Notes: generated by a model from the sequence alone, not told the origin. Shown: positions 1-64,000, counted from the first letter of the stretch. The stretch: DNA of 64,000 nucleotides from Chryseobacterium taichungense (GCF_900109935.1 NZ_FOBV01000002.1:124001-188000); one strand, 5' to 3'. Program-made: numbers and translations.

Positions 1-951
1 TCCGGCATCTGGTGTCATAATGGGTTTACCTTCAAAAATAACGGTTGTATTCCTGTTGATCAATGGTCCGTACACAGAAAAGCTATGACCGACCGCCCAT
101 CCGAAATCAGAAGCTGCCCAATACGTTTCGCCGGGTTCGACACCATAAATGTATTTCATGGAAAATTTCAGGGCTGTGGCATAGCCACCGGTATCACGGG
201 TAATTCCTTTTGGCTTTCCTGTAGTTCCGGATGTATACAATAAATAGAGTGGGTGCGTGGATTCAACAGAAACACAATCTGCTGTTTCTGATTGTTGAAC
301 CAGTTCCTCATAATCAACCAATCCGTCAAACATTTCGTGTTGATTATCAGCTAATTTTCTGTTAAATACAATAATGTTTTCAACTTTATCCTGTGCAAGA
401 GCGATCGCTTTTTCAACCAGTGGTAAGTAAGGAATTCTTTTGGCAATTTCAACACCTGCTGTTGCTGTAATTAAAGCTTTTGGCTTACAGTCGTCGATTC
501 TTACCACGAGTTCGTGCGGTGCAAAACCTCCGAAAACAACATTGTGAATGACGCCTATCCGTGCGCAGGCCAGCATGGCAAAAAGCGTCTGTGGAATCAT
601 TGGCATATAAATAACCGCGGTGTCGCCCTTTTTTAAGCCTAAAGAAACCAAGCCTCCCGCTAATTTCGAAATTTCCTCTTTCGCCTGATTGAAAGTATAT
701 GTTTTCTTTTGCTCTGTGACCGGTGAGTCGTAGATCACTGCGATTTGTTCTCCATGACCATCATTGATGTGCTTGTCTATGCATAAATAGCACATATTCA
801 ATCTCCCATCGGAAAACCATTGGGTGTAATTATTTTCGTCTTTGGAGAGAATTTGTGAAGGAAATTGAAACCAGTCGATTCCCTGTGCCTGGTCTTTCCA
901 GAAACTTTCTTTATCTTCTATACTTCTTTGAAATAAATTTTCTGCATTCAT
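1..951 (-). CDS. PrpE-like acyl-CoA synthetase (acetate/propionate), 5' part only
   Basis: This is the N-terminal ~317 residues of an AMP-forming acyl-CoA synthetase. The gene starts with the ATG at 949-951 and runs off the left edge. The enzyme would activate a short carboxylic acid to its CoA ester through an acyl-adenylate. The N-terminal cap reads IDWFQFPSQ and then WFSDGRLNMCYLCIDKH, which is the ACS cap pattern in the form usual for PrpE. The adenylate-forming P-loop motif YTSGTTGKPKG follows, then DFGWAVGHS. The gene is last in the transcribed cluster, 32 bp after the receiver protein, so the kinase-receiver pair probably senses or controls use of this acid. Propionate versus acetate cannot be settled from this half. 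Confidence 0.85.
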   Translation of the reverse strand, partial: MNAENLFQRSIEDKESFWKDQAQGIDWFQFPSQILSKDENNYTQWFSDGRLNMCYLCIDKHINDGHGEQIAVIYDSPVTEQKKTYTFNQAKEEISKLAGGLVSLGLKKGDTAVIYMPMIPQTLFAMLACARIGVIHNVVFGGFAPHELVVRIDDCKPKALITATAGVEIAKRIPYLPLVEKAIALAQDKVENIIVFNRKLADNQHEMFDGLVDYEELVQQSETADCVSVESTHPLYLLYTSGTTGKPKGITRDTGGYATALKFSMKYIYGVEPGETYWAASDFGWAVGHSFSVYGPLINRNTTVIFEGKPIMTPDAG

Positions 952-983
952 GATATTTTTATTTTGTGTTTCAATCTTAAAAA

Positions 984-1346
984 CTATTCAAACATTTCTT
1001 CGATCTGCTGCATCAGTTTCTTGACAGAATAGGGTTTTGTAACATATGCATCAACTCCCATTTCCAAGCCTTTTTCAATATCTCTCGGATTATTTTTTGC
1101 ACTCAGGAAAATGACTTTTGTATTTTGTAATTTTTCATTTTGCTTAATGATCTCTAACGTGCTAAAACCGTCGAGATTGGGCATCATAATGTCCAGTAAA
1201 ATAACATCCGGAACCATATTTTTTAAAAATTCCAGCACCTCGGTTCCGTCCCTGGCAATATATACGTCGTAGCCGTTTTTCTTAAAGCTGTACTCCAGTG
1301 ACATTAATATTTTGTGTTCATCATCTGCAATGATTATCTTTTTCAT
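984..1346 (-). CDS. CheY-like response regulator (single receiver domain)
   Basis: A 120-residue stand-alone receiver domain. It shows the acidic pair DD near residues 8-9, the phospho-acceptor Asp in VILLDIMMPNLDG (about residue 52), the switch residue in FLSAK (about 78) and the conserved Lys in VTKPYS (about 105). There is no output domain, so it must act by binding a partner. It lies 32 bp before the acyl-CoA synthetase gene. The symporter-type histidine kinase upstream is the obvious partner, although an IS200-like gene now separates the two. The receiver call is firm; the pairing is inferred from position. Confidence 0.92.
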   Translation of the reverse strand: MKKIIIADDEHKILMSLEYSFKKNGYDVYIARDGTEVLEFLKNMVPDVILLDIMMPNLDGFSTLEIIKQNEKLQNTKVIFLSAKNNPRDIEKGLEMGVDAYVTKPYSVKKLMQQIEEMFE

Positions 1347-1393
1347 TGTCTGATTTCTTCTTTATGGTTCAACTTCATTGCTTGTTTTTCTGG

Positions 1394-1440
1394 GAACTCG
1401 AAGGGTTCAATTTTAATAGCCGTAGGTGAAACCTATGGAA
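1394..1440 (+). repeat. 46-bp palindromic repeat, family A
   Basis: The sequence has two adjacent hairpin halves: GAACtCGAAGGGTTC, then AATAGCCGTAGG followed by CCTATGGA. Near-identical 46-bp copies lie at 1989-2034 (minus), 10911-10956, 10981-11026 and 21417-21462. This copy lies just beyond the 3' side of the IS200-like gene. Confidence 0.85.
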
Positions 1441-1461
1441 TACGGAATGTGATTATTAAAC

Positions 1462-1477
1462 CAACCCGTAAGGGTTG
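1462..1477. repeat. Half-copy of family A palindrome next to transposase stop
   Basis: CAACCCGTAAGGGTTG is a perfect palindrome apart from its central TA. It lies 13 bp beyond the end of the IS200-like gene and corresponds to the first hairpin of the family A repeat. With 1947-1961 on the other side it frames the transposase gene. Confidence 0.75.
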
Positions 1478-1490
1478 AATATATTAATGT

Positions 1491-1922
1491 TCATTCTGAT
1501 TCAATTCCATGTTCAGCTAAAAGTTTTTTAAATTCATCTTCAAATTTTTCTGTTTTATGATGTTCTTTTTGATTCTTTATATAATTTACAATTATTTCCT
1601 TGTCTCTTATAGAATTGGTAAATGCTCCGTACCCTTCCTGCCATCCCGCGAATTCAGGAAACAATCCTGATTCTTTCATCCATAAATTTGTTGCAACTTT
1701 AATGTCTTTTACCAGATTGCTGAGATTTATATTGGGATTAAGATCACAGAAAATATGGATGTGGTCCGGCATTCCATTAATTCTGTATAATTTGCATTTT
1801 TTATTTCTTAAAATACCCCAAATATATTTGTATAGTTCTGTTTCATTCTTTTCGTTAATTGTTGGTTCTCTATGTTTTGTTCCAAAAACAATATGATAAA
1901 ATATTTGTCTATACGTTCCCAT
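1491..1922 (-). CDS. IS200-like single-domain HUH transposase (TnpA/RAYT type)
   Basis: A 143-residue Y1 transposase. The HUH metal site is His54-Ile-His56 in MPDHIHIF. The catalytic Tyr is Tyr114 in NYIKNQKEHH, a spacing usual for IS200/IS605 TnpA. The length matches the family. Enzymes of this group nick and join single-stranded DNA next to short hairpins. No TnpB lies beside it. Palindromes of the family A repeat flank the gene on both sides (1394-1477 and 1947-2034), and the same repeat is scattered through the window. It may therefore be the transposase that moves, or once moved, that repeat. It sits between a histidine kinase and its probable receiver, in the same orientation. Confidence 0.9.
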   Translation of the reverse strand: MGTYRQIFYHIVFGTKHREPTINEKNETELYKYIWGILRNKKCKLYRINGMPDHIHIFCDLNPNINLSNLVKDIKVATNLWMKESGLFPEFAGWQEGYGAFTNSIRDKEIIVNYIKNQKEHHKTEKFEDEFKKLLAEHGIESE

Positions 1923-1946
1923 TTTTTTTCATTTGTGTTTATTATT

Positions 1947-1961
1947 GAACCCTTCGGGTTC
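1947..1961. repeat. Half-copy of family A palindrome upstream of transposase
   Basis: GAACCCTTCGGGTTC is a palindrome 25 bp before the transposase start codon. It mirrors the half-copy at 1462-1477 on the far side of the gene, so the two may mark the ends of the mobile unit. Confidence 0.75.
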
Positions 1962-1976
1962 GGGTTTATTTTACAT

Positions 1977-4715
1977 TTATTTTTTATTTCCATAGGTTTT
2001 ACCTACGGCTATTGTTGTTGAACCTTTCGGGTTCTTATCACCGATCTTTCTACTTGGTAAAATAATCGTAAAGGTCACGCCTAATCCGCTGTTTTCCGCG
2101 CTGATGGTTCCGCCTTGTGCCTGGACTATCTTTTTGCAGATAGCCAGACCCAGTCCGCTTCCTGTAGGTTTCAGGATATTTTGATTTTTCGACTGGTAAA
2201 ATTTATCAAAGATCATTTCCAAATCTTCTTCAGGAATATGTTTTCCGGTATTGAAAATCTTAATAATCAGCTGGTTTTCTTTATCCGATAATTTCGTCTG
2301 AATGGTTCCCTGTTCGTCGGTAAATTTTAAAGCGTTTCCCAAAATATTCTGAAATAATTGAATCATTCGCGCTTCGTCATATTCAAATAAAAAATGATTG
2401 AGCAGATTAACCTCGCTTAAATGAATATTTTTCTGATGGATAAGATGCAAAAGCGGATTCAATGCCTTTTTATAGGTTTCAATAATGTTATTCTCCTGAA
2501 TGTGCAGGGCTATTTCACCGTGTTCCAGCTTATCCAGATACAGGATATCATTAATAATTTCGCTTAGCCTGTCGGATTCTGTAATGATATTATTTAAAAA
2601 TTCCTTTTTGATATCTGGTGGAATATCGTCATCATCGGCTAAAATTTCCCCTGCCGAACGAATTGCTGTAATCGGTGTTCTCAATTCGTGAGCCACAGAG
2701 TCCAGAAAATCATCCTTCTGACGATCTTTGATGATCAGATTTTCATTGGCATTTCGCAAATCATCGGACAGTTTTTGCAGTTCTTCCGATTGTTCGGTGA
2801 GTTTTTTATTAAGAGTAATATTTTCTTTAGATTCTTCCAAAATATTCAAAACCTCTTTTAAGGAAATTTTATCTTCTTTTGTTACGCCTTCGATTAATAT
2901 TTTTGCAGAAGCTGTTCCTATTCTTCCTGCCAGAAGGTTTTCGGAGAACTTGATAAATCGGGAATCTGCGGTTTCCGCCTGAGAATCAATATTATATTTT
3001 AAATTAAATATCCTTAAAGCCTGTTCCGTTTTGTTTTTACCTAAAAATCGCTCCAGAATATTTTTAATATCTGATACATAGGCCGTTCCGCGCCAGATAA
3101 AAGCATTTTCATGATTTTGAATGTATTTATCGATGTCTACGTACAGTTCGGCAAAATTTCTTTCACGATAATTCCCTTTGATGCTTACTGAGATAATCCC
3201 AAACAGGCCTGTATTCACTAGCAGCGACCAAAAGAAAATCTGTGGAATCCTTCCCAGATAAGGAATGGTGAAAAAATCGAAAGCGTTATACATGTCTCTG
3301 AGAACCCCTTTAAATTCCTGATTGTAAGAGAAATAGTACTGAGGGATGATTAACCCGAAATAACAAATGATCAGTCCTGCTAAAAGCCCTATGATAGCAC
3401 CTTTATAGCTTCCCCTTCTCCAGAAAATAGCTCCGAAAAAAGAAGGCGCCAACTGGGCGATGACTACAAATGAAATCAATCCGACGGAATCCAGGGAAGT
3501 TTTTAAAATAAAATATTTATAAAAGGCAAATGCCATGATAATCAGGGCAAAAATGCTGAATTTTCTGATATTGGTAATATTACGGGTATTCTGGACTTCA
3601 TTTTCAGATTTAAATTTTCCCAACAATCCATACGGAATAATCAGGTTATTGGAAAGCATAATGGATAAAGTGATGGCCGAAATAATAATCATTGATATAC
3701 AAGAACTTAATCCTCCCAGAAATACTAAAACTGTAATCAGCGTATTGTTGAAATGCTGCGGAATTAAAATGGAATAGAATTCAGGATTTACTTTCTGACC
3801 ATCGAAGATCAGTCGCCCGCCCCAAGCGATGGGAAAGATAAATATAGTGAAAATCAATAAGTAAAGAGGGAAAAACCATATCGCTGTTTTGATATGTTTC
3901 TCTTGTCTGTTTTCTACGATCGCGGTATGAAACTGTCTCGGAAGTATACAGATTGCCGTTCCGGAGATCATGCACAAAACCATCCAGTTCATTGCTCCTT
4001 CGATTCCGTTGAACGTATTCTTTTCTTTAAAGTCTTTAAACTGACTTGCCTTCTGATAAATATCTGAAAAGCCGTCAAAAACAAAGTAAATAACAAAAAG
4101 CCCCAAAATGATAATGAAAAACAGCTTCAGAAAGCTTTCTAAAGCAATCGCGGAAATAATTCCCAAACGTTTTTCCGATGCGTCAACATATCTTGTTCCG
4201 TAATATGATGAAAATAAAGCGATTAAAACGACCACAAAAGTAGCATTGTCTGTAAGGATGTTTTTTGACATTGGTGTTTCTGTTACCAAATGAAAGGTCT
4301 CGGAAATTGCTTTAATCTGCAGACCGATATAGGGAACGATAGCCAAAAGGCAGACAATCGTAATTACTGCACTAAAGCTTCTGCTGTTTCCATACCTCAG
4401 CGAGATGAAGTCTGCGAGGCTGCTTATCTTATTTACCCTTGAAATCCGTACAATCCGTGTATTGATGTAGATCCATGCAGGAATAATGATGATAGGTCCG
4501 ATGTAGATTGGAAGATAGTTGAGTCCGCTTGTTGCTGCTACACCTATGCTGCCATAGTAGGTCCAGGCTGTGCAATACACCGCCAGCGAAAGTGCATAAA
4601 TGTAGGGATTGTTTATCCATAGCTTGCTCTTTTTCTTCTCCGCCAGGTAAGCGACTAAGAATAAAAGTGCCAGGTAAAACAAAACCACGGTGAATAATGC
4701 GAAACTACTCATCAT
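1977..4715 (-). CDS. Hybrid sodium/solute symporter-like sensor histidine kinase
   Basis: A 912-residue membrane protein. The first ~520 residues are a multi-helix sodium:solute symporter (SSS) domain, as in CbrA-type sensors. A short linker leads to the kinase core: the H-box HELRTPITAIRSAGEIL, the N-box NILGNALKF, and the G-boxes with GSGLGLAICKKI. It probably senses or co-transports a carboxylate and passes phosphate to the receiver at 984-1346. The start overlaps the end of the small membrane gene before it by 11 bp. The last ~18 codons are supplied by an inserted palindromic repeat (1989-2034), so the C-terminus is not the ancestral one. The conserved kinase boxes lie upstream of this tail and are intact. 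Confidence 0.93.
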   Translation of the reverse strand: MMSSFALFTVVLFYLALLFLVAYLAEKKKSKLWINNPYIYALSLAVYCTAWTYYGSIGVAATSGLNYLPIYIGPIIIIPAWIYINTRIVRISRVNKISSLADFISLRYGNSRSFSAVITIVCLLAIVPYIGLQIKAISETFHLVTETPMSKNILTDNATFVVVLIALFSSYYGTRYVDASEKRLGIISAIALESFLKLFFIIILGLFVIYFVFDGFSDIYQKASQFKDFKEKNTFNGIEGAMNWMVLCMISGTAICILPRQFHTAIVENRQEKHIKTAIWFFPLYLLIFTIFIFPIAWGGRLIFDGQKVNPEFYSILIPQHFNNTLITVLVFLGGLSSCISMIIISAITLSIMLSNNLIIPYGLLGKFKSENEVQNTRNITNIRKFSIFALIIMAFAFYKYFILKTSLDSVGLISFVVIAQLAPSFFGAIFWRRGSYKGAIIGLLAGLIICYFGLIIPQYYFSYNQEFKGVLRDMYNAFDFFTIPYLGRIPQIFFWSLLVNTGLFGIISVSIKGNYRERNFAELYVDIDKYIQNHENAFIWRGTAYVSDIKNILERFLGKNKTEQALRIFNLKYNIDSQAETADSRFIKFSENLLAGRIGTASAKILIEGVTKEDKISLKEVLNILEESKENITLNKKLTEQSEELQKLSDDLRNANENLIIKDRQKDDFLDSVAHELRTPITAIRSAGEILADDDDIPPDIKKEFLNNIITESDRLSEIINDILYLDKLEHGEIALHIQENNIIETYKKALNPLLHLIHQKNIHLSEVNLLNHFLFEYDEARMIQLFQNILGNALKFTDEQGTIQTKLSDKENQLIIKIFNTGKHIPEEDLEMIFDKFYQSKNQNILKPTGSGLGLAICKKIVQAQGGTISAENSGLGVTFTIILPSRKIGDKNPKGSTTIAVGKTYGNKK
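1989..2034 (-). repeat. Family A repeat inside the 3' end of the histidine kinase gene
   Basis: A full 46-bp copy in reverse orientation. It lies inside the last codons of the kinase gene and is read as its C-terminal tail (NPKGSTTIAVGKTYGN). The kinase's natural end is probably shortly before this point. Confidence 0.85.
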
Positions 4716-4899
4716 ATTTTTTTATGATTACAAAAGATATAATGATGGAAATCATCCAGATAACGAAAATATAAATCAGAATCATCGGATAGCCGAGCAC
4801 CTCCCTGTCGCTGTTAAAAAGTAGCGAAACCGGAATGCTGAATGCTATTAAAAGCCCGATGCTCAGGATGATTAATTTTTGTTCGTGTCTCTTTTTCAT
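4705..4899 (-). CDS. Small two-helix membrane protein preceding the sensor kinase
   Basis: 64 residues from the ATG at 4897-4899. An upstream in-frame ATG at 4956 would add 19 residues but runs back through an inverted repeat, so the shorter start is preferred. It has a basic start (MKKRHEQK), a hydrophobic helix, a loop NSDREVLGYP and a second helix. It resembles the small DUF3311-type partners often coded just before sodium:solute symporters, and here it overlaps the symporter-kinase by 11 bp. A role as accessory subunit is inferred from position and shape only. Confidence 0.6.
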   Translation of the reverse strand: MKKRHEQKLIILSIGLLIAFSIPVSLLFNSDREVLGYPMILIYIFVIWMISIIISFVIIKKYDE

Positions 4900-4908
4900 G
4901 ATTGATTG

Positions 4909-4967
4909 ATGAATGATAATTGATAGTTTGACGATTTTGAGCTCATCACGTATCAATTATCATTCAT
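4909..4967. repeat. 17-bp perfect inverted repeat
   Basis: Arms at 4909-4925 and 4951-4967 (ATGAATGATAATTGATA and its complement) are separated by 25 bp, between two small membrane protein genes. A related GTGAATGAT...GTCAA arrangement occurs at 29136-29240, so it is probably a dispersed element. An effect on the downstream gene is possible but unproven. Confidence 0.7.
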
Positions 4968-4980
4968 TATTTATTATAAA

Positions 4981-5208
4981 TTATTCTTTATGGTCAGAAT
5001 ATTCTCCCGTCAGCGAGTAATATCCGAAAATGGCCATTCCGCCGGAGATAATCGGCATCAGCACAAAGAGAATGATGATTCCGAAAACCAGGTCTTCCTG
5101 TTTCCCTGATGTTATTTTCGGGATTCCCATTACTGTAATTCCGAAGTAACCCACTACCAGGGCGATGGCGATCCAGAGTATACCTAATATTTTTTTGAGT
5201 CCGTTCAT
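4981..5208 (-). CDS. Small membrane protein (probably DUF6814 family)
   Basis: 75 residues with two hydrophobic segments (about 8-28 and 41-64) separated by a short polar loop, and an acidic/basic C-terminus ending SDHKE. Proteins of this appearance are commonly found next to MFS carboxylate transporters in Flavobacteriia. Here it follows such a transporter by 44 bp in the same orientation. No catalytic motif is visible. Function unknown; it may help assemble or control the transporter. Confidence 0.65.
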   Translation of the reverse strand: MNGLKKILGILWIAIALVVGYFGITVMGIPKITSGKQEDLVFGIIILFVLMPIISGGMAIFGYYSLTGEYSDHKE

Positions 5209-5252
5209 TTTAGTTGTTTTAAAATTAATAAAAAAATTGACTGATTCGGTTG

Positions 5253-6833
5253 TTAATCATGAATATTATTGTTCTTGTTTTTCAGATAAAATAATCCGAT
5301 AAGTAAACACACTCCAGCCACTCCTATAGGATACCAGAGTCCTTCAAGATACCATGTCGCATGACCTGCTTCTTTTCCTGTGGTAACCAGATAAGTTGCT
5401 ACAGCCGGAAGCAATCCTCCGAAAACACCGTTTCCGATATGATAAGGAAGAGACATTGAAGTGTAGCGGATTCTCACCGGGAACATTTCTACCAAAAATG
5501 CTGCGATAGGACCATACACCATCGTTACAAAAATAACCTGGATGAATACCATAAAAACGAGATACCATTTTGTATTATCTGCTAATTTTATTGTTTGTGA
5601 AACTTTAGGCTCTTCAGCTTTTCCCTCTTTCATTACGGGACCGTTTGGAGACAAGTGGGCAATACTGTCTTTTTTTACTAAAGTTCCGTCTGTAAACAGG
5701 GTTTCTTTATGAAATGTAACCAAACTGTCCGTAGGGATTTCATTATGTATTTTGGCTGTTCTCGTTTCCGTAATTCCATTGGCGGCAATAGTTTTATTCT
5801 CAAGATTTACGCTTTTAAACATACTGTCATAAATAGGTCTGTAGGCCAGGATAGCGATCAGCATTCCCGTCATCATCACGGCTTTTCGTCCGATTTTATC
5901 CGACAGCCATCCGAAGAATACGAAGAACGGTGTTCCCAGAAATAATGCGGTGGCCATTAATGAATCTACCTGTGCAGATTCTACATTCATTACTTTCTGA
6001 AGAAAGCTCATTGCATAAAACTGTCCCGTATACCAGATAACGCCTTGTCCCATCGCGGCTCCGAATAATGCGAGTAAAACAAATTTAAAATTGAATTTAT
6101 TCCCGAAACTTTCTTTTAAAGGGTTTTTCGAAGTTTTTCCTTCACTTTTAGCTTTTGCAAACAGTGGAGATTCTTTCATGTTTCTTCTGATGATATAAGA
6201 AACTCCTACCATTAGAATGGATATCCAGAATGGAACTCTCCAGCCCCAACCATCAAATTCTTCTGCCGAAAGCGTCGTTTTGGTGACTAGAATGACGATT
6301 AATGAAATAAAAAGTCCTGCTGTAGCCGTTGTCTGGATCCATGAAGTCCAGTAGCCTCTTCTTCCGGGCTGTGCATATTCTGCGACATAAGTTGCTGCTC
6401 CTCCATATTCACCGCCAAGAGCCAAGCCTTGCAATAATCTTAAAATTAAAACTAAAACAGGTGCTAGAAATCCGATGGTCTCATAACTTGGGATACATCC
6501 GATAAGGAAAGTTGAAAATCCCATGATCAGTAAAGTAACGAGGAAGGTATATTTTCTTCCGATGATATCTCCCAGTCTTCCGAAGAATAATGCTCCGAAA
6601 GGCCTAACCACAAAACCTGCCGCAAAAGTGGCTAAGGTAGATAGAAATGCTGCGGTCGGGTTATCGGCCGGGAAAAATTTCGTAGCTAAAACGACGGCTA
6701 AACTCCCGAAAATGTAGAAGTCGTACCATTCGATTAATGTTCCGAGTGATGATGCCGTAATCACACTCCAAATCGTGCGATTTTTTTGCCTTTCGGTCAT
6801 ATTCTCGTAGCTTACTTGATTGTTATCGCTCAT
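5253..6833 (-). CDS. MFS transporter, metabolite:H+ symporter (MHS) type
   Basis: 526 residues. The opening SSLGTLIEWYDFYIFGSL is the hallmark of the MHS branch (ProP, ShiA, citrate and dicarboxylate carriers). The inter-helix motif GRLGDIIGRKYT and the second-half copy GWLSDKIGRKA are present. A hydrophilic stretch of about 90 residues (roughly 335-425), rich in Lys, Thr and Glu, interrupts the second half before the last four helices and is unusual for the family. It sits between the porin and the sensor-kinase genes, so it is the likely inner-membrane importer of the substrate that the acyl-CoA synthetase activates. The substrate is not determined. Confidence 0.9.
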   Translation of the reverse strand: MSDNNQVSYENMTERQKNRTIWSVITASSLGTLIEWYDFYIFGSLAVVLATKFFPADNPTAAFLSTLATFAAGFVVRPFGALFFGRLGDIIGRKYTFLVTLLIMGFSTFLIGCIPSYETIGFLAPVLVLILRLLQGLALGGEYGGAATYVAEYAQPGRRGYWTSWIQTTATAGLFISLIVILVTKTTLSAEEFDGWGWRVPFWISILMVGVSYIIRRNMKESPLFAKAKSEGKTSKNPLKESFGNKFNFKFVLLALFGAAMGQGVIWYTGQFYAMSFLQKVMNVESAQVDSLMATALFLGTPFFVFFGWLSDKIGRKAVMMTGMLIAILAYRPIYDSMFKSVNLENKTIAANGITETRTAKIHNEIPTDSLVTFHKETLFTDGTLVKKDSIAHLSPNGPVMKEGKAEEPKVSQTIKLADNTKWYLVFMVFIQVIFVTMVYGPIAAFLVEMFPVRIRYTSMSLPYHIGNGVFGGLLPAVATYLVTTGKEAGHATWYLEGLWYPIGVAGVCLLIGLFYLKNKNNNIHD

Positions 6834-6900
6834 ATGATGTAATTTTTAATGTTAATTTGAATTGATTAATGAGTTTTCTTGCTATTTAAATTCAGTATAT

Positions 6901-8280
6901 CTATAAGTAAATTTGAAACTGTACTATGAATTCTCCTTTGGAAGACGGACTTTCAGTCGGACTTGTGTACACCGGCCTCGTAGAATATTGAGTAGTGATT
7001 TTAGCATGGTGACCGTCTATAAACCAATTCGCACCAATGTCAAATTGTGATGAAGATTTATCGAAAGCTTCAAAGCTTTTATGCGTATACGCCGCAAAAG
7101 GCTGTATTCTTATTTTTGGTTTTTCTGCCTGGCTCGGTAATAATAATCCCGCCTGTGCGTAGATAATATTACCTGTTCCGATAGTTGGCTGCAGATTTCC
7201 CGGACCGGCAATGGCTTTATTTCCAACAAAATTCGGATCGGAAGATGCGATATTCATGATGCCGATATTTCTGATATAATTAGGGCCAAATTGATAATTG
7301 TAGTATCCTGCATAAGCTGAAACCGCCATCTTATTTTTGGCATTTCCCAACGGAATATCTGCGAAAGCATCGACTGCAACGAGTGTAATGTCGTGTTTTT
7401 CAATATTGGAATTCACAGAAGTTCTCGTTCCGTCTTTCTGATGATAAAATCCGGCACCTACATTGAAAACTTTTTTGGTTCCTAAATAAGAGCCCACTTT
7501 AAAAGGCAGCAGATTTGATTCTTCATCCAGAAACTGGTATTCGACATATCCTGCTTTTGAGAAGTTCGGATTTCCGTTATTGTCGACGGCTACAGCTTTT
7601 GAGGGATCTGTGACATTCGCAGGAACGAGGTCGGTTGCAAAGGGTTTATTCAAACTGAAGCGGTATTCCAGTTTTCCATATTTTCCTTTGGCAAACATTC
7701 CCAATTGTCTCGCAAACTGATCGGAATTGTCAATCAGTGGCCACGTGAAAATAGGAGAGTCTACTGTAAGGAAATTCAACGTAGAAGCCATCGTCATACG
7801 GGAAAGTCCCATATAATAATGTAATCCGGCCCCTAAAGTCAAACTGAATTTTCCTGCTTCTCCCGGCATAATAACAGCGTATTCGTTCCATGCATCATGG
7901 AAAAACATTTGCGGTTTCTTACCGTTTCCGTAGCCTCCCGTTCCTGAAGTTCCCGAACCACCTCCGTTGATAAATGTCTGATTATTAATTCCAAAATGTG
8001 CTAAGATCATATACCTTTTGGAAATTTGGGCGTATGCCAATGCTCGTAATCTTCTGTTTCCAAGGCTCCAGGAATTGTCAGTCGGCTCTCCGCCAACCAT
8101 ACTTCCGGGATTCATGTCGGTATTCCTCAACCAAAACTGATCCCATAAAATAAATCTGATGTACTTATCACCTTGTTGATTTAAATTAACTTTGAGTCCA
8201 CTTCCGTAATCAGGTGAACCTTGGGAGTATAAAGAATTGCTGATTAAAGCCAATCCGATAAAAGTGAGTAATTTTTTCAT
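6901..8280 (-). CDS. Outer-membrane porin, first gene of the cluster
   Basis: 459 residues with a signal peptide (MKKLLTFIGLALISNSLYSQ). The rest is rich in aromatic and glycine residues in alternating strand patterns typical of an outer-membrane beta barrel, and it ends in an aromatic/hydrophobic C-terminus (VQFQIYL). This is the pattern of flavobacterial porins coded beside MHS transporters. It would bring the substrate across the outer membrane. The gene is first in the cluster, 67 bp before the transporter gene. No specific ligand can be read from the sequence. Confidence 0.8.
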   Translation of the reverse strand: MKKLLTFIGLALISNSLYSQGSPDYGSGLKVNLNQQGDKYIRFILWDQFWLRNTDMNPGSMVGGEPTDNSWSLGNRRLRALAYAQISKRYMILAHFGINNQTFINGGGSGTSGTGGYGNGKKPQMFFHDAWNEYAVIMPGEAGKFSLTLGAGLHYYMGLSRMTMASTLNFLTVDSPIFTWPLIDNSDQFARQLGMFAKGKYGKLEYRFSLNKPFATDLVPANVTDPSKAVAVDNNGNPNFSKAGYVEYQFLDEESNLLPFKVGSYLGTKKVFNVGAGFYHQKDGTRTSVNSNIEKHDITLVAVDAFADIPLGNAKNKMAVSAYAGYYNYQFGPNYIRNIGIMNIASSDPNFVGNKAIAGPGNLQPTIGTGNIIYAQAGLLLPSQAEKPKIRIQPFAAYTHKSFEAFDKSSSQFDIGANWFIDGHHAKITTQYSTRPVYTSPTESPSSKGEFIVQFQIYL

Positions 8281-8471
8281 AAATTATCAATTTTTGGTAT
8301 CGTTTTTTATGAAAGCCAAATTGTAATTAATAATTTGTTTGAAAAAATTTAATATATATTAATGGTAAGAGTATAGTTATATTTAATATTTATGCTTCTA
8401 GTTTCTAGTTTAAAGTTGCAAATTATAATGAATAAATTCACAACTAACTTATTAGCAATTGACTAAAGAAA

Positions 8472-8888
8472 TTATTTCTTAAATCTTTCCCATTTTATTA
8501 GCATATATTTATCAGCGAATTGCGTAATGATCAATCCGGAATTTTTAATATTTTCTTCCTTGCTCATATACTCAATCAATTCATTCTGCTTTAAAATTTT
8601 GTACACCGGATGAAATTCAGAATGTGGTGGTCTTGTGATATTGTATTTCTTAATCCACGAACTTATAGTAACGTGTGAAACGCCGATAATTCTTTCTATT
8701 TCACGAAAGCTCAACCCTTCCAGGTAGAGCTGTAATGCTTTGGTGACATAGTAATCATCGATCTGTTTTCCTAATTTCTTTACCGTAAAATAATAGTTGC
8801 AGGATTTGCACAGAAAACGTTGCTTGTCGTTTACAATTCCGCTTTTTACAACTTTGCTGCTATTGCATTTCGGACACTTATTTTCCAT
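8472..8888 (-). CDS. InsA-like zinc-ribbon/HTH protein (transposase-derived, no catalytic domain)
   Basis: 138 residues. The N-terminus carries a zinc ribbon with Cys5-x2-Cys8 and Cys27-x2-Cys30, as in IS1 InsA and IS1595-type proteins. A helix-turn-helix follows at about 54-77 (LSFREIERIIGVSHVTISSW). No DDE nuclease domain is present and no InsB frame follows. The final ~40 residues are unrelated to transposases. No terminal inverted repeats are visible around it. It looks like a domesticated DNA-binding protein. It lies divergent from the arginine operon and 191 bp from the porin gene, so either could be a target. Confidence 0.7.
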   Translation of the reverse strand: MENKCPKCNSSKVVKSGIVNDKQRFLCKSCNYYFTVKKLGKQIDDYYVTKALQLYLEGLSFREIERIIGVSHVTISSWIKKYNITRPPHSEFHPVYKILKQNELIEYMSKEENIKNSGLIITQFADKYMLIKWERFKK

Positions 8889-8995
8889 AGCTATACCTTT
8901 TTAGCAAATATATAATAATTTAGCAAAATATTAAACTCGGATAAAGATAAAATTACCTGAATATTAATTTAATTCAATAAAATTATCTTTTTTAT

Positions 8996-9027
8996 TTGTT
9001 TATTATGGAAATTATATTTTAAATTTG
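8996..9027 (+). promoter_or_regulatory. Probable promoter of the arginine operon
   Basis: TTG at 8996-8998 and TAAATTTG at 9020-9027 follow the Bacteroidota -33/-7 pattern. The 21-bp spacer is slightly long. The -7 element ends 21 bp before the GNAT start codon. No arginine-repressor box was recognised. Confidence 0.45.
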
Positions 9028-9048
9028 CCGAAAATTTTAGATAAATAA

Positions 9049-9645
9049 ATGGAAATAGAAATTTCCTCATCCATTCATTTGATGTATGTGAATGAAATAC
9101 AGCAGGAAATGTATGATTCTGCACAGCGCCGGGGAACGGGTATTGCCAAACGTTCCATTGAATATCTCAGTAAGAAAATTATTGAAGGTAATGCTGTAAT
9201 AGCTACTGATAACGGAAAATGGATTGGTTTCTGCTATATTGAAACCTGGTCTCATGGTCAGTTTGTAGCCAATTCCGGACTGATCGTTTCGCCTGATTTC
9301 AGGCATTTGGGTGTAGCAAGATTAATTAAAGATAAAGTCTTCGCTTTGTCCCGAAATAAGTATCCGAATGCAAAAATTTTCGGATTAACTACCGGATTAG
9401 CGGTTATGAAAATTAATAGTGATTTAGGATATAAACCTGTTATTTATTCCGAACTTACTCAGGATGAAGAGTTTTGGAATGGCTGCAAAAGCTGTATAAA
9501 TTATGATATTTTAATGAAAAAAGAACGAAAAAACTGTCTTTGCACAGCAATGCTTTTCGTTCCGGAAAATATAAAAAACAGTGCTGAGAAATCTCAGTCT
9601 GAAAATCAATACAATAATGAACAAGAAAGTAGTTTTAGCATTTAG
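9049..9645 (+). CDS. GNAT acyltransferase, candidate first enzyme of arginine synthesis
   Basis: 198 residues with a GNAT fold. The acyl-CoA pyrophosphate loop is in VSPDFRHLGVARLI (about residues 80-95). It is the first gene of the arginine operon and overlaps argG by 29 bp, a tight coupling. No classical ArgA or ArgJ is coded in the cluster, so this protein is the natural candidate for making N-acyl-glutamate. Bacteroidota GNAT proteins in this position have been proposed as N-acetyl- or N-succinylglutamate synthases. The argF' product here points to the succinyl route (see Val90 there). The role is inferred from context; the fold is clear. Confidence 0.75.
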   Translation: MEIEISSSIHLMYVNEIQQEMYDSAQRRGTGIAKRSIEYLSKKIIEGNAVIATDNGKWIGFCYIETWSHGQFVANSGLIVSPDFRHLGVARLIKDKVFALSRNKYPNAKIFGLTTGLAVMKINSDLGYKPVIYSELTQDEEFWNGCKSCINYDILMKKERKNCLCTAMLFVPENIKNSAEKSQSENQYNNEQESSFSI

Positions 9646-10804
9646 CGGAGGTCTTGATACCTCTTACTGCGCCAAATATCTCAGTGAAACACTGGGATAT
9701 GATGTATATGCAGTTACTGTAAATACCGGAGGTTTTTCTAAAGAAGAAGAAAAAGAACTGGAAAAAAAAGCCCTGAATCTTGGAGTGGAAAAATACAGGT
9801 GCGTGGATGCTCAAGAAGATTATTACAATTCTTGTGTGAAATATTTGATTTTTGGAAATGTACTTAAAAACAATACTTATCCTTTATCCGTAAGTGCGGA
9901 GCGTACGATTCAGGCACAGGAAATTGCAAAATTTGCTATTGAAGTTGGTGCGGATGCTATTGCGCACGGTAGTACTGGCGCAGGAAACGACCAGGTTCGT
10001 TTTGATTTGATTTTTCAGGTAATGTGTCCTGATATAGAAATCATTACGCCGATTCGTGATATGGCTTTATCCCGCGAAGAGGAAATCGAATTTTTGAAAA
10101 GTTATGGTCATGAAATGGAGTTTCAAAAGGCGCAATATTCTGTAAACAAAGGACTTTGGGGAACCTCGGTTGGTGGTAAGGAGACTTTAACTTCAAGAAA
10201 TTATCTGCCTGAAGAAGCTTTCCCTTCTCAAATCAAAGAAACTCAGCCTTCAGATTTAGAAATTGAGTTTAAAAATGGGGAAGTTGTAGCAGTAAATGGA
10301 GAAAATTTTGAACATTCTGTGTACGCGATTCAAAAAATTGAAGAATTAGCTTCTGCTTATGGAATCGGTCGTGATATTCACGTTGGAGATACGATTGTCG
10401 GAATTAAAGGAAGAGTTGGTTTTGAAGCAGCTGCAGCATCGGTGATTATCAAAGCCCACCATTTGTTGGAAAAACATACGCTTTCAAAATATCAGCAGAT
10501 GATGAAATCTCAATTATCCGACTGGTACGGGAACTGGCTTCACGAAGCTCTTTTCCTGGATCCTGTGATGAGAAACATTGAGTCTTTCTTGATTGATTCT
10601 CAAAAAACAGTTACTGGAAAAGTCTTCATAACGCTTCACCCTTACCGGTTTATTTTAAATGGAATTGAATCTGAGCATGATTTAATGTCCGATAAATTCG
10701 GAAGTTATGGCGAAGCAAACCGAGCATGGACAGGTGAAGATGTGAAAGGCTATACGAAAATTGTAAGCAATTCCTTGAATATATATCATCAGATAAATAA
10801 ATAA
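9617..10804 (+). CDS. argG: Argininosuccinate synthase
   Basis: 395 residues. ATP-dependently joins citrulline and aspartate to give argininosuccinate. The PP-loop motif AFSGGLDTSYCAKYL is at the N-terminus. Later come HGSTGAGNDQVRFD and the aspartate/citrulline-binding stretch SVNKGLWGTS. The start is the ATG at 9617, because the longer reading frame upstream adds 12 residues not expected in the family and the ATG gives the usual NKKVVLAFSGG beginning. It overlaps the preceding GNAT gene. A gap of 232 bp filled with repeats separates it from argC. Confidence 0.96.
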   Translation: MNKKVVLAFSGGLDTSYCAKYLSETLGYDVYAVTVNTGGFSKEEEKELEKKALNLGVEKYRCVDAQEDYYNSCVKYLIFGNVLKNNTYPLSVSAERTIQAQEIAKFAIEVGADAIAHGSTGAGNDQVRFDLIFQVMCPDIEIITPIRDMALSREEEIEFLKSYGHEMEFQKAQYSVNKGLWGTSVGGKETLTSRNYLPEEAFPSQIKETQPSDLEIEFKNGEVVAVNGENFEHSVYAIQKIEELASAYGIGRDIHVGDTIVGIKGRVGFEAAAASVIIKAHHLLEKHTLSKYQQMMKSQLSDWYGNWLHEALFLDPVMRNIESFLIDSQKTVTGKVFITLHPYRFILNGIESEHDLMSDKFGSYGEANRAWTGEDVKGYTKIVSNSLNIYHQINK

Positions 10805-10807
10805 GAT

Positions 10808-10891
10808 TTGGGCAGCTTTATCCGCCTTCCGCTCCCAATCTTTTGTTCGTCGTTCCTCCTCATAAAAGGATTTCCGCTCAAGTCGGGCTGC
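10808..10891. repeat. Family C repeat (GGGCAGC...GGGCTGC), copy 1
   Basis: An 84-bp element beginning TTGGGCAGCTTTATCCGCC and ending CCGCTCAAGTCGGGCTGC. A second, longer copy with the same ends lies at 21248-21378, after carA. The ends can be paired in part. It sits right after argG. Confidence 0.75.
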
Positions 10892-10910
10892 AAGAGATTG
10901 GGTGATCAAT

Positions 10911-10956
10911 GAACCCGCAGGGTTCAATACGAATAGCCGTAGGTGAAACCTATGGA
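10911..10956 (+). repeat. Family A palindromic repeat
   Basis: A 46-bp copy: GAACCCGCAGGGTTC hairpin followed by AATAGCCGTAGG and CCTATGGA. It is the first of two direct copies between argG and argC, 70 bp apart start to start. Confidence 0.88.
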
Positions 10957-10980
10957 TTAAAAAAGATCAACATAAACAGA

Positions 10981-11026
10981 GAACCCGGAGGGTTCAATAA
11001 TAATAGCCGTAGGTGAAACCTATGGA
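10981..11026 (+). repeat. Family A palindromic repeat
   Basis: The second copy between argG and argC (GAACCCGGAGGGTTC hairpin, then AATAGCCGTAGG and CCTATGGA). It ends 10 bp before the argC start codon, so the argC ribosome-binding region lies directly against the repeat. Confidence 0.88.
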
Positions 11027-11036
11027 AAAATAAAAA

Positions 11037-12011
11037 ATGATTGAAATTAATAAAACAGCAGGAATCATTGGCGCCAACGGTTACACAGGAAGCGAACTGG
11101 TTCGTCTGCTGGCTTTTCATCCTCATGTGTCTTTGAGTTTTTTATATAGTCGTTCGAATTCGGGTACAAAGATTTCAGATTTGTACCCGGATTTAGTGAC
11201 AGTTTGTGAAATGGATTTAACAGATCAGCCAGAAGAAGTAGATATTTTATTTTTATGTCTTCCTCACAAAGAAAGCCAGAATTGGCTGGCACGAAATCCT
11301 GTAAAAGATTCAACGTTGGTTATTGATTTAGGAAACGATTTTCGTTTGGACGGTAATTTTGGAGACAGAAATTTTATCTACGGATTACCTGAAATCAACA
11401 AAAAACAACTTTCTGGAGCGAAAAGCATTGCGAATCCGGGATGTTTTGCAACGGCAATTCAACTAGCTTTGCTTCCTTTAGCAGAAAAAGGGTTGTTAAA
11501 TGAGGTTTATACAACGGGAATTACAGGTTCCACAGGTGCTGGTCAGTCTTTGCAGGCAACGACACATTTTACCTGGAGAAATGATAATATTTCGGCTTAT
11601 AAAACATTGACACATCAACATGTGGATGAGATTTTACAGCAGTTAGTTTCTTATAATACAAATGAAATCAGTCTGAATTTTATTCCATGGAGAGGAGATT
11701 TTGCGAGAGGGATTTTTACGAGTTCCACACTGAAAACAGATTTAGAACTTTCAGACATTGAGCAATTGTTTAAGGATTTTTATGCAGATGAACCTTTTGT
11801 AAAGGTAAGCGAAAAAGCAATTGATCTAAAACAGGTTGTCAATACCAATCGCTGTGTGATTCAGATAGAAAAGAGTGGAAATGTTGCGGTTATTCATTCA
11901 GCAATTGATAATTTGTTAAAAGGAGCTTCCGGGCAGGCTGTTCAAAATATGAATATTGCCATGGGGTGGGAAGAAAACTTAGGATTAAACTTAAAGCCGA
12001 TTGCGTTTTAA
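11037..12011 (+). CDS. argC: N-acetyl/N-succinyl-gamma-glutamyl-phosphate reductase
   Basis: 324 residues. NADPH-dependent reduction of the acyl-glutamyl phosphate to the semialdehyde. The Rossmann motif GIIGANGYTGSELVRLL is at the N-terminus. The catalytic Cys is in IANPGCFATAIQLALLPL (about residue 136). The later GITGSTGAGQS and GNVAVIHSAIDNLLKGASGQAVQNMN are the usual signatures. Length agrees with the family. It lies between argG and argD in the arginine operon. Confidence 0.95.
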   Translation: MIEINKTAGIIGANGYTGSELVRLLAFHPHVSLSFLYSRSNSGTKISDLYPDLVTVCEMDLTDQPEEVDILFLCLPHKESQNWLARNPVKDSTLVIDLGNDFRLDGNFGDRNFIYGLPEINKKQLSGAKSIANPGCFATAIQLALLPLAEKGLLNEVYTTGITGSTGAGQSLQATTHFTWRNDNISAYKTLTHQHVDEILQQLVSYNTNEISLNFIPWRGDFARGIFTSSTLKTDLELSDIEQLFKDFYADEPFVKVSEKAIDLKQVVNTNRCVIQIEKSGNVAVIHSAIDNLLKGASGQAVQNMNIAMGWEENLGLNLKPIAF

Positions 12012-12251
12012 AAGTGAATTAAAAATGTGAATTGTCAATAAGTCAATCGTGAATTTTAAAAACTCAAATCAAAACGACATAGGAAAGTGGAGCGTTAAGA
12101 AAAATAATTTTGTGAACGTTAAAAAAATTCTATTGTTCGAAGCGCGACACAAATGCTGAATTGAAGAAATAATCTTGATTTCGCGCAAGTTTTAGAATTT
12201 TTAGAGAACAAAAATATTTTTTAGCGGAAGTTTCCAAGTCTTGAACTTTTG

Positions 12252-12277
12252 TTTCTTTTGCTTCAAGGCAAAAGAAA
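12252..12277. repeat. Short inverted repeat in the argC-argD gap
   Basis: TTTCTTTTGC at 12252-12261 pairs with GCAAAAGAAA at 12268-12277 over a 6-base loop, ending 18 bp before argD. The wider 284-bp gap (12012-12295) is AT-rich; I see no gene in it. The hairpin has the look of the dispersed intergenic repeats elsewhere in the window. Confidence 0.6.
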
Positions 12278-12295
12278 TTGATAAAAAAACAAAAT

Positions 12296-13435
12296 ATGAA
12301 TTTATTCAACGTATATCCATTATTCAACATAAATCCTGTAAAAGCTCAGGGGTCATTTCTTTGGGATGATAAAGGTGAAAAATATCTTGATTTTTATGGT
12401 GGTCACGCTGTGATTTCTATCGGTCACAATCATCCGCATTATCAAGCTCAATTAAAAAATCAGTTAGATAAAATTTCTTTCTATTCAAACTCTGTTCAGA
12501 ATGAATTACAGACTGAATTAGCTGAAAAATTAGGAAAACTTTCAGGTTTGGAAGATTACAATTTGTTTCTGTGCAATTCTGGCGCTGAAGCCAATGAAAA
12601 TGCATTGAAGCTGGCTTCATTCCATAACGGAAAAAGTAAAGTGCTGTATTTTTCAGGTTCATTCCATGGAAGAACTTCTGCGGCGGTTTCGGTGACGGAT
12701 AATCCAAAAATTGTAGCTCCGGTAAACTATGATGAAAGATTTATTAAATCTGAATGGAATAATATCGAACAGCTTGAGAAAGTCTTCGAAAAACATGGAA
12801 ATGAAATTTCATCCGTAATCATCGAAGGAATTCAGGGAGTTGGCGGAATAATGATTCCAACGATTGAATTTTTAATTAAAATCAAACAACTATGTGAAAA
12901 ATATTATGCTGTTTTGATTTTAGATGAGGTTCAGTCAGGATACGGAAGAAGCGGTTATTTCTTCGCCCATCAGGAATTCGGAATTGAAGCCGATATCATC
13001 ACAACAGCGAAAGGAATGGGCAATGGTTTCCCGATTGGTGGTGTTTTGATCCATCCGAAATTTCAGGCAAGCAACGGTTTGCTGGGAACTACTTTTGGTG
13101 GAAATCATTTGGCTTGTGTTGCAGCGATTGCTGTATTGGACGTGATGAAAGATGAAAATCTCATCGGAAATGCTCAGAAAATGGGCGAGTATATTGAAAA
13201 TAAAATTAAAGATTTTCCACATATTAAAACGATTCGAAGGAAAGGCTTGATGATTGGGATTGAACTTGACAGGGATTGCTCGGAAGTGAGGAACAACCTG
13301 CTGTACAATCATCATATTTTCACAGGAAATTCTAATGATAAGACGGTGCTGAGGATTCTTCCGGCACTTAACATTAAGAAAGAAGAAACTGATTTGTTTA
13401 TTAATGCTTTGAAAGAAGTGTTGGAGAATATTTAA
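12296..13435 (+). CDS. argD: Acyl-ornithine aminotransferase
   Basis: 379 residues, class III PLP-dependent aminotransferase. Key stretches are GGHAVISIGHNHP near the start, CNSGAEANENALKLA, SFHGRTSAAVS, ILDEVQSGYGRSG and the PLP-lysine region TTAKGMGNGFPIGG. It converts the acyl-glutamate semialdehyde to acyl-ornithine. The ATG at 12296 is preferred over an in-frame one six codons earlier because it gives the expected MNLFNVYPLF start. A 262-bp gap containing a repeat follows before argF'. Confidence 0.95.
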   Translation: MNLFNVYPLFNINPVKAQGSFLWDDKGEKYLDFYGGHAVISIGHNHPHYQAQLKNQLDKISFYSNSVQNELQTELAEKLGKLSGLEDYNLFLCNSGAEANENALKLASFHNGKSKVLYFSGSFHGRTSAAVSVTDNPKIVAPVNYDERFIKSEWNNIEQLEKVFEKHGNEISSVIIEGIQGVGGIMIPTIEFLIKIKQLCEKYYAVLILDEVQSGYGRSGYFFAHQEFGIEADIITTAKGMGNGFPIGGVLIHPKFQASNGLLGTTFGGNHLACVAAIAVLDVMKDENLIGNAQKMGEYIENKIKDFPHIKTIRRKGLMIGIELDRDCSEVRNNLLYNHHIFTGNSNDKTVLRILPALNIKKEETDLFINALKEVLENI

Positions 13436-13455
13436 GCTGTGAAAATTATATGGTC

Positions 13456-13560
13456 TGTCATTCTGACGAAGGAAGAATCTATTAATATGATAAAAAAGAG
13501 ATTCTTCACTACACTTTCTGAACTACGTTCGTAAACTTTCAGTTTATGATCAGAATGACA
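13456..13560. repeat. TGTCATTCTGA-bounded inverted-repeat element, copy 1
   Basis: The 105-bp element starts TGTCATTCTGA (13456-13466) and ends with its exact complement TCAGAATGACA (13550-13560). A GAATCT motif lies inside the left arm and AGATTCTTC follows. A related element lies at 16642-16723. Such elements are widespread between genes of flavobacteria. It occupies the argD-argF' gap. Confidence 0.85.
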
Positions 13561-13697
13561 AACACAATTATCATTAGCTGAGTAAAACGCCCTTGCGAAC
13601 GAAAATGCTTTCAATTTTAATAAAAAAAACTTCGCGATCATAGCGTTAAAAACTCAACATAATATGTAAGATAAAAAATCTTTAAAATCAATTCAAA

Positions 13698-14657
13698 ATG
13701 AAAAAATTCACCTCTGTAAGTGACGTTGAAAACTTACAGCAAATTATAAAAAAAGCTTTACAAATTAAAGAAAATCCTCTTTCGGAACCTGAAAAAGGAA
13801 AAGGAAAAACCATCGGACTTGTCTTTTTAAATTCAAGTTTGAGAACCCGTTTAAGCAGCCAGATTGCGGCGCAGAATATAGGCTTAAATGTTTTAACATT
13901 AAATGCCGCTCAGGAAGCCTGGAACTTGGAATTTGCAGACGGTGCTGTGATGAACGGCGATACGGTTGAACATATTAAAGACGCGATTGAAGTGTTGAAT
14001 CAATATTGTGACATCATTGCGGTTCGTTGTTTTGCAGGAATGAAAAACAAGGAAGATGATGTAAATGAAAGTATTTTAAGCCAGTTCGAGCAATATGCAA
14101 AAGTTCCGGTTATTTCACTGGAATCCGCGACACGTCACCCTTTGCAAAGTTTGGCAGATTGCATCACAATTACAGAAAACTGGAAAGAAAACCGCAAACC
14201 GAAAGTTGTTTTAACCTGGGCACCTCACATCAAACCGATTGCTCAGGCGGTGGGAAATTCTTTCGCAGAATGGATGCAGGAAATGGATGTGGATTTCATC
14301 ATCACAAATCCCGAAGGATATGATTTAGATAAAAATTTTACAAAAGACGTAAAAGTAATTCATGATCAGAACGAAGCTTTGAAAGATGCAGACTTTATTT
14401 ATGTTAAAAACTGGTCGTCTTTTGATGATTACGCAACAATGCCGGAAGTGAAAGAAAACTGGATGTTAACGAACGAAAAACTAGAAAACACCAATCAGGC
14501 AAAAGTGATGCACTGTCTTCCGGTACGACGAAATGTTGAATTGAGCGATGAGGTAATGGATGGCGAAAATTCGATTATTTATCAGCAGGCAAAAAACCGG
14601 ATTTTCTCGGCTCAGGCGGTTTTTTCTGAAATTTTGGATAAAATGAATTCTAAATAA
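13698..14657 (+). CDS. argF': N-succinylornithine (or N-acetylornithine) carbamoyltransferase
   Basis: 319 residues. A carbamoyltransferase of the Bacteroidota type acting on acylated ornithine. The carbamoyl-phosphate loop is SSLRTRLSSQ (about 46-55). HPLQSLADC and HCLPVRRN are the other signatures. The specificity residue corresponds to Glu92 in Xanthomonas acetylornithine and Pro90 in Bacteroides succinylornithine carbamoyltransferase. Here it is Val90 (NGDTVEH). Published swaps at this site associate small non-acidic residues with succinylornithine, so the succinyl substrate is favoured. It makes N-acyl-citrulline, which argE then deacylates. Confidence 0.92.
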   Translation: MKKFTSVSDVENLQQIIKKALQIKENPLSEPEKGKGKTIGLVFLNSSLRTRLSSQIAAQNIGLNVLTLNAAQEAWNLEFADGAVMNGDTVEHIKDAIEVLNQYCDIIAVRCFAGMKNKEDDVNESILSQFEQYAKVPVISLESATRHPLQSLADCITITENWKENRKPKVVLTWAPHIKPIAQAVGNSFAEWMQEMDVDFIITNPEGYDLDKNFTKDVKVIHDQNEALKDADFIYVKNWSSFDDYATMPEVKENWMLTNEKLENTNQAKVMHCLPVRRNVELSDEVMDGENSIIYQQAKNRIFSAQAVFSEILDKMNSK

Positions 14658-14660
14658 ATC

Positions 14661-14693
14661 AAACCTCATAGGTTTCAAAAACCTATGAGGTTT
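14661..14693. terminator. Perfect 15-bp hairpin between argF' and argB
   Basis: AAACCTCATAGGTTT and its exact complement are separated by a 3-base loop. The hairpin begins 3 bp after the argF' stop codon and ends 21 bp before argB. The right arm is followed by AACAATC, not a T-run, so it is a poor terminator. It is more likely an mRNA-stabilising hairpin or a repeat. Confidence 0.7.
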
Positions 14694-14714
14694 AACAATC
14701 AAAAATGTATAAAA

Positions 14715-15509
14715 ATGAAAGAAAAATTATACATCATAAAAATTGGCGGTGCATTAATCGATGACGAAGAATTATTAGAACAATTCTTAGAACAGTTTTC
14801 TGAAATTCAGGAAAAGAAAATCCTTGTTCATGGCGGCGGAAAATTAGCAACAACGTTAGCTGATAAGCTTGGAATTGAACAAAAGATGGTAAACGGACGA
14901 AGAATCACAGATAAAGATACTTTGGATATTGTAGCGATGGTGTATGCAGGAGGAATCAATAAAAATATTGTCGCAAAACTTCAGCAGAAGAAGTGTAAAG
15001 CAATAGGTTTTTCGGGCGCTGATGCGAATTTGATTAAAGCTAAAAAACGGGAGCACGCCGAAATAGATTTTGGATTTGTGGGAGATATCACCGAAAAAAG
15101 TGTTAATAAAAAACTGATTTCAAAATTGCTTAAACTGAAATTAGTTCCTGTATTTTCAGCCATTACCCATGATAAAAAAGGCCATCTTTTCAATACCAAT
15201 GCAGACACGATTGCTTCGGTAATTGCTCAGTCTCTATCGGTAAAATATGATGTAGAACTGTTGTATTGTTTTGATAAAGAAGGCGTTTTAGAAGATGTAA
15301 ATAATCCGGAATCTGTTATAAAAAATATTTCTGAAGAAGAATTTTCGAACTTAAAAGACGAAGGAAAACTTCATAAAGGAATTCTTCCCAAACTGGAAAA
15401 TGCTTTGGGGGCCGTAAAAAATAAAGTCAATAAGGTATTCTTAATTAAAGAAACCGAACTAAAAAACCATATAGAAAACCATCATGCAGGAACTGAAATC
15501 TGTTTATAG
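14715..15509 (+). CDS. argB: Acyl-glutamate kinase
   Basis: 264 residues, amino acid kinase fold. Signatures are IIKIGGALIDD at the start, VHGGGK at about 46, ADANLIKAKK and NTNADTIASVIAQSL. It phosphorylates N-acyl-glutamate (acetyl or succinyl). The ATG at 14715 is chosen because the longer frame would run back into the hairpin at 14661-14693. The gene overlaps argE by 26 bp. The end of this gene may provide the region that loads ribosomes onto argE. The allosteric N-terminal extension of arginine-inhibited NAGKs is absent. Confidence 0.94.
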   Translation: MKEKLYIIKIGGALIDDEELLEQFLEQFSEIQEKKILVHGGGKLATTLADKLGIEQKMVNGRRITDKDTLDIVAMVYAGGINKNIVAKLQQKKCKAIGFSGADANLIKAKKREHAEIDFGFVGDITEKSVNKKLISKLLKLKLVPVFSAITHDKKGHLFNTNADTIASVIAQSLSVKYDVELLYCFDKEGVLEDVNNPESVIKNISEEEFSNLKDEGKLHKGILPKLENALGAVKNKVNKVFLIKETELKNHIENHHAGTEICL

Positions 15510-16566
15510 TAAAGAAGAATTACTGAATAACGCAGTAGAATTGCTGAAAAAACTGATTGAAATTCCGTCATTCAGCAAAGATGAATTTAATACATCGGTG
15601 GAAATTGAAAATTTTTTCAAAAAACATCAGATTCCGACGAAGCGATTTAAAAACAACATCTGGGCGGTGAATAAAAATTTCGATGTCTTCAAACCGTCAA
15701 TTTTGCTGAATACACATCATGACACTGTAAAACCGAATAAAGCGTACACTTTAGATCCGTTTTTACCAATCGAAAAGGACGGAAAATTATTCGGATTAGG
15801 GAGTAATGACGCAGGCGCTTCTTTGGTTTCGATGGCACAGGTTTTTTTGCATTTTTTTACTCAAGAAGATTTAAAATATAATTTAGTTATTGCTTTGACG
15901 GCTGAAGAGGAGATTTCAGGTTTTGATGGAATTGAAGCTTTATTTCCACAGCTGCCCAATATCGAGCTCGCCATTGTAGGAGAACCCACGCAGATGAATC
16001 TGGCGATCGCGGAAAAAGGATTGTTGGTGATAGACGGTGAAATGAAAGGTACGCCTTCTCACGCCGCTCATCCAAATAATGACAATTCGATTGTAAAATG
16101 TATGGAAGACCTGCAACATATTCTGAACTTTAAATTTCCAAAAGTTTCGGATTATTTAGGTGAGGTAAAGATAACGTTGTCAGGAATTCATGCCGGAGTT
16201 CAGCATAATGTGGTTCCGGAATCTTGCACTTTCACTTTGGATGTGAGGGTTACGGATGAATATTCCAACAAAGAAGCATTTGAAATCATCCAATCGCAGA
16301 TGAAATCAACGTTGACAGCGAGATCTTTCAGGCTAAATTCTTCAAAAATAGAAATGGAACATCCGTTCGTACAGGCAGGTTTGGAAATTGGAAGGACAAC
16401 TTACGGTTCGCCTACTTCATCCGATCAGGCGATTATTCCTTGTACCTCAGTAAAAATTGGTCCCGGAGACAGCAGGCGCTCTCACACTGCAGATGAATTT
16501 ATTTTCATCGAAGAAATCGCAGAAGGAATTGAGATTTACATCCAAATTTTGGAAAAGGTTTTATAG
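15484..16566 (+). CDS. argE: Acyl-ornithine/acyl-citrulline deacylase (M20 family)
   Basis: 360 residues, M20 metallopeptidase. Metal ligands appear in order: His-x-Asp in NTHHDTVKP, Asp in GLGSNDAGAS, Glu-Glu in TAEEEISG, the GEPT stretch, and His in SHTADEF. A dimerisation insert lies around HAGVQHNVVPES. In this pathway the substrate should be N-succinyl- or N-acetyl-citrulline. It overlaps the argB end by 26 bp. The 245-bp gap to argH contains a repeat. Confidence 0.92.
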   Translation: MQELKSVYSKEELLNNAVELLKKLIEIPSFSKDEFNTSVEIENFFKKHQIPTKRFKNNIWAVNKNFDVFKPSILLNTHHDTVKPNKAYTLDPFLPIEKDGKLFGLGSNDAGASLVSMAQVFLHFFTQEDLKYNLVIALTAEEEISGFDGIEALFPQLPNIELAIVGEPTQMNLAIAEKGLLVIDGEMKGTPSHAAHPNNDNSIVKCMEDLQHILNFKFPKVSDYLGEVKITLSGIHAGVQHNVVPESCTFTLDVRVTDEYSNKEAFEIIQSQMKSTLTARSFRLNSSKIEMEHPFVQAGLEIGRTTYGSPTSSDQAIIPCTSVKIGPGDSRRSHTADEFIFIEEIAEGIEIYIQILEKVL

Positions 16567-16641
16567 GCTGGAAGTTGGAAGAGGGATGATGGAAGTTTAG
16601 AAGTCTTTCACTAAAACCAGTTTCCGTAATGAATGTTTTGC

Positions 16642-16723
16642 TTTGTCATTCTGAAAGAAACGAAGTGGATTGAAGAATCTATAATAATATTTATACAGAT
16701 TCCTCCTTCGTCGGAATGACAAA
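16642..16723. repeat. TGTCATTCTGA-bounded inverted-repeat element, copy 2
   Basis: The left end TTTGTCATTCTGA (16642-16654) matches the complement of the right end TCGGAATGACAAA (16711-16723) at 12 of 13 positions. The inside holds the same GAATCT motif as the copy at 13456-13560 but is shorter. It lies in the argE-argH gap. Confidence 0.82.
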
Positions 16724-16811
16724 ATAAGATTATAAATTAAATAAAAAAGGAAGATAAAGCAGTTGGTAGTAAACTTCCAGCACCCAGCTTCCATCAAAAA
16801 AAGAAAATTTT

Positions 16812-18116
16812 ATGAAAAAAATATGGCAGAAAGACGATAATGCCACAAACATATTAGTCAATACATTTACAGTCGGGAAAGATCTTGACTTTGATGAACG
16901 CTTGGCAAAATATGATGTTAAAGGCTCTATGGCGCACTGTAAGATGCTGGCAGAAGTCGGAATTATTTCCGATGAAGAATCACAACAGATGTTGTCTGTT
17001 TTAACTGAAATTTTGGAAGAAATTGAGAACGGAAATTTTGAAATCGATAAAAATGCTGAGGATATTCATTCGCAAATTGAATCTATTTTAATTCAAAAAT
17101 TAGGAGATACCGGAAAGAAAATCCATACGGCACGTTCCAGAAACGATCAGGTTTTGTTGGATATTAAACTGTATTTATTGGATGAAATTCGTAAAATTAC
17201 AGCACTGACAGATGAATTTTTTCAGATATTAATCAAACTAGCAGAACAGCATAAACATATTTTGCTTCCGGGTTATACGCATCTACAAATTGCCATGCCA
17301 TCCTCATTTGGATTGTGGTTTGGAGCGTATGCAGAAGCGTTGTTGGATGATCTGGAAATGTTGTTTTCGGTTAAAAATATCATTAATAAAAATCCGTTAG
17401 GTTCGGCAGCAGGTTACGGTTCGTCTTTTCCAATTGATCGTGAGAGTACAACCTATAATTTAGGCTTTCAGTCGATGAATTATAATTCCGTTTATGCTCA
17501 GATGACGCGTGGGAAATCTGAAAAAATGTTGTCGATGGCCATGGCAACTTTGGCGGGAACTTTAAGCAAATTTTCTTATGATGTTTGTCTGTATTTAAGC
17601 CAGAACTTTGATTTTATAATCTTTCCCAAAGAATTTACAACTGGGAGCAGCATTATGCCTCACAAGAAAAATCCGGATATTTTTGAGTTGGTTCGCGCGC
17701 GTTGCAATAGAATTCAGGCTTTGCCAAATGAGTTTATTTTGTTGACGAACAATCTTCCTTCAGGCTATCATCGGGATATGCAACTGACAAAGGAAATTCT
17801 TTTCCCTGCTATTGATTCCTTAAAAGAATGTCTGGAAATTTTAAATTATACCTTACCGAATATTCAGGTGAAAGATGGAATTCTTGAGGATGAAAAGTAT
17901 AAATATCTTTTCAGTGTAGAAAAAATCAATGAAGAAGTGAAAAATGGAAGTTCATTCCGTGATGCTTATATAAAAGTAGGGCAGGAGATTGAAAAGGGTG
18001 CATTTGATTTTGAAATTGGAAATCTTAGCCATACCCATCAGGGAAGTATTGGGAATTTGTGTTTAGATAAAATAGAATATCAGTTTAATAAACTGAAAAA
18101 TAAATTATTGGGTTGA
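16812..18116 (+). CDS. argH: Argininosuccinate lyase
   Basis: 434 residues, fumarase/aspartase superfamily. It cleaves argininosuccinate to arginine and fumarate. Visible signatures are HTARSRNDQV (about 99-108), LPGYTHLQIAMP, and the catalytic-loop signature TGSSIMPHKKNPDIFE. It is the last gene of the arginine operon. A repeat-filled 146-bp gap separates it from the convergent Lrp gene. Confidence 0.95.
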   Translation: MKKIWQKDDNATNILVNTFTVGKDLDFDERLAKYDVKGSMAHCKMLAEVGIISDEESQQMLSVLTEILEEIENGNFEIDKNAEDIHSQIESILIQKLGDTGKKIHTARSRNDQVLLDIKLYLLDEIRKITALTDEFFQILIKLAEQHKHILLPGYTHLQIAMPSSFGLWFGAYAEALLDDLEMLFSVKNIINKNPLGSAAGYGSSFPIDRESTTYNLGFQSMNYNSVYAQMTRGKSEKMLSMAMATLAGTLSKFSYDVCLYLSQNFDFIIFPKEFTTGSSIMPHKKNPDIFELVRARCNRIQALPNEFILLTNNLPSGYHRDMQLTKEILFPAIDSLKECLEILNYTLPNIQVKDGILEDEKYKYLFSVEKINEEVKNGSSFRDAYIKVGQEIEKGAFDFEIGNLSHTHQGSIGNLCLDKIEYQFNKLKNKLLG

Positions 18117-18125
18117 TTTATTTTA

Positions 18126-18252
18126 AACCATTAAGATTTCTATTAAGAAGTTAAGCTTAATTAAGAAAAATCTATAGATTTTTAATTACTGTTTTATTAT
18201 TCGCTTTCGAATCTTAAATATTCTTAATTCCTTAAATAAAACCTTAATGGTT
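18126..18252. repeat. AACCATTAAG-bounded inverted repeat between convergent genes
   Basis: AACCATTAAG at 18126-18135 is complementary to CTTAATGGTT at 18243-18252. The interior is full of TTAAG/CTTAA motifs. It fills the space between argH and the Lrp gene and could act as a terminator in both directions. Confidence 0.65.
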
Positions 18253-18262
18253 CAATTTAATT

Positions 18263-18724
18263 TTAATCCAAATCAATCTTAAACTTAGTAGATTTTTTTA
18301 CCTCGTGAAGCACGATAGAACTGTGATATTGCCCGATATTAGGAATATTTGAAATAACGTTTACCGCGAAATCATTATATGAATTGATATCTTTCGCAAT
18401 AATTTTCAGCATGTAATCATATTCCCCGGAAAGACTTATAATTTCCTGAACTTCATCGTATTTGCCAATATTCTTCTCAAATGTTTCCAGAACTTTTTGT
18501 GATTGCTCTTTGAGTCGGATATTGCAGTATACAACAATATTAAGTCCTAATTTTTCACGGTTTAAGAGCCCTACATATTTCTCGATAATTCCGTTTTTCT
18601 CCAGCTGCTTGATGCGTTCATAGGTGGGAGTAAAAGTAAGGCCGATCTTTTCTGAAATTTCTTTCACAGAATAAGTAGAGTCTTCCTGAATAATGCTGAG
18701 AATCATTTTGTCTTTTAAATCCAT
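18263..18724 (-). CDS. Lrp/AsnC family transcription regulator
   Basis: 153 residues. The N-terminal winged helix reads DLKDKMILSIIQEDSTYSVKEISEKIGLTFTPTYERIKQLEKNGII. The C-terminal RAM domain carries SLSGEYDYMLKIIAKD, the effector-binding motif. Such proteins form octamers or dimers and sense amino acids. It is transcribed away from pyrB and toward argH, with 246 bp to the pyrB start, so it may regulate itself, the arginine genes or pyrB. The target and ligand are not known. Confidence 0.93.
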   Translation of the reverse strand: MDLKDKMILSIIQEDSTYSVKEISEKIGLTFTPTYERIKQLEKNGIIEKYVGLLNREKLGLNIVVYCNIRLKEQSQKVLETFEKNIGKYDEVQEIISLSGEYDYMLKIIAKDINSYNDFAVNVISNIPNIGQYHSSIVLHEVKKSTKFKIDLD

Positions 18725-18815
18725 ATTATATAAACGTTGAATGGTAACAAAAATAGTATTTAAAAATTAAAATTATTTAAAAATCATGGTATTTTAATAT
18801 TAATGAAATTTGGTT

Positions 18816-18845
18816 TTGTCAGTTTGTAAAATTGTTGTATCTTTG
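18816..18845 (+). promoter_or_regulatory. Promoter of the pyrB leader
   Basis: TTG (18816-18818), a 19-bp spacer, then TATCTTTG (18838-18845): an exact fit to the Bacteroidota -33/-7 consensus. Transcription should begin near 18850, so the leader ORF at 18852 would start almost at the 5' end of the RNA. Confidence 0.75.
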
Positions 18846-18851
18846 CACCTA

Positions 18852-18923
18852 ATGAATAACACAGTATTTATATCATTAGAATTACCGGGCGATAGCGCCC
18901 TTTACGATATTTATTTATTTTAA
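18852..18923 (+). CDS. Candidate pyrB leader peptide (23 codons)
   Basis: An ATG-started reading frame of 23 codons, MNNTVFISLELPGDSALYDI and three more residues, then TAA. It starts a few bases after the predicted transcription start. GGGCG and CGCCC (18888-18901) can form a small pause hairpin, followed by a T-rich run, and the stop codon overlaps the left arm of an intrinsic terminator. This is the layout of E. coli pyrL-type attenuation, where a ribosome keeping close to a UTP-starved polymerase prevents the terminator from folding. Translation is not proven and no homologue was searched for. Confidence 0.5.
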   Translation: MNNTVFISLELPGDSALYDIYLF

Positions 18924-18951
18924 GCGAAGATATTTTCTTCGCTTTTTTTTT
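18922..18951 (+). terminator. Intrinsic terminator (attenuator) before pyrB
   Basis: AAGCGAAGA (18922-18930) and TCTTCGCTT (18936-18944) form a 9-bp stem with a 5-base loop, followed by a run of nine T (18943-18951). It lies between a promoter and pyrB, 20 bp before the start codon. Full termination would prevent expression, so it must be conditional. Confidence 0.8.
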
Positions 18952-18970
18952 GTAAAAAAATTAAAATGTT

Positions 18971-19861
18971 ATGTTTACGATTACAGAACTAAGCACCGGG
19001 AGAATCAACAGAATAGTGACAGAAGCTTTAGCTTTTGCGAATGGAAAAACGGCCAAAATTGAAGGAGAAGTTTTTTGCTCGAATCTTTTTTTCGAAGACA
19101 GTACCAGAACAAAAACGAGCTTTGATATTGCAGAAAGAAAACTGGGCTTGCAGGTAGTGCCTTTTGATGCTTCAAATTCCTCTGTAAACAAAGGAGAAAG
19201 CTTGTACGATACTGTAAAGACCATTGAGAGTTTAGGAGTGAATCTTGTTGTAATCAGAGATAAAAAAGACAGATATTTTGATGAATTAAAAAATATAAAA
19301 ATTCCGATAATCAACGGGGGAGACGGTACAGGAAACCATCCGTCTCAATGCATGCTTGACCTGATGACGATCTATCAGGAATTCGGAAAATTCGAAGGCT
19401 TAAAAGTCGGAATTGTAGGAGATGTTAAGCATAGCAGGGTAGCCAATTCAAACTCAGAAGCGTTGAGAAGATTAGGAGCAAAAGTATATTTCTCCGGCCC
19501 CGAACAATGGTTTGACGAAGGAGCATTAATCAATGGGACATATCTAAGCGTAGATGAATTAATTGCTGAAGTTGATGTTTTAATGCTATTAAGAATTCAA
19601 CACGAAAGACACGACGCAAAAATGAGTTTCTCTGCTTCCGAGTATCATAGAAAATATGGTTTAACTAAAGAAAGAGAAAAAGCCATGAAAAAAGATGCGA
19701 TCATCATGCATCCGGCGCCGATCAACAGAGGTGTGGAAATTGATACGGATCTCGTGGAATGCGAACGTTCAAGGGTTTTCAAACAAATGCAGAATGGCGT
19801 TTTCGCAAGAATGGCAATTTTAAAAGAAGCTCTGGAGAAGGAAGGCTATACTTTTAAATAA
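18971..19861 (+). CDS. pyrB: Aspartate carbamoyltransferase catalytic subunit
   Basis: 296 residues. Condenses carbamoyl phosphate with aspartate in pyrimidine synthesis. The carbamoyl-phosphate loop is [14 protein letters not shown] (about 38-51). [19 protein letters not shown] and MHPAPINRG are the other signatures. No regulatory subunit (pyrI) follows. carA and carB lie downstream on the same strand, supplying carbamoyl phosphate. Expression is probably governed by the attenuator immediately upstream. Confidence 0.96.
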
Positions 19862-19895
19862 GAACCAAGGTAAAAGAGAAAAGTAAAAGTTAGCA

Positions 19896-19941
19896 AGCCC
19901 CGGAGGGGCGATCTGTTAATAGCCACGGTGAGGCCCGTGGA
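19896..19941 (+). repeat. Family B palindromic repeat, copy 1
   Basis: A 46-bp repeat built like family A but with different bases: AGCCCCGGAGGGGCG hairpin, TTAATAGCC, then CCACGG...CCCGTGG. Three copies follow one another between pyrB and carA. Confidence 0.82.
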
Positions 19942-19961
19942 AAAAAACATAAAGGTTACAA

Positions 19962-20008
19962 AGCCCCGAAGGGGCGACCTATTAATAGCCGTGGGTGCAA
20001 CCCATGGA
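19962..20008 (+). repeat. Family B palindromic repeat, copy 2
   Basis: AGCCCCGAAGGGGCG hairpin, ATTAATAGCC, then GTGGGTG and CAACCCATGGA. Its second hairpin resembles that of family A, so the two families may share a mobiliser. Confidence 0.82.
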
Positions 20009-20029
20009 ATAAAAAGGAGTAATAATCCG

Positions 20030-20066
20030 AGCTCCGTAGGAGCGACCTGTTAATAGCCACGAGTGA
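20030..20066 (+). repeat. Family B palindromic repeat, copy 3 (truncated)
   Basis: AGCTCCGTAGGAGCG hairpin and TTAATAGCCACGAGTGA. The second hairpin is cut off at 20066, where a different repeat begins. Confidence 0.7.
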
Positions 20067-20124
20067 ATTCCCCTCCTCTGGGAGGGGTGGCAAAAATTCA
20101 AAGAATTTTTGACGGGGTGGTTTA
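20067..20124 (+). repeat. CCCCTCC...GACGGGGTGG element interrupting a family B repeat
   Basis: CCCCTCCTCTGGGAGGGG forms one hairpin (20070-20087). AAAATTC...GAATTTT is a second, and GACGGGGTGG closes the element. Elements of this form are common in flavobacterial intergenic DNA. It begins exactly where the family B copy is cut, so it probably inserted there. Confidence 0.65.
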
Positions 20125-20164
20125 AAAAGATTAAGAATAAAATAATAAGAGATAAAAGTTTAAA

Positions 20165-21238
20165 ATGAAGAAAAAATTAATACTGGAGTCCGGTGAAGTA
20201 TTTCATGGAGAAGGTTTCGGAGCAGAATTGGAAACGGCAGGAGAAGTGGTTTTCAATACCGGAATGACAGGGTATCAGGAACTTATTTCCGACCCGTCTT
20301 ATTGCGGTCAGATTGTGTGTATGACCTATCCGCTTATCGGAAACTATGGGATTAATAGAGATGATTATGAGAGTATTGAGCCGGCAATTAAAGGTCTTAT
20401 TGTAAAAGAACTTTGTGATCTGCCATCCAATTTCCGTACTCAGATTACGTTAGATGAATTATTTAAAAAGAAACACCTTTCAGGAATTTCAGGAATTGAT
20501 ACAAGAAGACTAACAAGAATTCTTCGTAATCATGGGGTTGTGAAAGGAAAAATCGTAAACGCTGATGCCGATGAAAGCACGGTGGTTGCAGAATTAAAAT
20601 CAACAAGCTTCCCTACAAACCAGGTAGAGCAGGTTTCTACAAAAACACCTTATGCAAATCCGGGAAGAGGTTTAAAAGTGGTATTGGTAGATTTCGGTTC
20701 CAAATTAGGGATTATTAGAGAATTGTCTCAAAGAAACTGCGATATCACGGTAGTTTCTCAGGATGTAACGGCAGAGGAAATTTTACTGATGGATCCTGAT
20801 GGAGTAATGTTGTCCAATGGTCCTGGTGACCCGGAAGATAACCAACAGGCGCTGGAAATGATCAGAGGAATTTTAGGAAAAGTTCCGATTTTCGGAATCT
20901 GTTTAGGACATCAATTAATCGGTCTGGCTTGTGGAGCAAAAACATTCAAATTAAAATTCGGACACAGAGGAGGAAATCACCCAGTGTTGGATTTAGAGAA
21001 AAACAAAGTGGCCATCACGTCTCAGAACCACGGGTACGCTGTAGATCAGGAAAGCTTAAGAAATACAGATTTAATTGAAACGCACATTGCATTGAACGAC
21101 AGAACCAACGAAGGACTGAAGCATAAAATTCACCCTTGTTTCTCCGTTCAGTATCACCCGGAAGCTAGTCCAGGTCCGGAAGATGCGAATTATTTGTTTG
21201 ATGATTTTATCCAGTTAATGGAAGATTTTAAAAAGTAG
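20165..21238 (+). CDS. carA: Carbamoyl-phosphate synthase small (glutaminase) subunit
   Basis: 357 residues. The N-terminal half holds the CarA-specific domain (LILESGEVFHGEGFG, FNTGMTGYQELISDPSYCGQ). The class I glutamine amidotransferase domain has the nucleophile Cys in FGICLGHQLIGLACG and the His-x-Glu of QYHPEASPGPED. It supplies ammonia to CarB for carbamoyl phosphate, which feeds both the arginine genes and pyrB in this window. 303 bp of repeats separate it from pyrB and 308 bp from carB. Confidence 0.96.
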   Translation: MKKKLILESGEVFHGEGFGAELETAGEVVFNTGMTGYQELISDPSYCGQIVCMTYPLIGNYGINRDDYESIEPAIKGLIVKELCDLPSNFRTQITLDELFKKKHLSGISGIDTRRLTRILRNHGVVKGKIVNADADESTVVAELKSTSFPTNQVEQVSTKTPYANPGRGLKVVLVDFGSKLGIIRELSQRNCDITVVSQDVTAEEILLMDPDGVMLSNGPGDPEDNQQALEMIRGILGKVPIFGICLGHQLIGLACGAKTFKLKFGHRGGNHPVLDLEKNKVAITSQNHGYAVDQESLRNTDLIETHIALNDRTNEGLKHKIHPCFSVQYHPEASPGPEDANYLFDDFIQLMEDFKK

Positions 21239-21247
21239 AAGATTAAT

Positions 21248-21378
21248 TTGGGCAGCTTAATCCGCCTGTAGTTTATCCTGAGCGAAGTCGAAGGACTCCC
21301 AATCTTTTTTGCAGAACTTTTCAGCTAAAGTAGAACAAGCAGGATGGCAAAAAAGGATTTCCGCTCAAGTCGGGCTGC
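21248..21378. repeat. Family C repeat, copy 2
   Basis: 131 bp with the same ends as 10808-10891 (TTGGGCAGC...CCGCTCAAGTCGGGCTGC). The interior is longer and contains TATCCTGAGCGAAGTCGAAG, itself a sequence commonly repeated in this group. Confidence 0.75.
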
Positions 21379-21416
21379 GTGCAATTCGCTGCTGAAATTA
21401 AATATCAGAATTCAAT

Positions 21417-21462
21417 GAATCCGAAGGATTCAATATGAATAGCCGTAGGTGCAACCTATGGA
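21417..21462 (+). repeat. Family A palindromic repeat
   Basis: A 46-bp copy: GAATCCGAAGGATTC hairpin, then AATAGCCGTAGG and CCTATGGA. The first hairpin has compensating base changes (AATCC/GGATT instead of AACCC/GGGTT). That suggests the pairing itself is kept. Confidence 0.85.
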
Positions 21463-21503
21463 AAACGGTGAACCCCATGAAAATGGTTAAACAACCATCA
21501 TCA

Positions 21504-21520
21504 GAACCCGGAAGGGTTCA
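21504..21520 (+). repeat. Half-copy of family A repeat before carB
   Basis: GAACCCGGAAGGGTTCA, the first hairpin only, 26 bp before the carB start codon. Confidence 0.6.
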
Positions 21521-21546
21521 ACACTAACAAAAGGATAAATTTAAAA

Positions 21547-24500
21547 ATGAAAAGAAACGACATAAAAACAATTTTAGTAATCGGTTCAGGTCCAATCATC
21601 ATCGGTCAGGCGGCAGAATTTGATTACGCAGGAACGCAGGCTTGTCTGTCTTTGAAAGAAGAAGGTTACAAGGTAATTTTGATTAACTCAAACCCTGCAA
21701 CGATTATGACGGATGTTGAAATCGCAGATAAAGTATACATCGAGCCGATTTCACTTCAGTTTGTAAGTCATATCATCAGAAAAGAACGCCCGGATGCACT
21801 TTTACCAACTTTGGGAGGACAAACTGGTCTGAACATGGCGGTAGAATTGGAAAAATCAGGAATTCTTGAAGAATGCAAAGTTGAGGTCTTGGGAACGAAA
21901 CTTTCAGCGATCAACAGAGCGGAAGACAGAGATCTGTTCCGTGAATTGATGAGAGAATTAAATGAGCCTGTTCCTGAATCGGATATCGTAAATACGGTAG
22001 AAGGAGCATTGAATTTTGCTGACAATATCGGATATCCTGTAATTGTTCGTCCAGCCTTCACCATGGGTGGAACAGGAGGTGGTATCGCTTCCAACGAGGT
22101 TGAGTTAAAGGAGATTGCTGAATTAGGATTAAAGCATAGTCCTGTTACGCAATGTCTTATTGAAAAGTCGATCGCAGGTTTCAAAGAAATTGAATACGAA
22201 GTAATGCGTGATGCAAACGACAATGCAATTGTGGTTTGTAACATGGAAAATATAGATCCGGTTGGAGTTCACACAGGAGATTCAATCGTTGTGGCGCCTT
22301 CTCAGACACTTTCTGACAGAGAATATCAGTTGTTGAGAAATGCTTCACTGAAAATCATCAGAGCTTTAGGAATCGAAGGCGGATGTAACGTACAGTTGGC
22401 ATTAGACCCACATTCATTCAACTATTATATCATTGAGGTGAATCCGAGGGTTTCCCGTTCATCAGCTTTAGCATCAAAGGCAACAGGTTATCCAATTGCA
22501 AAAATCGCTGCAAAAATTGCGGTAGGTTTAACGCTTGACGAAATCATGAATCCGGTTACAGGGAAAACATACGCTTGTTTCGAGCCGGCCTTGGATTATG
22601 TAGTTACTAAATTCCCAAGATTCCCATTCGATAAATTCGAAACAGCAGACAGAAGATTATCAACCCAGATGAAAGCGACGGGTGAAGTAATGGCGATTGG
22701 AAGAAACTTCGAAGAGTCTTTACAAAAAGCGATCCGTTCTCTGGAAACCGGAATCAGACATATCGGCTTAAAAACAAAACAGGCTGCAGCTTTAACAGCT
22801 GAAGAAATCGAAAGAAGAATCAAAGTTTGTGATGACGAAAGATTGTTCATCATCGGTGACGCATTAAGAAGAGGTTACGACTGGGAGCAGATCGTAGAAT
22901 GGAGCAAAATCGATAAATTTTTCATCTGGAAAATCAAAAAATTAATTGACTTCGAAAAAACGATTGCTGACAATAAATTCAACAAAGAAATTCTTTTAGA
23001 AGCTAAAAAACTGGGCTTTGCAGATTTAAACATTGCTGTGCTTTGGGATGTTACACAAAGAGAAGTTTTCAATTTCAGAAAAGAAAACGGAATAATGCCG
23101 GTTTACAAAATGGTTGATACCTGTGCCGCAGAATTCGAATCTGAAACGCCATATTTCTACGGAACGTACGAAGAAGAAAACGAAAGTGTAGTTTCGGATA
23201 AAGAAAAAATCATTGTTCTTGGTTCAGGACCGATAAGAATCGGACAGGGTGTTGAATTTGATTACGCGACTGTTCATTCAGTTTGGGCGATCAAAGAAAT
23301 GGGCTACGAAGCAATCATCATCAACAACAACCCTGAAACGGTTTCTACAGATTTCTCCATTTCAGATAAATTATACTTCGAGCCTTTAACGGAAGAAGAT
23401 GTAATGAACATCATCGAATTGGAAAAACCAAAAGGTGTTGTGGTACAGTTTGGAGGTCAAACAGCCATCAACTTAGCAGATAAATTGGCTTCTCATGGAG
23501 TTCAGATCTTAGGAACATCTCTTGAAGATCTTGACCGAGCCGAAAATAGAGATAAGTTTGAAAAAGGGCTTCAGGAAATGCAGATTCCGCAGCCTTTAGG
23601 AAAAACTTCCACTTCAAAAGAAGAAGCAATAAAAATTGCCAACGAAATTGGTTATCCGGTATTGGTTCGTCCGAGTTACGTGTTAGGAGGTAGAGCCATG
23701 GAAATTGTATACACAGAAACAGAGCTGGCGCACTACATGGAAAATGCGGTAGAAGCAAGTCCTGAACACCCGGTTTTGGTTGACAAATACATGGTTGGAA
23801 AAGAGGTTGAAATCGACGCGATCTGTGATGGGGAAACAGTAATCATTCCGGGAATTATGGAACACATCGAAAGAGCGGGAGTTCACTCCGGTGACTCGAT
23901 TGCGGTATATCCTCCACAGAATATTTCACAAAAAGAAATCGAAACTTTAGTGGACTATACAAAGAGGTTGGCGAAAGGATTAAACGTGATCGGATTAATG
24001 AACATCCAGTACGTTCTTTTTGAAGGAAATGTATATGTAATCGAGGTAAATCCACGTTCATCAAGAACAGTTCCTTTCTTATCTAAAATTACGGAAGTTC
24101 CGATGGCGAATTTGGCTACAAAAGCAATTTTAGGCCAGAAGCTGAAAGATTTAGGCTACGAAAGCGGATTGATTCCGAATAAAGAAGGTGTTTTCGTAAA
24201 AGTTCCGGTATTCTCTTTCTCAAAACTAACGAAAGTTGACATTTCTTTAGGCCCTGAAATGAAGTCTACAGGAGAGGTTATGGGTAAAGATACAACATTG
24301 GAGAAAGCGCTTTACAAAGGATTGGTTGCAGCAGGAAGAAAAGTTCCGATGCATGGCTCGATCTTATTCACGGTAGCGGATAAGCACAAGCAGGAAGCGG
24401 CTGATCTGGCGGCGAGATTCCATGAAGTTGGTTTCAGAATCTGGGCAACGGAAGGAACAGCAAAATTCTTCGAAGAAAAAGGAATTCCTTGTAAAATCGG

Positions 24501-24726
24501 ATATAAAATCGGAGAAGAAAGTGTAAATCTCATCGACCTTATTCAAAAAGGAAAAGTTCAATATGTTGTCAATACCATGACGAAAGGAAAACAGTCAGAA
24601 AGAGACGGTTTCCAGATCAGAAGAATGAGTGTGGAAAACGGTGTTCCTTGTTTAACATCCATGGATACGGTTGAAGCTATCCTGAAAGTTATCGAAAGCA
24701 TGAGCTTCAAAATGGAGACGATGTAA
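21547..24726 (+). CDS. carB: Carbamoyl-phosphate synthase large subunit
   Basis: 1059 residues with the usual internal duplication. Two ATP-grasp halves start with [19 protein letters not shown] and [18 protein letters not shown]. The [20 protein letters not shown] and [20 protein letters not shown] motifs occur in the first and second halves. A C-terminal MGS-like allosteric domain lies at about 925-1059. It makes carbamoyl phosphate from bicarbonate, two ATP and ammonia. Length is normal for bacteria. Confidence 0.97.
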
Positions 24727-24750
24727 TTTTTCGGATTAAAATATATTTAA

Positions 24751-24778
24751 AACGCATCTTTTAAAGGTGCGTTTTTTA
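24751..24778 (+). terminator. Terminator after carB
   Basis: AACGCATCTT pairs with AAGGTGCGTT (24764-24773) with one G-U pair, followed by a T-run. It starts 24 bp after the carB stop codon. Confidence 0.85.
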
Positions 24779-24931
24779 TTCAAAATAAGATAAAGTTCCG
24801 GCTCCAGAGTTCACCAAATATTAAATGAAGATCTATTAACCTTTTTAGAACTGTTTTAACAAAATTTTATCATCCTAAACAAACATTTTTCTGCACTTGT
24901 TTTCGTATTTTTAGACAAAATTTTTTAAAAA

Positions 24932-25537
24932 GTGAAAAAGATAATAGTTGCACTTTGCATATCAGCATCAGCATTAAGTTTTGCACAGGATTATTCAGTG
25001 CCGGCGGTTAGTCCGCGCCAAAAAGTGGAGCAGCAGTTCTCCATGTCTAAAATCACAATTGACTATGGAAGACCAGGTGTGAAAGGGCGCAAAATATTCG
25101 GAGAACTTGTTCCTTACGGTCAGGTTTGGAGAGCAGGAGCGAACTCATCCACGAAAATTACTTTCGGACAATCAGTAAATTTCGGAGGAAAAATCGTTCA
25201 GGCTGGAACATACGGCTTGTTTATCGTTCCTACAGAAAAAGAATGGAAAGTGATCTTAAATAAAGATTTCCAGCAGTGGGGAGCTTATACTTATGACCCT
25301 AAGCAGGATGTTGTAGATGTAACTGTTCCGGTAAATAAACTTGCAGACAAACAGGAGTGGTTTGAAATTACCCTTAACCCGACAGGTGAAAATTCTGCAA
25401 ATCTTGTGTTGAAATGGGATATGGCGCAAGCCGAAGTGGCTTTAAAACCATCAAGTCCTGATGCAGTAACTAAGATTGCAGATAAACTAAAGGAAATCAA
25501 AAAAATAGAAGCTGACGCTGCCAAAACAAAAAGCTAG
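24932..25537 (+). CDS. Secreted DUF2911 family protein
   Basis: 201 residues from a GTG start. The signal peptide is MKKIIVALCISASALSFAQ. The rest matches the DUF2911 pattern: SVPAVSPRQKVEQQFSMSKI, YGRPGVKGRKIFG, LVPYGQVWRAGANSSTKITF, GTYGLFIVP. It is probably periplasmic. Function unknown for the whole family. Two small genes follow on the same strand (gap 11 bp). Confidence 0.8.
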   Translation: MKKIIVALCISASALSFAQDYSVPAVSPRQKVEQQFSMSKITIDYGRPGVKGRKIFGELVPYGQVWRAGANSSTKITFGQSVNFGGKIVQAGTYGLFIVPTEKEWKVILNKDFQQWGAYTYDPKQDVVDVTVPVNKLADKQEWFEITLNPTGENSANLVLKWDMAQAEVALKPSSPDAVTKIADKLKEIKKIEADAAKTKS

Positions 25538-25548
25538 GCGACACGAAA

Positions 25549-26076
25549 ATGAATTTCTCGATTCAGACCATATTAGAAAATCAGCAATATCAATTAATCC
25601 CCTTACAGCAAGGGGATTTTGAGTCTTTATATGAAGTCGCCTCCAATCCCGAAGTCTGGAAACAGCATCCTAATAAAGACCGGTACCAAAAAGAAGTGTT
25701 TGAGATCTTTTTTAAAGGCGCTATGGAAAGTGCCGGCGCTTTTAAGGTTGTTGAAAAATCTACAGGCAGAACATTGGGAAGCACTCGTTTTTATGATTAT
25801 AATGAAAAGGAAAACAGTATTTTTATAGGCTACACCTTTTATGGAACAGAATCGTGGGGGAAAGGAATCAATCCGCAGATAAAGAAGCTGATGATGGATT
25901 ATATATTTCAATTCGTAGATCTCGTTTATTTCCATGTCGGAAAAGACAATATCCGCTCCCGCACAGCTATGGAACGGTTGAATGCAGAAAATAAGGGTGA
26001 ATTTGAAATTGCATATTTCGGAGAACCTTCCAAAATAAACATCTTATACCAAATCAAAAAAGAAAACTGGTTATGA
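25549..26076 (+). CDS. GNAT acetyltransferase of the RimJ/RimL type
   Basis: 175 residues. The N-terminal strand YQLIPLQQGDFESLYEVASNPEVWKQHP and the acetyl-CoA loop region YTFYGTESWGKGINPQIKKLMMDYIF are typical of the RimJ-like branch, which modifies protein N-termini or small molecules. KDNIRSRTAMERL is the conserved C-terminal stretch. The stop codon overlaps the start of the following cupin gene by 4 bp, so the two are translationally coupled. Substrate unknown. Confidence 0.8.
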   Translation: MNFSIQTILENQQYQLIPLQQGDFESLYEVASNPEVWKQHPNKDRYQKEVFEIFFKGAMESAGAFKVVEKSTGRTLGSTRFYDYNEKENSIFIGYTFYGTESWGKGINPQIKKLMMDYIFQFVDLVYFHVGKDNIRSRTAMERLNAENKGEFEIAYFGEPSKINILYQIKKENWL

Positions 26077-26444
26077 AAAAATTTAAAATCCAACAATCAC
26101 CATTTATTGTCCCAACGACAGATGGAAAGCTGATTGAAGAACACTGGGGAAACTCCACAGGAAATTCCGATATTTCGATCGCACACATGATCGCACCTGC
26201 AGGCTGGAGCGAGCCGTATCAGACTCCCGAATTTGATGAATTTACCCTCATTATTTCAGGAAAAAAGCAGTTCGAAATCGACGGTGAAACGGTCGTTCTG
26301 GAAAAAGGGCAGAGTATCTTAATTGAGAAAGGGGCAAGAATCCGCTACAGCAATCCGTTTCAGCAAGAATGTGAATATATTTCTATTTGCCTTCCCGCAT
26401 TTTCCATGGAGTCGGTGCATAGGGAAGAAGAAGGGGTGGATTAA
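26073..26444 (+). CDS. Small cupin-domain protein
   Basis: 123 residues forming a single cupin barrel: PYQTPEFDEFTLIISGKKQFEIDG, then GETVVLEKGQSILIEKGARIRYSNPFQQECEYISICLPAF. The usual metal-binding histidines of the first motif are replaced (TPEFDE), so metal binding is doubtful. It overlaps the GNAT gene by 4 bp and is likely expressed with it. Function unknown. Confidence 0.75.
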   Translation: MKKFKIQQSPFIVPTTDGKLIEEHWGNSTGNSDISIAHMIAPAGWSEPYQTPEFDEFTLIISGKKQFEIDGETVVLEKGQSILIEKGARIRYSNPFQQECEYISICLPAFSMESVHREEEGVD

Positions 26445-26446
26445 AA

Positions 26447-26523
26447 TGTAACAATGTAAAAATGTAACAGTATAACAATTTAATCTCATTATTGCTACAC
26501 TGTTACATTTTTACATTGTTACA
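26447..26523. terminator. 25-bp perfect inverted repeat between convergent genes
   Basis: The left arm 26447-26471 and right arm 26499-26523 are exact complements with a 27-base loop. The arms are themselves built of TGTAACA/TGTAA repeats. They fill the space from the cupin stop codon to the hydrolase stop codon, so they probably end transcription from both sides. Confidence 0.7.
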
Positions 26524-27267
26524 CTATTTCAGAATTTCTTTCAGGAACATCAATGTATGATTCCAAGCTCTTTTTGCCATTACAGGATTATAATCCGGTG
26601 ACTTCGGATCCGTGAAAGTGTGTTTTGAATGGGCGTATGTGATGATTTGCCAATCCGCATTTCCTTCATTCATCTCTTTAATCAGATTATTGTAATCTTC
26701 AGGCGTTACACCCTGGTCATCAGCAGGATTTTCAACTAGAATTTTAGTAGAAATCGGTCCGTTTTTCCTTGACTGATCTTTTCCAATACTTCCATGAATA
26801 GAAACTACACCCACCACAGGAAGGCTTCCTCTCGCAGATTCTAAAGCTCCCGTTCCACCAAAACAATATCCGATTACTGCAATTTTATCTGGGATTGCTC
26901 CGTTTTTCTTCAGCTGTTCCAAAGCCAGCGATATTCTTTTCTGATAGGCTTCATAATCTTTTTTATAGAAACCTGCCGTTTTTGCAGCACTTGCATTATC
27001 AGTAGGAATATTTCCCTCTCCGTAAATGTCTGCAACAAATGCAATATAACCTTGTTTTTCAAGTTCTTTCGCTGCGGTTTTTGCTTCATCATCAATTCCT
27101 TTCCAGGCGGGAAGAATCAACACTCCCGGTAATTTTTTTCCGGCATTGGAAGTTACCAGGCCATTCAGTTTCTGCGAACCGTCCTGATAAGCAACAGGTT
27201 TTAAATTCTGACCCAAGAATTTTCCTGAAGTCATCAGAATTCCTGCAAGTAAAATTGTACGTATCAT
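26524..27267 (-). CDS. Secreted dienelactone hydrolase family protein
   Basis: 247 residues, alpha/beta hydrolase. The nucleophile Cys is in VIGYCFGGTGALE, which is the dienelactone hydrolase form (G-x-C-x-G). The late His lies in TYAHSKHTFTDPKSPDY. The ATG at 27267 is chosen because it gives a good signal peptide (MIRTILLAGILMTSGKFLGQ); an upstream in-frame ATG would put 15 polar residues before it. Substrate unknown. Confidence 0.82.
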   Translation of the reverse strand: MIRTILLAGILMTSGKFLGQNLKPVAYQDGSQKLNGLVTSNAGKKLPGVLILPAWKGIDDEAKTAAKELEKQGYIAFVADIYGEGNIPTDNASAAKTAGFYKKDYEAYQKRISLALEQLKKNGAIPDKIAVIGYCFGGTGALESARGSLPVVGVVSIHGSIGKDQSRKNGPISTKILVENPADDQGVTPEDYNNLIKEMNEGNADWQIITYAHSKHTFTDPKSPDYNPVMAKRAWNHTLMFLKEILK

Positions 27268-27390
27268 ATTTTGTAATTTAATTTGAACTTTTATTTTTAT
27301 TTTTTGGAGCACTTCGATTACATGGAAAGCAACATATATTTTTAGTTGAAGCTTTTTGACTTCGTTGAATTGTATTTATTTATTTTTTTA

Positions 27391-27495
27391 AGGAGCAATT
27401 TCCCGCTTTCGCTACTCGCTTTTCCGTGTATCGGCGGGCGGAGCCGCCGATACACGGAAAGAGCTCAAACAAACCGCTCAATCGGGGCTAGGGAA
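27391..27495. repeat. Large hairpin element with GC-rich 17-bp perfect stem
   Basis: The core stem TTTCCGTGTATCGGCGG (27421-27437) pairs exactly with 27444-27460 over a 6-base loop. It is framed by AATTTCCCGCTTTCG on the left and CGCTCAATCGGGGCTA on the right. The element resembles family C in layout. It is the main content of the 387-bp gap 27268-27654. The rest is AT-rich with CTCAACC/CTTAACC repeats at 27607-27642 and no gene. Confidence 0.75.
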
Positions 27496-27654
27496 GTCTG
27501 CAATATATTACTTTTTGCCATTCATCATAGACGATATCAACTCAACAATCTAAATTAAAAAAAATAATTAACACCATAAAAGTAAAATATTCCAGAGCAT
27601 TATTTAACTCAACCTCAACCTTGCCTCAGCCTTAACCTTAGCCTATTCTCTCCA

Positions 27655-28086
27655 TCAATCCCGTTTATAAAACTGATATTGCTCGTTTTCATAATACGCA
27701 TTAATATGCTGTAAACCATTCGTTAAAATAATTTCTTTCGCTCCAACGATGGAGTTATATCTTGCCGTTTGCTCAAACGTTTTTTCAGTCAATTTAATTT
27801 GCGGAGCTTTACATTCAATTAAAATAACGGGCTCGGTTTTTTCTGTTACTAATAAATCAATTCTCTTAGTCAAACCGTTCAAAACGATTTTCTTTTCAGT
27901 GATTAAAGCAGAAGCAGAATAAGCTTTTACAGTAAGATAATAATGAATCCAGTGTTGGCGCACCCATTCTTCAGGAGTAAGCAAAAGGTAAGTTTTACGA
28001 ACCAAATCATAAATAAAAAACTTATCTTTGTCTTTCTTGAATTTAAAATCAAAAGTTTCCTGAAAATTCAGTTTTGGAAGTTCCAT
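27655..28086 (-). CDS. HsdR N-terminal-like nuclease-fold protein
   Basis: 143 residues. IDLLVTEKTEPVILIECKAPQIKL carries the PD-(D/E)XK elements: Asp, then Glu-x-Lys (ECK). This matches the small family related to the N-terminus of type I restriction HsdR (HSDR_N_2), widespread in Bacteroidota. It is divergent from holA, with start codons 7 bp apart. No restriction partner is nearby, so a housekeeping role in DNA metabolism is more likely than restriction. Function unproven. Confidence 0.78.
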   Translation of the reverse strand: MELPKLNFQETFDFKFKKDKDKFFIYDLVRKTYLLLTPEEWVRQHWIHYYLTVKAYSASALITEKKIVLNGLTKRIDLLVTEKTEPVILIECKAPQIKLTEKTFEQTARYNSIVGAKEIILTNGLQHINAYYENEQYQFYKRD

Positions 28087-28093
28087 TTATAAG

Positions 28094-29131
28094 ATGAAAG
28101 AATTAGATTTAATCCTCAAAAATATTAAAAATAAAGAAGTTTTACCGATTTATTTTTTTCATGGAGAAGAACCTTACTTTATTGATCTTGCTGTAAAAGC
28201 ACTCGAGCACGACTTTTTGAATGAAGATGAAAAAGCATTCAATCAGACGGTAGTTTACGGAAAAGATACTTCTTATCAGGAAGTTCTTTCACTGGCAAGG
28301 CAGTTTCCGATGATGGGAGACAAGCAGGTGATTATTGTTAAGGAAGCGCAGGATTTAAAACTAAATGAAGAAGAAAACAGAATTCTCGAAGCCTATGTGA
28401 CAAATCCCGTACCTTCTACAGTACTCGTTTTTGCCCACAAACATAAAAAACTTGATAGCCGTAAAAAAGCGACAAAAGCCCTCGATAAGGCAAATGCTTT
28501 GTTTCTGAGTGAATCCGTAAAAGAAAACAATCTTCCAAAATGGATTGCCGATGAATGTATAAAATTAAACATCAAAACGGTACCAAATATTTCCCATTTG
28601 CTCGCAGAATATCTCGGAAACGACCTTTCCAGGATCGCCAATGAACTGAACAAACTGAAGATCATCCTTAAGCCGGGTGAAGCCCTCGACGGAAAAATAG
28701 TGGAAGATCATATCGGAATCAGCAAGGAATATAATGTTTTTGAACTGCAGAAAGCATTAGGAACTAAAAATGCCAATGCTGCTTTTAAAATTGCTCATTT
28801 CATGGGTAAAAATCCAAAAAATAATCCCTTTGTGATGATGTTGGCAAGTTTATATAATTATTTTTCCAACGTCATTATTTACAACACAATGGCTGGTCAG
28901 TCGCCACAGGCCATTGCCGCACAGATGGGGGTGAATCCTTATTTTATTAAAGATTATGCTGAATCGGCAAGACTTTATCCTTTAAAACATGCGACGAGAG
29001 TAATCTCAATTCTTCGTGAATTTGATATGAAGGGGAAAGGATTAGGCGCTGTGAATATGAGTGAAGCGGAACTTATTAAAGAGCTGGTTTACAAGATTAT
29101 AAATGTCGATAAAATCAAGATGAAAGTGTGA
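28094..29131 (+). CDS. holA: DNA polymerase III delta subunit
   Basis: 345 residues. The N-terminal AAA-like domain begins with YFFHGEEPYFIDLAVKAL. Then come VVYGKDTSYQEVLSLARQFPMMGDKQVIIVKEAQ and the PKWIADE region. The C-terminal collar domain contains FELQKALGTKNANAAFKIA. It opens the beta clamp during clamp loading. Length is standard. Confidence 0.9.
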   Translation: MKELDLILKNIKNKEVLPIYFFHGEEPYFIDLAVKALEHDFLNEDEKAFNQTVVYGKDTSYQEVLSLARQFPMMGDKQVIIVKEAQDLKLNEEENRILEAYVTNPVPSTVLVFAHKHKKLDSRKKATKALDKANALFLSESVKENNLPKWIADECIKLNIKTVPNISHLLAEYLGNDLSRIANELNKLKIILKPGEALDGKIVEDHIGISKEYNVFELQKALGTKNANAAFKIAHFMGKNPKNNPFVMMLASLYNYFSNVIIYNTMAGQSPQAIAAQMGVNPYFIKDYAESARLYPLKHATRVISILREFDMKGKGLGAVNMSEAELIKELVYKIINVDKIKMKV

Positions 29132-29135
29132 AAAA

Positions 29136-29240
29136 GTGAATGATGAACTGTCAATTCATTTCATTTGTCAAGGGATATTGAAAAAAATTCAGTAACAAAT
29201 TCACAATTGACCATTTACCGTTGACAATTGATCATTCACA
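29136..29240. repeat. Inverted-repeat element GTGAATGAT...ATCATTCAC
   Basis: GTGAATGATgaacTGTCAA near 29136 is complementary, apart from the middle four bases, to TTGACAATTGATCATTCAC at 29221-29239. The same kind of arms occur at 4909-4967. It fills most of the holA-trxB gap. Confidence 0.55.
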
Positions 29241-29339
29241 TATTAAATATTGACAAGTATCATTAAAATAACTTTAAATAAAACTTAAAAATTACGAACT
29301 TAGCAAACGTAAATTTTAACATCTTTTTGAGAAGAAATT

Positions 29340-30281
29340 ATGGAGCAAAACATTTTAGATTGTGTGATCGTTGGATCTGGGCCTTCTGGCTTTACAGCAG
29401 CAATTTATGCGGCAAGAGCAGATTTGAAACCTGAACTGTATACAGGTTTGGAACCGGGTGGTCAACTTACTACAACTACGGAAGTTGATAACTTTCCGGG
29501 GTATCCGGCGGGAATTACAGGTCCTGAAATGATGATGGATTTGCAAAAGCAGGCAGAAAGATTCGATACAAAAGTGCATTACGAAATGATCACAAAGGTT
29601 GAATTTTCTAAAGAAGTTGGCGGAATTCACAAATTATATGCAGGCAATAAAGAAATTTTTGCAAAAACAGTAATTATTTCCACGGGTGCTACAGCAAAAT
29701 ATTTAGGGCTTGATGATGAAAAAAAATATGCAGGCGGAGGAGTATCAGCTTGTGCTACCTGCGACGGTTTTTTCTACAAGGGAAAAGACGTGGTTGTAGT
29801 AGGGGCGGGGGATACGGCAGCGGAAGAAGCTACTTATCTTGCCAAACTTTGCAAAAAAGTTACTATGCTGGTAAGAAAAGATGTATTCAGAGCATCTAAA
29901 GCAATGATTCACAGGGTCCAAAATACTCCAAATATTGAAGTGAAATTTCATCACGAACTGATAGCCATTGAAGGTGAAAATAGTTTGGTGGAAAGAGCTG
30001 TAGTGATCAATAATCAGACTAATGAAACCTCTACGATTGATGTAGATGGAATTTTTATTGCTATCGGTCACAAGCCGAATACGGATATCTTCGTAGGACA
30101 GATTGATCTTGATGAAAATGGTTATATTCTCACTGAAAAGGGCTCTGCCAGAACCAATCTTCCTGGAGTTTTTGCTGCAGGAGATGTTCAGGATCATATT
30201 TACAGACAGGCTATCACCGCTGCAGGAAGCGGATGTATGGCAGCGATGGATGCTGAAAAGTATTTAGCTGAGTTACATTAA
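29340..30281 (+). CDS. trxB: Thioredoxin-disulfide reductase
   Basis: 313 residues. FAD-binding GSGPSGFTAAIYAARA at the start, the redox-active CATC in SACATCDGFFYKG (about 134-137), NADPH-binding VVGAGDTAAEEATYLAKL, and the C-terminal FAD motif GVFAAGDVQDHIYRQAITAAGSGCMAA. It reduces thioredoxin with NADPH. Size is typical of the low-Mr class. Confidence 0.96.
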   Translation: MEQNILDCVIVGSGPSGFTAAIYAARADLKPELYTGLEPGGQLTTTTEVDNFPGYPAGITGPEMMMDLQKQAERFDTKVHYEMITKVEFSKEVGGIHKLYAGNKEIFAKTVIISTGATAKYLGLDDEKKYAGGGVSACATCDGFFYKGKDVVVVGAGDTAAEEATYLAKLCKKVTMLVRKDVFRASKAMIHRVQNTPNIEVKFHHELIAIEGENSLVERAVVINNQTNETSTIDVDGIFIAIGHKPNTDIFVGQIDLDENGYILTEKGSARTNLPGVFAAGDVQDHIYRQAITAAGSGCMAAMDAEKYLAELH

Positions 30282-30308
30282 TTAATTATTGAAATTTAAA
30301 TTATACAA

Positions 30309-30336
30309 AACGCATTTCTTGAAGTGCGTTTTTTTT
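30309..30336 (+). terminator. Terminator after trxB
   Basis: AACGCATTTC pairs with GAAGTGCGTT (30321-30330) with one G-U pair, followed by eight T. Confidence 0.88.
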
Positions 30337-30448
30337 CGTATTAAATTTAGGAAACCTTTTGCAGAAAGCATATAAGCTGAAGTATAAAAATAATCATTCT
30401 GATTTATAGTATATTATTAGATTTGTTAAAATTTGTTTCATAAATATT

Positions 30449-30478
30449 TTGGCAATACACAAAAACATTCTATATTTG
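30449..30478 (+). promoter_or_regulatory. Promoter of tRNA-Ser
   Basis: TTG (30449-30451), 19 bp, TATATTTG (30471-30478): an exact Bacteroidota consensus, 34 bp before the tRNA. Confidence 0.8.
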
Positions 30479-30512
30479 CACCACTGAAAACGACGATATC
30501 ATCGGAGTTTCT

Positions 30513-30600
30513 GGAGAGTTGGCAGAGTGGTCGATTGCGGCAGTCTTGAAAACTGTTGACTGTAACAGGTCCGGGGGTTCGAATCCCTCACTCTCCGCCA
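30513..30600 (+). tRNA. tRNA-Ser (anticodon UGA)
   Basis: 88 bases including the encoded CCA. The acceptor stem GGAGAGT pairs with ACTCTCC. The anticodon loop CTTGAAA gives UGA, the variable arm is long as expected for class II serine tRNA, and the T arm has GGTTCGAATCC. An integrase gene lies 251 bp downstream on the same strand, so the tRNA 3' end is a likely attachment site. Confidence 0.96.
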
Positions 30601-30621
30601 GGTTAGAAACCAAAATAAGCT

Positions 30622-30657
30622 AAAACGCTGTAAACATCGATGTTTACAGCGTTTTTT
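30622..30657 (+). terminator. Terminator after tRNA-Ser (17-bp perfect palindrome)
   Basis: 30622-30638 and 30639-30655 are exact complements (AAAACGCTGTAAACATC with no unpaired loop), followed by a short T-run. It ends transcription of the tRNA. Confidence 0.85.
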
Positions 30658-30710
30658 GTTTTGGCTCTGTATCAAAAAAAATCAAAATAGGTCACGATTT
30701 ATATGTCCTA

Positions 30711-30752
30711 TTTCGTGTCCCATTCAAAAAATCACAAAAATGGGTCACGAAA
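30711..30752. other. Inverted TTTCGTGTCCCATT sites, possible integrase arm sites
   Basis: TTTCGTGTCCCATT (30711-30724) and AATGGGTCACGAAA (30739-30752) are inverted copies matching at 13 of 14 positions. A further GGTCACGA lies just upstream (30690-30697). They lie between tRNA-Ser and the integrase gene, where arm-type integrase sites are expected. The function is a guess. Confidence 0.45.
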
Positions 30753-30851
30753 AATCAAGGAAAGCCCGACCAATAGGCAGTCTAACGATTGTACATCTTG
30801 CAAAAAGTGGTAACAAAAAGTAAATTATTAAACCATTAAAGTTATCACACA

Positions 30852-32087
30852 ATGAACAAAACATTCAACCTGCTATTCTTTATCAAAAAGAACAAGATCA
30901 GAACAAACGGAACCGCTCCCATCTACTTACGAATTACGATAGACGGCAAAGCAGCAGACATTGCTGCTAAAAGGTATATCGATCCGAAGAAATGGGATGT
31001 TAAAGCACACAAGGCATTGGGTAATTCGCAAGAAGCTAAAACACTGAATCTCTATCTTAAAACTTTGGAACAGAAAGTTTACGATTTCCACTACCTGATG
31101 CTGAAAGAAGAAAACTTTGTAACTGCAGAGAGTTTAAAATCTAAACTGCTTGGAACTGATATTGAGCAAAGAATGCTTATTCCGATATTCCAAGAGCATA
31201 ATGACAAAGTGGAAGCTTTGGTCGGTCAGGATTTTGCTCCAGGAACATTAGAACGTTACAAAACTTCTTTAAAACATACGCAGGAATTCATTAGTTGGAA
31301 ATACAAAGTTTCTGATATTGACATCACGCAAATCGATCACGGTTTTATCAGTGATTATGATTTCTGGTTGCGCAGTGTGCGTAAATGCGCAAACAATACA
31401 GCCGTTAAATACCTCAAAAATTTCAAAAAGATCATTCGTTTGTGTTTGGCGCACGGCTGGATCACGAAAGATCCTTTTCTTGGTTATAAAGCAAAGATCA
31501 AAGAGGTGGAGCGTCCATATCTTACCAAAGAAGAAATACAGATGATCTACGAAAAGAAATTTGCATCTGACCGATTGAACCAAGTTCGCGATATCTTTCT
31601 TTTCAGCTGCTACACTGGCCTGGCTTATGTGGATGTCAAGCAACTGTCAAAATCTAACATAAACGTCGGAATTGATGGTGATCAATGGATTTTTACCCAC
31701 CGTCAAAAGACTGATACATCAACCAGAGTTCCTTTATTGCCAGTGGCTCAGGAGCTGGTTTTAAAGTATGAGAACCATCCGCAATGTGTCAATTCGGATG
31801 TCCTGTTTCCTGTCCTAAGCAACCAGAAGATGAATTCTTACCTTAAAGAAATTGCGAGTGTATGTGAAATCAATAAGGATTTGACGTTCCATATAGCAAG
31901 ACATACTTTTGCTACAACTATTACTTTATCCAATGGTGTTCCTATTGAAAGTGTTAGTAAAATGCTGGGGCATACGAACATTAAGACTACTCAGCACTAT
32001 GCGAAGATTCTGGATAAAAAAGTGAGTGATGATATGGCGGTCTTAAGAGGAAAACTTCATAGTAAAAAAACAAACCGTCTACTGTAA
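30852..32087 (+). CDS. Tyrosine integrase of the Bacteroidota mobile-element type
   Basis: 411 residues. The N-terminal arm-binding domain (FNLLFFIKKNKIRTNGTAP) is followed by a SAM-like core-binding domain (about 110-215) and the catalytic domain. His-x-x-Arg is seen in FHIARHTFATT, then GHTNIKTTQHYAKI with the nucleophile Tyr. In the first catalytic box the usual Arg is replaced (CYTGLAYVDV has Ala), as in IntDOT-like enzymes that lack this Arg. It is coded 251 bp after tRNA-Ser and probably integrated the neighbouring island there. The partner attachment site was not found in the window. Confidence 0.92.
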   Translation: MNKTFNLLFFIKKNKIRTNGTAPIYLRITIDGKAADIAAKRYIDPKKWDVKAHKALGNSQEAKTLNLYLKTLEQKVYDFHYLMLKEENFVTAESLKSKLLGTDIEQRMLIPIFQEHNDKVEALVGQDFAPGTLERYKTSLKHTQEFISWKYKVSDIDITQIDHGFISDYDFWLRSVRKCANNTAVKYLKNFKKIIRLCLAHGWITKDPFLGYKAKIKEVERPYLTKEEIQMIYEKKFASDRLNQVRDIFLFSCYTGLAYVDVKQLSKSNINVGIDGDQWIFTHRQKTDTSTRVPLLPVAQELVLKYENHPQCVNSDVLFPVLSNQKMNSYLKEIASVCEINKDLTFHIARHTFATTITLSNGVPIESVSKMLGHTNIKTTQHYAKILDKKVSDDMAVLRGKLHSKKTNRLL

Positions 32088-32627
32088 ATGGATTTAAAAT
32101 TTTCAATTTAGTCTAAAAATCCCAACTGAAAAAGCTGTGGTTTTAAAAGAGATTTTTATTTCTAAGCATATTAACATTCATTTCAAACAACTTTACAATT
32201 AACTCTTATAAAAAATGCTCTAGGCCTTCTAAACCTTTGTATCTAAAAATTACATTTATATCCAGTAAAATATTAAATCATTGCAATAGTTTTAAACTAA
32301 AATATAAAATTACAAAAACATGTAAAATTTTCAAAATAACCAGCTGTTAACATGGTGTTGAGGATATTGAGAATTTTAAAGTATTTTTTTCAAAACTTGT
32401 TTGCTATTAAACAAAAATTTAAAATCAATTAACTGAACAGTCACCTCTTGTAATTGTTTATTTTTATGAATAATGATATAGTTTCAATATTTTACGGTTT
32501 TCCCTAATAAAAAAAATGTTATTTGATTATATTTGTTAATAAACTTAACAATCAATTGATAATTTCCAGAATTAAAACTTTTAATAATGAATATGAATAA
32601 TAATATTGTTATCAAAAACTATAAGTG
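32088..32627. other. 540-bp AT-rich gap before the caspase-helicase operon
   Basis: No gene or RNA was recognised. An inverted repeat TTGTTAA (32533-32539) and TTAACAA (32545-32551) lies about 75 bp before the operon start and could be an operator. The strong drop in G+C compared with the flanking core genes fits acquired DNA. Confidence 0.4.
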
Positions 32628-35600
32628 ATGCAAATACATGGCATATTCATAGGTATTGATAGATTTCAATCTCCTTCTATTAACTGGCTTTCTTGTGCAA
32701 AAAGAGATGCAGTTGCTTTATATTCTTTGTTTTCTGATAATCTTCAGGGAGATTTTCATTTGATGTACGATGAAAATGCTTCAAGAAACTCAATAGAAAA
32801 CAGAATTAAAGAACTATCAACCTGTTCAGAGGATGATATAGTAATATTTTCTTTTTCTGGACATGGAACAACAACGCACGAATTAGTAACCTACGATACA
32901 AACATTAATGATATAGGCTCAACCACTATATCATTGGATACTTTGGCAGGATGGTTTAAAAACATTCCTGCAAAGCAATTGATATGTATCATTGATTGTT
33001 GTTTTTCTGGAGGAATGGGGACTAAAGCTTTGGAAGTAAATTTTGCTTCGAGGGAATTAAGATCGGGAGAAGATCTGATAAAGCAGTTTTCAGGGAGTGG
33101 TCGGGTTATCCTAACAGCTTCTAAAGCTACTGAACCAGCGTGGGAAAACGGAAAACTTGGTCATGGTTTATTAACTTACCACCTTCTCGAAGCATTACAA
33201 GGTGCCGATGAAGTAAGAAAAGACAATAAAATAGGCATCTATCGTCTGTTGGAATATGTCACGTCAAGCGTAAAAAATTCAGCAGGACAATTAGGCGCTG
33301 AACAGAATCCGATGCTTTTGGGGCAAATAATAGAAGAGATCAGTTTTCCTATATTCAAACCTGGAAAATTATATAAAGAAGCCTTTCCTGAAAGAAATTT
33401 TGCATTGGCAGATTCAAATATCGATTCTCTATTAGGGTTTGGATTTCCAGTTGGTATCTTGAATGTGTGGAAGTCAAAAATACCCTCTCTAAATCAATTA
33501 CAAGTAGATGCGATTAATGATTATGGCATTCTGGATGGTAGCCACCTTATAGTATCTGCCCCTACTTCTTCAGGTAAAACAATGGTAGGAGAGCTTGCTG
33601 CTATATATGGAGTTACACAAAGAAAAAGAGCTGTATTTCTTCTTCCGTTAAAAGCATTAGTAAATGACAAATTAAGGCATTTTAATGAAATGTACGGCTC
33701 ATTTGATATCAAAACAATCAAAGCAACAGGCGAAAGTAGTACAGATGATATAACTCCATTGATGAAGGGGCAATATGATGTTTGTTTAATGACCTACGAA
33801 AAATTCTCCGCCATTGTCTTGGCTAATCCATATATACTTAATCAGATAGGCACTATCGTTGTTGATGAGGCTCAAATGATTGCAGATAAAAACAGGGGTG
33901 TAAACCTAGAGTTTCTACTCACACTATTGAAGCTCAAGCGTAAAGAAGATATTGAACCTCAAATTATTGCTTTATCAGCAGTTATCGGTGATTTGAACGG
34001 ATTGGAGAGATGGTTAGGAGGACGTTTATTGCTGCACACAGAAAGACCAGTTCCTTTAAATGAGGGTATTATAAAGTCTAATGGTGATTTTAGATATATT
34101 GAATCTGACACTGGTGAGGAAAAAACGATAAATCTAATGACGCCGCAATTTAGAAAAGGTTCGGGTCAAGACATTATTATTCCGTTAGTTCAAAAACTGG
34201 TAAACGAAGGTAAAAATGTAATCGTTTTTCGAGAAACGAAGTCAGAGGCACAGGCTTGTGCGATGTACCTTGCCAATAATTTAGAGTTAGCACCTGCGTC
34301 TGAGACCATAAAGTTATTACCTCAAAGAGATCCGTCAACCGCAACTCAGAAATTAAGGCAAGTATTAAACAAAGGTATTGCTTTTCATATTTCCGATCTT
34401 GATCCGGACGAGCGATCTGTTATCGAAGATCAGTTCAGAAATAAAGAGTCTGGCTTACGAGTTATAGCAGCAACAACAACTTTAGCAATGGGTGTCAATA
34501 CTCCTACAGAAGCAGTAATTATTTCAGGTTTGACACATCCTGGAAATGTTCCCTATTCCATTTCAGAGTATAAAAATATTATTGGTCGAGCTGGGCGTTT
34601 AGGATTTGCCGAGAGGGGATACTCCTTCTTAGTTGCACTAACGTCTATAGCCGAACATACTTATTGGCAGGATTACATTTTAGGAAAACCGGAAGACATG
34701 CAATCCAATTTTGTTTCAAAAGATACAGATTGCAGATCTTTAGTGCTGAGAGTGCTTTCTGCGTCCAAATCTCAAATAGGTATGAGTCAGGAGAATATTA
34801 TTGGATTCCTGACAGAAAGTTTTGGAGCTTATCAAGAGAAAATAAAATATGACGGCTGGGATTGGAATCAAAATGACATTATCAATGCATTGACTGAGTT
34901 GACACATCATCAACTGATAAAAATGAATAGCGATGGTTATTTTCAGACAACTCTAATTGGCAAAATAGTTGGAGATTCGGGTATTGAGGTTGAATCTATT
35001 ATTCGTATTATTAGTGTATTGAAACAAATCCCTTCAAGTCAACTTTCGAGTCCGGTGTTATTAGGCATTACTCAGCTTTCTAAAGAATTGGAGCAAGTAT
35101 ATATGCCCATAAATCGGAAAGGAATTTTTAAGGAATCCCAAACATGGTTAAATGCCGTTCACGCTCAAGGAATACCTACACAATTAGTAAACGCATTTTC
35201 AAATCATTCAAAAGATCAAATAGATACAACATTAAAATATAAAAAAACCATTTCTTGTCTGCTTTGGATTACAGACAAACAACTTGCTGAGATCGAAGCT
35301 ACATTGATGCAACACTATTTTGATAAATCTTCAGCTGGGGCAATACGAGCTGTAGTTGCCAGAACTTGTGATATTTTACCTATAGTCACCAGCATAGCAG
35401 AGATATTACACCCAGAACTGAACTTGAGTGATAAAGTCTTAAAACTACTTTTGAGATTAGAATTGGGTATTCCATCTTCAATCAGAGAATTAGCTGAAGT
35501 TTTAGGTAGAACATTGAACCGGGGAGAATACCTTGAACTATCAAAAAGAGGAATTAGTAGTATAGATCAGTTTGTTAATGCTGATGAACAAGTTTTATTA

Positions 35601-35711
35601 AGCGTTCTTTCTCTTGATAAAATCGAAGAAGCAAAATTTAAAATTGAACAAAACATACAGGTACAATCGGAAATATCAGCATTACCCGAGATTCCATTGT
35701 ATGAAGAATAG
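32628..35711 (+). CDS. Caspase-SKI2-like helicase fusion, candidate defence protein
   Basis: 1027 residues from the ATG at 32628 (a GTG one codon earlier is possible). Residues 1-240 are a caspase-like (C14) protease: opening strand GIFIGIDRF, catalytic His in FSFSGHGT (about 79) and catalytic Cys in IIDCCFSGG (about 125). From about 280 follows an SF2 helicase: LNQLQVDAI, Walker A SAPTSSGKT (about 310-318), DEAQ (about 413-416), motif III SAV, motif V ATTTLAMGVNTP and motif VI IIGRAGRLGF, the GRAGR form of SKI2-like enzymes. The C-terminal third is helical. It is the first gene of a three-gene operon with a PD-(D/E)XK protein and another helicase. I infer that nucleic-acid sensing by the helicase unleashes the protease. 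I know no named system with this fusion. Confidence 0.88.
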   Translation: MQIHGIFIGIDRFQSPSINWLSCAKRDAVALYSLFSDNLQGDFHLMYDENASRNSIENRIKELSTCSEDDIVIFSFSGHGTTTHELVTYDTNINDIGSTTISLDTLAGWFKNIPAKQLICIIDCCFSGGMGTKALEVNFASRELRSGEDLIKQFSGSGRVILTASKATEPAWENGKLGHGLLTYHLLEALQGADEVRKDNKIGIYRLLEYVTSSVKNSAGQLGAEQNPMLLGQIIEEISFPIFKPGKLYKEAFPERNFALADSNIDSLLGFGFPVGILNVWKSKIPSLNQLQVDAINDYGILDGSHLIVSAPTSSGKTMVGELAAIYGVTQRKRAVFLLPLKALVNDKLRHFNEMYGSFDIKTIKATGESSTDDITPLMKGQYDVCLMTYEKFSAIVLANPYILNQIGTIVVDEAQMIADKNRGVNLEFLLTLLKLKRKEDIEPQIIALSAVIGDLNGLERWLGGRLLLHTERPVPLNEGIIKSNGDFRYIESDTGEEKTINLMTPQFRKGSGQDIIIPLVQKLVNEGKNVIVFRETKSEAQACAMYLANNLELAPASETIKLLPQRDPSTATQKLRQVLNKGIAFHISDLDPDERSVIEDQFRNKESGLRVIAATTTLAMGVNTPTEAVIISGLTHPGNVPYSISEYKNIIGRAGRLGFAERGYSFLVALTSIAEHTYWQDYILGKPEDMQSNFVSKDTDCRSLVLRVLSASKSQIGMSQENIIGFLTESFGAYQEKIKYDGWDWNQNDIINALTELTHHQLIKMNSDGYFQTTLIGKIVGDSGIEVESIIRIISVLKQIPSSQLSSPVLLGITQLSKELEQVYMPINRKGIFKESQTWLNAVHAQGIPTQLVNAFSNHSKDQIDTTLKYKKTISCLLWITDKQLAEIEATLMQHYFDKSSAGAIRAVVARTCDILPIVTSIAEILHPELNLSDKVLKLLLRLELGIPSSIRELAEVLGRTLNRGEYLELSKRGISSIDQFVNADEQVLLSVLSLDKIEEAKFKIEQNIQVQSEISALPEIPLYEE

Positions 35712-35743
35712 AGACTACATAATAAAGTGATAATTATATAACT

Positions 35744-36535
35744 ATGCCATTTAACCTAATTGATACTGATTGTTCAGATTTAGTAATAGACTATGAATAT
35801 GAAATAGCGAATAAGGATTTGTTAGCAGAATACGTAGGTGAATTAGTTCTCGGACATTATTTCCACATACTAAATATTATCAACTCACTTTCTTCATCTT
35901 CATCGACACCATCAAATAGAATTATAGATTTTGCGATTGAGAAACTTAACGTTACAGAAGATGTAAATGTGATTCATAGAGATGGTTGGTTATTTCAAAT
36001 GATTTCATGGTTGGTTTTAGCTCATAGAAATTTGGGAAGTAATTATCACACCCAGCATCCTCATTTTGCTCCTGCTCAGCATGGAATTGATGGCTTAAGC
36101 ATTGTTTTAAAACCAGATAACACAATCGATAAAATAATAATAACTGAAGATAAGTGTACTGCAAATCCCAGAGATACTATTAGAGAACAAGTTTTTCCAG
36201 AGTTTAAAGGTTTCGAAGATGGTAAAAAGGATTCTGCGTTGATTAGTGTTTTATCAAGTCTAATTGCACATTTAGATGCAGGAGCTGTTTTTCAAAGCGT
36301 ACAAAATGATATTTATAATACTGATTTGAGAATGTATAGAATAGGTATTACTAGAGAAGATTCTCACCAATCTCTTAGAGGAAGGCGTAGATTGTTTAAG
36401 AATTACGATGACTATGTTTCAGGACCGACTAGTTCTAGAAGAAGCGGTGCAACGATATATCTTGATGATATGAGAAATTGGATGCAGGACTTTTCAGATA
36501 AGGTTGTCAATTATTTAGAATCCAAAAAGTCTTAA
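35744..36535 (+). CDS. PD-(D/E)XK nuclease, HamA-like
   Basis: 263 residues. GIDGLSIVLKP and then IIITEDKCT give Asp116 and Glu135-x-Lys137, the PD-(D/E)XK arrangement. The size and the HGIDGL...EDK core resemble HamA (DUF1837) of Hachiman. It lies 32 bp after the caspase-helicase and 1 bp before the second helicase, so all three are surely one transcript. HamA normally pairs with one SF2 helicase, so this gene and the next could be a Hachiman-like core with the caspase-helicase added. The nuclease assignment rests on motif reading only. Confidence 0.65.
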   Translation: MPFNLIDTDCSDLVIDYEYEIANKDLLAEYVGELVLGHYFHILNIINSLSSSSSTPSNRIIDFAIEKLNVTEDVNVIHRDGWLFQMISWLVLAHRNLGSNYHTQHPHFAPAQHGIDGLSIVLKPDNTIDKIIITEDKCTANPRDTIREQVFPEFKGFEDGKKDSALISVLSSLIAHLDAGAVFQSVQNDIYNTDLRMYRIGITREDSHQSLRGRRRLFKNYDDYVSGPTSSRRSGATIYLDDMRNWMQDFSDKVVNYLESKKS

Positions 36536-36536
36536 A

Positions 36537-39500
36537 ATGTATAATAGTGCTACAGAACAAAAAATAAAAGATATACCGACGATTGGAGATATTGATATTG
36601 ATAGACTTCCTCAAGACTTAACAAGAATCTATGCTCAAATAGTCAGTTTAAGACGTCAGGTTGTTGATGGGACAATTAATTTTCAAGATGAGGATCTTGT
36701 TTCGGGTTTAACTCTTCTTAGAAAGTTAGCAAATAATCTGGAGACCATATTGCTAACCTTCCCTCAACACGAGCAGAAAGAGTCAGTCGCCTTTGTGGCA
36801 GGTACTGCGAATAATCTTATCCATAAGATGGGATTAATTAATGAACAAAATGAGGCTCTTTTAGAGGTAGATTCAATATCGTCCTATATCGCAGCAACAG
36901 TTCTTTTTTTAATTGGTAATAGTCAAGCCGATGCTGCTGAAACAGCTATTTCTATCACAGAAATACACAGCGAAAACTTAGTACAACAGCGATTAATTTC
37001 CTGTATAATTTCTTTAGCGACTGGAAAACTATCAAAAATAGCGGATAGTAATTTTAATGAAGATGAGGTTATACAAGAAGACTTTCAGCAGACAGCGTTG
37101 AATTATTTATGGCGAGAACTTGGACTTGGTATCATAAATATAGCTAAAAGACTAGTTGGCCAATTTAACGATGAACAACAAAACCATTTCGATAGAGTAA
37201 TTGAACTTTCCATATCAGCCCCGGATATTTTTGACCAGAGGAACATTTTTTCAGGACCTTATCGTCTTGCAAAATTACTAAAAATACTGGAAGAGGATAT
37301 TTTTAATAGAGCCGTCATTGACATTCCACCACCAACGGGTGTAGATCCCCACTCTTGGTACGATTTCCTATCAAAGTTGGCTAAAGACCGTCCCTATTTG
37401 TGGGAAAATCATAAAGATGCTGTAGAAACTGACTTCCTGACCCCTGGTATATCAGCAGTTCTAACACTTCCTACGGGAGCTGGTAAATCCACTTTATCCG
37501 AATTGAAAATAGCATCATGTCTTTATTCTGGAAGAAGAGTAATCTATTTGGTTCCTACGCACGCTTTAGAAGATCAGGTCAATAGAAATTTAAGAAAATT
37601 ATTTGATGAATTTGAACCTATCAATATTAAATTTGGTGGTGAATATACAGATTTTGAGGAAATAGAGAGTTTTCCAATTCTAGTTATGACTCCTGAACGA
37701 TGCTTAACTTTTCTAAATATTAATCCCGAGTTTTTTGATAGTGTTGGACTGGTAATTTTCGATGAGTTTCACCTAATACATGGCACGGATATTAAAAAAG
37801 ATAGAAGGTCGATTGATGCAATGTATTGTCTATTATCAGTGTTTACATTGGCTTCTCATGCTGATTATCTTCTCATATCTGCAATGGTTGAAAACGGAGA
37901 TGAAATAGCTTCTTGGGTAAAACAAATTACAAAAAAAGAGTGCAAGGTTTTTAATTCAACATGGAAACCAACTCGTCAACTACATGGGTGCTTAGTATTC
38001 GATGAAGATAAAATTTTAAATTTAAATAGAAAAATTCAACAACAAAGAAAGAATGCTGTTACTAAAGCTCCACCTGCAAAACTTAGAAGAGAATTAATTA
38101 TTGATGCTTTATGCTTTTTTAGTTTAAAAAATGTTTGGGAAACTGATAATAACGATGATTATTTTAGATCCCAAGTTCTTAGTCATAGTGTGTTTTTGGG
38201 AATTAATAATTGGTGGCAACTAACAAGCAATAGAAATAATGTTGCTGCAATGCTTGCAATACATTTTTCTAATTTAGGTCTCAAAACACTTGTCTTCGTT
38301 GATGATCCAAGAATAACTAATTCAACTTCACGCACTATTGCTGAAGCTCTTAATGATAGAGAAAATAGTTATGATGAATATATTCATCGTAACCAAGATT
38401 TAATAGAAAGTATTCGTATTGAATTGGGAGATTTTAAACATTCATTTTTTACTGACTGTAAAAATGTAGGAGTACATCATGGTTTATTATTACCGTTAGA
38501 AAGAACTTTAATTGAAAATTATTTTAAATCTACGAATGGTGCGATTGCACTTGTTGCAACAGCAACATTAGCTCAAGGCATTAATTTACCTGCAGAAATC
38601 GTTATTATTGCTGGTGATGATCGTTTCGATGAAGATGGAGAAAATAGACAAAGGGTAAATCCTCACGAATTATTAAATGCTGCTGGAAGAGCTGGAAGGG
38701 CTGGTCTTTCTTCGCAGGGAGCGGTAATATTAATTCCAGGAGATATAGTTACAATCAAAGACTCTACAATTTCCGATAGGTGGTGGGATTTAAAAAACGA
38801 AGTATTTTCGAAAGGTGATCAATGTCTTAAGATTGAAGACCCACTGGAATATTTTTTAGATACAATGCAAGAAAATAATGAAGATTTGACTGTTGACCAA
38901 AAAAATATTTTATATAGGTTTAAGCCCGAGAATATTTCACATATTGATACTAAAAATTTGTTAAATAAATCGTTTTATGCTTATAAAGCAGCAAATAATG
39001 GTAAAAGTGAACAATTTAATATGCAAGTTCGAAGACTATTAGACAGAATTAATGAATTATATAATTTATCTGAAGAATATTTATGGCAAAAAGAAATTGG
39101 AATTAAGACTGGAGTTGAACCATTAATAATTTATGAGTTAGGAAATGCGATTGAACAACGAGGAATAGAAAATCTACTTTCAAAATCTATTACTGAACTC
39201 ATTGATTGGTTTTTTGAGTGGATAAGTACTAACGAAGTTTTTATCGAAAAAATATTTACCAAAAAGTCTACAATAGATCAAATAAAGAAATCAATTGGTT
39301 TGAAATCAGAAAGTTCAGTTTCAGATGTACTTTCTAAAATCGGAATATTAGCAGATATCCTAAAATACTATGTTCAAGGAATTCCTTTAAATGAGTTAAA
39401 TGATAAAATTCCTGATGTCAGTCGAGCAGATAATACGGGCTATTTAGTCAAGGCCAGAAACTTTGTTAATCGACTTGCTCCCGAGCTAAGTTTTGGTTTT

Positions 39501-39695
39501 GGATTGTTATCAATGGTTCTTACAGAAAAAGCTAATCAAGAGGAGGGGAAACAAAATATCCCTTGGGATATTAGAGTATTAGCGAGTTGTATAAGAGAAG
39601 GCTTTGATTATTCATTAAAATTATTTTATAAGAAAAATAACAAATTATTAATGCGTGTTGAGACTCATTTGTTATATAATAATGAATTTAAATAA
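36537..39695 (+). CDS. Large SF2 (SKI2/HamB-like) helicase with long N-terminal extension
   Basis: 1052 residues. The first ~290 are helical and unrecognised. The helicase core shows Walker A LPTGAGKS (311-318), VPTHALEDQV (Ia), MTPERCL (Ic), DEFH (409-412) in place of DEAH, SAM (III), ATATLAQGINLP (V) and AAGRAGRAG (VI). About 300 helical residues follow. It differs strongly from the helicase part of the first gene, so it is not a recent duplicate. It starts 1 bp after the HamA-like gene. In a Hachiman-type pair the helicase would scan DNA and control the nuclease. The second half is visibly richer in A+T than the first. Confidence 0.88.
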   Translation: MYNSATEQKIKDIPTIGDIDIDRLPQDLTRIYAQIVSLRRQVVDGTINFQDEDLVSGLTLLRKLANNLETILLTFPQHEQKESVAFVAGTANNLIHKMGLINEQNEALLEVDSISSYIAATVLFLIGNSQADAAETAISITEIHSENLVQQRLISCIISLATGKLSKIADSNFNEDEVIQEDFQQTALNYLWRELGLGIINIAKRLVGQFNDEQQNHFDRVIELSISAPDIFDQRNIFSGPYRLAKLLKILEEDIFNRAVIDIPPPTGVDPHSWYDFLSKLAKDRPYLWENHKDAVETDFLTPGISAVLTLPTGAGKSTLSELKIASCLYSGRRVIYLVPTHALEDQVNRNLRKLFDEFEPINIKFGGEYTDFEEIESFPILVMTPERCLTFLNINPEFFDSVGLVIFDEFHLIHGTDIKKDRRSIDAMYCLLSVFTLASHADYLLISAMVENGDEIASWVKQITKKECKVFNSTWKPTRQLHGCLVFDEDKILNLNRKIQQQRKNAVTKAPPAKLRRELIIDALCFFSLKNVWETDNNDDYFRSQVLSHSVFLGINNWWQLTSNRNNVAAMLAIHFSNLGLKTLVFVDDPRITNSTSRTIAEALNDRENSYDEYIHRNQDLIESIRIELGDFKHSFFTDCKNVGVHHGLLLPLERTLIENYFKSTNGAIALVATATLAQGINLPAEIVIIAGDDRFDEDGENRQRVNPHELLNAAGRAGRAGLSSQGAVILIPGDIVTIKDSTISDRWWDLKNEVFSKGDQCLKIEDPLEYFLDTMQENNEDLTVDQKNILYRFKPENISHIDTKNLLNKSFYAYKAANNGKSEQFNMQVRRLLDRINELYNLSEEYLWQKEIGIKTGVEPLIIYELGNAIEQRGIENLLSKSITELIDWFFEWISTNEVFIEKIFTKKSTIDQIKKSIGLKSESSVSDVLSKIGILADILKYYVQGIPLNELNDKIPDVSRADNTGYLVKARNFVNRLAPELSFGFGLLSMVLTEKANQEEGKQNIPWDIRVLASCIREGFDYSLKLFYKKNNKLLMRVETHLLYNNEFK

Positions 39696-39842
39696 TTAGT
39701 TGTTTGTTATATTGATTAACTTTCAGGTTGTTTTTTAAACATATTTTAGAATAAATGACCCCTAATCATATAGTTATGTTTTTTCATAAAAGACAATAAA
39801 TTAAAATTTGTACAGATTTTACATTTAATTGACAACATTACA

Positions 39843-40460
39843 TTACATATTTTCATTTATTAATCTAATTTCCTCTTCTAAGTCCAATTTGCTGTCAAAG
39901 TTTATTTTTAAATTCATACCTATATTATAATAAATTACATTCGAATGTGTTATAACTTCAGGGAATTCATTCATTATATTCAAACATATTTTTTGCATAA
40001 TCATCAAACAAACTTTTTTTTCATTTAAAGAATCTGGAATTAAGTATTCATAAACTTCATTATTCGGATTATTAAAAAATGATTTCTTATTTGCTCTAAA
40101 ATTATGTGCGAGAATGTCATTTCTGAATTTTTCTAAATCTTTCCATTTACTAATTCGTTTAATTCCGTATTGATTGATATTTCGCACTTTTCTTATCGAT
40201 TCAGCATACTTTTTATCAAAATTACTTTCATTGAAGTTTTTATATTCATCTAAAAATGACTTGAATTGTATTAAACAATGATTTGATAAAATTGCTCTTG
40301 AAGCCATTGAAAATCCAGGTTCATTATAAAAATTTTCATCAAATTCTATTTTACTTAATTCCGAATGGTTTTTTATACATTCCTCAATACAGAGAATTGT
40401 TAATTTTATTTGCGTGAAAAGAAAAGATAAGGATTTATAAATTTCAATTAAACGATCCAT
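39843..40460 (-). CDS. HEPN-type protein, candidate RNase toxin
   Basis: 205 residues, helical. FRNDILAHN contains Arg113-x5-His119, which fits the R-x4-6-H active site of HEPN ribonucleases. The surrounding pattern (RNDILAHNFRA) resembles the AbiU2-like HEPN branch used in abortive infection. It lies 73 bp after an HTH gene of the same strand, which looks like a toxin-regulator pair. It faces the caspase-helicase operon tail to tail. A catalytic role is inferred from one motif. Confidence 0.6.
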   Translation of the reverse strand: MDRLIEIYKSLSFLFTQIKLTILCIEECIKNHSELSKIEFDENFYNEPGFSMASRAILSNHCLIQFKSFLDEYKNFNESNFDKKYAESIRKVRNINQYGIKRISKWKDLEKFRNDILAHNFRANKKSFFNNPNNEVYEYLIPDSLNEKKVCLMIMQKICLNIMNEFPEVITHSNVIYYNIGMNLKINFDSKLDLEEEIRLINENM

Positions 40461-40533
40461 TTCTTATAAAATTGCTAATAAGATTTCTGGCTATGCTAAA
40501 TGTGTAAATAGAAAATACCAACTTTCATTAAGA

Positions 40534-40830
40534 TTAATCTGGAATATTTATACCTTTTGCACTTTCAAATTCTTTGAAGAATTTTTCTAATGAATAACGC
40601 TCGTGGCGTAGTATATTATAAATTGTAGACATTGGAATATTATACCCTTCTTCTAATTTCAACTTTGAGATTGTTGATGAAGTGATTCCACACATTTTTG
40701 CATATTTATTTTGTGTTATTACCTTACCGTCTTGGTCACGATATTCACGTAGAAATTTACTTTCAATAAAATTACACAAGTGCTTATTAACAAGTGTATT
40801 TTTTGTATTCAAAACTTCTTTATTTTGCAT
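40534..40830 (-). CDS. XRE-like helix-turn-helix regulator
   Basis: 98 residues. The HTH is TQNKYAKMCGITSSTISKLKLEEGYNIPMSTIYNILR (about 38-75), with a short basic N-terminal arm and an acidic tail. It is coded just before the HEPN gene and probably represses the pair. A perfect 18-bp palindrome 46 bp before its start codon is the likely operator. Confidence 0.75.
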   Translation of the reverse strand: MQNKEVLNTKNTLVNKHLCNFIESKFLREYRDQDGKVITQNKYAKMCGITSSTISKLKLEEGYNIPMSTIYNILRHERYSLEKFFKEFESAKGINIPD

Positions 40831-40875
40831 TTCATAATAATCTTTATCAAAAGAAAAGATTAAAAAGAAAAATAC

Positions 40876-40893
40876 CGTTCGCTATAGCGAACG
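40876..40893. promoter_or_regulatory. Perfect 18-bp palindrome, probable operator
   Basis: CGTTCGCTATAGCGAACG is fully self-complementary and lies 46 bp upstream of the HTH gene. A C/G-rich palindrome standing out of very AT-rich DNA at this distance suggests a repressor dimer site. Confidence 0.7.
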
Positions 40894-41010
40894 ATTTAAA
40901 AATTTTTATTATATTTGTAAAATAAATTACTGAAACGTAATTTTGCGATACTTCAACGAAATATTAGAAGCTATTGCTTAGAATCTCAATTCGAAAACTG
41001 GTAATTTTAT

Positions 41011-41068
41011 GACACGAGACGATAAGCAGAAAGCTCACGACCTAGGCGTGGGCTCTCTTATCTGTGTC
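41011..41068 (+). other. Long bulged hairpin, possible structured RNA or att-like relic
   Basis: GACAC, GATAAG, AGA and GC..CACG on the left (41011-41039) pair with CGTG..GC, CTCT, CTTATC and GTGTC on the right (41047-41068), with a few bulges. It is the main structure in the 512-bp gap 40831-41342. The frame that follows it (41064-41258) looks non-coding. Confidence 0.5.
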
Positions 41069-41342
41069 AAAGGTATACCAGTGCCCCGAATTGGATAATG
41101 TAGAGTTCCACGCCGTTTTATTTTCCTATGTAGTCCGCTATCTCTACAATTCTCTAAGCTGCTTTTACAAAATACAGTATCAGATTAGGACAGATACAAT
41201 GGCAGCGCAACCATTGTGGCTTTACAGCTTTCACGGGACACATTTTCATTCATATTAATTTTTGGCTTGTATGGGCAGGGAGCTTCGTGAGAAAGACTTC
41301 CAAGGCTTCCTCCTATGCGGTCATAAAACCTAACAACAACGA

Positions 41343-41873
41343 TTGAAAAATAAAAGGATAGACTTTGAGGCCCGATTTTGGTCCGGCAGCAGGAAGCATT
41401 CCGGGGTAAAACTTATTGAATCCTTCTTCCATTTTAATGACCTGGTCACCGCCAAACAGATGCTCAACAAGATTATGATCTATGCCGGGAAAAAGAAAAC
41501 GGCGATCAATGAGGATTCGTCGAAGATTTTCCATTTTCATCAGGCCTTACGATCCTTCGTGCGGGCGTGCTATGCTATCAGGCTGAAGGAAGAGAAATGG
41601 TCGATTACCATACCTCCTGAGAATCGTTCATCATTAATTCAGGCTTCCCTTTCGGATGAGGAATATCTAAACCCAACCCTGGTATTTAGAAAGGCTTTTG
41701 CAGAATACAGCATCAAAGATTTCGACTATCATATAGCCATTGCAGTCTATTTCTCAATGGGTGTATTTAAAAATGCTGGCGAGAGTAACCTTGTCAATAC
41801 TTATATCTATCTCACGAAAATGCTGGATGCGGCACACCTTATCCTCGAAAGAAGAATCCAAAAGAATCAATAA
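41343..41873 (+). CDS. Conserved-looking protein of unknown function
   Basis: 176 residues from a TTG start; the stop codon in frame just upstream (41331-41333) leaves no better choice. It is mostly helical and basic (MKNKRIDFEARFWSG..., HFHQALRSFVRACYAIRLKEEKWSITIPPENRS). No motif was recognised. Codon use differs from the AT-rich defence genes to its left and fits the cluster on its right. It precedes the thioredoxin-SusC cluster by 145 bp. An alternative is that the true N-terminus was lost. Confidence 0.5.
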   Translation: MKNKRIDFEARFWSGSRKHSGVKLIESFFHFNDLVTAKQMLNKIMIYAGKKKTAINEDSSKIFHFHQALRSFVRACYAIRLKEEKWSITIPPENRSSLIQASLSDEEYLNPTLVFRKAFAEYSIKDFDYHIAIAVYFSMGVFKNAGESNLVNTYIYLTKMLDAAHLILERRIQKNQ

Positions 41874-42018
41874 CCATTAAGAGTAAAAATCAGAGAATGG
41901 AAAACAGTACATAGAACTTACACCATTAAAATAAGAAAGCCCTTTCCGCAAGAGTTTGGCGACCAAACGGAAAGAGCATAATCAGTGATTAATAATTATT
42001 AAAAACCTATTCAAAAGT

Positions 42019-43317
42019 ATGAAAAATATCTTTTGCAGGGGAATCCTGTCCCTTGTTTTTACCCTAGTAGCAGCCAGCACATCCTTTGCCCAGAACAAGT
42101 CTGTTAAAGTCGGAGAACCTCTACCCGAAAATTTCTGGACAACCTCTCTTTCCGTGGTCAACCACTCACAGAAAACGTTAAATCTTTTACAGGATAAAAG
42201 CAAATTAATTCTAATAGACTTCTGGAACACCTGGTGCAGTGCCTGCCTGATGAATCTCCCGAAAATCACTTCTTTGCAGCAGAAGTTCGGGGACAGGATC
42301 AGGATACTCCCGGTAAGCAACCAGGATAAGCCGGAACTGGATAAATTCTCTGCGTCCCAAAACGGAAGGAAGTTTAATACACTAACCTCCGTTTATAACG
42401 ATTCCTATTTCCATCAGCTTTTTCCACACGCCGGCGTCCCCTTTATCATCTGGATCAAAGATGGAAGGCTACTCAGTACAACCGATGCCACGCAGCTCAC
42501 CGAAGAAACTATCAATGAGATTCTCGATGGAAAGCAATCTTCATTGCAAACCATTATCCAGATGGACAGAAAACGTCCCTTGATGCTTTCCAAGGATTAT
42601 GACCGTCAGAAGAATATCCAGCTTCTCAATTATTCGTTCTTTGCCAAAGGCTCCATTCCCGACATTGGCTCCGGCGGAACATTCCGAACCACACCATCAG
42701 GAACGATCAATGGAAGACAATTTACCAACCTTCCTCTTTGGGATATGTATTATGCTATCGGTTTTGAATTGTTCAGACATAATTCTCAAGAATCCTTTAC
42801 AGGTAAACGAATGCTCATTGAGGTTAAAGACCCCAAAAGTTTGATGCTTCAACAAAAAGCAGATGGTTCCAATGATACCTCTAATCTTTATAACTACGAA
42901 TTCATTATTCCCGAAAGTAAGGCTGATGCGCTTTATCAATATATGCTGGAAGATATCAACCGCTATTCGGATTATAGGGTAACGCTGGAAAAGAGACCTG
43001 TACAATGCCTGGTGCTGGTAAGAACAAGTCAGAAGGACAAAATGGCGAGCAAAGGCGGAGAAAAACGTTCCACCTTTCCACGGACACCATCCATCCTCAG
43101 AAACGCACCGCTTAGGAATATGATCAATATGCTGAATGGGGAAATTCCCATTAAAGAAATCTTTGTCGATGAAACCGGCTATACCGGAAATGTAGATCTG
43201 GAAGTCTCCGGCATCAAGGATATCCCGACCCTCAGGAGAGAACTTCAAAAATATGATCTGGATCTGATCCCGGCAGAGCGAAACCTATTGATGATGGTCA
43301 TTAAAGATAATCAATAA
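42019..43317 (+). CDS. TlpA-type thioredoxin with DUF3738-like C-terminal domain
   Basis: 432 residues with a signal peptide (to about residue 25, SFAQ). The thioredoxin-like domain has Cys73-x2-Cys76 in FWNTWCSACLMNLP and a cis-Pro stretch HAGVPFIIW. The region from about 190 onward (MYYAIGFELFRHNSQ, KRPVQCLVLVRT, ISGIKDIPTLRRELQKYDLDL) resembles the DUF3738 domain of secreted Bacteroidota proteins. It is periplasmic and precedes SusC, so it probably keeps cysteines of exported or imported partners reduced. Pathway unknown. Confidence 0.8.
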   Translation: MKNIFCRGILSLVFTLVAASTSFAQNKSVKVGEPLPENFWTTSLSVVNHSQKTLNLLQDKSKLILIDFWNTWCSACLMNLPKITSLQQKFGDRIRILPVSNQDKPELDKFSASQNGRKFNTLTSVYNDSYFHQLFPHAGVPFIIWIKDGRLLSTTDATQLTEETINEILDGKQSSLQTIIQMDRKRPLMLSKDYDRQKNIQLLNYSFFAKGSIPDIGSGGTFRTTPSGTINGRQFTNLPLWDMYYAIGFELFRHNSQESFTGKRMLIEVKDPKSLMLQQKADGSNDTSNLYNYEFIIPESKADALYQYMLEDINRYSDYRVTLEKRPVQCLVLVRTSQKDKMASKGGEKRSTFPRTPSILRNAPLRNMINMLNGEIPIKEIFVDETGYTGNVDLEVSGIKDIPTLRRELQKYDLDLIPAERNLLMMVIKDNQ

Positions 43318-43435
43318 TGAAAATTATCTGTCATCTATCCAGCGTCAAACAAATTGGATCATTGATCTACTTGATTCTAAGGTTAACATTTAAATATTTC
43401 ATTGAATTATCAACAACTCAAAACTATATCCAACT

Positions 43436-46400
43436 ATGAAGAAATTATTAATGCTTCCCGCCATCTGCTTTGCCTTGCCCATAATGGCGCAGCAGATAAT
43501 TACGGGAAGCGTAATTGATGAAACAACCCGATTGCCGGTGAAAGGCGTGACGGTAGCCATACAAAATACAAAAACTGCTACCACAACAGACCAAAACGGG
43601 AAATTCAGCCTCAGTACAGAAGAAAAAAGAATCAGCCTTGTTATTCTTGGAAAAGGCTATGAGGAAAAGGTGTTTTCTTTGGAACTCCCACTTTCAGAAC
43701 CTTTGAGGATTTACTTATCGGAAAAAGTGGCACAGATTGATGAGGTGGTGCTAACTACCGGGTACCAGAAAATACCAAAAGAACGTTCCACAGGTTCGTT
43801 CTCCTCCGTGGGTAAGACCGCCCTGAACACACAGGTTTCCACCAATATTCTTGACCGTTTGGCTGCCACCGCCAACGGCATTGTTATCAGCCGTGGGACT
43901 TCACAGGGAACGCCGCAGATTATGGTCAGAGGACTCAGTACGATTCAGGGACCTAAAGCTCCCCTGATCGTTGTGGACAATTTTCCATACGAAGGCGACA
44001 TCAGCAATATCAACCCCAATATTGTTGAGAACATCACCATCCTTAAAGATGCGGCAGCTGCGAGCATCTGGGGAGCCCGGGCAGCCAACGGGGTCATCGT
44101 CATTACTACTAAAACATCAAAATACAATCAGCCGATAACAGTGGACTTCAATACCTTTCTCACAACAAGCCCCAAACCGGATCTGAATTACCTCAAAGCG
44201 ATCTCCAGCGCAGATTTTATCGATGTCGAACAGGAACTTTTTAAAAAGAACTTTTATAATACGGACATCAATTCATCAAGCCATCCGGTCCTTTCTCCGG
44301 TTGTAGATCTTCTCAACAAGGAAAAGAAAGGCCTCCTTTCTCACGAAGCAGTCCAGCGGGAGATCGAACGGCTCAAAGGCATCGATTCCCGTAACCAGTT
44401 CAAAAAGTATATGTATCAGCCATTGGAGAACAGGCAGTATTCACTGAGTATGTCGGGAGGTGCACCCCAGTTTTCGTGGACATCCTCATTGGGCTACGAT
44501 GACAATACCGGAAACCTCGGTGAGAACTACCAGCGGATGAACCTGCGTTTCCAGAACAACTGGCAACCTCTGAAGAATCTGACCCTGAACACCGGAATCT
44601 TCTTTACCCATTCAGCTACCAAAAACGGCAGAAGTGCCTACGGAAGCATCATTATGAAGACCAATGCGGTTCCCTATATGGAAATGGCGGATGCCAACGG
44701 TAATGCGCTTATTGTCTCAAAATCTTTTGAACAGAGCTACAAATCGGGATTGGGCAATGGGAAATTACTGGACTGGAACTACTATCCGCTGACCGACTGG
44801 CAGCATTTCTCAGGAACAGGCAGAAGCTCGGAGGTCATCCTCAATGCGGGACTGAACTACAAGATCCTGAAGGGACTGGATGCTGATCTGAAATACCAGT
44901 ACCAGAGAACTACCGGTATATCCAACAGTCTTTATGATGAAGAAAGCTACTATGTCAGGGATTATGTCAATCGCTTCACAGTCATCAATTCCAACGGCAG
45001 CCTTACCTATAACGTTCCGAAAGGCAGCATACTGGATAAAACGACCTCACAACTGCTCATCAACAATTTCCGTGGCCAGCTGAATTTCAACAGAGGGTTT
45101 GGAAAACATCAGGTCTCAGCCATTGCCGGCGGAGAGGTCCGGGACGCCAATTCCCAGTCTGCCAATACCAGATATTATGGCTATGATCCGAATAATCTTT
45201 CATTCGGCACCGTCGACTTTAAAAATAAATACCCGCTGATCACAGGCGGTACTTCTTTCATTGATAACCTTAATGCCTTGCGGGAGACCAATAACCGATT
45301 CGTCTCCGTATATGCCAATGCGGCCTACACCTTCGATAACCGCTATACCATTTCAGGAAGTGCCAGAAGAGATGCCAGCAACCTGTTCGGGCTGAAGACC
45401 AATGACCAGTGGAATCCGTTCTGGTCGGCAGGACTGTCCTGGAATGTCTCTAACGAAAAGTTCTATCCTTTCAGCTGGCTCCCTGAACTAAAATTAAGGG
45501 GTTCTTATGGCTATAATGGTAATATTAACCCTGCAATGGTTGCTGTAACCACAATGGCCCTACTCGGCGTTTCCACCTACACCCAAGAGCAGATGGCCAG
45601 GTTTGACAACTATTACAATCCACAGCTTCGATGGGAAACGGTAAGGATGATCAATGCAGGACTGGATTTTGCGACCCGCAACAATAGGATCTCCGGCTCT
45701 GTAGAATATTTCCGTAAAAAAGGAGAAAACCTCTTCGGACAGGTTCCGCTGGATTATACGATAGGCTTAACCAGCCTGATATGGAATGTGGCAGGTATTG
45801 AAGGGAACGGTGTTGATGTGGAATTAAGGACCATCAACATCAATAAAGCATTCCGTTGGCAAACCACGGCTAATTTCAGCACTTACAAGGACAAGGTGAC
45901 GAAATACTATCCGAGCAGCACCATTGCAAGGAACTTTGTGCTTTCCAGCGTTCCTATTTCGGGGATTGAAGGATTGCCGGTCTATTCCATATTCGCTTAT
46001 CGCTGGGCAGGGCTTGATCCTCAGAATGGTGACCCCAGAGGTTATCTGAATGGTGAGGTCAGTAAGGATTACGCCAAGATGATGGGCGCTGATGTGAAAG
46101 ATCTGCAATATTTCGGTTCTGCGATTCCTACGGTGTATGGTTCGTTTACCAATACTTTTTCTTATAAACAATTTACGCTGGATGTAGGAGTTACTTACAA
46201 ACTGGGATATTATTTCAGAAGGCCTTCGATCAATTACACCAGTCTTTTTAAGGATTGGGTTGGACACAGCGATTATGCTTTACGGTGGCAGAAACCCGGG
46301 GATGAAGCGTTTACCGATGTCCCTTCCAACCAGTACCAGACCAACTCCAACCGTGATGCCTTTTATGCAGGTTCGGCGGCTCTTATCGAAAAGGGTGACC

Positions 46401-46615
46401 ACATCCGTCTGCAGTACATCAATCTGGGGTATGAGATCAGCAAAAAGCAGTGGCAGCAGATGCCGCTTAAAGCCTTACAGCTTTATGCCAATATCAGCAA
46501 CCTGGGAATCCTATGGCAGGAAAGCAAAAGCGGGATCGATCCGGATTTTAATCTGGGCAGCTACGTGGTAAAGCCTCCTGTGATGTACACTTTAGGACTA
46601 AAAGCTAAATTTTAA
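43436..46615 (+). CDS. SusC/RagA-type TonB-dependent outer-membrane transporter
   Basis: 1059 residues. Signal peptide MKKLLMLPAICFALPIMAQQ, then a carboxypeptidase-D-like domain (ITGSVIDETTRLPVKGVTV..., about 22-100), a TonB box region, the plug (VLTTGYQKIPKERSTGSF, GTPQIMVRGLSTIQGPKAPLIVVDNFP, IWGARAANGVIVITTK) and a beta barrel ending in LGLKAKF. It imports a large substrate together with the SusD lipoprotein coded 23 bp later. The substrate is unknown. Confidence 0.93.
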   Translation: MKKLLMLPAICFALPIMAQQIITGSVIDETTRLPVKGVTVAIQNTKTATTTDQNGKFSLSTEEKRISLVILGKGYEEKVFSLELPLSEPLRIYLSEKVAQIDEVVLTTGYQKIPKERSTGSFSSVGKTALNTQVSTNILDRLAATANGIVISRGTSQGTPQIMVRGLSTIQGPKAPLIVVDNFPYEGDISNINPNIVENITILKDAAAASIWGARAANGVIVITTKTSKYNQPITVDFNTFLTTSPKPDLNYLKAISSADFIDVEQELFKKNFYNTDINSSSHPVLSPVVDLLNKEKKGLLSHEAVQREIERLKGIDSRNQFKKYMYQPLENRQYSLSMSGGAPQFSWTSSLGYDDNTGNLGENYQRMNLRFQNNWQPLKNLTLNTGIFFTHSATKNGRSAYGSIIMKTNAVPYMEMADANGNALIVSKSFEQSYKSGLGNGKLLDWNYYPLTDWQHFSGTGRSSEVILNAGLNYKILKGLDADLKYQYQRTTGISNSLYDEESYYVRDYVNRFTVINSNGSLTYNVPKGSILDKTTSQLLINNFRGQLNFNRGFGKHQVSAIAGGEVRDANSQSANTRYYGYDPNNLSFGTVDFKNKYPLITGGTSFIDNLNALRETNNRFVSVYANAAYTFDNRYTISGSARRDASNLFGLKTNDQWNPFWSAGLSWNVSNEKFYPFSWLPELKLRGSYGYNGNINPAMVAVTTMALLGVSTYTQEQMARFDNYYNPQLRWETVRMINAGLDFATRNNRISGSVEYFRKKGENLFGQVPLDYTIGLTSLIWNVAGIEGNGVDVELRTININKAFRWQTTANFSTYKDKVTKYYPSSTIARNFVLSSVPISGIEGLPVYSIFAYRWAGLDPQNGDPRGYLNGEVSKDYAKMMGADVKDLQYFGSAIPTVYGSFTNTFSYKQFTLDVGVTYKLGYYFRRPSINYTSLFKDWVGHSDYALRWQKPGDEAFTDVPSNQYQTNSNRDAFYAGSAALIEKGDHIRLQYINLGYEISKKQWQQMPLKALQLYANISNLGILWQESKSGIDPDFNLGSYVVKPPVMYTLGLKAKF

Positions 46616-46638
46616 ATATGGAATGAAAAAAGTTAGAT

Positions 46639-48014
46639 ATGAAAACGATTAACACAATTAAAATAATAAAAACACTCTTTAAATCATCACTACTAATACC
46701 GTTAATACTATCCGTTTTGAGTTGTAGTGATTTTTTAGATGAAAAATCAGACCTTAAGCTGGCTACGCCTGATAAGCTGGAAGACAACCAGATGCTGCTC
46801 AACAATTATGGTTTTCTGAATGTGGATTTTGCATCCAGTGGTGAAACGAGTTCGGATGACTATTACCTGACGGATGCTGATTATAACGCATTAAGCTTTG
46901 AGGCCTCCAAACGGCTTTATACCTGGATGCCGGATTATGTGGCCACTCCGGTTTCCTCCGGAAATGACTGGTCAGCCTGTTACCGAAGCATCTATGTATG
47001 TAATGCCGTACTTTTCAATATGAAGGATAAAAACTACACCGGTGAACAGGCTGATAACATCAGAGGACAGGCGTTGGCATTGCGTGCATTCCGCTACCTG
47101 GATGCTGCGCAGATCTGGTGTAAGGCTTATAATCCTCAAACCGCAGGAACAGACTTGGGACTTCCGCTCAGATTAGATCCGGATATGAATATTCCGTCAG
47201 TCCGGTCAACGGTTAAGCAGACCTACGAGCAGATCATCAGTGACCTTCAGACGGCCATTCCATTACTATTGCCAAAGCAGATTTCCGGAATGCGGATTTC
47301 AAAAGCAGCGGCTTATGGTCTATTGGCCCGTACCTATCTTTTTATGGGAGATTATGAGAAAGCGCTCAGCAATACGGAAGCGGCACTAAACATCAACAGC
47401 GAGCTGATGGATTTTAATTCCCTGAATCCTAATTTAGATTATCCTGTTGCTGAAATGAACAAAGAGGTCCTGCTCTGGGCAGCGATGAAATACGAATATC
47501 ATCTGATTCCGGCCAAAATTCCTGACCACATTTATCAGATGTACGATAATAATGATCTACGGAAAACCGTATTTTCAGGAAGAATGCAGCGAACGAGGTG
47601 CTATTTAAAGCGTATTACAATAATGCCAATGGTCCGCTCGTAAGTGTGGCCACTGATGAGTTGTATTTGATGGCAGCTGAATGTAAGGTAAGAATGAATA
47701 AAATTCAGGAAGGTATCGGTTATCTTAATGCCTTGCTTGTCAAGAGGTGGAAAACAGGAGCCTTTGTTCCGATAACAGCCAATTCACAGGCACAGGCTTT
47801 GGATATTGTTCTGAAAGAACGGCGGAAAGAGCTTTTGATCCGTGGACTCCGGTGGCCAGACCTCAAACGGTATAATCGGGACGGAGCTAATATTACGTTG
47901 ACAAGAACAGTGAAAGGGCAAACTTATACTTTACCACCGAACGACCCTCGCTATGCGATCGCTATTCCGGAAGATATTATAACTCTGAGCGGAATGCCAC
48001 AGAATCCAAGATAA
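46639..48014 (+). pseudogene. SusD/RagB lipoprotein, broken by one-base frameshift
   Basis: The first 311 or so codons give a lipoprotein (lipobox Cys29 in LSVLSCSDFLDE) with SusD-like helices. At about 47572-47575 the frame changes. Adding one T to the four-T run after GTA restores a continuous SusD reading frame (VFFRKNAANEVLFKAYYNN) that continues to 48014 with the expected C-terminus (ERRKELLIRGLRWPDLKRYN). As given, the frame reads into nonsense and stops at 47643. It may be real inactivation, slippage at the T-run, or a sequencing error. Confidence 0.85.
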
Positions 48015-48064
48015 ACAAAACAGGGCTGGAATTTTCCAGCCCTGCATTGTTAAAAAATGATCAG

Positions 48065-48379
48065 TTACGGTCTTCTTTCACTTGGGTTAATCGCAAGAAC
48101 CTGGGCATTGGTCAGCCCATCGATCACATCACTCAGGCTGCTTCCTTCCGGAACGGTCATCGAACAAGGTCTGTTTCCTGAAGTAATACAAGATGGGCTT
48201 GTTCCTTCCTGCCAGTTGGCGACTTCAGCGAATGCACCTTCTGACACATCACTGCTGTTGTAAAAGTACTGTTTGTCAGCAGACTTTTTCTCCATCACTT
48301 TAAAGGACATTACAGCCCCAGAGAATATCACGGCAGCAATGGCTACCGCATTGGCTTTCAAAATTTGATTAAGTTTCAT
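48065..48379 (-). CDS. Small secreted DUF6520-like protein
   Basis: 104 residues from the ATG at 48379 (an in-frame ATG 8 codons earlier lengthens a non-hydrophobic start). It has a signal/anchor (LKANAVAIAAVIFSGAVMSF), then a polar region with a Cys pair (PSCITSGNRPCSM) near the C-terminus. This fits the small Bacteroidota family listed as DUF6520. It lies convergent to susD and in line with the MauE-like gene. The paired Cys and the thioredoxin and MauE-like neighbours suggest a disulfide-bearing exported protein. Function unknown. Confidence 0.6.
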   Translation of the reverse strand: MKLNQILKANAVAIAAVIFSGAVMSFKVMEKKSADKQYFYNSSDVSEGAFAEVANWQEGTSPSCITSGNRPCSMTVPEGSSLSDVIDGLTNAQVLAINPSERRP

Positions 48380-48655
48380 AATTCCGGTCTTTTTATACAT
48401 CAAAAAAGATTACCATAAAAACTTTAGAAACCTGCGTGAGAAGTAAGACTGAGTAGGTTAAGTCATTTAATTAAATCGATAGATTTACAAATCTTATCGC
48501 ACCAAAATATCCTATTCTACATATTCTCAAACAAATTGTTGTTAATAAAATCATTTTAGAATTTCGGGTTGTTAAACAGCTTTCGGCTGTCTAATTTTAA
48601 GGTTGAACATTAATTACAAATTCAGTCATAATTGTCCGTAAATACGGTAACATAA

Positions 48656-49084
48656 TTATTCAGCAGGCCTGCTGTATTTTAGATTTAAACTTAAAGCGAT
48701 GATAGAAAGAATGACACAGCCAACATTGAAATACAGATGCTGGTTCCAACTCATTTTCTCCAAAATTCCGCCGCAGGAGCAAGGGAGATTTTTACTTGTA
48801 CTTAATAGTTTAGCAATATATCCAGTAAAGATGAGCATCAAAAAAAGGCTTCCTATCAGTCCAATTGTTCTGGTTTTCCGGTAGCATAACAATCCTGCAA
48901 TCAGAAACTCAACAATAATCAAAATATAAGGCAGGAATTGCGATGATCCATTCAACAATGGTGATGCTGAAATCTGCTCCCGGAACTTTTCAAAATCCGT
49001 TAACTTACTGATACCAGCGTAACAAAATAGCAGGATAAAAAAGTAGCTGATGAATTCTACGATTCTTGTGTTCGACTTTTTCAT
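48656..49084 (-). CDS. MauE/DoxX-like membrane protein
   Basis: 142 residues with four hydrophobic segments. FCYAGISKLTDFEKFREQISASPLL is the usual start of the family, followed by a late loop LPCSCGGILEKMSW bearing a Cys-x-Cys. MauE-like proteins help form disulfides or redox cofactors in the periplasm. It is upstream of the DUF6520-like gene on the same strand, with a 276-bp gap. The choice of ATG (third codon of the longest frame) follows MKKSNTR. Confidence 0.75.
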   Translation of the reverse strand: MKKSNTRIVEFISYFFILLFCYAGISKLTDFEKFREQISASPLLNGSSQFLPYILIIVEFLIAGLLCYRKTRTIGLIGSLFLMLIFTGYIAKLLSTSKNLPCSCGGILEKMSWNQHLYFNVGCVILSIIALSLNLKYSRPAE

Positions 49085-49352
49085 AATCATTATTAGTTTT
49101 TAAATTTTTCTTCCAGTTTATTTGCCTTGAATTCTGAAGACTAAATTACAGTGAATGCAACGTTACTAAAAGAAATCGTGGGAACGATTTATATTTTAGA
49201 AGGAACAAATGATACATTTTTACCACTGTTTTTATTTTTAAATAACTGAAAATAAAATATTTGTGTCGTTTTCGTGATTTCTATCAAGGCATTGGCTCAT
49301 ACAAGTGATTTTAAAAAGATTTTTCCGGTAAATTTGAGTATATCTTATCGCT

Positions 49353-51059
49353 ATGAATTATCATCATAAGATTTTACTGCTGATTTTCAATCTATTGTCC
49401 TTCTTTATGATGGCGCAGGATTTAGAAAAACTGACATACAAGACGATTTCAGACTTGTATGAGGGTTATCCTGAAAATGATGAAAGAGCAATGGTCTTTG
49501 TAAACCGCTATATCGAAAAAGCCAAAAGAGAGCGTTGCCTTAATAAGCAAATCATCGGTTATGAAGAAGCCATCTTTTATACTAAAAATGTAAACCGCAA
49601 ATTATCTTACGCTGACAGTGCCATTTCTGTGGCATTACAAGCAAAAGTCCCTGATGTCATCTCAAGGTCTTACCTCGGAAAAGGAATTATTTACTATTAC
49701 AACAAAAGACAGTATAAGAAAGCTTTGGAACAATACCTTAAAGCTTATCAATGGTCTCAAAATTCAGACAACGGTTATCAGAAAAATAAGGTTGTCTATC
49801 ACCTCGGAATGGTAAAAAGTTATCTGGGTGACTACGAGGAAGCGTCCAGACATTTTAGAAATACAACGAGATATTTTGAGGAACGTCTGAAAGAAAATCT
49901 TAGTCCAAACACCAGGCTGAATAATGAAGCGGGATATTTTAACAGCATTTATCGGCTTAGCACCTGTTATAGAAATTTAGGGTTGTACGGTCAGGAAGAT
50001 TCGTTGGTTGATATGGGTTTGCAAAAACTGGAAAATATCAATAACCATCTATTGGAATACGGCTATTTGCAAACAGGAAAAGGCCTACAGCTTTTGAGAA
50101 AAGGAGATAAAAATGAAGCCTTAAAACATTTAAAACTATCCCGTGATATTTTGCTTAATAATCAGGATTACGGTTCGTTGACAATGGTTTACTATTATCT
50201 AGGAAAAGCATATTGGCTCCAAGAAAACAGGACGGAATCTTTGTGTTACCTGAATAAAGTAGATTCTATGATTCATAAATTCCATTTCATAAGTCCGGAG
50301 ATCCGCTCGAATTATCAGTATCTTCTTGATGATGCAAAACAGAATGGTAATGTTGACGGGCAATTATATTATATTGACCAGCTGTTGAAAATGGATTCAA
50401 TTCTCATTGCTGATTTTCCAATGATGGCATCAAAAATCTATCACGAATATGACAGGATTCCATTATTACAGGACAAACAATTGTTGAAAAAGAAAAATCA
50501 TAATATTAACCTATTGAATATTGCTGCGGCTGTAACGATCACTATTATGTTCTTTATTCTACTGGCTTACCGGCGGCGGATGAAAAAGAAAAGGATTGAT
50601 ATTAAGTATTATGAATTGCTGGAGAGAATGAGAAATCAAGATGGTTTTGTTGGGGCAGTTCCCATTCCTTCCAGTAAAAAAGAGCATTTCAGTCCGGAAG
50701 TTATAGAAGATATCAAAGTTAAACTTAAAAATTTTGAAGAGCAGAAACAGTTTCTTACCAAAAATCTCACTTTACCAAAGGTTGCCAAAATGTTTGGCAG
50801 AAACCATTCCCAATTGTCTTACGTACTTAACGAGCATCTGAAAATGTCTTTCACACAGTATCTAAAAATATTAAGAATCAAGTATATAACTAATATTCTG
50901 CTAGAAGACAAGAACTATCTCAAATACAATATTCACGTTTTAGCTGATCAATGTGGAATGTCTAACAGACAGTCCTTCTCCGCACACTTTCTCGAAATCA
51001 ACGGGATGAGACCGACCGAATTTATAAAGAAGAGATTGAAGGAGATTGAAGAGATTTGA
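49353..51059 (+). CDS. Membrane-anchored TPR-AraC regulator
   Basis: 568 residues. A signal-like start (MNYHHKILLLIFNLLSFFMMAQ), tetratricopeptide-type helices over about 30-370, one membrane helix (about 388-406, LLNIAAAVTITIMFFILLAY), a basic linker and a C-terminal AraC HTH (about 465-565, LTLPKVAKMFGRNHSQLSYVLNEHLKMSFTQYL). Periplasmic TPRs probably sense something and pass it to the cytoplasmic HTH. It is divergent from the MauE-DUF6520 genes, which are likely targets. Confidence 0.88.
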   Translation: MNYHHKILLLIFNLLSFFMMAQDLEKLTYKTISDLYEGYPENDERAMVFVNRYIEKAKRERCLNKQIIGYEEAIFYTKNVNRKLSYADSAISVALQAKVPDVISRSYLGKGIIYYYNKRQYKKALEQYLKAYQWSQNSDNGYQKNKVVYHLGMVKSYLGDYEEASRHFRNTTRYFEERLKENLSPNTRLNNEAGYFNSIYRLSTCYRNLGLYGQEDSLVDMGLQKLENINNHLLEYGYLQTGKGLQLLRKGDKNEALKHLKLSRDILLNNQDYGSLTMVYYYLGKAYWLQENRTESLCYLNKVDSMIHKFHFISPEIRSNYQYLLDDAKQNGNVDGQLYYIDQLLKMDSILIADFPMMASKIYHEYDRIPLLQDKQLLKKKNHNINLLNIAAAVTITIMFFILLAYRRRMKKKRIDIKYYELLERMRNQDGFVGAVPIPSSKKEHFSPEVIEDIKVKLKNFEEQKQFLTKNLTLPKVAKMFGRNHSQLSYVLNEHLKMSFTQYLKILRIKYITNILLEDKNYLKYNIHVLADQCGMSNRQSFSAHFLEINGMRPTEFIKKRLKEIEEI

Positions 51060-51100
51060 TTATTGTTTAAATTTGATAGCTGATCGCTAATTATTAGAAT

Positions 51101-51640
51101 ATGTTAAGAAGCCTGGGAGTTTTTTCGGATTTTGAAGTTCAATTATTTAATCAAAATATTGAGACTAAAATCGTTGAAAAGAATGAAGTTTTACTTTCTG
51201 AAGGTGAAATTTCAAAATCTATTTTCTTTATTAAAACCGGAGCTCTTTTTCAAGTCCAAAAGATTGATGATGGAGAAAAAATTATTGATCTGAATATTCA
51301 GAATGATTGGGTTTTTAATTTTGATAGTTTGACAAATCAAATTCCTTCTAATACAATCATAAAGGCATTTACTAGATCTGAAGTTGTAGAGCTAAAGTTG
51401 GAAAACTTACATAAGTTGATTTCAATTTCTCAAAACTTTTTGCAACTCAACAAGATCTTCAATTCTTTGTCTGCTAAAATCCATATTTATGACAGCAATC
51501 TGAATCCGACTGAAAAGTATAATTACCTTCTTAGCAATAAACCTCAGATCATAAAAATTTTCCCTTTGAATATGATTGCTTCTTATCTGAAAATGCGCCA
51601 GGAAACTCTGAGCCGGGTAAGAGCCAATGTGATTTTTTGA
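51101..51640 (+). CDS. Crp/Fnr-family regulator
   Basis: 179 residues. A cyclic-nucleotide-binding-like beta roll at about 15-110 (LLSEGEISKSIFFIKTGALFQVQ), then a C-terminal HTH (MIASYLKMRQETLSRVRANV), typical of Bacteroidota Crp/Fnr members. The domain ends abruptly after the recognition helix, as is common in this subgroup. No iron-sulfur cysteines. It precedes a VOC gene by 52 bp. Ligand and targets are unknown. Confidence 0.85.
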   Translation: MLRSLGVFSDFEVQLFNQNIETKIVEKNEVLLSEGEISKSIFFIKTGALFQVQKIDDGEKIIDLNIQNDWVFNFDSLTNQIPSNTIIKAFTRSEVVELKLENLHKLISISQNFLQLNKIFNSLSAKIHIYDSNLNPTEKYNYLLSNKPQIIKIFPLNMIASYLKMRQETLSRVRANVIF

Positions 51641-51692
51641 TTTCAGTCAAGTGTTGCTTCGAGATTAATTATAGAAATTTGAAAGAAAAAAA

Positions 51693-52046
51693 ATGATCAC
51701 TGATATTATTGCAAAATTGCCGATGAGGCAAAAAGAATTGACTTCAGATTTTTATAAAAAATTAGGCTTCACCGTTTTCGGAAATGAATTTGATCATTAC
51801 TTAATGCTACAGAAAGATAATCTGCAATTGCATTTTTTTGAATTTAAGGATCTTGTTCCGGGCGAAAATTATGGACAGATCTATATCCGTACAACATCCA
51901 TCGAAAACCTGTACAATAGTTTCATCGAAAATAAAGTTCCAATACATCCCAATGGACATTTAGCGGAAAAACCTTGGGCACAAAAAGAATTTTCTATTCT
52001 TGACCCTGATAATAATTTGATAACTTTTGGAGAAACATTGAATTAA
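51693..52046 (+). CDS. VOC/glyoxalase-fold protein of bleomycin-resistance type
   Basis: 117 residues forming the two beta-alpha-beta-beta-beta units of the VOC fold: AKLPMRQKELTSDFYKKLGFTVFGNEFDHYLMLQKDNLQLHFFEF and EFSILDPDNNLITFGE. This is the bleomycin-resistance-like branch, which binds drugs rather than catalysing. It is 52 bp after the Crp-like gene. Actual function is not known. Confidence 0.78.
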   Translation: MITDIIAKLPMRQKELTSDFYKKLGFTVFGNEFDHYLMLQKDNLQLHFFEFKDLVPGENYGQIYIRTTSIENLYNSFIENKVPIHPNGHLAEKPWAQKEFSILDPDNNLITFGETLN

Positions 52047-52372
52047 AAAGTTTTACAACATTCATTATGCGAATAGCTTTTAGAGGTACCTGATACTTTC
52101 AAATTGGACTTCAAAAATTCTATTGAAATTCTAAACGAGGGAATCAGAAAATACGCCAAAAATAAATCTCTATCCTACTGATAGAAAAGTTTCAGATTAT
52201 AAATTCAATGCCCTTACTTTAGCTTACAAACTTCGTAGGATGGTGTCTTTTTGAAGTATCTTTAATAAAAATGTGTAAATTTAGCAGATTAAACAGCATT
52301 TCTTCACTTAAAAAATGATAGGATTCTATTTATAAATATTCTTCAAAAAAAATAATAAGGTAATTTATTAGT
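52047..52372. other. 326-bp gap with a possible gene remnant
   Basis: Around 52092-52185 the text reads as TFKLDFKNSIEILNEGIRKY, and so on, then stops. A following frame (about 52189-52265) reads PTDRKVSDYKFNALTLAY... Together they look like a decayed TPR-containing gene. No intact frame spans both. No RNA or promoter was seen except the AT-rich stretch before 52373. Confidence 0.3.
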
Positions 52373-54673
52373 ATGAAAATTTTTAAAAACGTAACGTATG
52401 GATTTATTCTAACCGTGTTATCAGCACCTTCGCAAATGGTTGCACAATCCTCAAAAGTTTTGGATAAAATGAGAATTGATGCTTTGGAATCTGAAAACCG
52501 TAGCATATCATTTACCAATAAAGAGGCAGCATATTATTATATGCAATCCCACGTTACAAATCATCCTGAATATGCTTGGTTTGAAGGAATGAATGTTTCC
52601 AAAAACAGAATTTTTCAGGGATACGACCTTTATTCAGACGGGGAAAAATTAAATAACAGTGGCTCTAAGGTTGAAGTTTATCCCTATAAAATGTTTCGTC
52701 AGTATCAAGTTGGCTTGAAAGAAGAACTATGGATGTTTGATAATAAAAATATTATTGAAGTCTCTTTATCAGGAGAAGCAAAATCAATTGGCATAGAGTT
52801 GAAAGGAAATGATATTTCTATTATAAACAAAACTCCATCAATCTCTTATTTCAAATCAATGGCAAAAGACTATATTATTGGCGTGAGTGCCAAAATGCCG
52901 GTAAACATTGATGTAAAAGGGAATTTTATAGTTTCTGACAGTAAGTCCCAGGGGTTCTTTATTGCCGTTGGAAAAAATATCGAGGAAGTTTCTTCATTAA
53001 TTCAGGAAACAAGAAAAAATAATCTTAGACTTAAAGAAGAACGGATCACACGAATGGAAAATCTTCTGACGAAGAATGTGTTTATTTCATCCGTTGACCC
53101 TGAATTGTCCTTGGCTTTGAACTGGCTGGAAATCACTATGGACCAGTTGGTTACCAAACAGCAGGGTTACGGTATTTATGCAGGGCTTCCATGGTTTAAC
53201 GAATATTGGGGACGGGATGAGTTTATTTCATTTCCTGGAGCTGTATTGGTTACTGGACAATTTGATATTGCAAAAAAAATCCTTCTCTCGTTTGCAAAAT
53301 ATCAGGACATCAATCCAAGCTCAAAATTTTTTGGAAGAGTACCTAATATTGTCAATCCTCAAAATATAGATTATCATACCACTGACGGAACGCCTCGCTT
53401 TATCATAGAACTTCAGGACTACGTAAAATATTCGGGAGATACTTCCATCATTAAGGAGCTATATTCAAATATCAAGAACAGTATTGAGGGTCCGATGAAA
53501 TATTGGATGGATGAACGTGGTTATCTCCTCCACGAAGACAATGAAACCTGGATGGATGCCCGTGACCAGAATCTAGTATCCTATTCTCCAAGAGGAAGCC
53601 GGGCGAATGATATACAGGCACTTTGGTATAAGCAGCTTTTGGCAGGAGTTTACTTTGCAGATTATATGAGAGATGAATCAAGTAGTCAAAAATGGAAAGC
53701 TATTGCTTTGAAAGTAAGAAATAATTTTGAGAAAGATTTTACTAGCCCAGCGTACCCATTTATTGCAGATCGCCTTACAAAAGACGGAAAACAGGATTTT
53801 TCTCTGAGACCCAACCAACTCTTTGCCTTGGATATGATAGAAAACGCTGAAACAAGAAGCAAAAGTCTTGACAAGGTTTGGCGAGAACTTGTCTATCCTT
53901 GGGGTGTAGCAACTTTAAACAAGCAAGACATATTATTTCATCCTTTCCATAGAACAAAAGATTATCATAAAGATGCAGCATATCATAATGGTACTATTTG
54001 GACTTGGCTAAACGGAATGGCAATGCAAAGAATGTTAGAGGCTGAAAAACCGGAAGTAGCTTACCAGCTTTTTAAAAATGTAAATCAAATGGCACTTACC
54101 AAAGGGGTAGTAGGAGGTTTAAGCGAAAATCTGGATGCTTTTCCGCACAAGGGACAAAATTTCCCGGTACTTACCGGAACCTATCTTCAGGCTTGGTCGA
54201 ATGCAGAACAGCTTCGTATCTGGTATCAGTATTTTTTGGGTATCAGACCTGATATGATCAGTGGCAGATTACATTTGTCACCAAGATTACCAAACGAGAT
54301 AAAAGGCTTAACATACAGTTTTATTATAGGTAATTATTTATATCGTGCCAACTATTCAGAGGACGGGAAGACCAAAATATACTCATACAATTTGGGAGAT
54401 AAACCATTGAATATTACAATCGACATTTTCCCTTATGAGAAAAAAGAGATAGTATCCGTACCAAATGGAATTTTAACAATGACAGATAATGGAGAAAATT
54501 TACAAATAACTCTAACTGATACGAGAGGAAAATCCTTAAAACACATTACTGCTGAAAAGTCTAAGCAACGTACTGACTATATTAATCAATATTTTGGGGA
54601 ATTGACAAATGTCCCTTTCGCATCGCCGGACGAGCTAGAGAACCATAAAACAATAAAAGATGTATCACAATAA
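52373..54673 (+). CDS. Secreted glycogen-debranching-type glycoside hydrolase
   Basis: 766 residues with a signal peptide (to about 25). The catalytic (alpha/alpha) region contains FNEYWGRDEFISFPGAVLVTGQ, IPLQ-like FIIELQDYVKYSGD, NETWMDARDQN, AAYHNGTIWTWLNGMAMQRM and GLSENLDAFPHKG. These are the landmarks of amylo-alpha-1,6-glucosidase/GDE C-terminal domains, with acidic catalytic residues in ETWMD and SENLD. It probably trims alpha-glucans outside the cytoplasm. No sus-type binding partner lies next to it. Exact specificity is unknown. Confidence 0.82.
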   Translation: MKIFKNVTYGFILTVLSAPSQMVAQSSKVLDKMRIDALESENRSISFTNKEAAYYYMQSHVTNHPEYAWFEGMNVSKNRIFQGYDLYSDGEKLNNSGSKVEVYPYKMFRQYQVGLKEELWMFDNKNIIEVSLSGEAKSIGIELKGNDISIINKTPSISYFKSMAKDYIIGVSAKMPVNIDVKGNFIVSDSKSQGFFIAVGKNIEEVSSLIQETRKNNLRLKEERITRMENLLTKNVFISSVDPELSLALNWLEITMDQLVTKQQGYGIYAGLPWFNEYWGRDEFISFPGAVLVTGQFDIAKKILLSFAKYQDINPSSKFFGRVPNIVNPQNIDYHTTDGTPRFIIELQDYVKYSGDTSIIKELYSNIKNSIEGPMKYWMDERGYLLHEDNETWMDARDQNLVSYSPRGSRANDIQALWYKQLLAGVYFADYMRDESSSQKWKAIALKVRNNFEKDFTSPAYPFIADRLTKDGKQDFSLRPNQLFALDMIENAETRSKSLDKVWRELVYPWGVATLNKQDILFHPFHRTKDYHKDAAYHNGTIWTWLNGMAMQRMLEAEKPEVAYQLFKNVNQMALTKGVVGGLSENLDAFPHKGQNFPVLTGTYLQAWSNAEQLRIWYQYFLGIRPDMISGRLHLSPRLPNEIKGLTYSFIIGNYLYRANYSEDGKTKIYSYNLGDKPLNITIDIFPYEKKEIVSVPNGILTMTDNGENLQITLTDTRGKSLKHITAEKSKQRTDYINQYFGELTNVPFASPDELENHKTIKDVSQ

Positions 54674-55071
54674 TATTTTAGTCAGACATTACCACAGAAC
54701 GTCACAAGCTGCCACATTCTTGAACCCTTCTCAGAAACTTTAACTTCAAGCCCGAACATTAAAAATTAATAATACAGAAAAGCAGAAGATATTATTAGGC
54801 TTGCCAAGATGGTAGCTTTTATGTGGACTATCACTATTCTTTTTAGTACTGATGCAGTTTTTTGTTCTGCTACGGTTTCTTTTTATATGTGGTTGAACGT
54901 TGTTAGTAATCAAATGATTTAAGTGTTTCGACCGGACATCGGGCTTATTTTAAGAGTAATGTATAAACAACTTTGACGAAGAGATTGCACCGTAGACATT
55001 TATGTGAAAATCGTTCCCATTCAAGATCATTTCTGGCATTATTTTATCAACACTAATGATAAAGATAATAA
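54674..55071. other. 398-bp gap, no supported gene
   Basis: The longest meaningful frame is 37 codons (54809-54922) with no recognisable match. I see no tRNA, strong hairpin or clear promoter. DUF421 begins right after it. Confidence 0.5.
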
Positions 55072-55614
55072 ATGGAAGATTTGCTACTTGAAAATTGGGA
55101 AAAACTTGGACAGGTCGCACTGATGACCATTGCCTCTTTTGTCATTCTATTCCTTTTCATCAGGATCTCAGGAAAAAGGACACTGGCCAAGTTCAACGCT
55201 TTTGATTTTGTGGTCACGGTCGCTCTGGGTTCCACATTGGCCTATATGATGCTTGCGATGGTTCCATTGGCAGAAGGTGTAATGGTCTTATTTCTGATAA
55301 TTGCCTTACAATACCTGTTTGCAAAATTGGCCAGTACATCCGATAAGATGGAACACCTGATCAATTCCTCTCCACGCTTACTGTTCTATAAAGGCAAATA
55401 TCTTAAAGACAATATGAACACCGAGGCCATAACGGTTGATGAGATCTACGCTGTAGTACGTCAGGCAGGACTTGAAAAGTTAGATGATGTCTTGGCGGTT
55501 GTCATCGAGCTCAATGGAGAGATCAGTGTCATCAAAAAATCGGATACTCTGGGTGGTAAAAGTTCTTTGGAAGATCTTGATATCCCTGACAGTGAAGGAA
55601 GGGACAATCTGTAG
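55072..55614 (+). CDS. YetF/DUF421 membrane protein
   Basis: 180 residues. Two or three membrane helices (about 15-32, 45-70, 72-90) carrying RISGKRTLAKFNAFDFVVTVALGS, the hallmark of DUF421. The cytoplasmic domain has SSPRLLFYKGKYLKDNMNTEAITVDEIYAVVRQAGLEKLDDVLAVVIELNGEISVI. The family (YetF) is membrane bound, of unsettled role. No operon partner is apparent. Confidence 0.88.
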   Translation: MEDLLLENWEKLGQVALMTIASFVILFLFIRISGKRTLAKFNAFDFVVTVALGSTLAYMMLAMVPLAEGVMVLFLIIALQYLFAKLASTSDKMEHLINSSPRLLFYKGKYLKDNMNTEAITVDEIYAVVRQAGLEKLDDVLAVVIELNGEISVIKKSDTLGGKSSLEDLDIPDSEGRDNL

Positions 55615-55670
55615 AATTTTTTCAGTTATATAATTGAATTTAACAAATTAACCTAAGCTTGTTGACATTA

Positions 55671-56153
55671 CTACCTTTTCACTCGTTTCATTGGAAAGGC
55701 CTGTTTGCGTTTCTGTCCGTTTTTTATTCCTGAAATTTCGGCGATCAATGAATCGGAAGTGATTTTTGTGTAAGTGATGATCTGCGGAAAGTCGTGCTCA
55801 GGATTTTCAAAGACCAACTGATTTTCAGAAATAGTTTTAGCGGCAAAACGAACAGGCAGACCATCATTTTGATTTTTAACAGTTGGAATGTAAAACAACT
55901 TTTTATTTTCCTTCACGAGCCGAACGCTTTCAAAAACGATCGTGTCCTTGTCTTTGACACTATAACTTTTCCCCGAAAATTCAGTATTGCCAGTCTTGGT
56001 CCAGGTTTCATAGATGCTGCCTTTCTGGGTTTTGTTTTCCCAAGTACCGATCAGCCATTCCGCTTTTTGAATGTCGTTGGCCTGATTTATTGTCCAGGCA
56101 TAAAGAATAGCCAAACTCACAACCGTAATAAAAAATTTTGCTCCTGTTTTCAT
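55671..56153 (-). CDS. Small secreted DUF6265-like protein
   Basis: 160 residues from the ATG at 56153, giving a signal/anchor (MKTGAKFFITVVSLAILYAW). A longer in-frame start would add 41 residues with no clear role. The mature part, AEWLIGTWENKTQKGSIYETWTKTGNTEFSGKSY and PEHDFPQIITYTKI, is the DUF6265 pattern, probably a lipocalin-like barrel. It is coded after the AraC regulator on the same strand. Confidence 0.7.
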   Translation of the reverse strand: MKTGAKFFITVVSLAILYAWTINQANDIQKAEWLIGTWENKTQKGSIYETWTKTGNTEFSGKSYSVKDKDTIVFESVRLVKENKKLFYIPTVKNQNDGLPVRFAAKTISENQLVFENPEHDFPQIITYTKITSDSLIAEISGIKNGQKRKQAFPMKRVKR

Positions 56154-56278
56154 AACTTTAGCTGATTGAATAATTGTCATTTTATTTAATTTCCAAACAC
56201 CGGATGACTTATTTGTGAAAGTTGAGATGGCAAAGTTGCAATGTTTTTGAAAACTAAAATTGTAAAAATGGGACAAGT

Positions 56279-57094
56279 CTAATCCGTTCCGTAAAAAAGT
56301 GAAGACATTTTAAGATGAGGGCCATAAAATTCTTTGGGCGTAGATCCGGTAAATTCTTTAAACTCTTTGATAAAATGTGCTTGGTCGTAATACTCGTTTT
56401 CGTAAGCCAATTGTGCGAGGTTTGTAAACTGATCGTTGAGCAACATTTTGAGCGCAGTCTGCAGTCGAATCGTCCTCGATAGTTGTTTAGGACTTAGACC
56501 AATGGCTGAAGAGAATTTGCGTAACAATTGTCTTCGGTTGACTTTGTTAAGTTTAGACAGTTCGTCAACCGGGAGTTGTCCGTTGGCTGTTATAATGGTT
56601 TCAACCGTTGATTTTACAATGCGGTCAATGGTTTCGATGTTAGTCAGCCGATTAAGTAAAAATATTTCAATAAGCTTTATTCTCTCTGAAGTGGAATTGG
56701 CATTTAAGATCTGTTGTCCAATTTCCTGTCCGTCCTTTCCAAACATCATTTCCAATGAAACAGCGGTATTTTCCATCTCTTTTATAGAAAATGTGGTAAA
56801 AGGCAAAAACCCTTCGGGATGAAAACGGATGGAGAAAATTCCGGTCTCGCCGGTCGGTTCGATCTCAAGTGGTCCAGTCAGTTGTCCGATGACAAAACAT
56901 CTGGGCTGGATAATGCTGTTCCTATTATCCAATAATTGTTTGTATAGATCGCCATAATGAAAGATCATCTCCATACATCCGTCAGGAACGATGGTTTGTT
57001 TTTCCGGAGTTTCTTCTTTCGGGCTTTCCATTGTCCAATAACATTTGATAAATGCTGCTAAGTCCTGATCCGGTTCAAATGTCTGGTAATTCAT
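56279..57094 (-). CDS. AraC-family transcription regulator
   Basis: 271 residues. N-terminal sensing region (QTFEPDQDLAAFIKCYWTMESP, VPDGCMEMIFHYGD, GQLTGPLEIEPTGETGIFSIRFHPEGF), the DUF6597 form of effector domain. The C-terminal AraC HTH (about 170-265) ends QAHFIKEFKEFTGSTPKEFY. The gene to its left on the same strand, coding the small secreted protein, is the likely target. Effector unknown. Confidence 0.9.
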   Translation of the reverse strand: MNYQTFEPDQDLAAFIKCYWTMESPKEETPEKQTIVPDGCMEMIFHYGDLYKQLLDNRNSIIQPRCFVIGQLTGPLEIEPTGETGIFSIRFHPEGFLPFTTFSIKEMENTAVSLEMMFGKDGQEIGQQILNANSTSERIKLIEIFLLNRLTNIETIDRIVKSTVETIITANGQLPVDELSKLNKVNRRQLLRKFSSAIGLSPKQLSRTIRLQTALKMLLNDQFTNLAQLAYENEYYDQAHFIKEFKEFTGSTPKEFYGPHLKMSSLFYGTD

Positions 57095-57180
57095 TGGCTT
57101 TTTTGATAAGAGTTATTTTAAGCAATTCAAATATAATCAATCGTATGGAAAGATTGATGGATAACCTATTATAAACCTGC

Positions 57181-57737
57181 GTAATTGAAATACAGGTTAG
57201 CTGGAAGTCTGCGCAAAATGTGCACAGGTCAGCGTAAAACCGGCTCAAAAAATTAAGCAACTCAACACTAATCCTGCGTAAAAATTGAGCCGGATATTTA
57301 AATGCGTGCTCAAAATTTGAGCAACCATATTTCTGAAGTGTATCTCAATAAAATAAAGCAGCTCATACCTCTGCTTACAAATTGCGCCACTTTTATGAAA
57401 ACCGGCTCAAAAATATTAGCACAACACACTTACCTGGCTCAAAAAATAAGCCGGTGATCCCTAACCCGGCGCAGAATTTGAGCCAAATACTGTCGATGCG
57501 GCTTAAAAATTAAACCTCCATATCTCTAAATTGTATCCAAGAAAGTAAAGCAGCTCATAACTCTGCTTAAAAACTGAACCACTTTTTGCAAAACCGGCTC
57601 AAAATTATAACCACAACACGCTGACCTGGCTCAAAAAGTGAGCCGGCCAATCCTAACCCGGTGCAGAATTTGAGCCGTGTACTGTCAATGCGGCTCAAAA
57701 ATTGAACAACCCTGATGTCATTGTCTTTTCTGCTTTT
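57181..57737. repeat. 192-bp tandem repeats rich in GGCTCAAA (iteron-like)
   Basis: Two copies in exact 192-bp register, without insertions or deletions, at 57354-57545 and 57546-57737. A shortened, diverged third copy precedes them (about 57181-57353). Each copy carries several GGCTCAAA and TTTGAGCC motifs. Within copy 2, GGCTCAAAAAGTGAGCC (57628-57644) is a palindrome; the matching stretch of copy 1 is 57436-57452. No open reading frame fits. The gap 57095-58102 is otherwise gene-free. Two DNA-binding protein genes follow, so it may be an origin of replication, transfer origin or partition site of a mobile element. Confidence 0.7.
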
Positions 57738-57839
57738 TTTCTTTTCAAAAGCAATTAATACAACTGATTAATAATCAATAAAATGCAGTCACATTTCAGA
57801 GCTCTGAAAAATCAGCGATACAATTAAGCAAGATGTGTC

Positions 57840-57853
57840 TTTGTATATACAAA
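57840..57853. promoter_or_regulatory. Perfect 14-bp palindrome TTTGTATATACAAA
   Basis: A self-complementary site about 250 bp before the HTH gene at 58103. It may be an operator for one of the two small DNA-binding proteins downstream. Confidence 0.45.
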
Positions 57854-57903
57854 CTTTTCAAGTTTTATATCCAAGACTCTCTTGCCTTTTTTGCAAAAAG
57901 GGG

Positions 57904-57929
57904 AAAAGACTTCGAAACTCGTCTTTTTT
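57904..57929 (+). terminator. Intrinsic terminator, maybe of a small RNA
   Basis: AAAAGAC (57904-57910) pairs with GTCTTTT (57921-57927), with the T-run going on to 57929. A transcript ending here would contain no gene, so a short RNA or an attenuated leader are options. Confidence 0.5.
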
Positions 57930-58102
57930 CTTTGTAAACCATCTAGTTGATTCCAATTTATTCTTTTTTAATCTCTAAAAGATTCCTGCATCATCCAGAT
58001 TGTTCTTATTTAGCCCACGCCCCTCTAACACTATTGTTTTGAATGTTTTAATGCTACAACTTTGTAGAAGAAAACCAAGTCAAAAACAAAAATGAAGTAG
58101 TT

Positions 58103-58360
58103 ATGATCGTAAACCTAATCACCAAAGAAGACCTTCAGGAATTTAGAACCGAATTGCTGGAAGACCTACAAAACCTATTTCAGATCAAGATTTCCCAGCA
58201 GAAATTATGGCTCCGCTCCTCAGAGGTCAAAGCACTTCTAAAAATCTCCTCCGGAACACTGCAAAACCTCCGTACCAATGGAAGCTTATCGTACACCCGT
58301 GTCGGCGGGACATTATATTACAATTACAAAGACATTGAAGAAATGCTGAAAAAGAAGTAA
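58103..58360 (+). CDS. HTH_17/excisionase-like DNA-binding protein
   Basis: 85 residues. An acidic N-terminal coiled region is followed by LWLRSSEVKALLKISSGTLQNLRTNGSLSYTRVGGTLYYNYKDIEEML, the MerR/excisionase-like winged HTH that Bacteroidota mobile elements commonly carry. It is 28 bp before the next gene in the same direction, in the lee of the iteron-like repeats. It probably binds element DNA for excision or replication control. Confidence 0.8.
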   Translation: MIVNLITKEDLQEFRTELLEDLQNLFQIKISQQKLWLRSSEVKALLKISSGTLQNLRTNGSLSYTRVGGTLYYNYKDIEEMLKKK

Positions 58361-58387
58361 TGATATTTAACAACAGCGAACCAAATT

Positions 58388-58714
58388 ATGAATTATATCA
58401 AACACCTCACAGCTTTCTATGAAAAGGTGGCTCAGGATAATACGCTCAACCCATCACACATCAGCCTCTATTTAGCCTTATTCCAGTTCTGGAATTTCAG
58501 CCGTTTCCGAAATCCGGTCAGTATTTCCCGCGATGAAGTGATGCGTATCAGTAAAATCCGCTCAAAGGCCACCTATCATAAATGCCTGAAGAATCTTCAC
58601 TCTTCGGGCTATATTGATTATCAGCCGTCGTATAATCCGTTTCAGGGAAGCCAGGTGGTGATGGTGGATTTTGGTGGGGAGTTGAAGGTTGGTCAGCAGC
58701 AAAGAAATAAATAA
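58388..58714 (+). CDS. Winged-helix protein of mobile-element type
   Basis: 108 residues. NPSHISLYLALFQFWNFSRFRNPVSISRDEVMRISKIRSKATYHKCLKNLHSSGYIDYQPSYNPFQG has the pattern of the replication-initiator-like/winged HTH proteins coded after excisionase-like genes in Bacteroidota integrative elements. It ends in a short polar tail. It pairs with the gene before it. The exact role is unknown. Confidence 0.7.
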   Translation: MNYIKHLTAFYEKVAQDNTLNPSHISLYLALFQFWNFSRFRNPVSISRDEVMRISKIRSKATYHKCLKNLHSSGYIDYQPSYNPFQGSQVVMVDFGGELKVGQQQRNK

Positions 58715-58819
58715 TCTTTATTACTTTTCCAATACTGATTTAATATTTATAGCTATTTTTAGGGTTTATACATTTAACATTTTTTATCTTTGGGAATTAA
58801 CCTTAAGGATTATCATTAA

Positions 58820-60388
58820 ATGTCAGAAGAACAGAAACGTCAGTTGCAGCAGCAACTTTGGAATATAGCGAATACTTTAAGAGGTAAAATGGATGCGGAT
58901 GAATTCCGTGATTATATTTTAGGATTTATTTTCTATAAATATCTTTCAGAGAAAATACATTTTACGGCTAACAAAATTTTATTAGATTCAGGAGAAGATG
59001 TTGATTACAATGATGTTGATGAAAATACTGAAGAAGGGAAAGGAATTGTAGAAGCCATTTATGAAGAAGTCGTTGAAGATTTGGGATATTTCCTGAAACC
59101 TTCGGAACTTTTCAGTAATATTGCCAAAAAAGGACATCAGAAACAGGAAGGGAAATCTAATTTTATCTTAGCTGAACTTTCTAAAATCCTCAATAATATT
59201 GAGCAATCCACATTAGGAACAAATAGTGAAGATGATTTTGAAGGATTGTTTGATGATTTGGATCTTACTTCGGCAAAACTTGGACGAACTGAAGACGAAA
59301 AAAATACATTAATCTCCAAAGTTCTGTATCATTTAGATGATATTGATTTCAATTTATCAGATACCAATGCTGATGTTTTAGGCGATGCTTATGAATATCT
59401 GATTGCACAGTTTGCAAGTGGGGCTGGTAAAAAAGCAGGAGAATTTTATACTCCGCAACAGGTTTCTACTATTTTAGCAAGAATTGTTACGAGTCGAAAA
59501 TCACAATTAAAATCTGTATATGACCCGACTTGCGGAAGTGGTTCATTGCTTTTAAGAGTTGCCCGTGAAGCAAAAGTAAGCGATTTCTATGGTCAGGAAA
59601 TGAACCGTACGACTTACAACTTAGCAAGGATGAATATGATTCTGCACGGTGTCAATTACAGCAACTTTGATATCCGTCAGGAAGATACTCTGGAAAAACC
59701 TCAACATTTAGATAAAACCTTTGATGCTATTGTAGCCAATCCTCCCTTTTCTGCGAAGTGGAGCTCTAATGAACTTCTTTTATTAGATGAAAGATTTTCA
59801 CAATACGGAAAATTAGCGCCGTCTTCAAAAGCAGACTTTGCTTTTATCCAGCATATGATTCATCACTTGGATGAAAACGGAATTATGGCTGTCGTAATGC
59901 CACACGGAGTTCTGTTTCGTGGTGCAGCCGAATTGGTTATCCGAAAATATCTGATTAAAGAGAAAAATTATTTAGATGCTGTGATTGGTTTGCCTTCCAA
60001 TATTTTCTTTGGAACCAGTATTCCTACCTGTATATTAGTCTTTAAGAAATGTCGTGAAGCCGATGAAGATATCCTATTTGTAGATGCAAGCAAAGAGTTT
60101 GAGAAGCAAAAAAATCAAAATGTATTGCTCAATGCTCATATCAATAAAATTGTTGACACTTATCAAAATCGTACAGTAACTGAAAAGTTCAGTCATAAAG
60201 CGACATTGCAGGAGGTTGCAGATAATGATTACAATCTAAATATTCCTCGCTATGTGGATGCTTTTGAGGAAGAAGAGGAAATTGATATTCAGGCGGTAAT
60301 GGCAGAAATTAAGGAGCTTGAAGCAAAGCGTTCTCAATTGGATTCTGAAATTGAAGTTTATTTGAAAGAATTGGGATTAGTCAGCTAA
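58820..60388 (+). CDS. hsdM: Type I restriction-modification methyltransferase subunit
   Basis: 522 residues. Helical N-terminal HsdM domain (about 7-165), then the N6-adenine methyltransferase core: SAM motif DPTCGSGS (235-242) and catalytic NPPF (307-310). EFYTP (208-212) is the usual lead-in of the family. A coiled-coil C-terminus (EEEEEIDIQAVMAEIKELEAKRSQLDSEIEVYL) would contact HsdS. It methylates the adenine of a bipartite site chosen by HsdS, which follows 59 bp later. No HsdR is seen in the window. Confidence 0.95.
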   Translation: MSEEQKRQLQQQLWNIANTLRGKMDADEFRDYILGFIFYKYLSEKIHFTANKILLDSGEDVDYNDVDENTEEGKGIVEAIYEEVVEDLGYFLKPSELFSNIAKKGHQKQEGKSNFILAELSKILNNIEQSTLGTNSEDDFEGLFDDLDLTSAKLGRTEDEKNTLISKVLYHLDDIDFNLSDTNADVLGDAYEYLIAQFASGAGKKAGEFYTPQQVSTILARIVTSRKSQLKSVYDPTCGSGSLLLRVAREAKVSDFYGQEMNRTTYNLARMNMILHGVNYSNFDIRQEDTLEKPQHLDKTFDAIVANPPFSAKWSSNELLLLDERFSQYGKLAPSSKADFAFIQHMIHHLDENGIMAVVMPHGVLFRGAAELVIRKYLIKEKNYLDAVIGLPSNIFFGTSIPTCILVFKKCREADEDILFVDASKEFEKQKNQNVLLNAHINKIVDTYQNRTVTEKFSHKATLQEVADNDYNLNIPRYVDAFEEEEEIDIQAVMAEIKELEAKRSQLDSEIEVYLKELGLVS

Positions 60389-60447
60389 ATTTTTTTTGGC
60401 TTAGTAAAATCCTCAAGGTTTAGAATTTTAACAAATAAATTATAAAG

Positions 60448-61746
60448 ATGACAGAAGAAAATAAAAGTGTAAAGAATTTTCCTAATTCGAGAAACATACC
60501 CAAATTGAGGTTTTTAAAATTCAATGATGGATGGGAAGATAAGAAACTTGGAGACTTAATGAATTTCAAAGTAACTAATTCTTATTCAAGAGATAATCTC
60601 AATTATGAATCAGGAACCGTAAAAAATATTCACTATGGAGATATCCATACCAAATTTCAAACTCTTTTTGATTTAGAAAAAGAAAATGTTCCATATATAA
60701 ATGAAGATATTTCTCTGAATAGGATTTCAGAAGATTTTTATTGCCAAGAAGGAGATGTAATTTTTGCAGATGCTTCTGAAGATTTAAACGATGTTGGGAA
60801 AAGTATTGAAATTATAAATGTTAATGGAGAAAAATTACTTTCCGGTTTGCATACTCTTTTAGCAAGACCGCAAAAAAATAATTTCTCTAAAGGATTTCTT
60901 GGATATTTATTAAAATCTGATTATGTAAGAAATCAAATAAAAAGAGAATCACAAGGGTCTAAGGTATTAAGCATTAATGTGGGTAGGATTTCTAATATTC
61001 ATTTAGTATATCCTTCAATTCCAGAGCAACAAAAGATTTCTGAATTTTTATCTCTTTTGGATAAGAGGATATTATATTCAATGAAAATAATTGAGGATTT
61101 AATTATTTTAAAATCTAGTACTGCTCAAAATATATTTAATCAAGTTTTTAGATTTAAAGATTCTGAAGATAATGATTTTCCTAAGTGGGATATTAAAAAG
61201 CTAGGAGATGTTTGCGAAATAAAAAGAGGCGCTTCCCCACGCCCTATTTCAGAGAGTAAATGGTTTGATGAAGATTCCAAAATTGGATGGGTAAGAATTT
61301 CTGACGTTACAAAATCTAATAAGTATTTAGAAAAGACAGAACAATATTTATCTAATGCAGGTATTTCGAAAAGCAGATTGGTGAAAAAAGGAAACATGAT
61401 AATGAGCATTTGTGCTACTATAGGAAAGCCTATTTACACAAATTTTGATGTTTGTATACACGATGGTTTTGTTGTTTTTGAAAACCTAACGCTCGATAAA
61501 GAGTTTCTATATTATTATTTAGATTTTATTCAATTGAATTGGTATAAGTATGGACAGCCAGGAATTCAAATAAACCTTAACTCGGAAATTGTAAATAATG
61601 AATCTGTATTAGTTCCTGTTATTGAGGAACAAATTAAAATAGCTGAGTTTTTATCAAAGTTTGATGAAAAAATAAATTTAGAGAACGAGTTACTAACTCA
61701 ATACGAAAATCAGAAAAAATATTTATTACAAAATCTTTTTGTTTAA
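60448..61746 (+). CDS. hsdS: Type I specificity subunit (expressed copy)
   Basis: 432 residues with two target-recognition domains. TRD1 begins after NIPKLRFLKFNDGWEDKKLGD and is followed by the first conserved helix (IPEQQKISEFLSLLDKRILYSMKII). TRD2 follows DFPKWDIKKLGDVCE and the second conserved helix (EEQIKIAEFLSKFDEKI...). It sets the two halves of the recognised sequence. Being in line with hsdM it should be the active copy. Stretches at the start and middle match, in reverse orientation, the second hsdS at 61807-63006. Confidence 0.94.
   Translation: MTEENKSVKNFPNSRNIPKLRFLKFNDGWEDKKLGDLMNFKVTNSYSRDNLNYESGTVKNIHYGDIHTKFQTLFDLEKENVPYINEDISLNRISEDFYCQEGDVIFADASEDLNDVGKSIEIINVNGEKLLSGLHTLLARPQKNNFSKGFLGYLLKSDYVRNQIKRESQGSKVLSINVGRISNIHLVYPSIPEQQKISEFLSLLDKRILYSMKIIEDLIILKSSTAQNIFNQVFRFKDSEDNDFPKWDIKKLGDVCEIKRGASPRPISESKWFDEDSKIGWVRISDVTKSNKYLEKTEQYLSNAGISKSRLVKKGNMIMSICATIGKPIYTNFDVCIHDGFVVFENLTLDKEFLYYYLDFIQLNWYKYGQPGIQINLNSEIVNNESVLVPVIEEQIKIAEFLSKFDEKINLENELLTQYENQKKYLLQNLFV
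60532..60554 (+). repeat. Inverted-repeat site in hsdS start (left partner)
   Basis: TGGGAAGATAAGAAACTTGG and the next three bases match the reverse-oriented site 62927-62949 in the second hsdS at 19 of 23 positions. It codes for the conserved W-x-x-KKLG segment at the head of TRD1, so the likeness could reflect protein conservation alone. Confidence 0.5.
61172..61190 (+). repeat. Inverted-repeat site in hsdS middle (left partner)
   Basis: ATGATTTTCCTAAGTGGGA matches 18 of 19 positions of the site at 62390-62408 in the other hsdS, in inverse orientation. Both are in the same reading phase (coding for DFP-K/N-W), at residue 242 here and 200 there. Recombination here would swap the second recognition domains without changing frame. 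Confidence 0.65.
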
Positions 61747-61763
61747 GAGATTGGGAATTAGAG

Positions 61764-61803
61764 AAGTCTTTTTCAAGTTTTAAAACTTGAAAAGACTTTT
61801 TTT
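61764..61803. terminator. Bidirectional terminator between the two hsdS genes
   Basis: AAGTCTTTTTCAAGTTTT and AAAACTTGAAAAGACTT pair almost fully (one bulge), with T-runs on both sides in the respective directions. It serves both converging hsdS genes. Confidence 0.8.
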
Positions 61804-61806
61804 CCA

Positions 61807-63006
61807 TCAAACAAACAAATTAGCCAAAAGAAACTTTTTTTGAAGTTCTAACTTTTCTAAAATCTGTTTTTCTGCTTCTATTTTATTTTCGATTACAGAA
61901 AGAAACTTTCCTATAACTTTTTGTTCGGGTAAACTTGGAATACTAATTTCAACATCGGAAAATGATTTAACAGATATTGTAAATCTTGTGCTCCCTGTTG
62001 CAAATTTTGATAACTGGCTTAAAACAATTGGAACATTACAGAAATAGTGAGAATATAATATGTCAATCTCAATTTTTGGTCTAAAACGCATTAAGTGATA
62101 ACTAAACACAGCATTTTCAAGATTTTCAGAAATAACAACTGAATGACCAATATCATCAGGGGTTTCTGATGATGGAGTAAAAAGAATATCTCCTTTCTTT
62201 AAATTACAACTTGTAATTTGCTGCTCTTTTGCAGTTACTTTTTGAAACGATTTTATGGTCGTAGAATTTATATCTTCGTGTCTGTAAACGTTCATATAAT
62301 TTACTAGATAGACCTCATTTTCGTTTTCCCTTGAAAGTTTATCAATACTACTTGTCTGAAAATTTCCAATTTCACCAAGTTTTAATTTTTCCCAATTAGG
62401 AAAATCATATCCTTGTTCGTTTTTGAATCTTAATTTTTGAGAAAAAATATTTGTACGACTTACTTTCATTAAGGTTTCTAATTGTTCAATTATTTTCTTT
62501 TGGGTTGAAATTCTGATGTCGATTAATGATAATGAAGATGCAATTTTTTTCTGCTCCTCTATGGAATCTGTAATTATTGATTCAACCTCTAATAAATTTT
62601 GGACAGATAATCCCGGTTGAGCCATACCAGTAGCATACTGATTTAAATTTAGGTAGTTTAATAAATAAAATAACCAATTGGAATGTACTTTATCTTTAGG
62701 AGTTACAACAACTGCGTGCTCAGTTGCATAAAATTTATCATATACTCTTGTTATGTTTCCACAAAGTGCTCCTTGTCTACCAATTAAAGAGTATTCTCCA
62801 TCATAATTATATGAATAAGTAAATCCTCTTAATCCATTTGCTCCATAACAAGGATATAATTTATTATTTGTCTCCTTTAAAATCTCTGAAGCACTAACAA
62901 ATTTTCCAGCTTGCATTTTACATATATCTCCCAATTTCTTCACTTCCCAATTCCTCTCAAACTCGGGAAATCTAAGCTTCGGTAATAAATTAGGAAAGAA
63001 AGTCAT
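61807..63006 (-). CDS. hsdS: Type I specificity subunit, reverse-oriented (probably silent) copy
   Basis: 399 residues from the ATG at 63006, preceded by GGAG at a proper distance; an in-frame ATG 7 codons earlier is less likely. Domain order is as in the first hsdS: LLPKLRFPEFERNWEVKKLGD, TRD1, IEEQKKIASSLSLIDIRI, DFPNWEKLKLGE, TRD2, and a final LPEQKVIGKFLSVIENKI. TRDs differ completely from those of the first gene, so the specificity would differ. It points back toward hsdM and has no partner M gene, so it probably serves as a store for switching. Confidence 0.9.
   Translation of the reverse strand: MTFFPNLLPKLRFPEFERNWEVKKLGDICKMQAGKFVSASEILKETNNKLYPCYGANGLRGFTYSYNYDGEYSLIGRQGALCGNITRVYDKFYATEHAVVVTPKDKVHSNWLFYLLNYLNLNQYATGMAQPGLSVQNLLEVESIITDSIEEQKKIASSLSLIDIRISTQKKIIEQLETLMKVSRTNIFSQKLRFKNEQGYDFPNWEKLKLGEIGNFQTSSIDKLSRENENEVYLVNYMNVYRHEDINSTTIKSFQKVTAKEQQITSCNLKKGDILFTPSSETPDDIGHSVVISENLENAVFSYHLMRFRPKIEIDILYSHYFCNVPIVLSQLSKFATGSTRFTISVKSFSDVEISIPSLPEQKVIGKFLSVIENKIEAEKQILEKLELQKKFLLANLFV
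62390..62408 (-). repeat. Inverted-repeat site in second hsdS middle (right partner)
   Basis: Partner of 61172-61190 (18 of 19 identical in inverse orientation). Positions 61172 and 62408 bracket about 1.24 kb. Confidence 0.65.
62927..62949 (-). repeat. Inverted-repeat site in second hsdS start (right partner)
   Basis: Partner of 60532-60554 (19 of 23 identical). Recombination between these would exchange nearly the whole specificity genes. The lower identity makes this less certain than the middle pair. Confidence 0.45.
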
Positions 63007-63124
63007 AATTATCTCCTTTCCGCACATTGAGGAGAAATTTATCCACTAATCCTAAATTTTTGATTAGCTGTTATCAATTCATACCTTTTAGGATTTTAAA
63101 TAATAAATATAAAATCAAAAAATT

Positions 63125-64000
63125 ATGACAAGAAAGAAGACATTGGCAGAAATCGCTGAACTATGGAAGAATGACAAAAAGCTGTATGTGAAAAAATCAA
63201 CTTTTTCGGCTTATGTGCTGTTGCTGGAAAATCATTTATTGCCTGTATTTAAAGACTATTCTGAGATTGAAGATGAGGAGGTACAAAAGTTTGTATTTCA
63301 AAAATTAGAACAAGGATTAAGTCAGAAAAGTATCAAAGATATTCTCATTGTTTTGAAAATGGTGCTGAAGTTTGGAGCAAAGAATAAATGGATTGAGTTT
63401 ATCAATTTTGATGTGCAATATCCTACAGTGAGGGAAACGCATACAATTGAAGTATTGAGTAGAACACATCAGAAAAAAGTGATGAGCTATATTCAGGAAC
63501 ATTTTACTTTTAGAAATTTAGGCGTTTATATCTGTCTTTGTTCGGGAATGCGGATTGGCGAGATTTGTGCGTTGACTTGGGAAGATATTGATACGGATAA
63601 TGGGATTATTAATATCCGAAAAACCATTCAAAGAATTTATGTGATTGAGGATGGGGAACGCAAAACAGAATTATTGATTGATACGCCTAAAACCAAAAAC
63701 TCCATACGTGAAATCCCGATGAGTAGGGATTTGTTGAGAATGCTGAAACCTTTTAAGAAAATTGTAAATCCGGCGTTCTATGTGTTAACCAACGATTCTA
63801 AACCAACAGAACCAAGAACTTACCGAAGTTATTATAAAAACCTGATGAAGTTTTTAGAAATTCCTGATATCAAGTTTCACGGCCTTAGACACAGTTTTGC
63901 AACCCGATGTATCGAAAGCAAATGTGACTATAAAACCGTGAGTGTTTTGCTAGGTCATTCCAATATCAGTACAACTTTGAACTTATACGTTCATCCCAAT
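63125..64000 (+). CDS. Tyrosine recombinase, candidate hsdS invertase (runs off the end)
   Basis: The first 292 residues. The N-terminal SAM-like binding domain (about 1-110) precedes the catalytic domain: first Arg in GMRIGEICALTWED, His-x-x-Arg in FHGLRHSFATR, His in LLGHSNISTT, and the Tyr in LNLYVHPN, just before the edge. All catalytic residues are present. It starts 118 bp past the second hsdS start codon and points away. Recombinases next to paired, inverted hsdS genes invert them in several Bacteroidota. It could instead be the integrase of another element. Confidence 0.85.
   Translation, partial: MTRKKTLAEIAELWKNDKKLYVKKSTFSAYVLLLENHLLPVFKDYSEIEDEEVQKFVFQKLEQGLSQKSIKDILIVLKMVLKFGAKNKWIEFINFDVQYPTVRETHTIEVLSRTHQKKVMSYIQEHFTFRNLGVYICLCSGMRIGEICALTWEDIDTDNGIINIRKTIQRIYVIEDGERKTELLIDTPKTKNSIREIPMSRDLLRMLKPFKKIVNPAFYVLTNDSKPTEPRTYRSYYKNLMKFLEIPDIKFHGLRHSFATRCIESKCDYKTVSVLLGHSNISTTLNLYVHPN

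Follow-up and report, generated by a model that had tools for sequence, protein, structure and literature searches.

Several described defence systems resemble parts of the locus reported here. Hachiman consists of two genes, a small PD-(D/E)XK-type nuclease (HamA) with a D-x18-E-x-K motif, followed by a Ski2-like helicase (HamB). In the scheme described for this system, the helicase keeps the nuclease in check until DNA ends or single-stranded DNA trigger ATP hydrolysis, upon which the nuclease clears the DNA (PMC12278908). An N-terminal helical bundle that is involved in HamA binding is common to HamB orthologs and missing in related Ski2 helicases (PMC12278908). AbpAB, which also combines a nuclease with a Ski2-like helicase, is considered a Hachiman variant (PMC12278908). 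The coupling of proteases to nucleases is established in two further systems: HamMAB has a trypsin-type protease fused to HamA and a gated MBL nuclease, HamM, and in Canu (CanABC), an Ig-like caspase is joined with a gated MBL-fold nuclease (PMC12799240). A 2012 survey counted helicase domains in 12 metacaspase sequences (PMC3501461), so that the caspase-helicase class of architecture has been seen already; no defence role, Hel308 type or system name was found there for these fusions.

The locus lies in a 64,000-nucleotide stretch of DNA from Chryseobacterium taichungense (the window). An earlier note on this stretch had read three adjacent genes as one defence system, in which a Hachiman-like pair is joined to a caspase-helicase. 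The analysis favours a different reading, to which a probability of about 0.8 is given: two independent and independently mobile defence cassettes, a caspase-helicase fusion (CaspHel) and a nuclease-helicase pair, lie side by side in an integrated region next to a tRNA-Ser gene of Chryseobacterium, with the mechanisms proposed below.

Gene layout and surroundings

ORF calling gave three intact genes on the same strand, spanning 32628-39695 with intergenic gaps of 32 and 1 bp (Table 1), and the gaps and the motifs agree with those of the earlier note. The 1027 aa of CaspHel are counted from its ATG; the preceding codon is an in-frame GTG.

Table 1. Features of the locus and its left flank; positions are counted from the first nucleotide of the window.
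Feature	Position	Strand	Basis
tRNA-Ser(TGA), left edge of variable region (context)	30513..30600	+	tRNA; congener DNA comparison
Tyrosine integrase upstream (context)	30852..32087	+	Pfam
TATATTTG, Bacteroidota-type -7 box (TAnnTTTG) upstream of CaspHel	32528..32535	+	Motif search
CaspHel: C14 caspase fused to Hel308-type SF2 helicase, 1027 aa; solo gene elsewhere	32628..35711	+	ORF, Pfam, NCBIfam, homologues, blastn
Caspase domain, about residues 1-240; His79, Cys125	32628..33347	+	Pfam PF00656, motif positions
Predicted Hel308-type helicase region, about residues 272-1000; Walker A 311, DEAQ 413, GRAGR 653	33441..35627	+	NCBIfam NF002654 and Hel308 models; PDB sequence matches
32-bp junction where the cassettes meet; terminator-like site and TAnnTTTG box both absent	35712..35743	.	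blastn, motif search
HamA-like PD-(D/E)XK nuclease, 263 aa, D116 / E135-x-K137	35744..36535	+	Alignment, AlphaFold2, Foldseek, profiles
HamB-like Ski2-type helicase, 1052 aa	36537..39695	+	PADLOC, profile comparison, neighbourhoods
N-terminal helical domain of HamB-like helicase, residues 1-310	36537..37466	+	AlphaFold2, Foldseek match to HamB

The -7 box that precedes CaspHel in the window is also present in three congeners (loci L026, L027 and L028), at -49 to -55. Several solo nuclease-helicase pairs have a TAnnTTTG box of their own. Since no such box was found in the 200 bp ahead of the window nuclease, and no terminator-like site in the junction, CaspHel and the pair are likely co-transcribed in this genome, where the pair is probably read from the CaspHel promoter. 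Co-transcription of this kind provides no evidence of a joint function.

The integrase that the earlier note had placed ahead of the locus was confirmed and lies beside the tRNA-Ser gene. DNA similarity to five of seven congeners crosses this tRNA gene and ends within about 120 bp of its 3' end; no attR direct repeat was found for the island. A HEPN-like gene at 39843-40460 carries an RN-x4-H motif, with a sub-threshold Pfam HEPN match (E 0.067). The type I restriction genes expected further on were also found, as HsdM and two HsdS genes at 58.8-63.0 kb, about 18 kb off and with non-defence genes between.

The nuclease-helicase pair and its relation to Hachiman

The second helicase, described earlier as a 1052-residue protein with DEFH, has this motif at residue 409, together with GAGKS at 314 and GRAGR at 717. 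It matches the PADLOC HamB model with an E value of 1.5e-39, and a profile comparison aligned its core and C-terminus with HamB over 650 columns (E 2e-46). The N-terminal 310 residues gave no alignment with HamB by sequence. When an AlphaFold2 model of these residues (pLDDT 88.7) was compared with 350,542 PDB chains using Foldseek, the top three matches were all HamB (prob 1.00, TMq 0.50-0.59, E 0.03-0.12). The N-terminal helical HamA-binding domain (NAH) of HamB is therefore matched by fold only.

In the nuclease, Asp116 and Glu135-x-Lys137 are as the earlier note gave them, and all three residues are invariant in 74 relatives. The D-to-E spacing of 19 (D-x18-E-x-K) is that of E. coli HamA, with E135 and K137 corresponding to E138 and K140 of that enzyme. 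By sequence the nuclease is an orphan: it has no match in Pfam, NCBIfam or PADLOC families, and searches of PDB sequences with the protein and with profiles returned nothing meaningful. Only five of the 74 relatives touch PF08878 (HamA, DUF1837), all below threshold and with a best E value of 0.005. A profile comparison with 11 true HamA proteins (hhalign) gave a weak match in which the active sites are in register (Prob 3.9, E 0.011). The structure prediction proposed in the earlier note for comparison with HamA yielded a confident AlphaFold2 model (pLDDT 93.9, no residue below 50). Foldseek found no PDB match with E <0.001; EcoO109I came first, and Mus81-Eme1, EcoRI and PaqCI were lower. PD-(D/E)XK enzymes were thus among the weak matches, but HamA was absent from the 50 PDB fold matches listed, and viral models gave no clear match. 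These results are consistent with the PD-(D/E)XK class and are not proof of HamA.

Among 84,980 species genomes scanned, 169 relatives of the nuclease turned up, and 80 loci were kept. A HamB-like helicase, intact or broken, directly follows the nuclease in 79 of these, which come from many phyla; in the 80th, the contig ends. The nuclease occurs in five of 296 family genomes. Elsewhere, Hachiman, QatC/QatD, type I and type III restriction and AbiEi are among the genes near the pair; this serves as context and not as a statistic. The pair also occurs on IMG/VR viral contigs; a search of viral contigs for close relatives of the nuclease gave no match.

The pair is best called a divergent Hachiman-like system, a two-gene unit. 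It shares with Hachiman the gene order, the nuclease type and the D-x18-E-x-K motif, and it is called Hachiman-like because the helicase core and C-terminus align with HamB and the N-terminal fold matches that of HamB, the helicase being judged decisive. The HamA models (Pfam PF08878, PADLOC HamA) do not recognise the nuclease, which is why the pair is kept apart from Hachiman proper. The failure of these models, the weakness of the HamA profile match, the absence of HamA from the 50 listed fold matches of the nuclease and the E values of the N-terminal fold matches count against the likeness. The helicase N-terminus is not alignable by sequence, and the pair forms a new branch of its own. AbpAB differs in that, in AbpA, a Cap4-like nuclease at the N-terminus is combined with a HamA-like domain that is inactive, whereas the window nuclease has a single domain with the motif intact; the window helicase matches the sequence of the solved AbpB only weakly (E 8e-4). 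With this pair, Hachiman extends further than present family models can recognise, and since HamA models miss the pair, surveys relying on such models undercount Hachiman.

The caspase-helicase fusion

Pfam recognises Peptidase_C14 (PF00656, E 1e-12, residues 8-231), DEAD (8e-25) and Helicase_C (4e-10) in CaspHel, the caspase class being drawn from sequence and not from fold. The intact His/Cys pair and the GRAGR motif that the earlier note had named are in place: GHG contains His79, DCCFSG contains Cys125, and the helicase motifs APTSSGKT, DEAQ and GRAGR stand at 311, 413 and 653. The H of GHG and the C of DCCFSG are invariant in 11 CaspHel proteins, and across the same proteins, with identity down to 34%, the caspase dyad and the helicase motifs Walker A, DE-x-Q and GRAGR vary little or not at all. 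The fusion is real and intact.

The NCBIfam model NF002654 (Hel308) matches residues 285-1001 with an E value of 2e-79, and 20-696 of its 739 positions are covered. In the PDB sequence search, Hel308/Ski2-type chains score best. The agreement of residues 272-1000 with Hel308 models and structures extends over the greater part of these, but CaspHel has an N-terminal caspase, its motif II reads DEAQ or DEGQ, and its scores lie far below the Hel308 equivalog cut-offs (268 bits vs 887 for NF002654). The helicase is thus classified, on model scores, as a Hel308-type or Hel308-like domain and not as an equivalog.

CaspHel is rare. It was found in four of 296 family genomes (three of 295 besides the query genome, that is, the genome of the window) and in one of 394 other genomes in a phylum sample; 337 genomes from the class of one HamA-like nuclease carrier had none, in a set without a positive control. 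The 15 other loci belong to Bacteroidota, Alphaproteobacteria, Nitrospirota and one IMG/VR viral contig. They lie on plasmids of all three phyla, in four Bacteroidota genomes and on the viral contig; many of the genes are plasmid-borne, and one adjoins ParA. No common partner gene was found across the 15 loci. Pairs of loci do share a neighbour, namely a 965-aa upstream gene in two from Chryseobacterium, a 200-aa upstream gene in two from Alphaproteobacteria and a downstream exonuclease-domain gene in two from Hymenobacter, but none of these is general, and a conserved partner was rejected. Other neighbours include TIR, other caspases, Piwi with RloB, XamI restriction-modification with a SAVED-domain/helicase pair, ABC-three-component and ubiquitin-like conjugation genes, and integrases. 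A search of the query genome for a second C14 caspase, which might have pointed to a cascade, found only that of CaspHel.

The earlier note knew of no named system with this make-up. In agreement with this, no name for a caspase-Hel308 system was found in the family libraries and literature searched, although one may exist in subscription papers or outside preprints. CaspHel is regarded as a new solo caspase-Hel308 family that is unnamed in the literature searched.

One system or two cassettes

Compared by blastn with solo CaspHel genes of congeners, the window shows a block of similarity at 32628-35712, which ends at the stop codon; the block shared with a solo nuclease-helicase pair, at 35743-39670, begins at the nuclease. 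The trio is taken as a juxtaposition because DNA similarity to same-genus relatives begins and ends at the cassette edges. CaspHel adjoins the pair in none of the 80 pair loci, 65 of which have at least 3 kb of upstream sequence, and it is absent from all 45 pair-bearing genomes searched whole. Conversely, none of the 15 other CaspHel loci has a HamA-like nuclease-helicase pair beside it, and the query genome is the only one among 296 family genomes to contain both CaspHel and the nuclease. These counts come from limited samples, namely 80 of the 169 nuclease relatives and genome searches of 296 to 395, and CaspHel is rare in them. Of the earlier proposal, the Hachiman-like nature of the pair stands (helicase core, N-terminal fold and D-x18-E-x-K); its joining to CaspHel as a single system does not, since the similarity breaks at the junction and the genome-neighbourhood search found no recurrent trio in the sampled sets, an outcome that the earlier note had named as refuting its proposal.

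Some features count against two separate cassettes. The short gap, the shared strand, the lack of a terminator and the lack of a promoter box ahead of the nuclease are also compatible with a three-gene unit of recent origin. In a single system of this kind, CaspHel would cleave or license the pair, much as proteases activate the nucleases in HamMAB and Canu. There is a resemblance to HamMAB in that a protease and a Hachiman-type helicase occur in one neighbourhood, and to Canu in the C14-type caspase in a defence setting. However, the protease is here a C14 caspase fused to a Hel308-type helicase and not a trypsin fused to HamA, there is no MBL nuclease, and, unlike in Canu, the fusion has no conserved nuclease partner. 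The window nuclease keeps its active site and has the length of its solo relatives, with no notable insertion in the alignment and no low-confidence loop in the AlphaFold2 model; because of this equal length and confident order throughout, no gating insertion of the pro-nuclease kind is seen. Since the linkage is not recurrent either, a protease-gated nuclease is not favoured, and the three-gene system, whose members were not found together elsewhere in the sampled sets, was rejected as very improbable.

Two other explanations concern the cassettes singly. The pair might simply be known Hachiman, with CaspHel an incidental neighbour, as the HamB-type core and N-terminal fold, the motif spacing and the two-gene order would allow; this is possible but doubtful, as the nuclease and its relatives escape the HamA models and genuine Hachiman genes can share a genome or locus with the divergent pair. 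A distinct PF08878 HamA, next to a helicase, is present at another place in the query genome, and the Afipia locus (L050) has a canonical HamA-HamB pair immediately upstream of a divergent-type pair. CaspHel, in turn, might be a housekeeping or plasmid-maintenance protein, a repair helicase with a protease tail, and not antiviral. Hel308 is a repair helicase family, the plasmid-borne genes and the ParA neighbour fit such a role, and the caspase domain, instead of diversifying, is strongly conserved. This is nevertheless unlikely in view of the sparse distribution over three phyla and the adjoining integrases and varied defence genes. With two abutting cassettes preferred, a false composite system is removed and two testable objects remain.

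In CaspHel, the Hel308-like helicase would sense aberrant or phage-replication DNA (3' single-stranded or forked DNA); the motion that accompanies its DNA-dependent ATP hydrolysis would switch on the N-terminal caspase, which would then cleave proteins and stop the cell. Because no neighbour is constant, the substrates are presumably host proteins. It is tentatively proposed, at slightly less than even odds, that CaspHel represents, as type member, a kind of single-protein immune sensor not described before, which has spread on plasmids and islands in three phyla and in which a Hel308-type helicase gates a fused caspase, leading to proteolytic suicide on abnormal DNA. Such a solo protein would be a minimal one-chain link from DNA sensing to proteolytic death. 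In the pair, the helicase may hold the PD-(D/E)XK nuclease via its N-terminal helical domain and, by homology with Hachiman, restrain it on intact DNA; DNA ends or single-stranded DNA would induce ATP hydrolysis, and the released or activated nuclease would degrade all the DNA of the cell. The two would be parallel DNA-sensing suicide modules with a putative defence function, one killing by DNA cleavage and the other by proteolysis, and neither would need the other.

All three genes are under purifying selection. Against same-genus relatives, dN/dS is 0.064 for CaspHel, 0.15 for the nuclease and 0.12 for the second helicase, values obtained with dS near saturation. The CaspHel values range from 0.02 to 0.10, and the caspase domain is the most conserved part of the protein, with a dN/dS of 0.02 against L026.

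Stretches shared with a congener

Two stretches of the window recur in a Chryseobacterium daecheongense contig: the tRNA-Ser gene with the integrase start (window 30461-31630, 93%) and the stretch at 57.65-58.7 kb (57654-58689, 94%). They lie ~9 kb apart there, and between them is that genome's own nuclease-helicase pair, 41% identical.

Neighbours of the pair and of CaspHel

The query genome also encodes, separately from the window pair, a PF08878 HamA (280 aa) with a 1125-aa helicase directly downstream. In Afipia, a divergent Hachiman-like pair directly follows a canonical HamA-HamB pair.

Upstream of CaspHel, the caspase-helicase fusion, two of the three congeners encode a 965-aa protein of unknown function, possibly a local partner; the copies in L027 and L028 share 91% identity. 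On a Ca. Manganitrophus plasmid, CaspHel lies 3.7 kb from genes for a SAVED-domain protein and, directly downstream, a helicase with distant similarity to the HamB-like helicase; these two may form a nucleotide-gated cousin of nuclease-helicase pairs.

Other genes and repeats in the window

The 205-aa HEPN-like protein carries RN-x4-H, its Pfam HEPN match being sub-threshold only, and a 98-aa HTH protein is encoded upstream; they resemble a HEPN toxin with an HTH regulator. The hsdS genes beside hsdM are oppositely oriented, which might permit specificity switching. The degenerate tandem repeats (~192 bp) carry the GGCTCAAAA motif.

Locations of the features
Feature	Location	Strand	Basis
HEPN-like and HTH proteins	window 39843-40830	-	motif, Pfam
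Tandem repeats	window 57346-57707		
Type I modification gene hsdM, two hsdS	window 58820-63027		
HamA, query genome	G000:C17:38000-53000 (L127)		
Two pairs, Afipia	L050:5133-13090		
965-aa proteins	L027:11604-14504; L028:5447-8335		
SAVED-domain protein and helicase	L166:6786-11009
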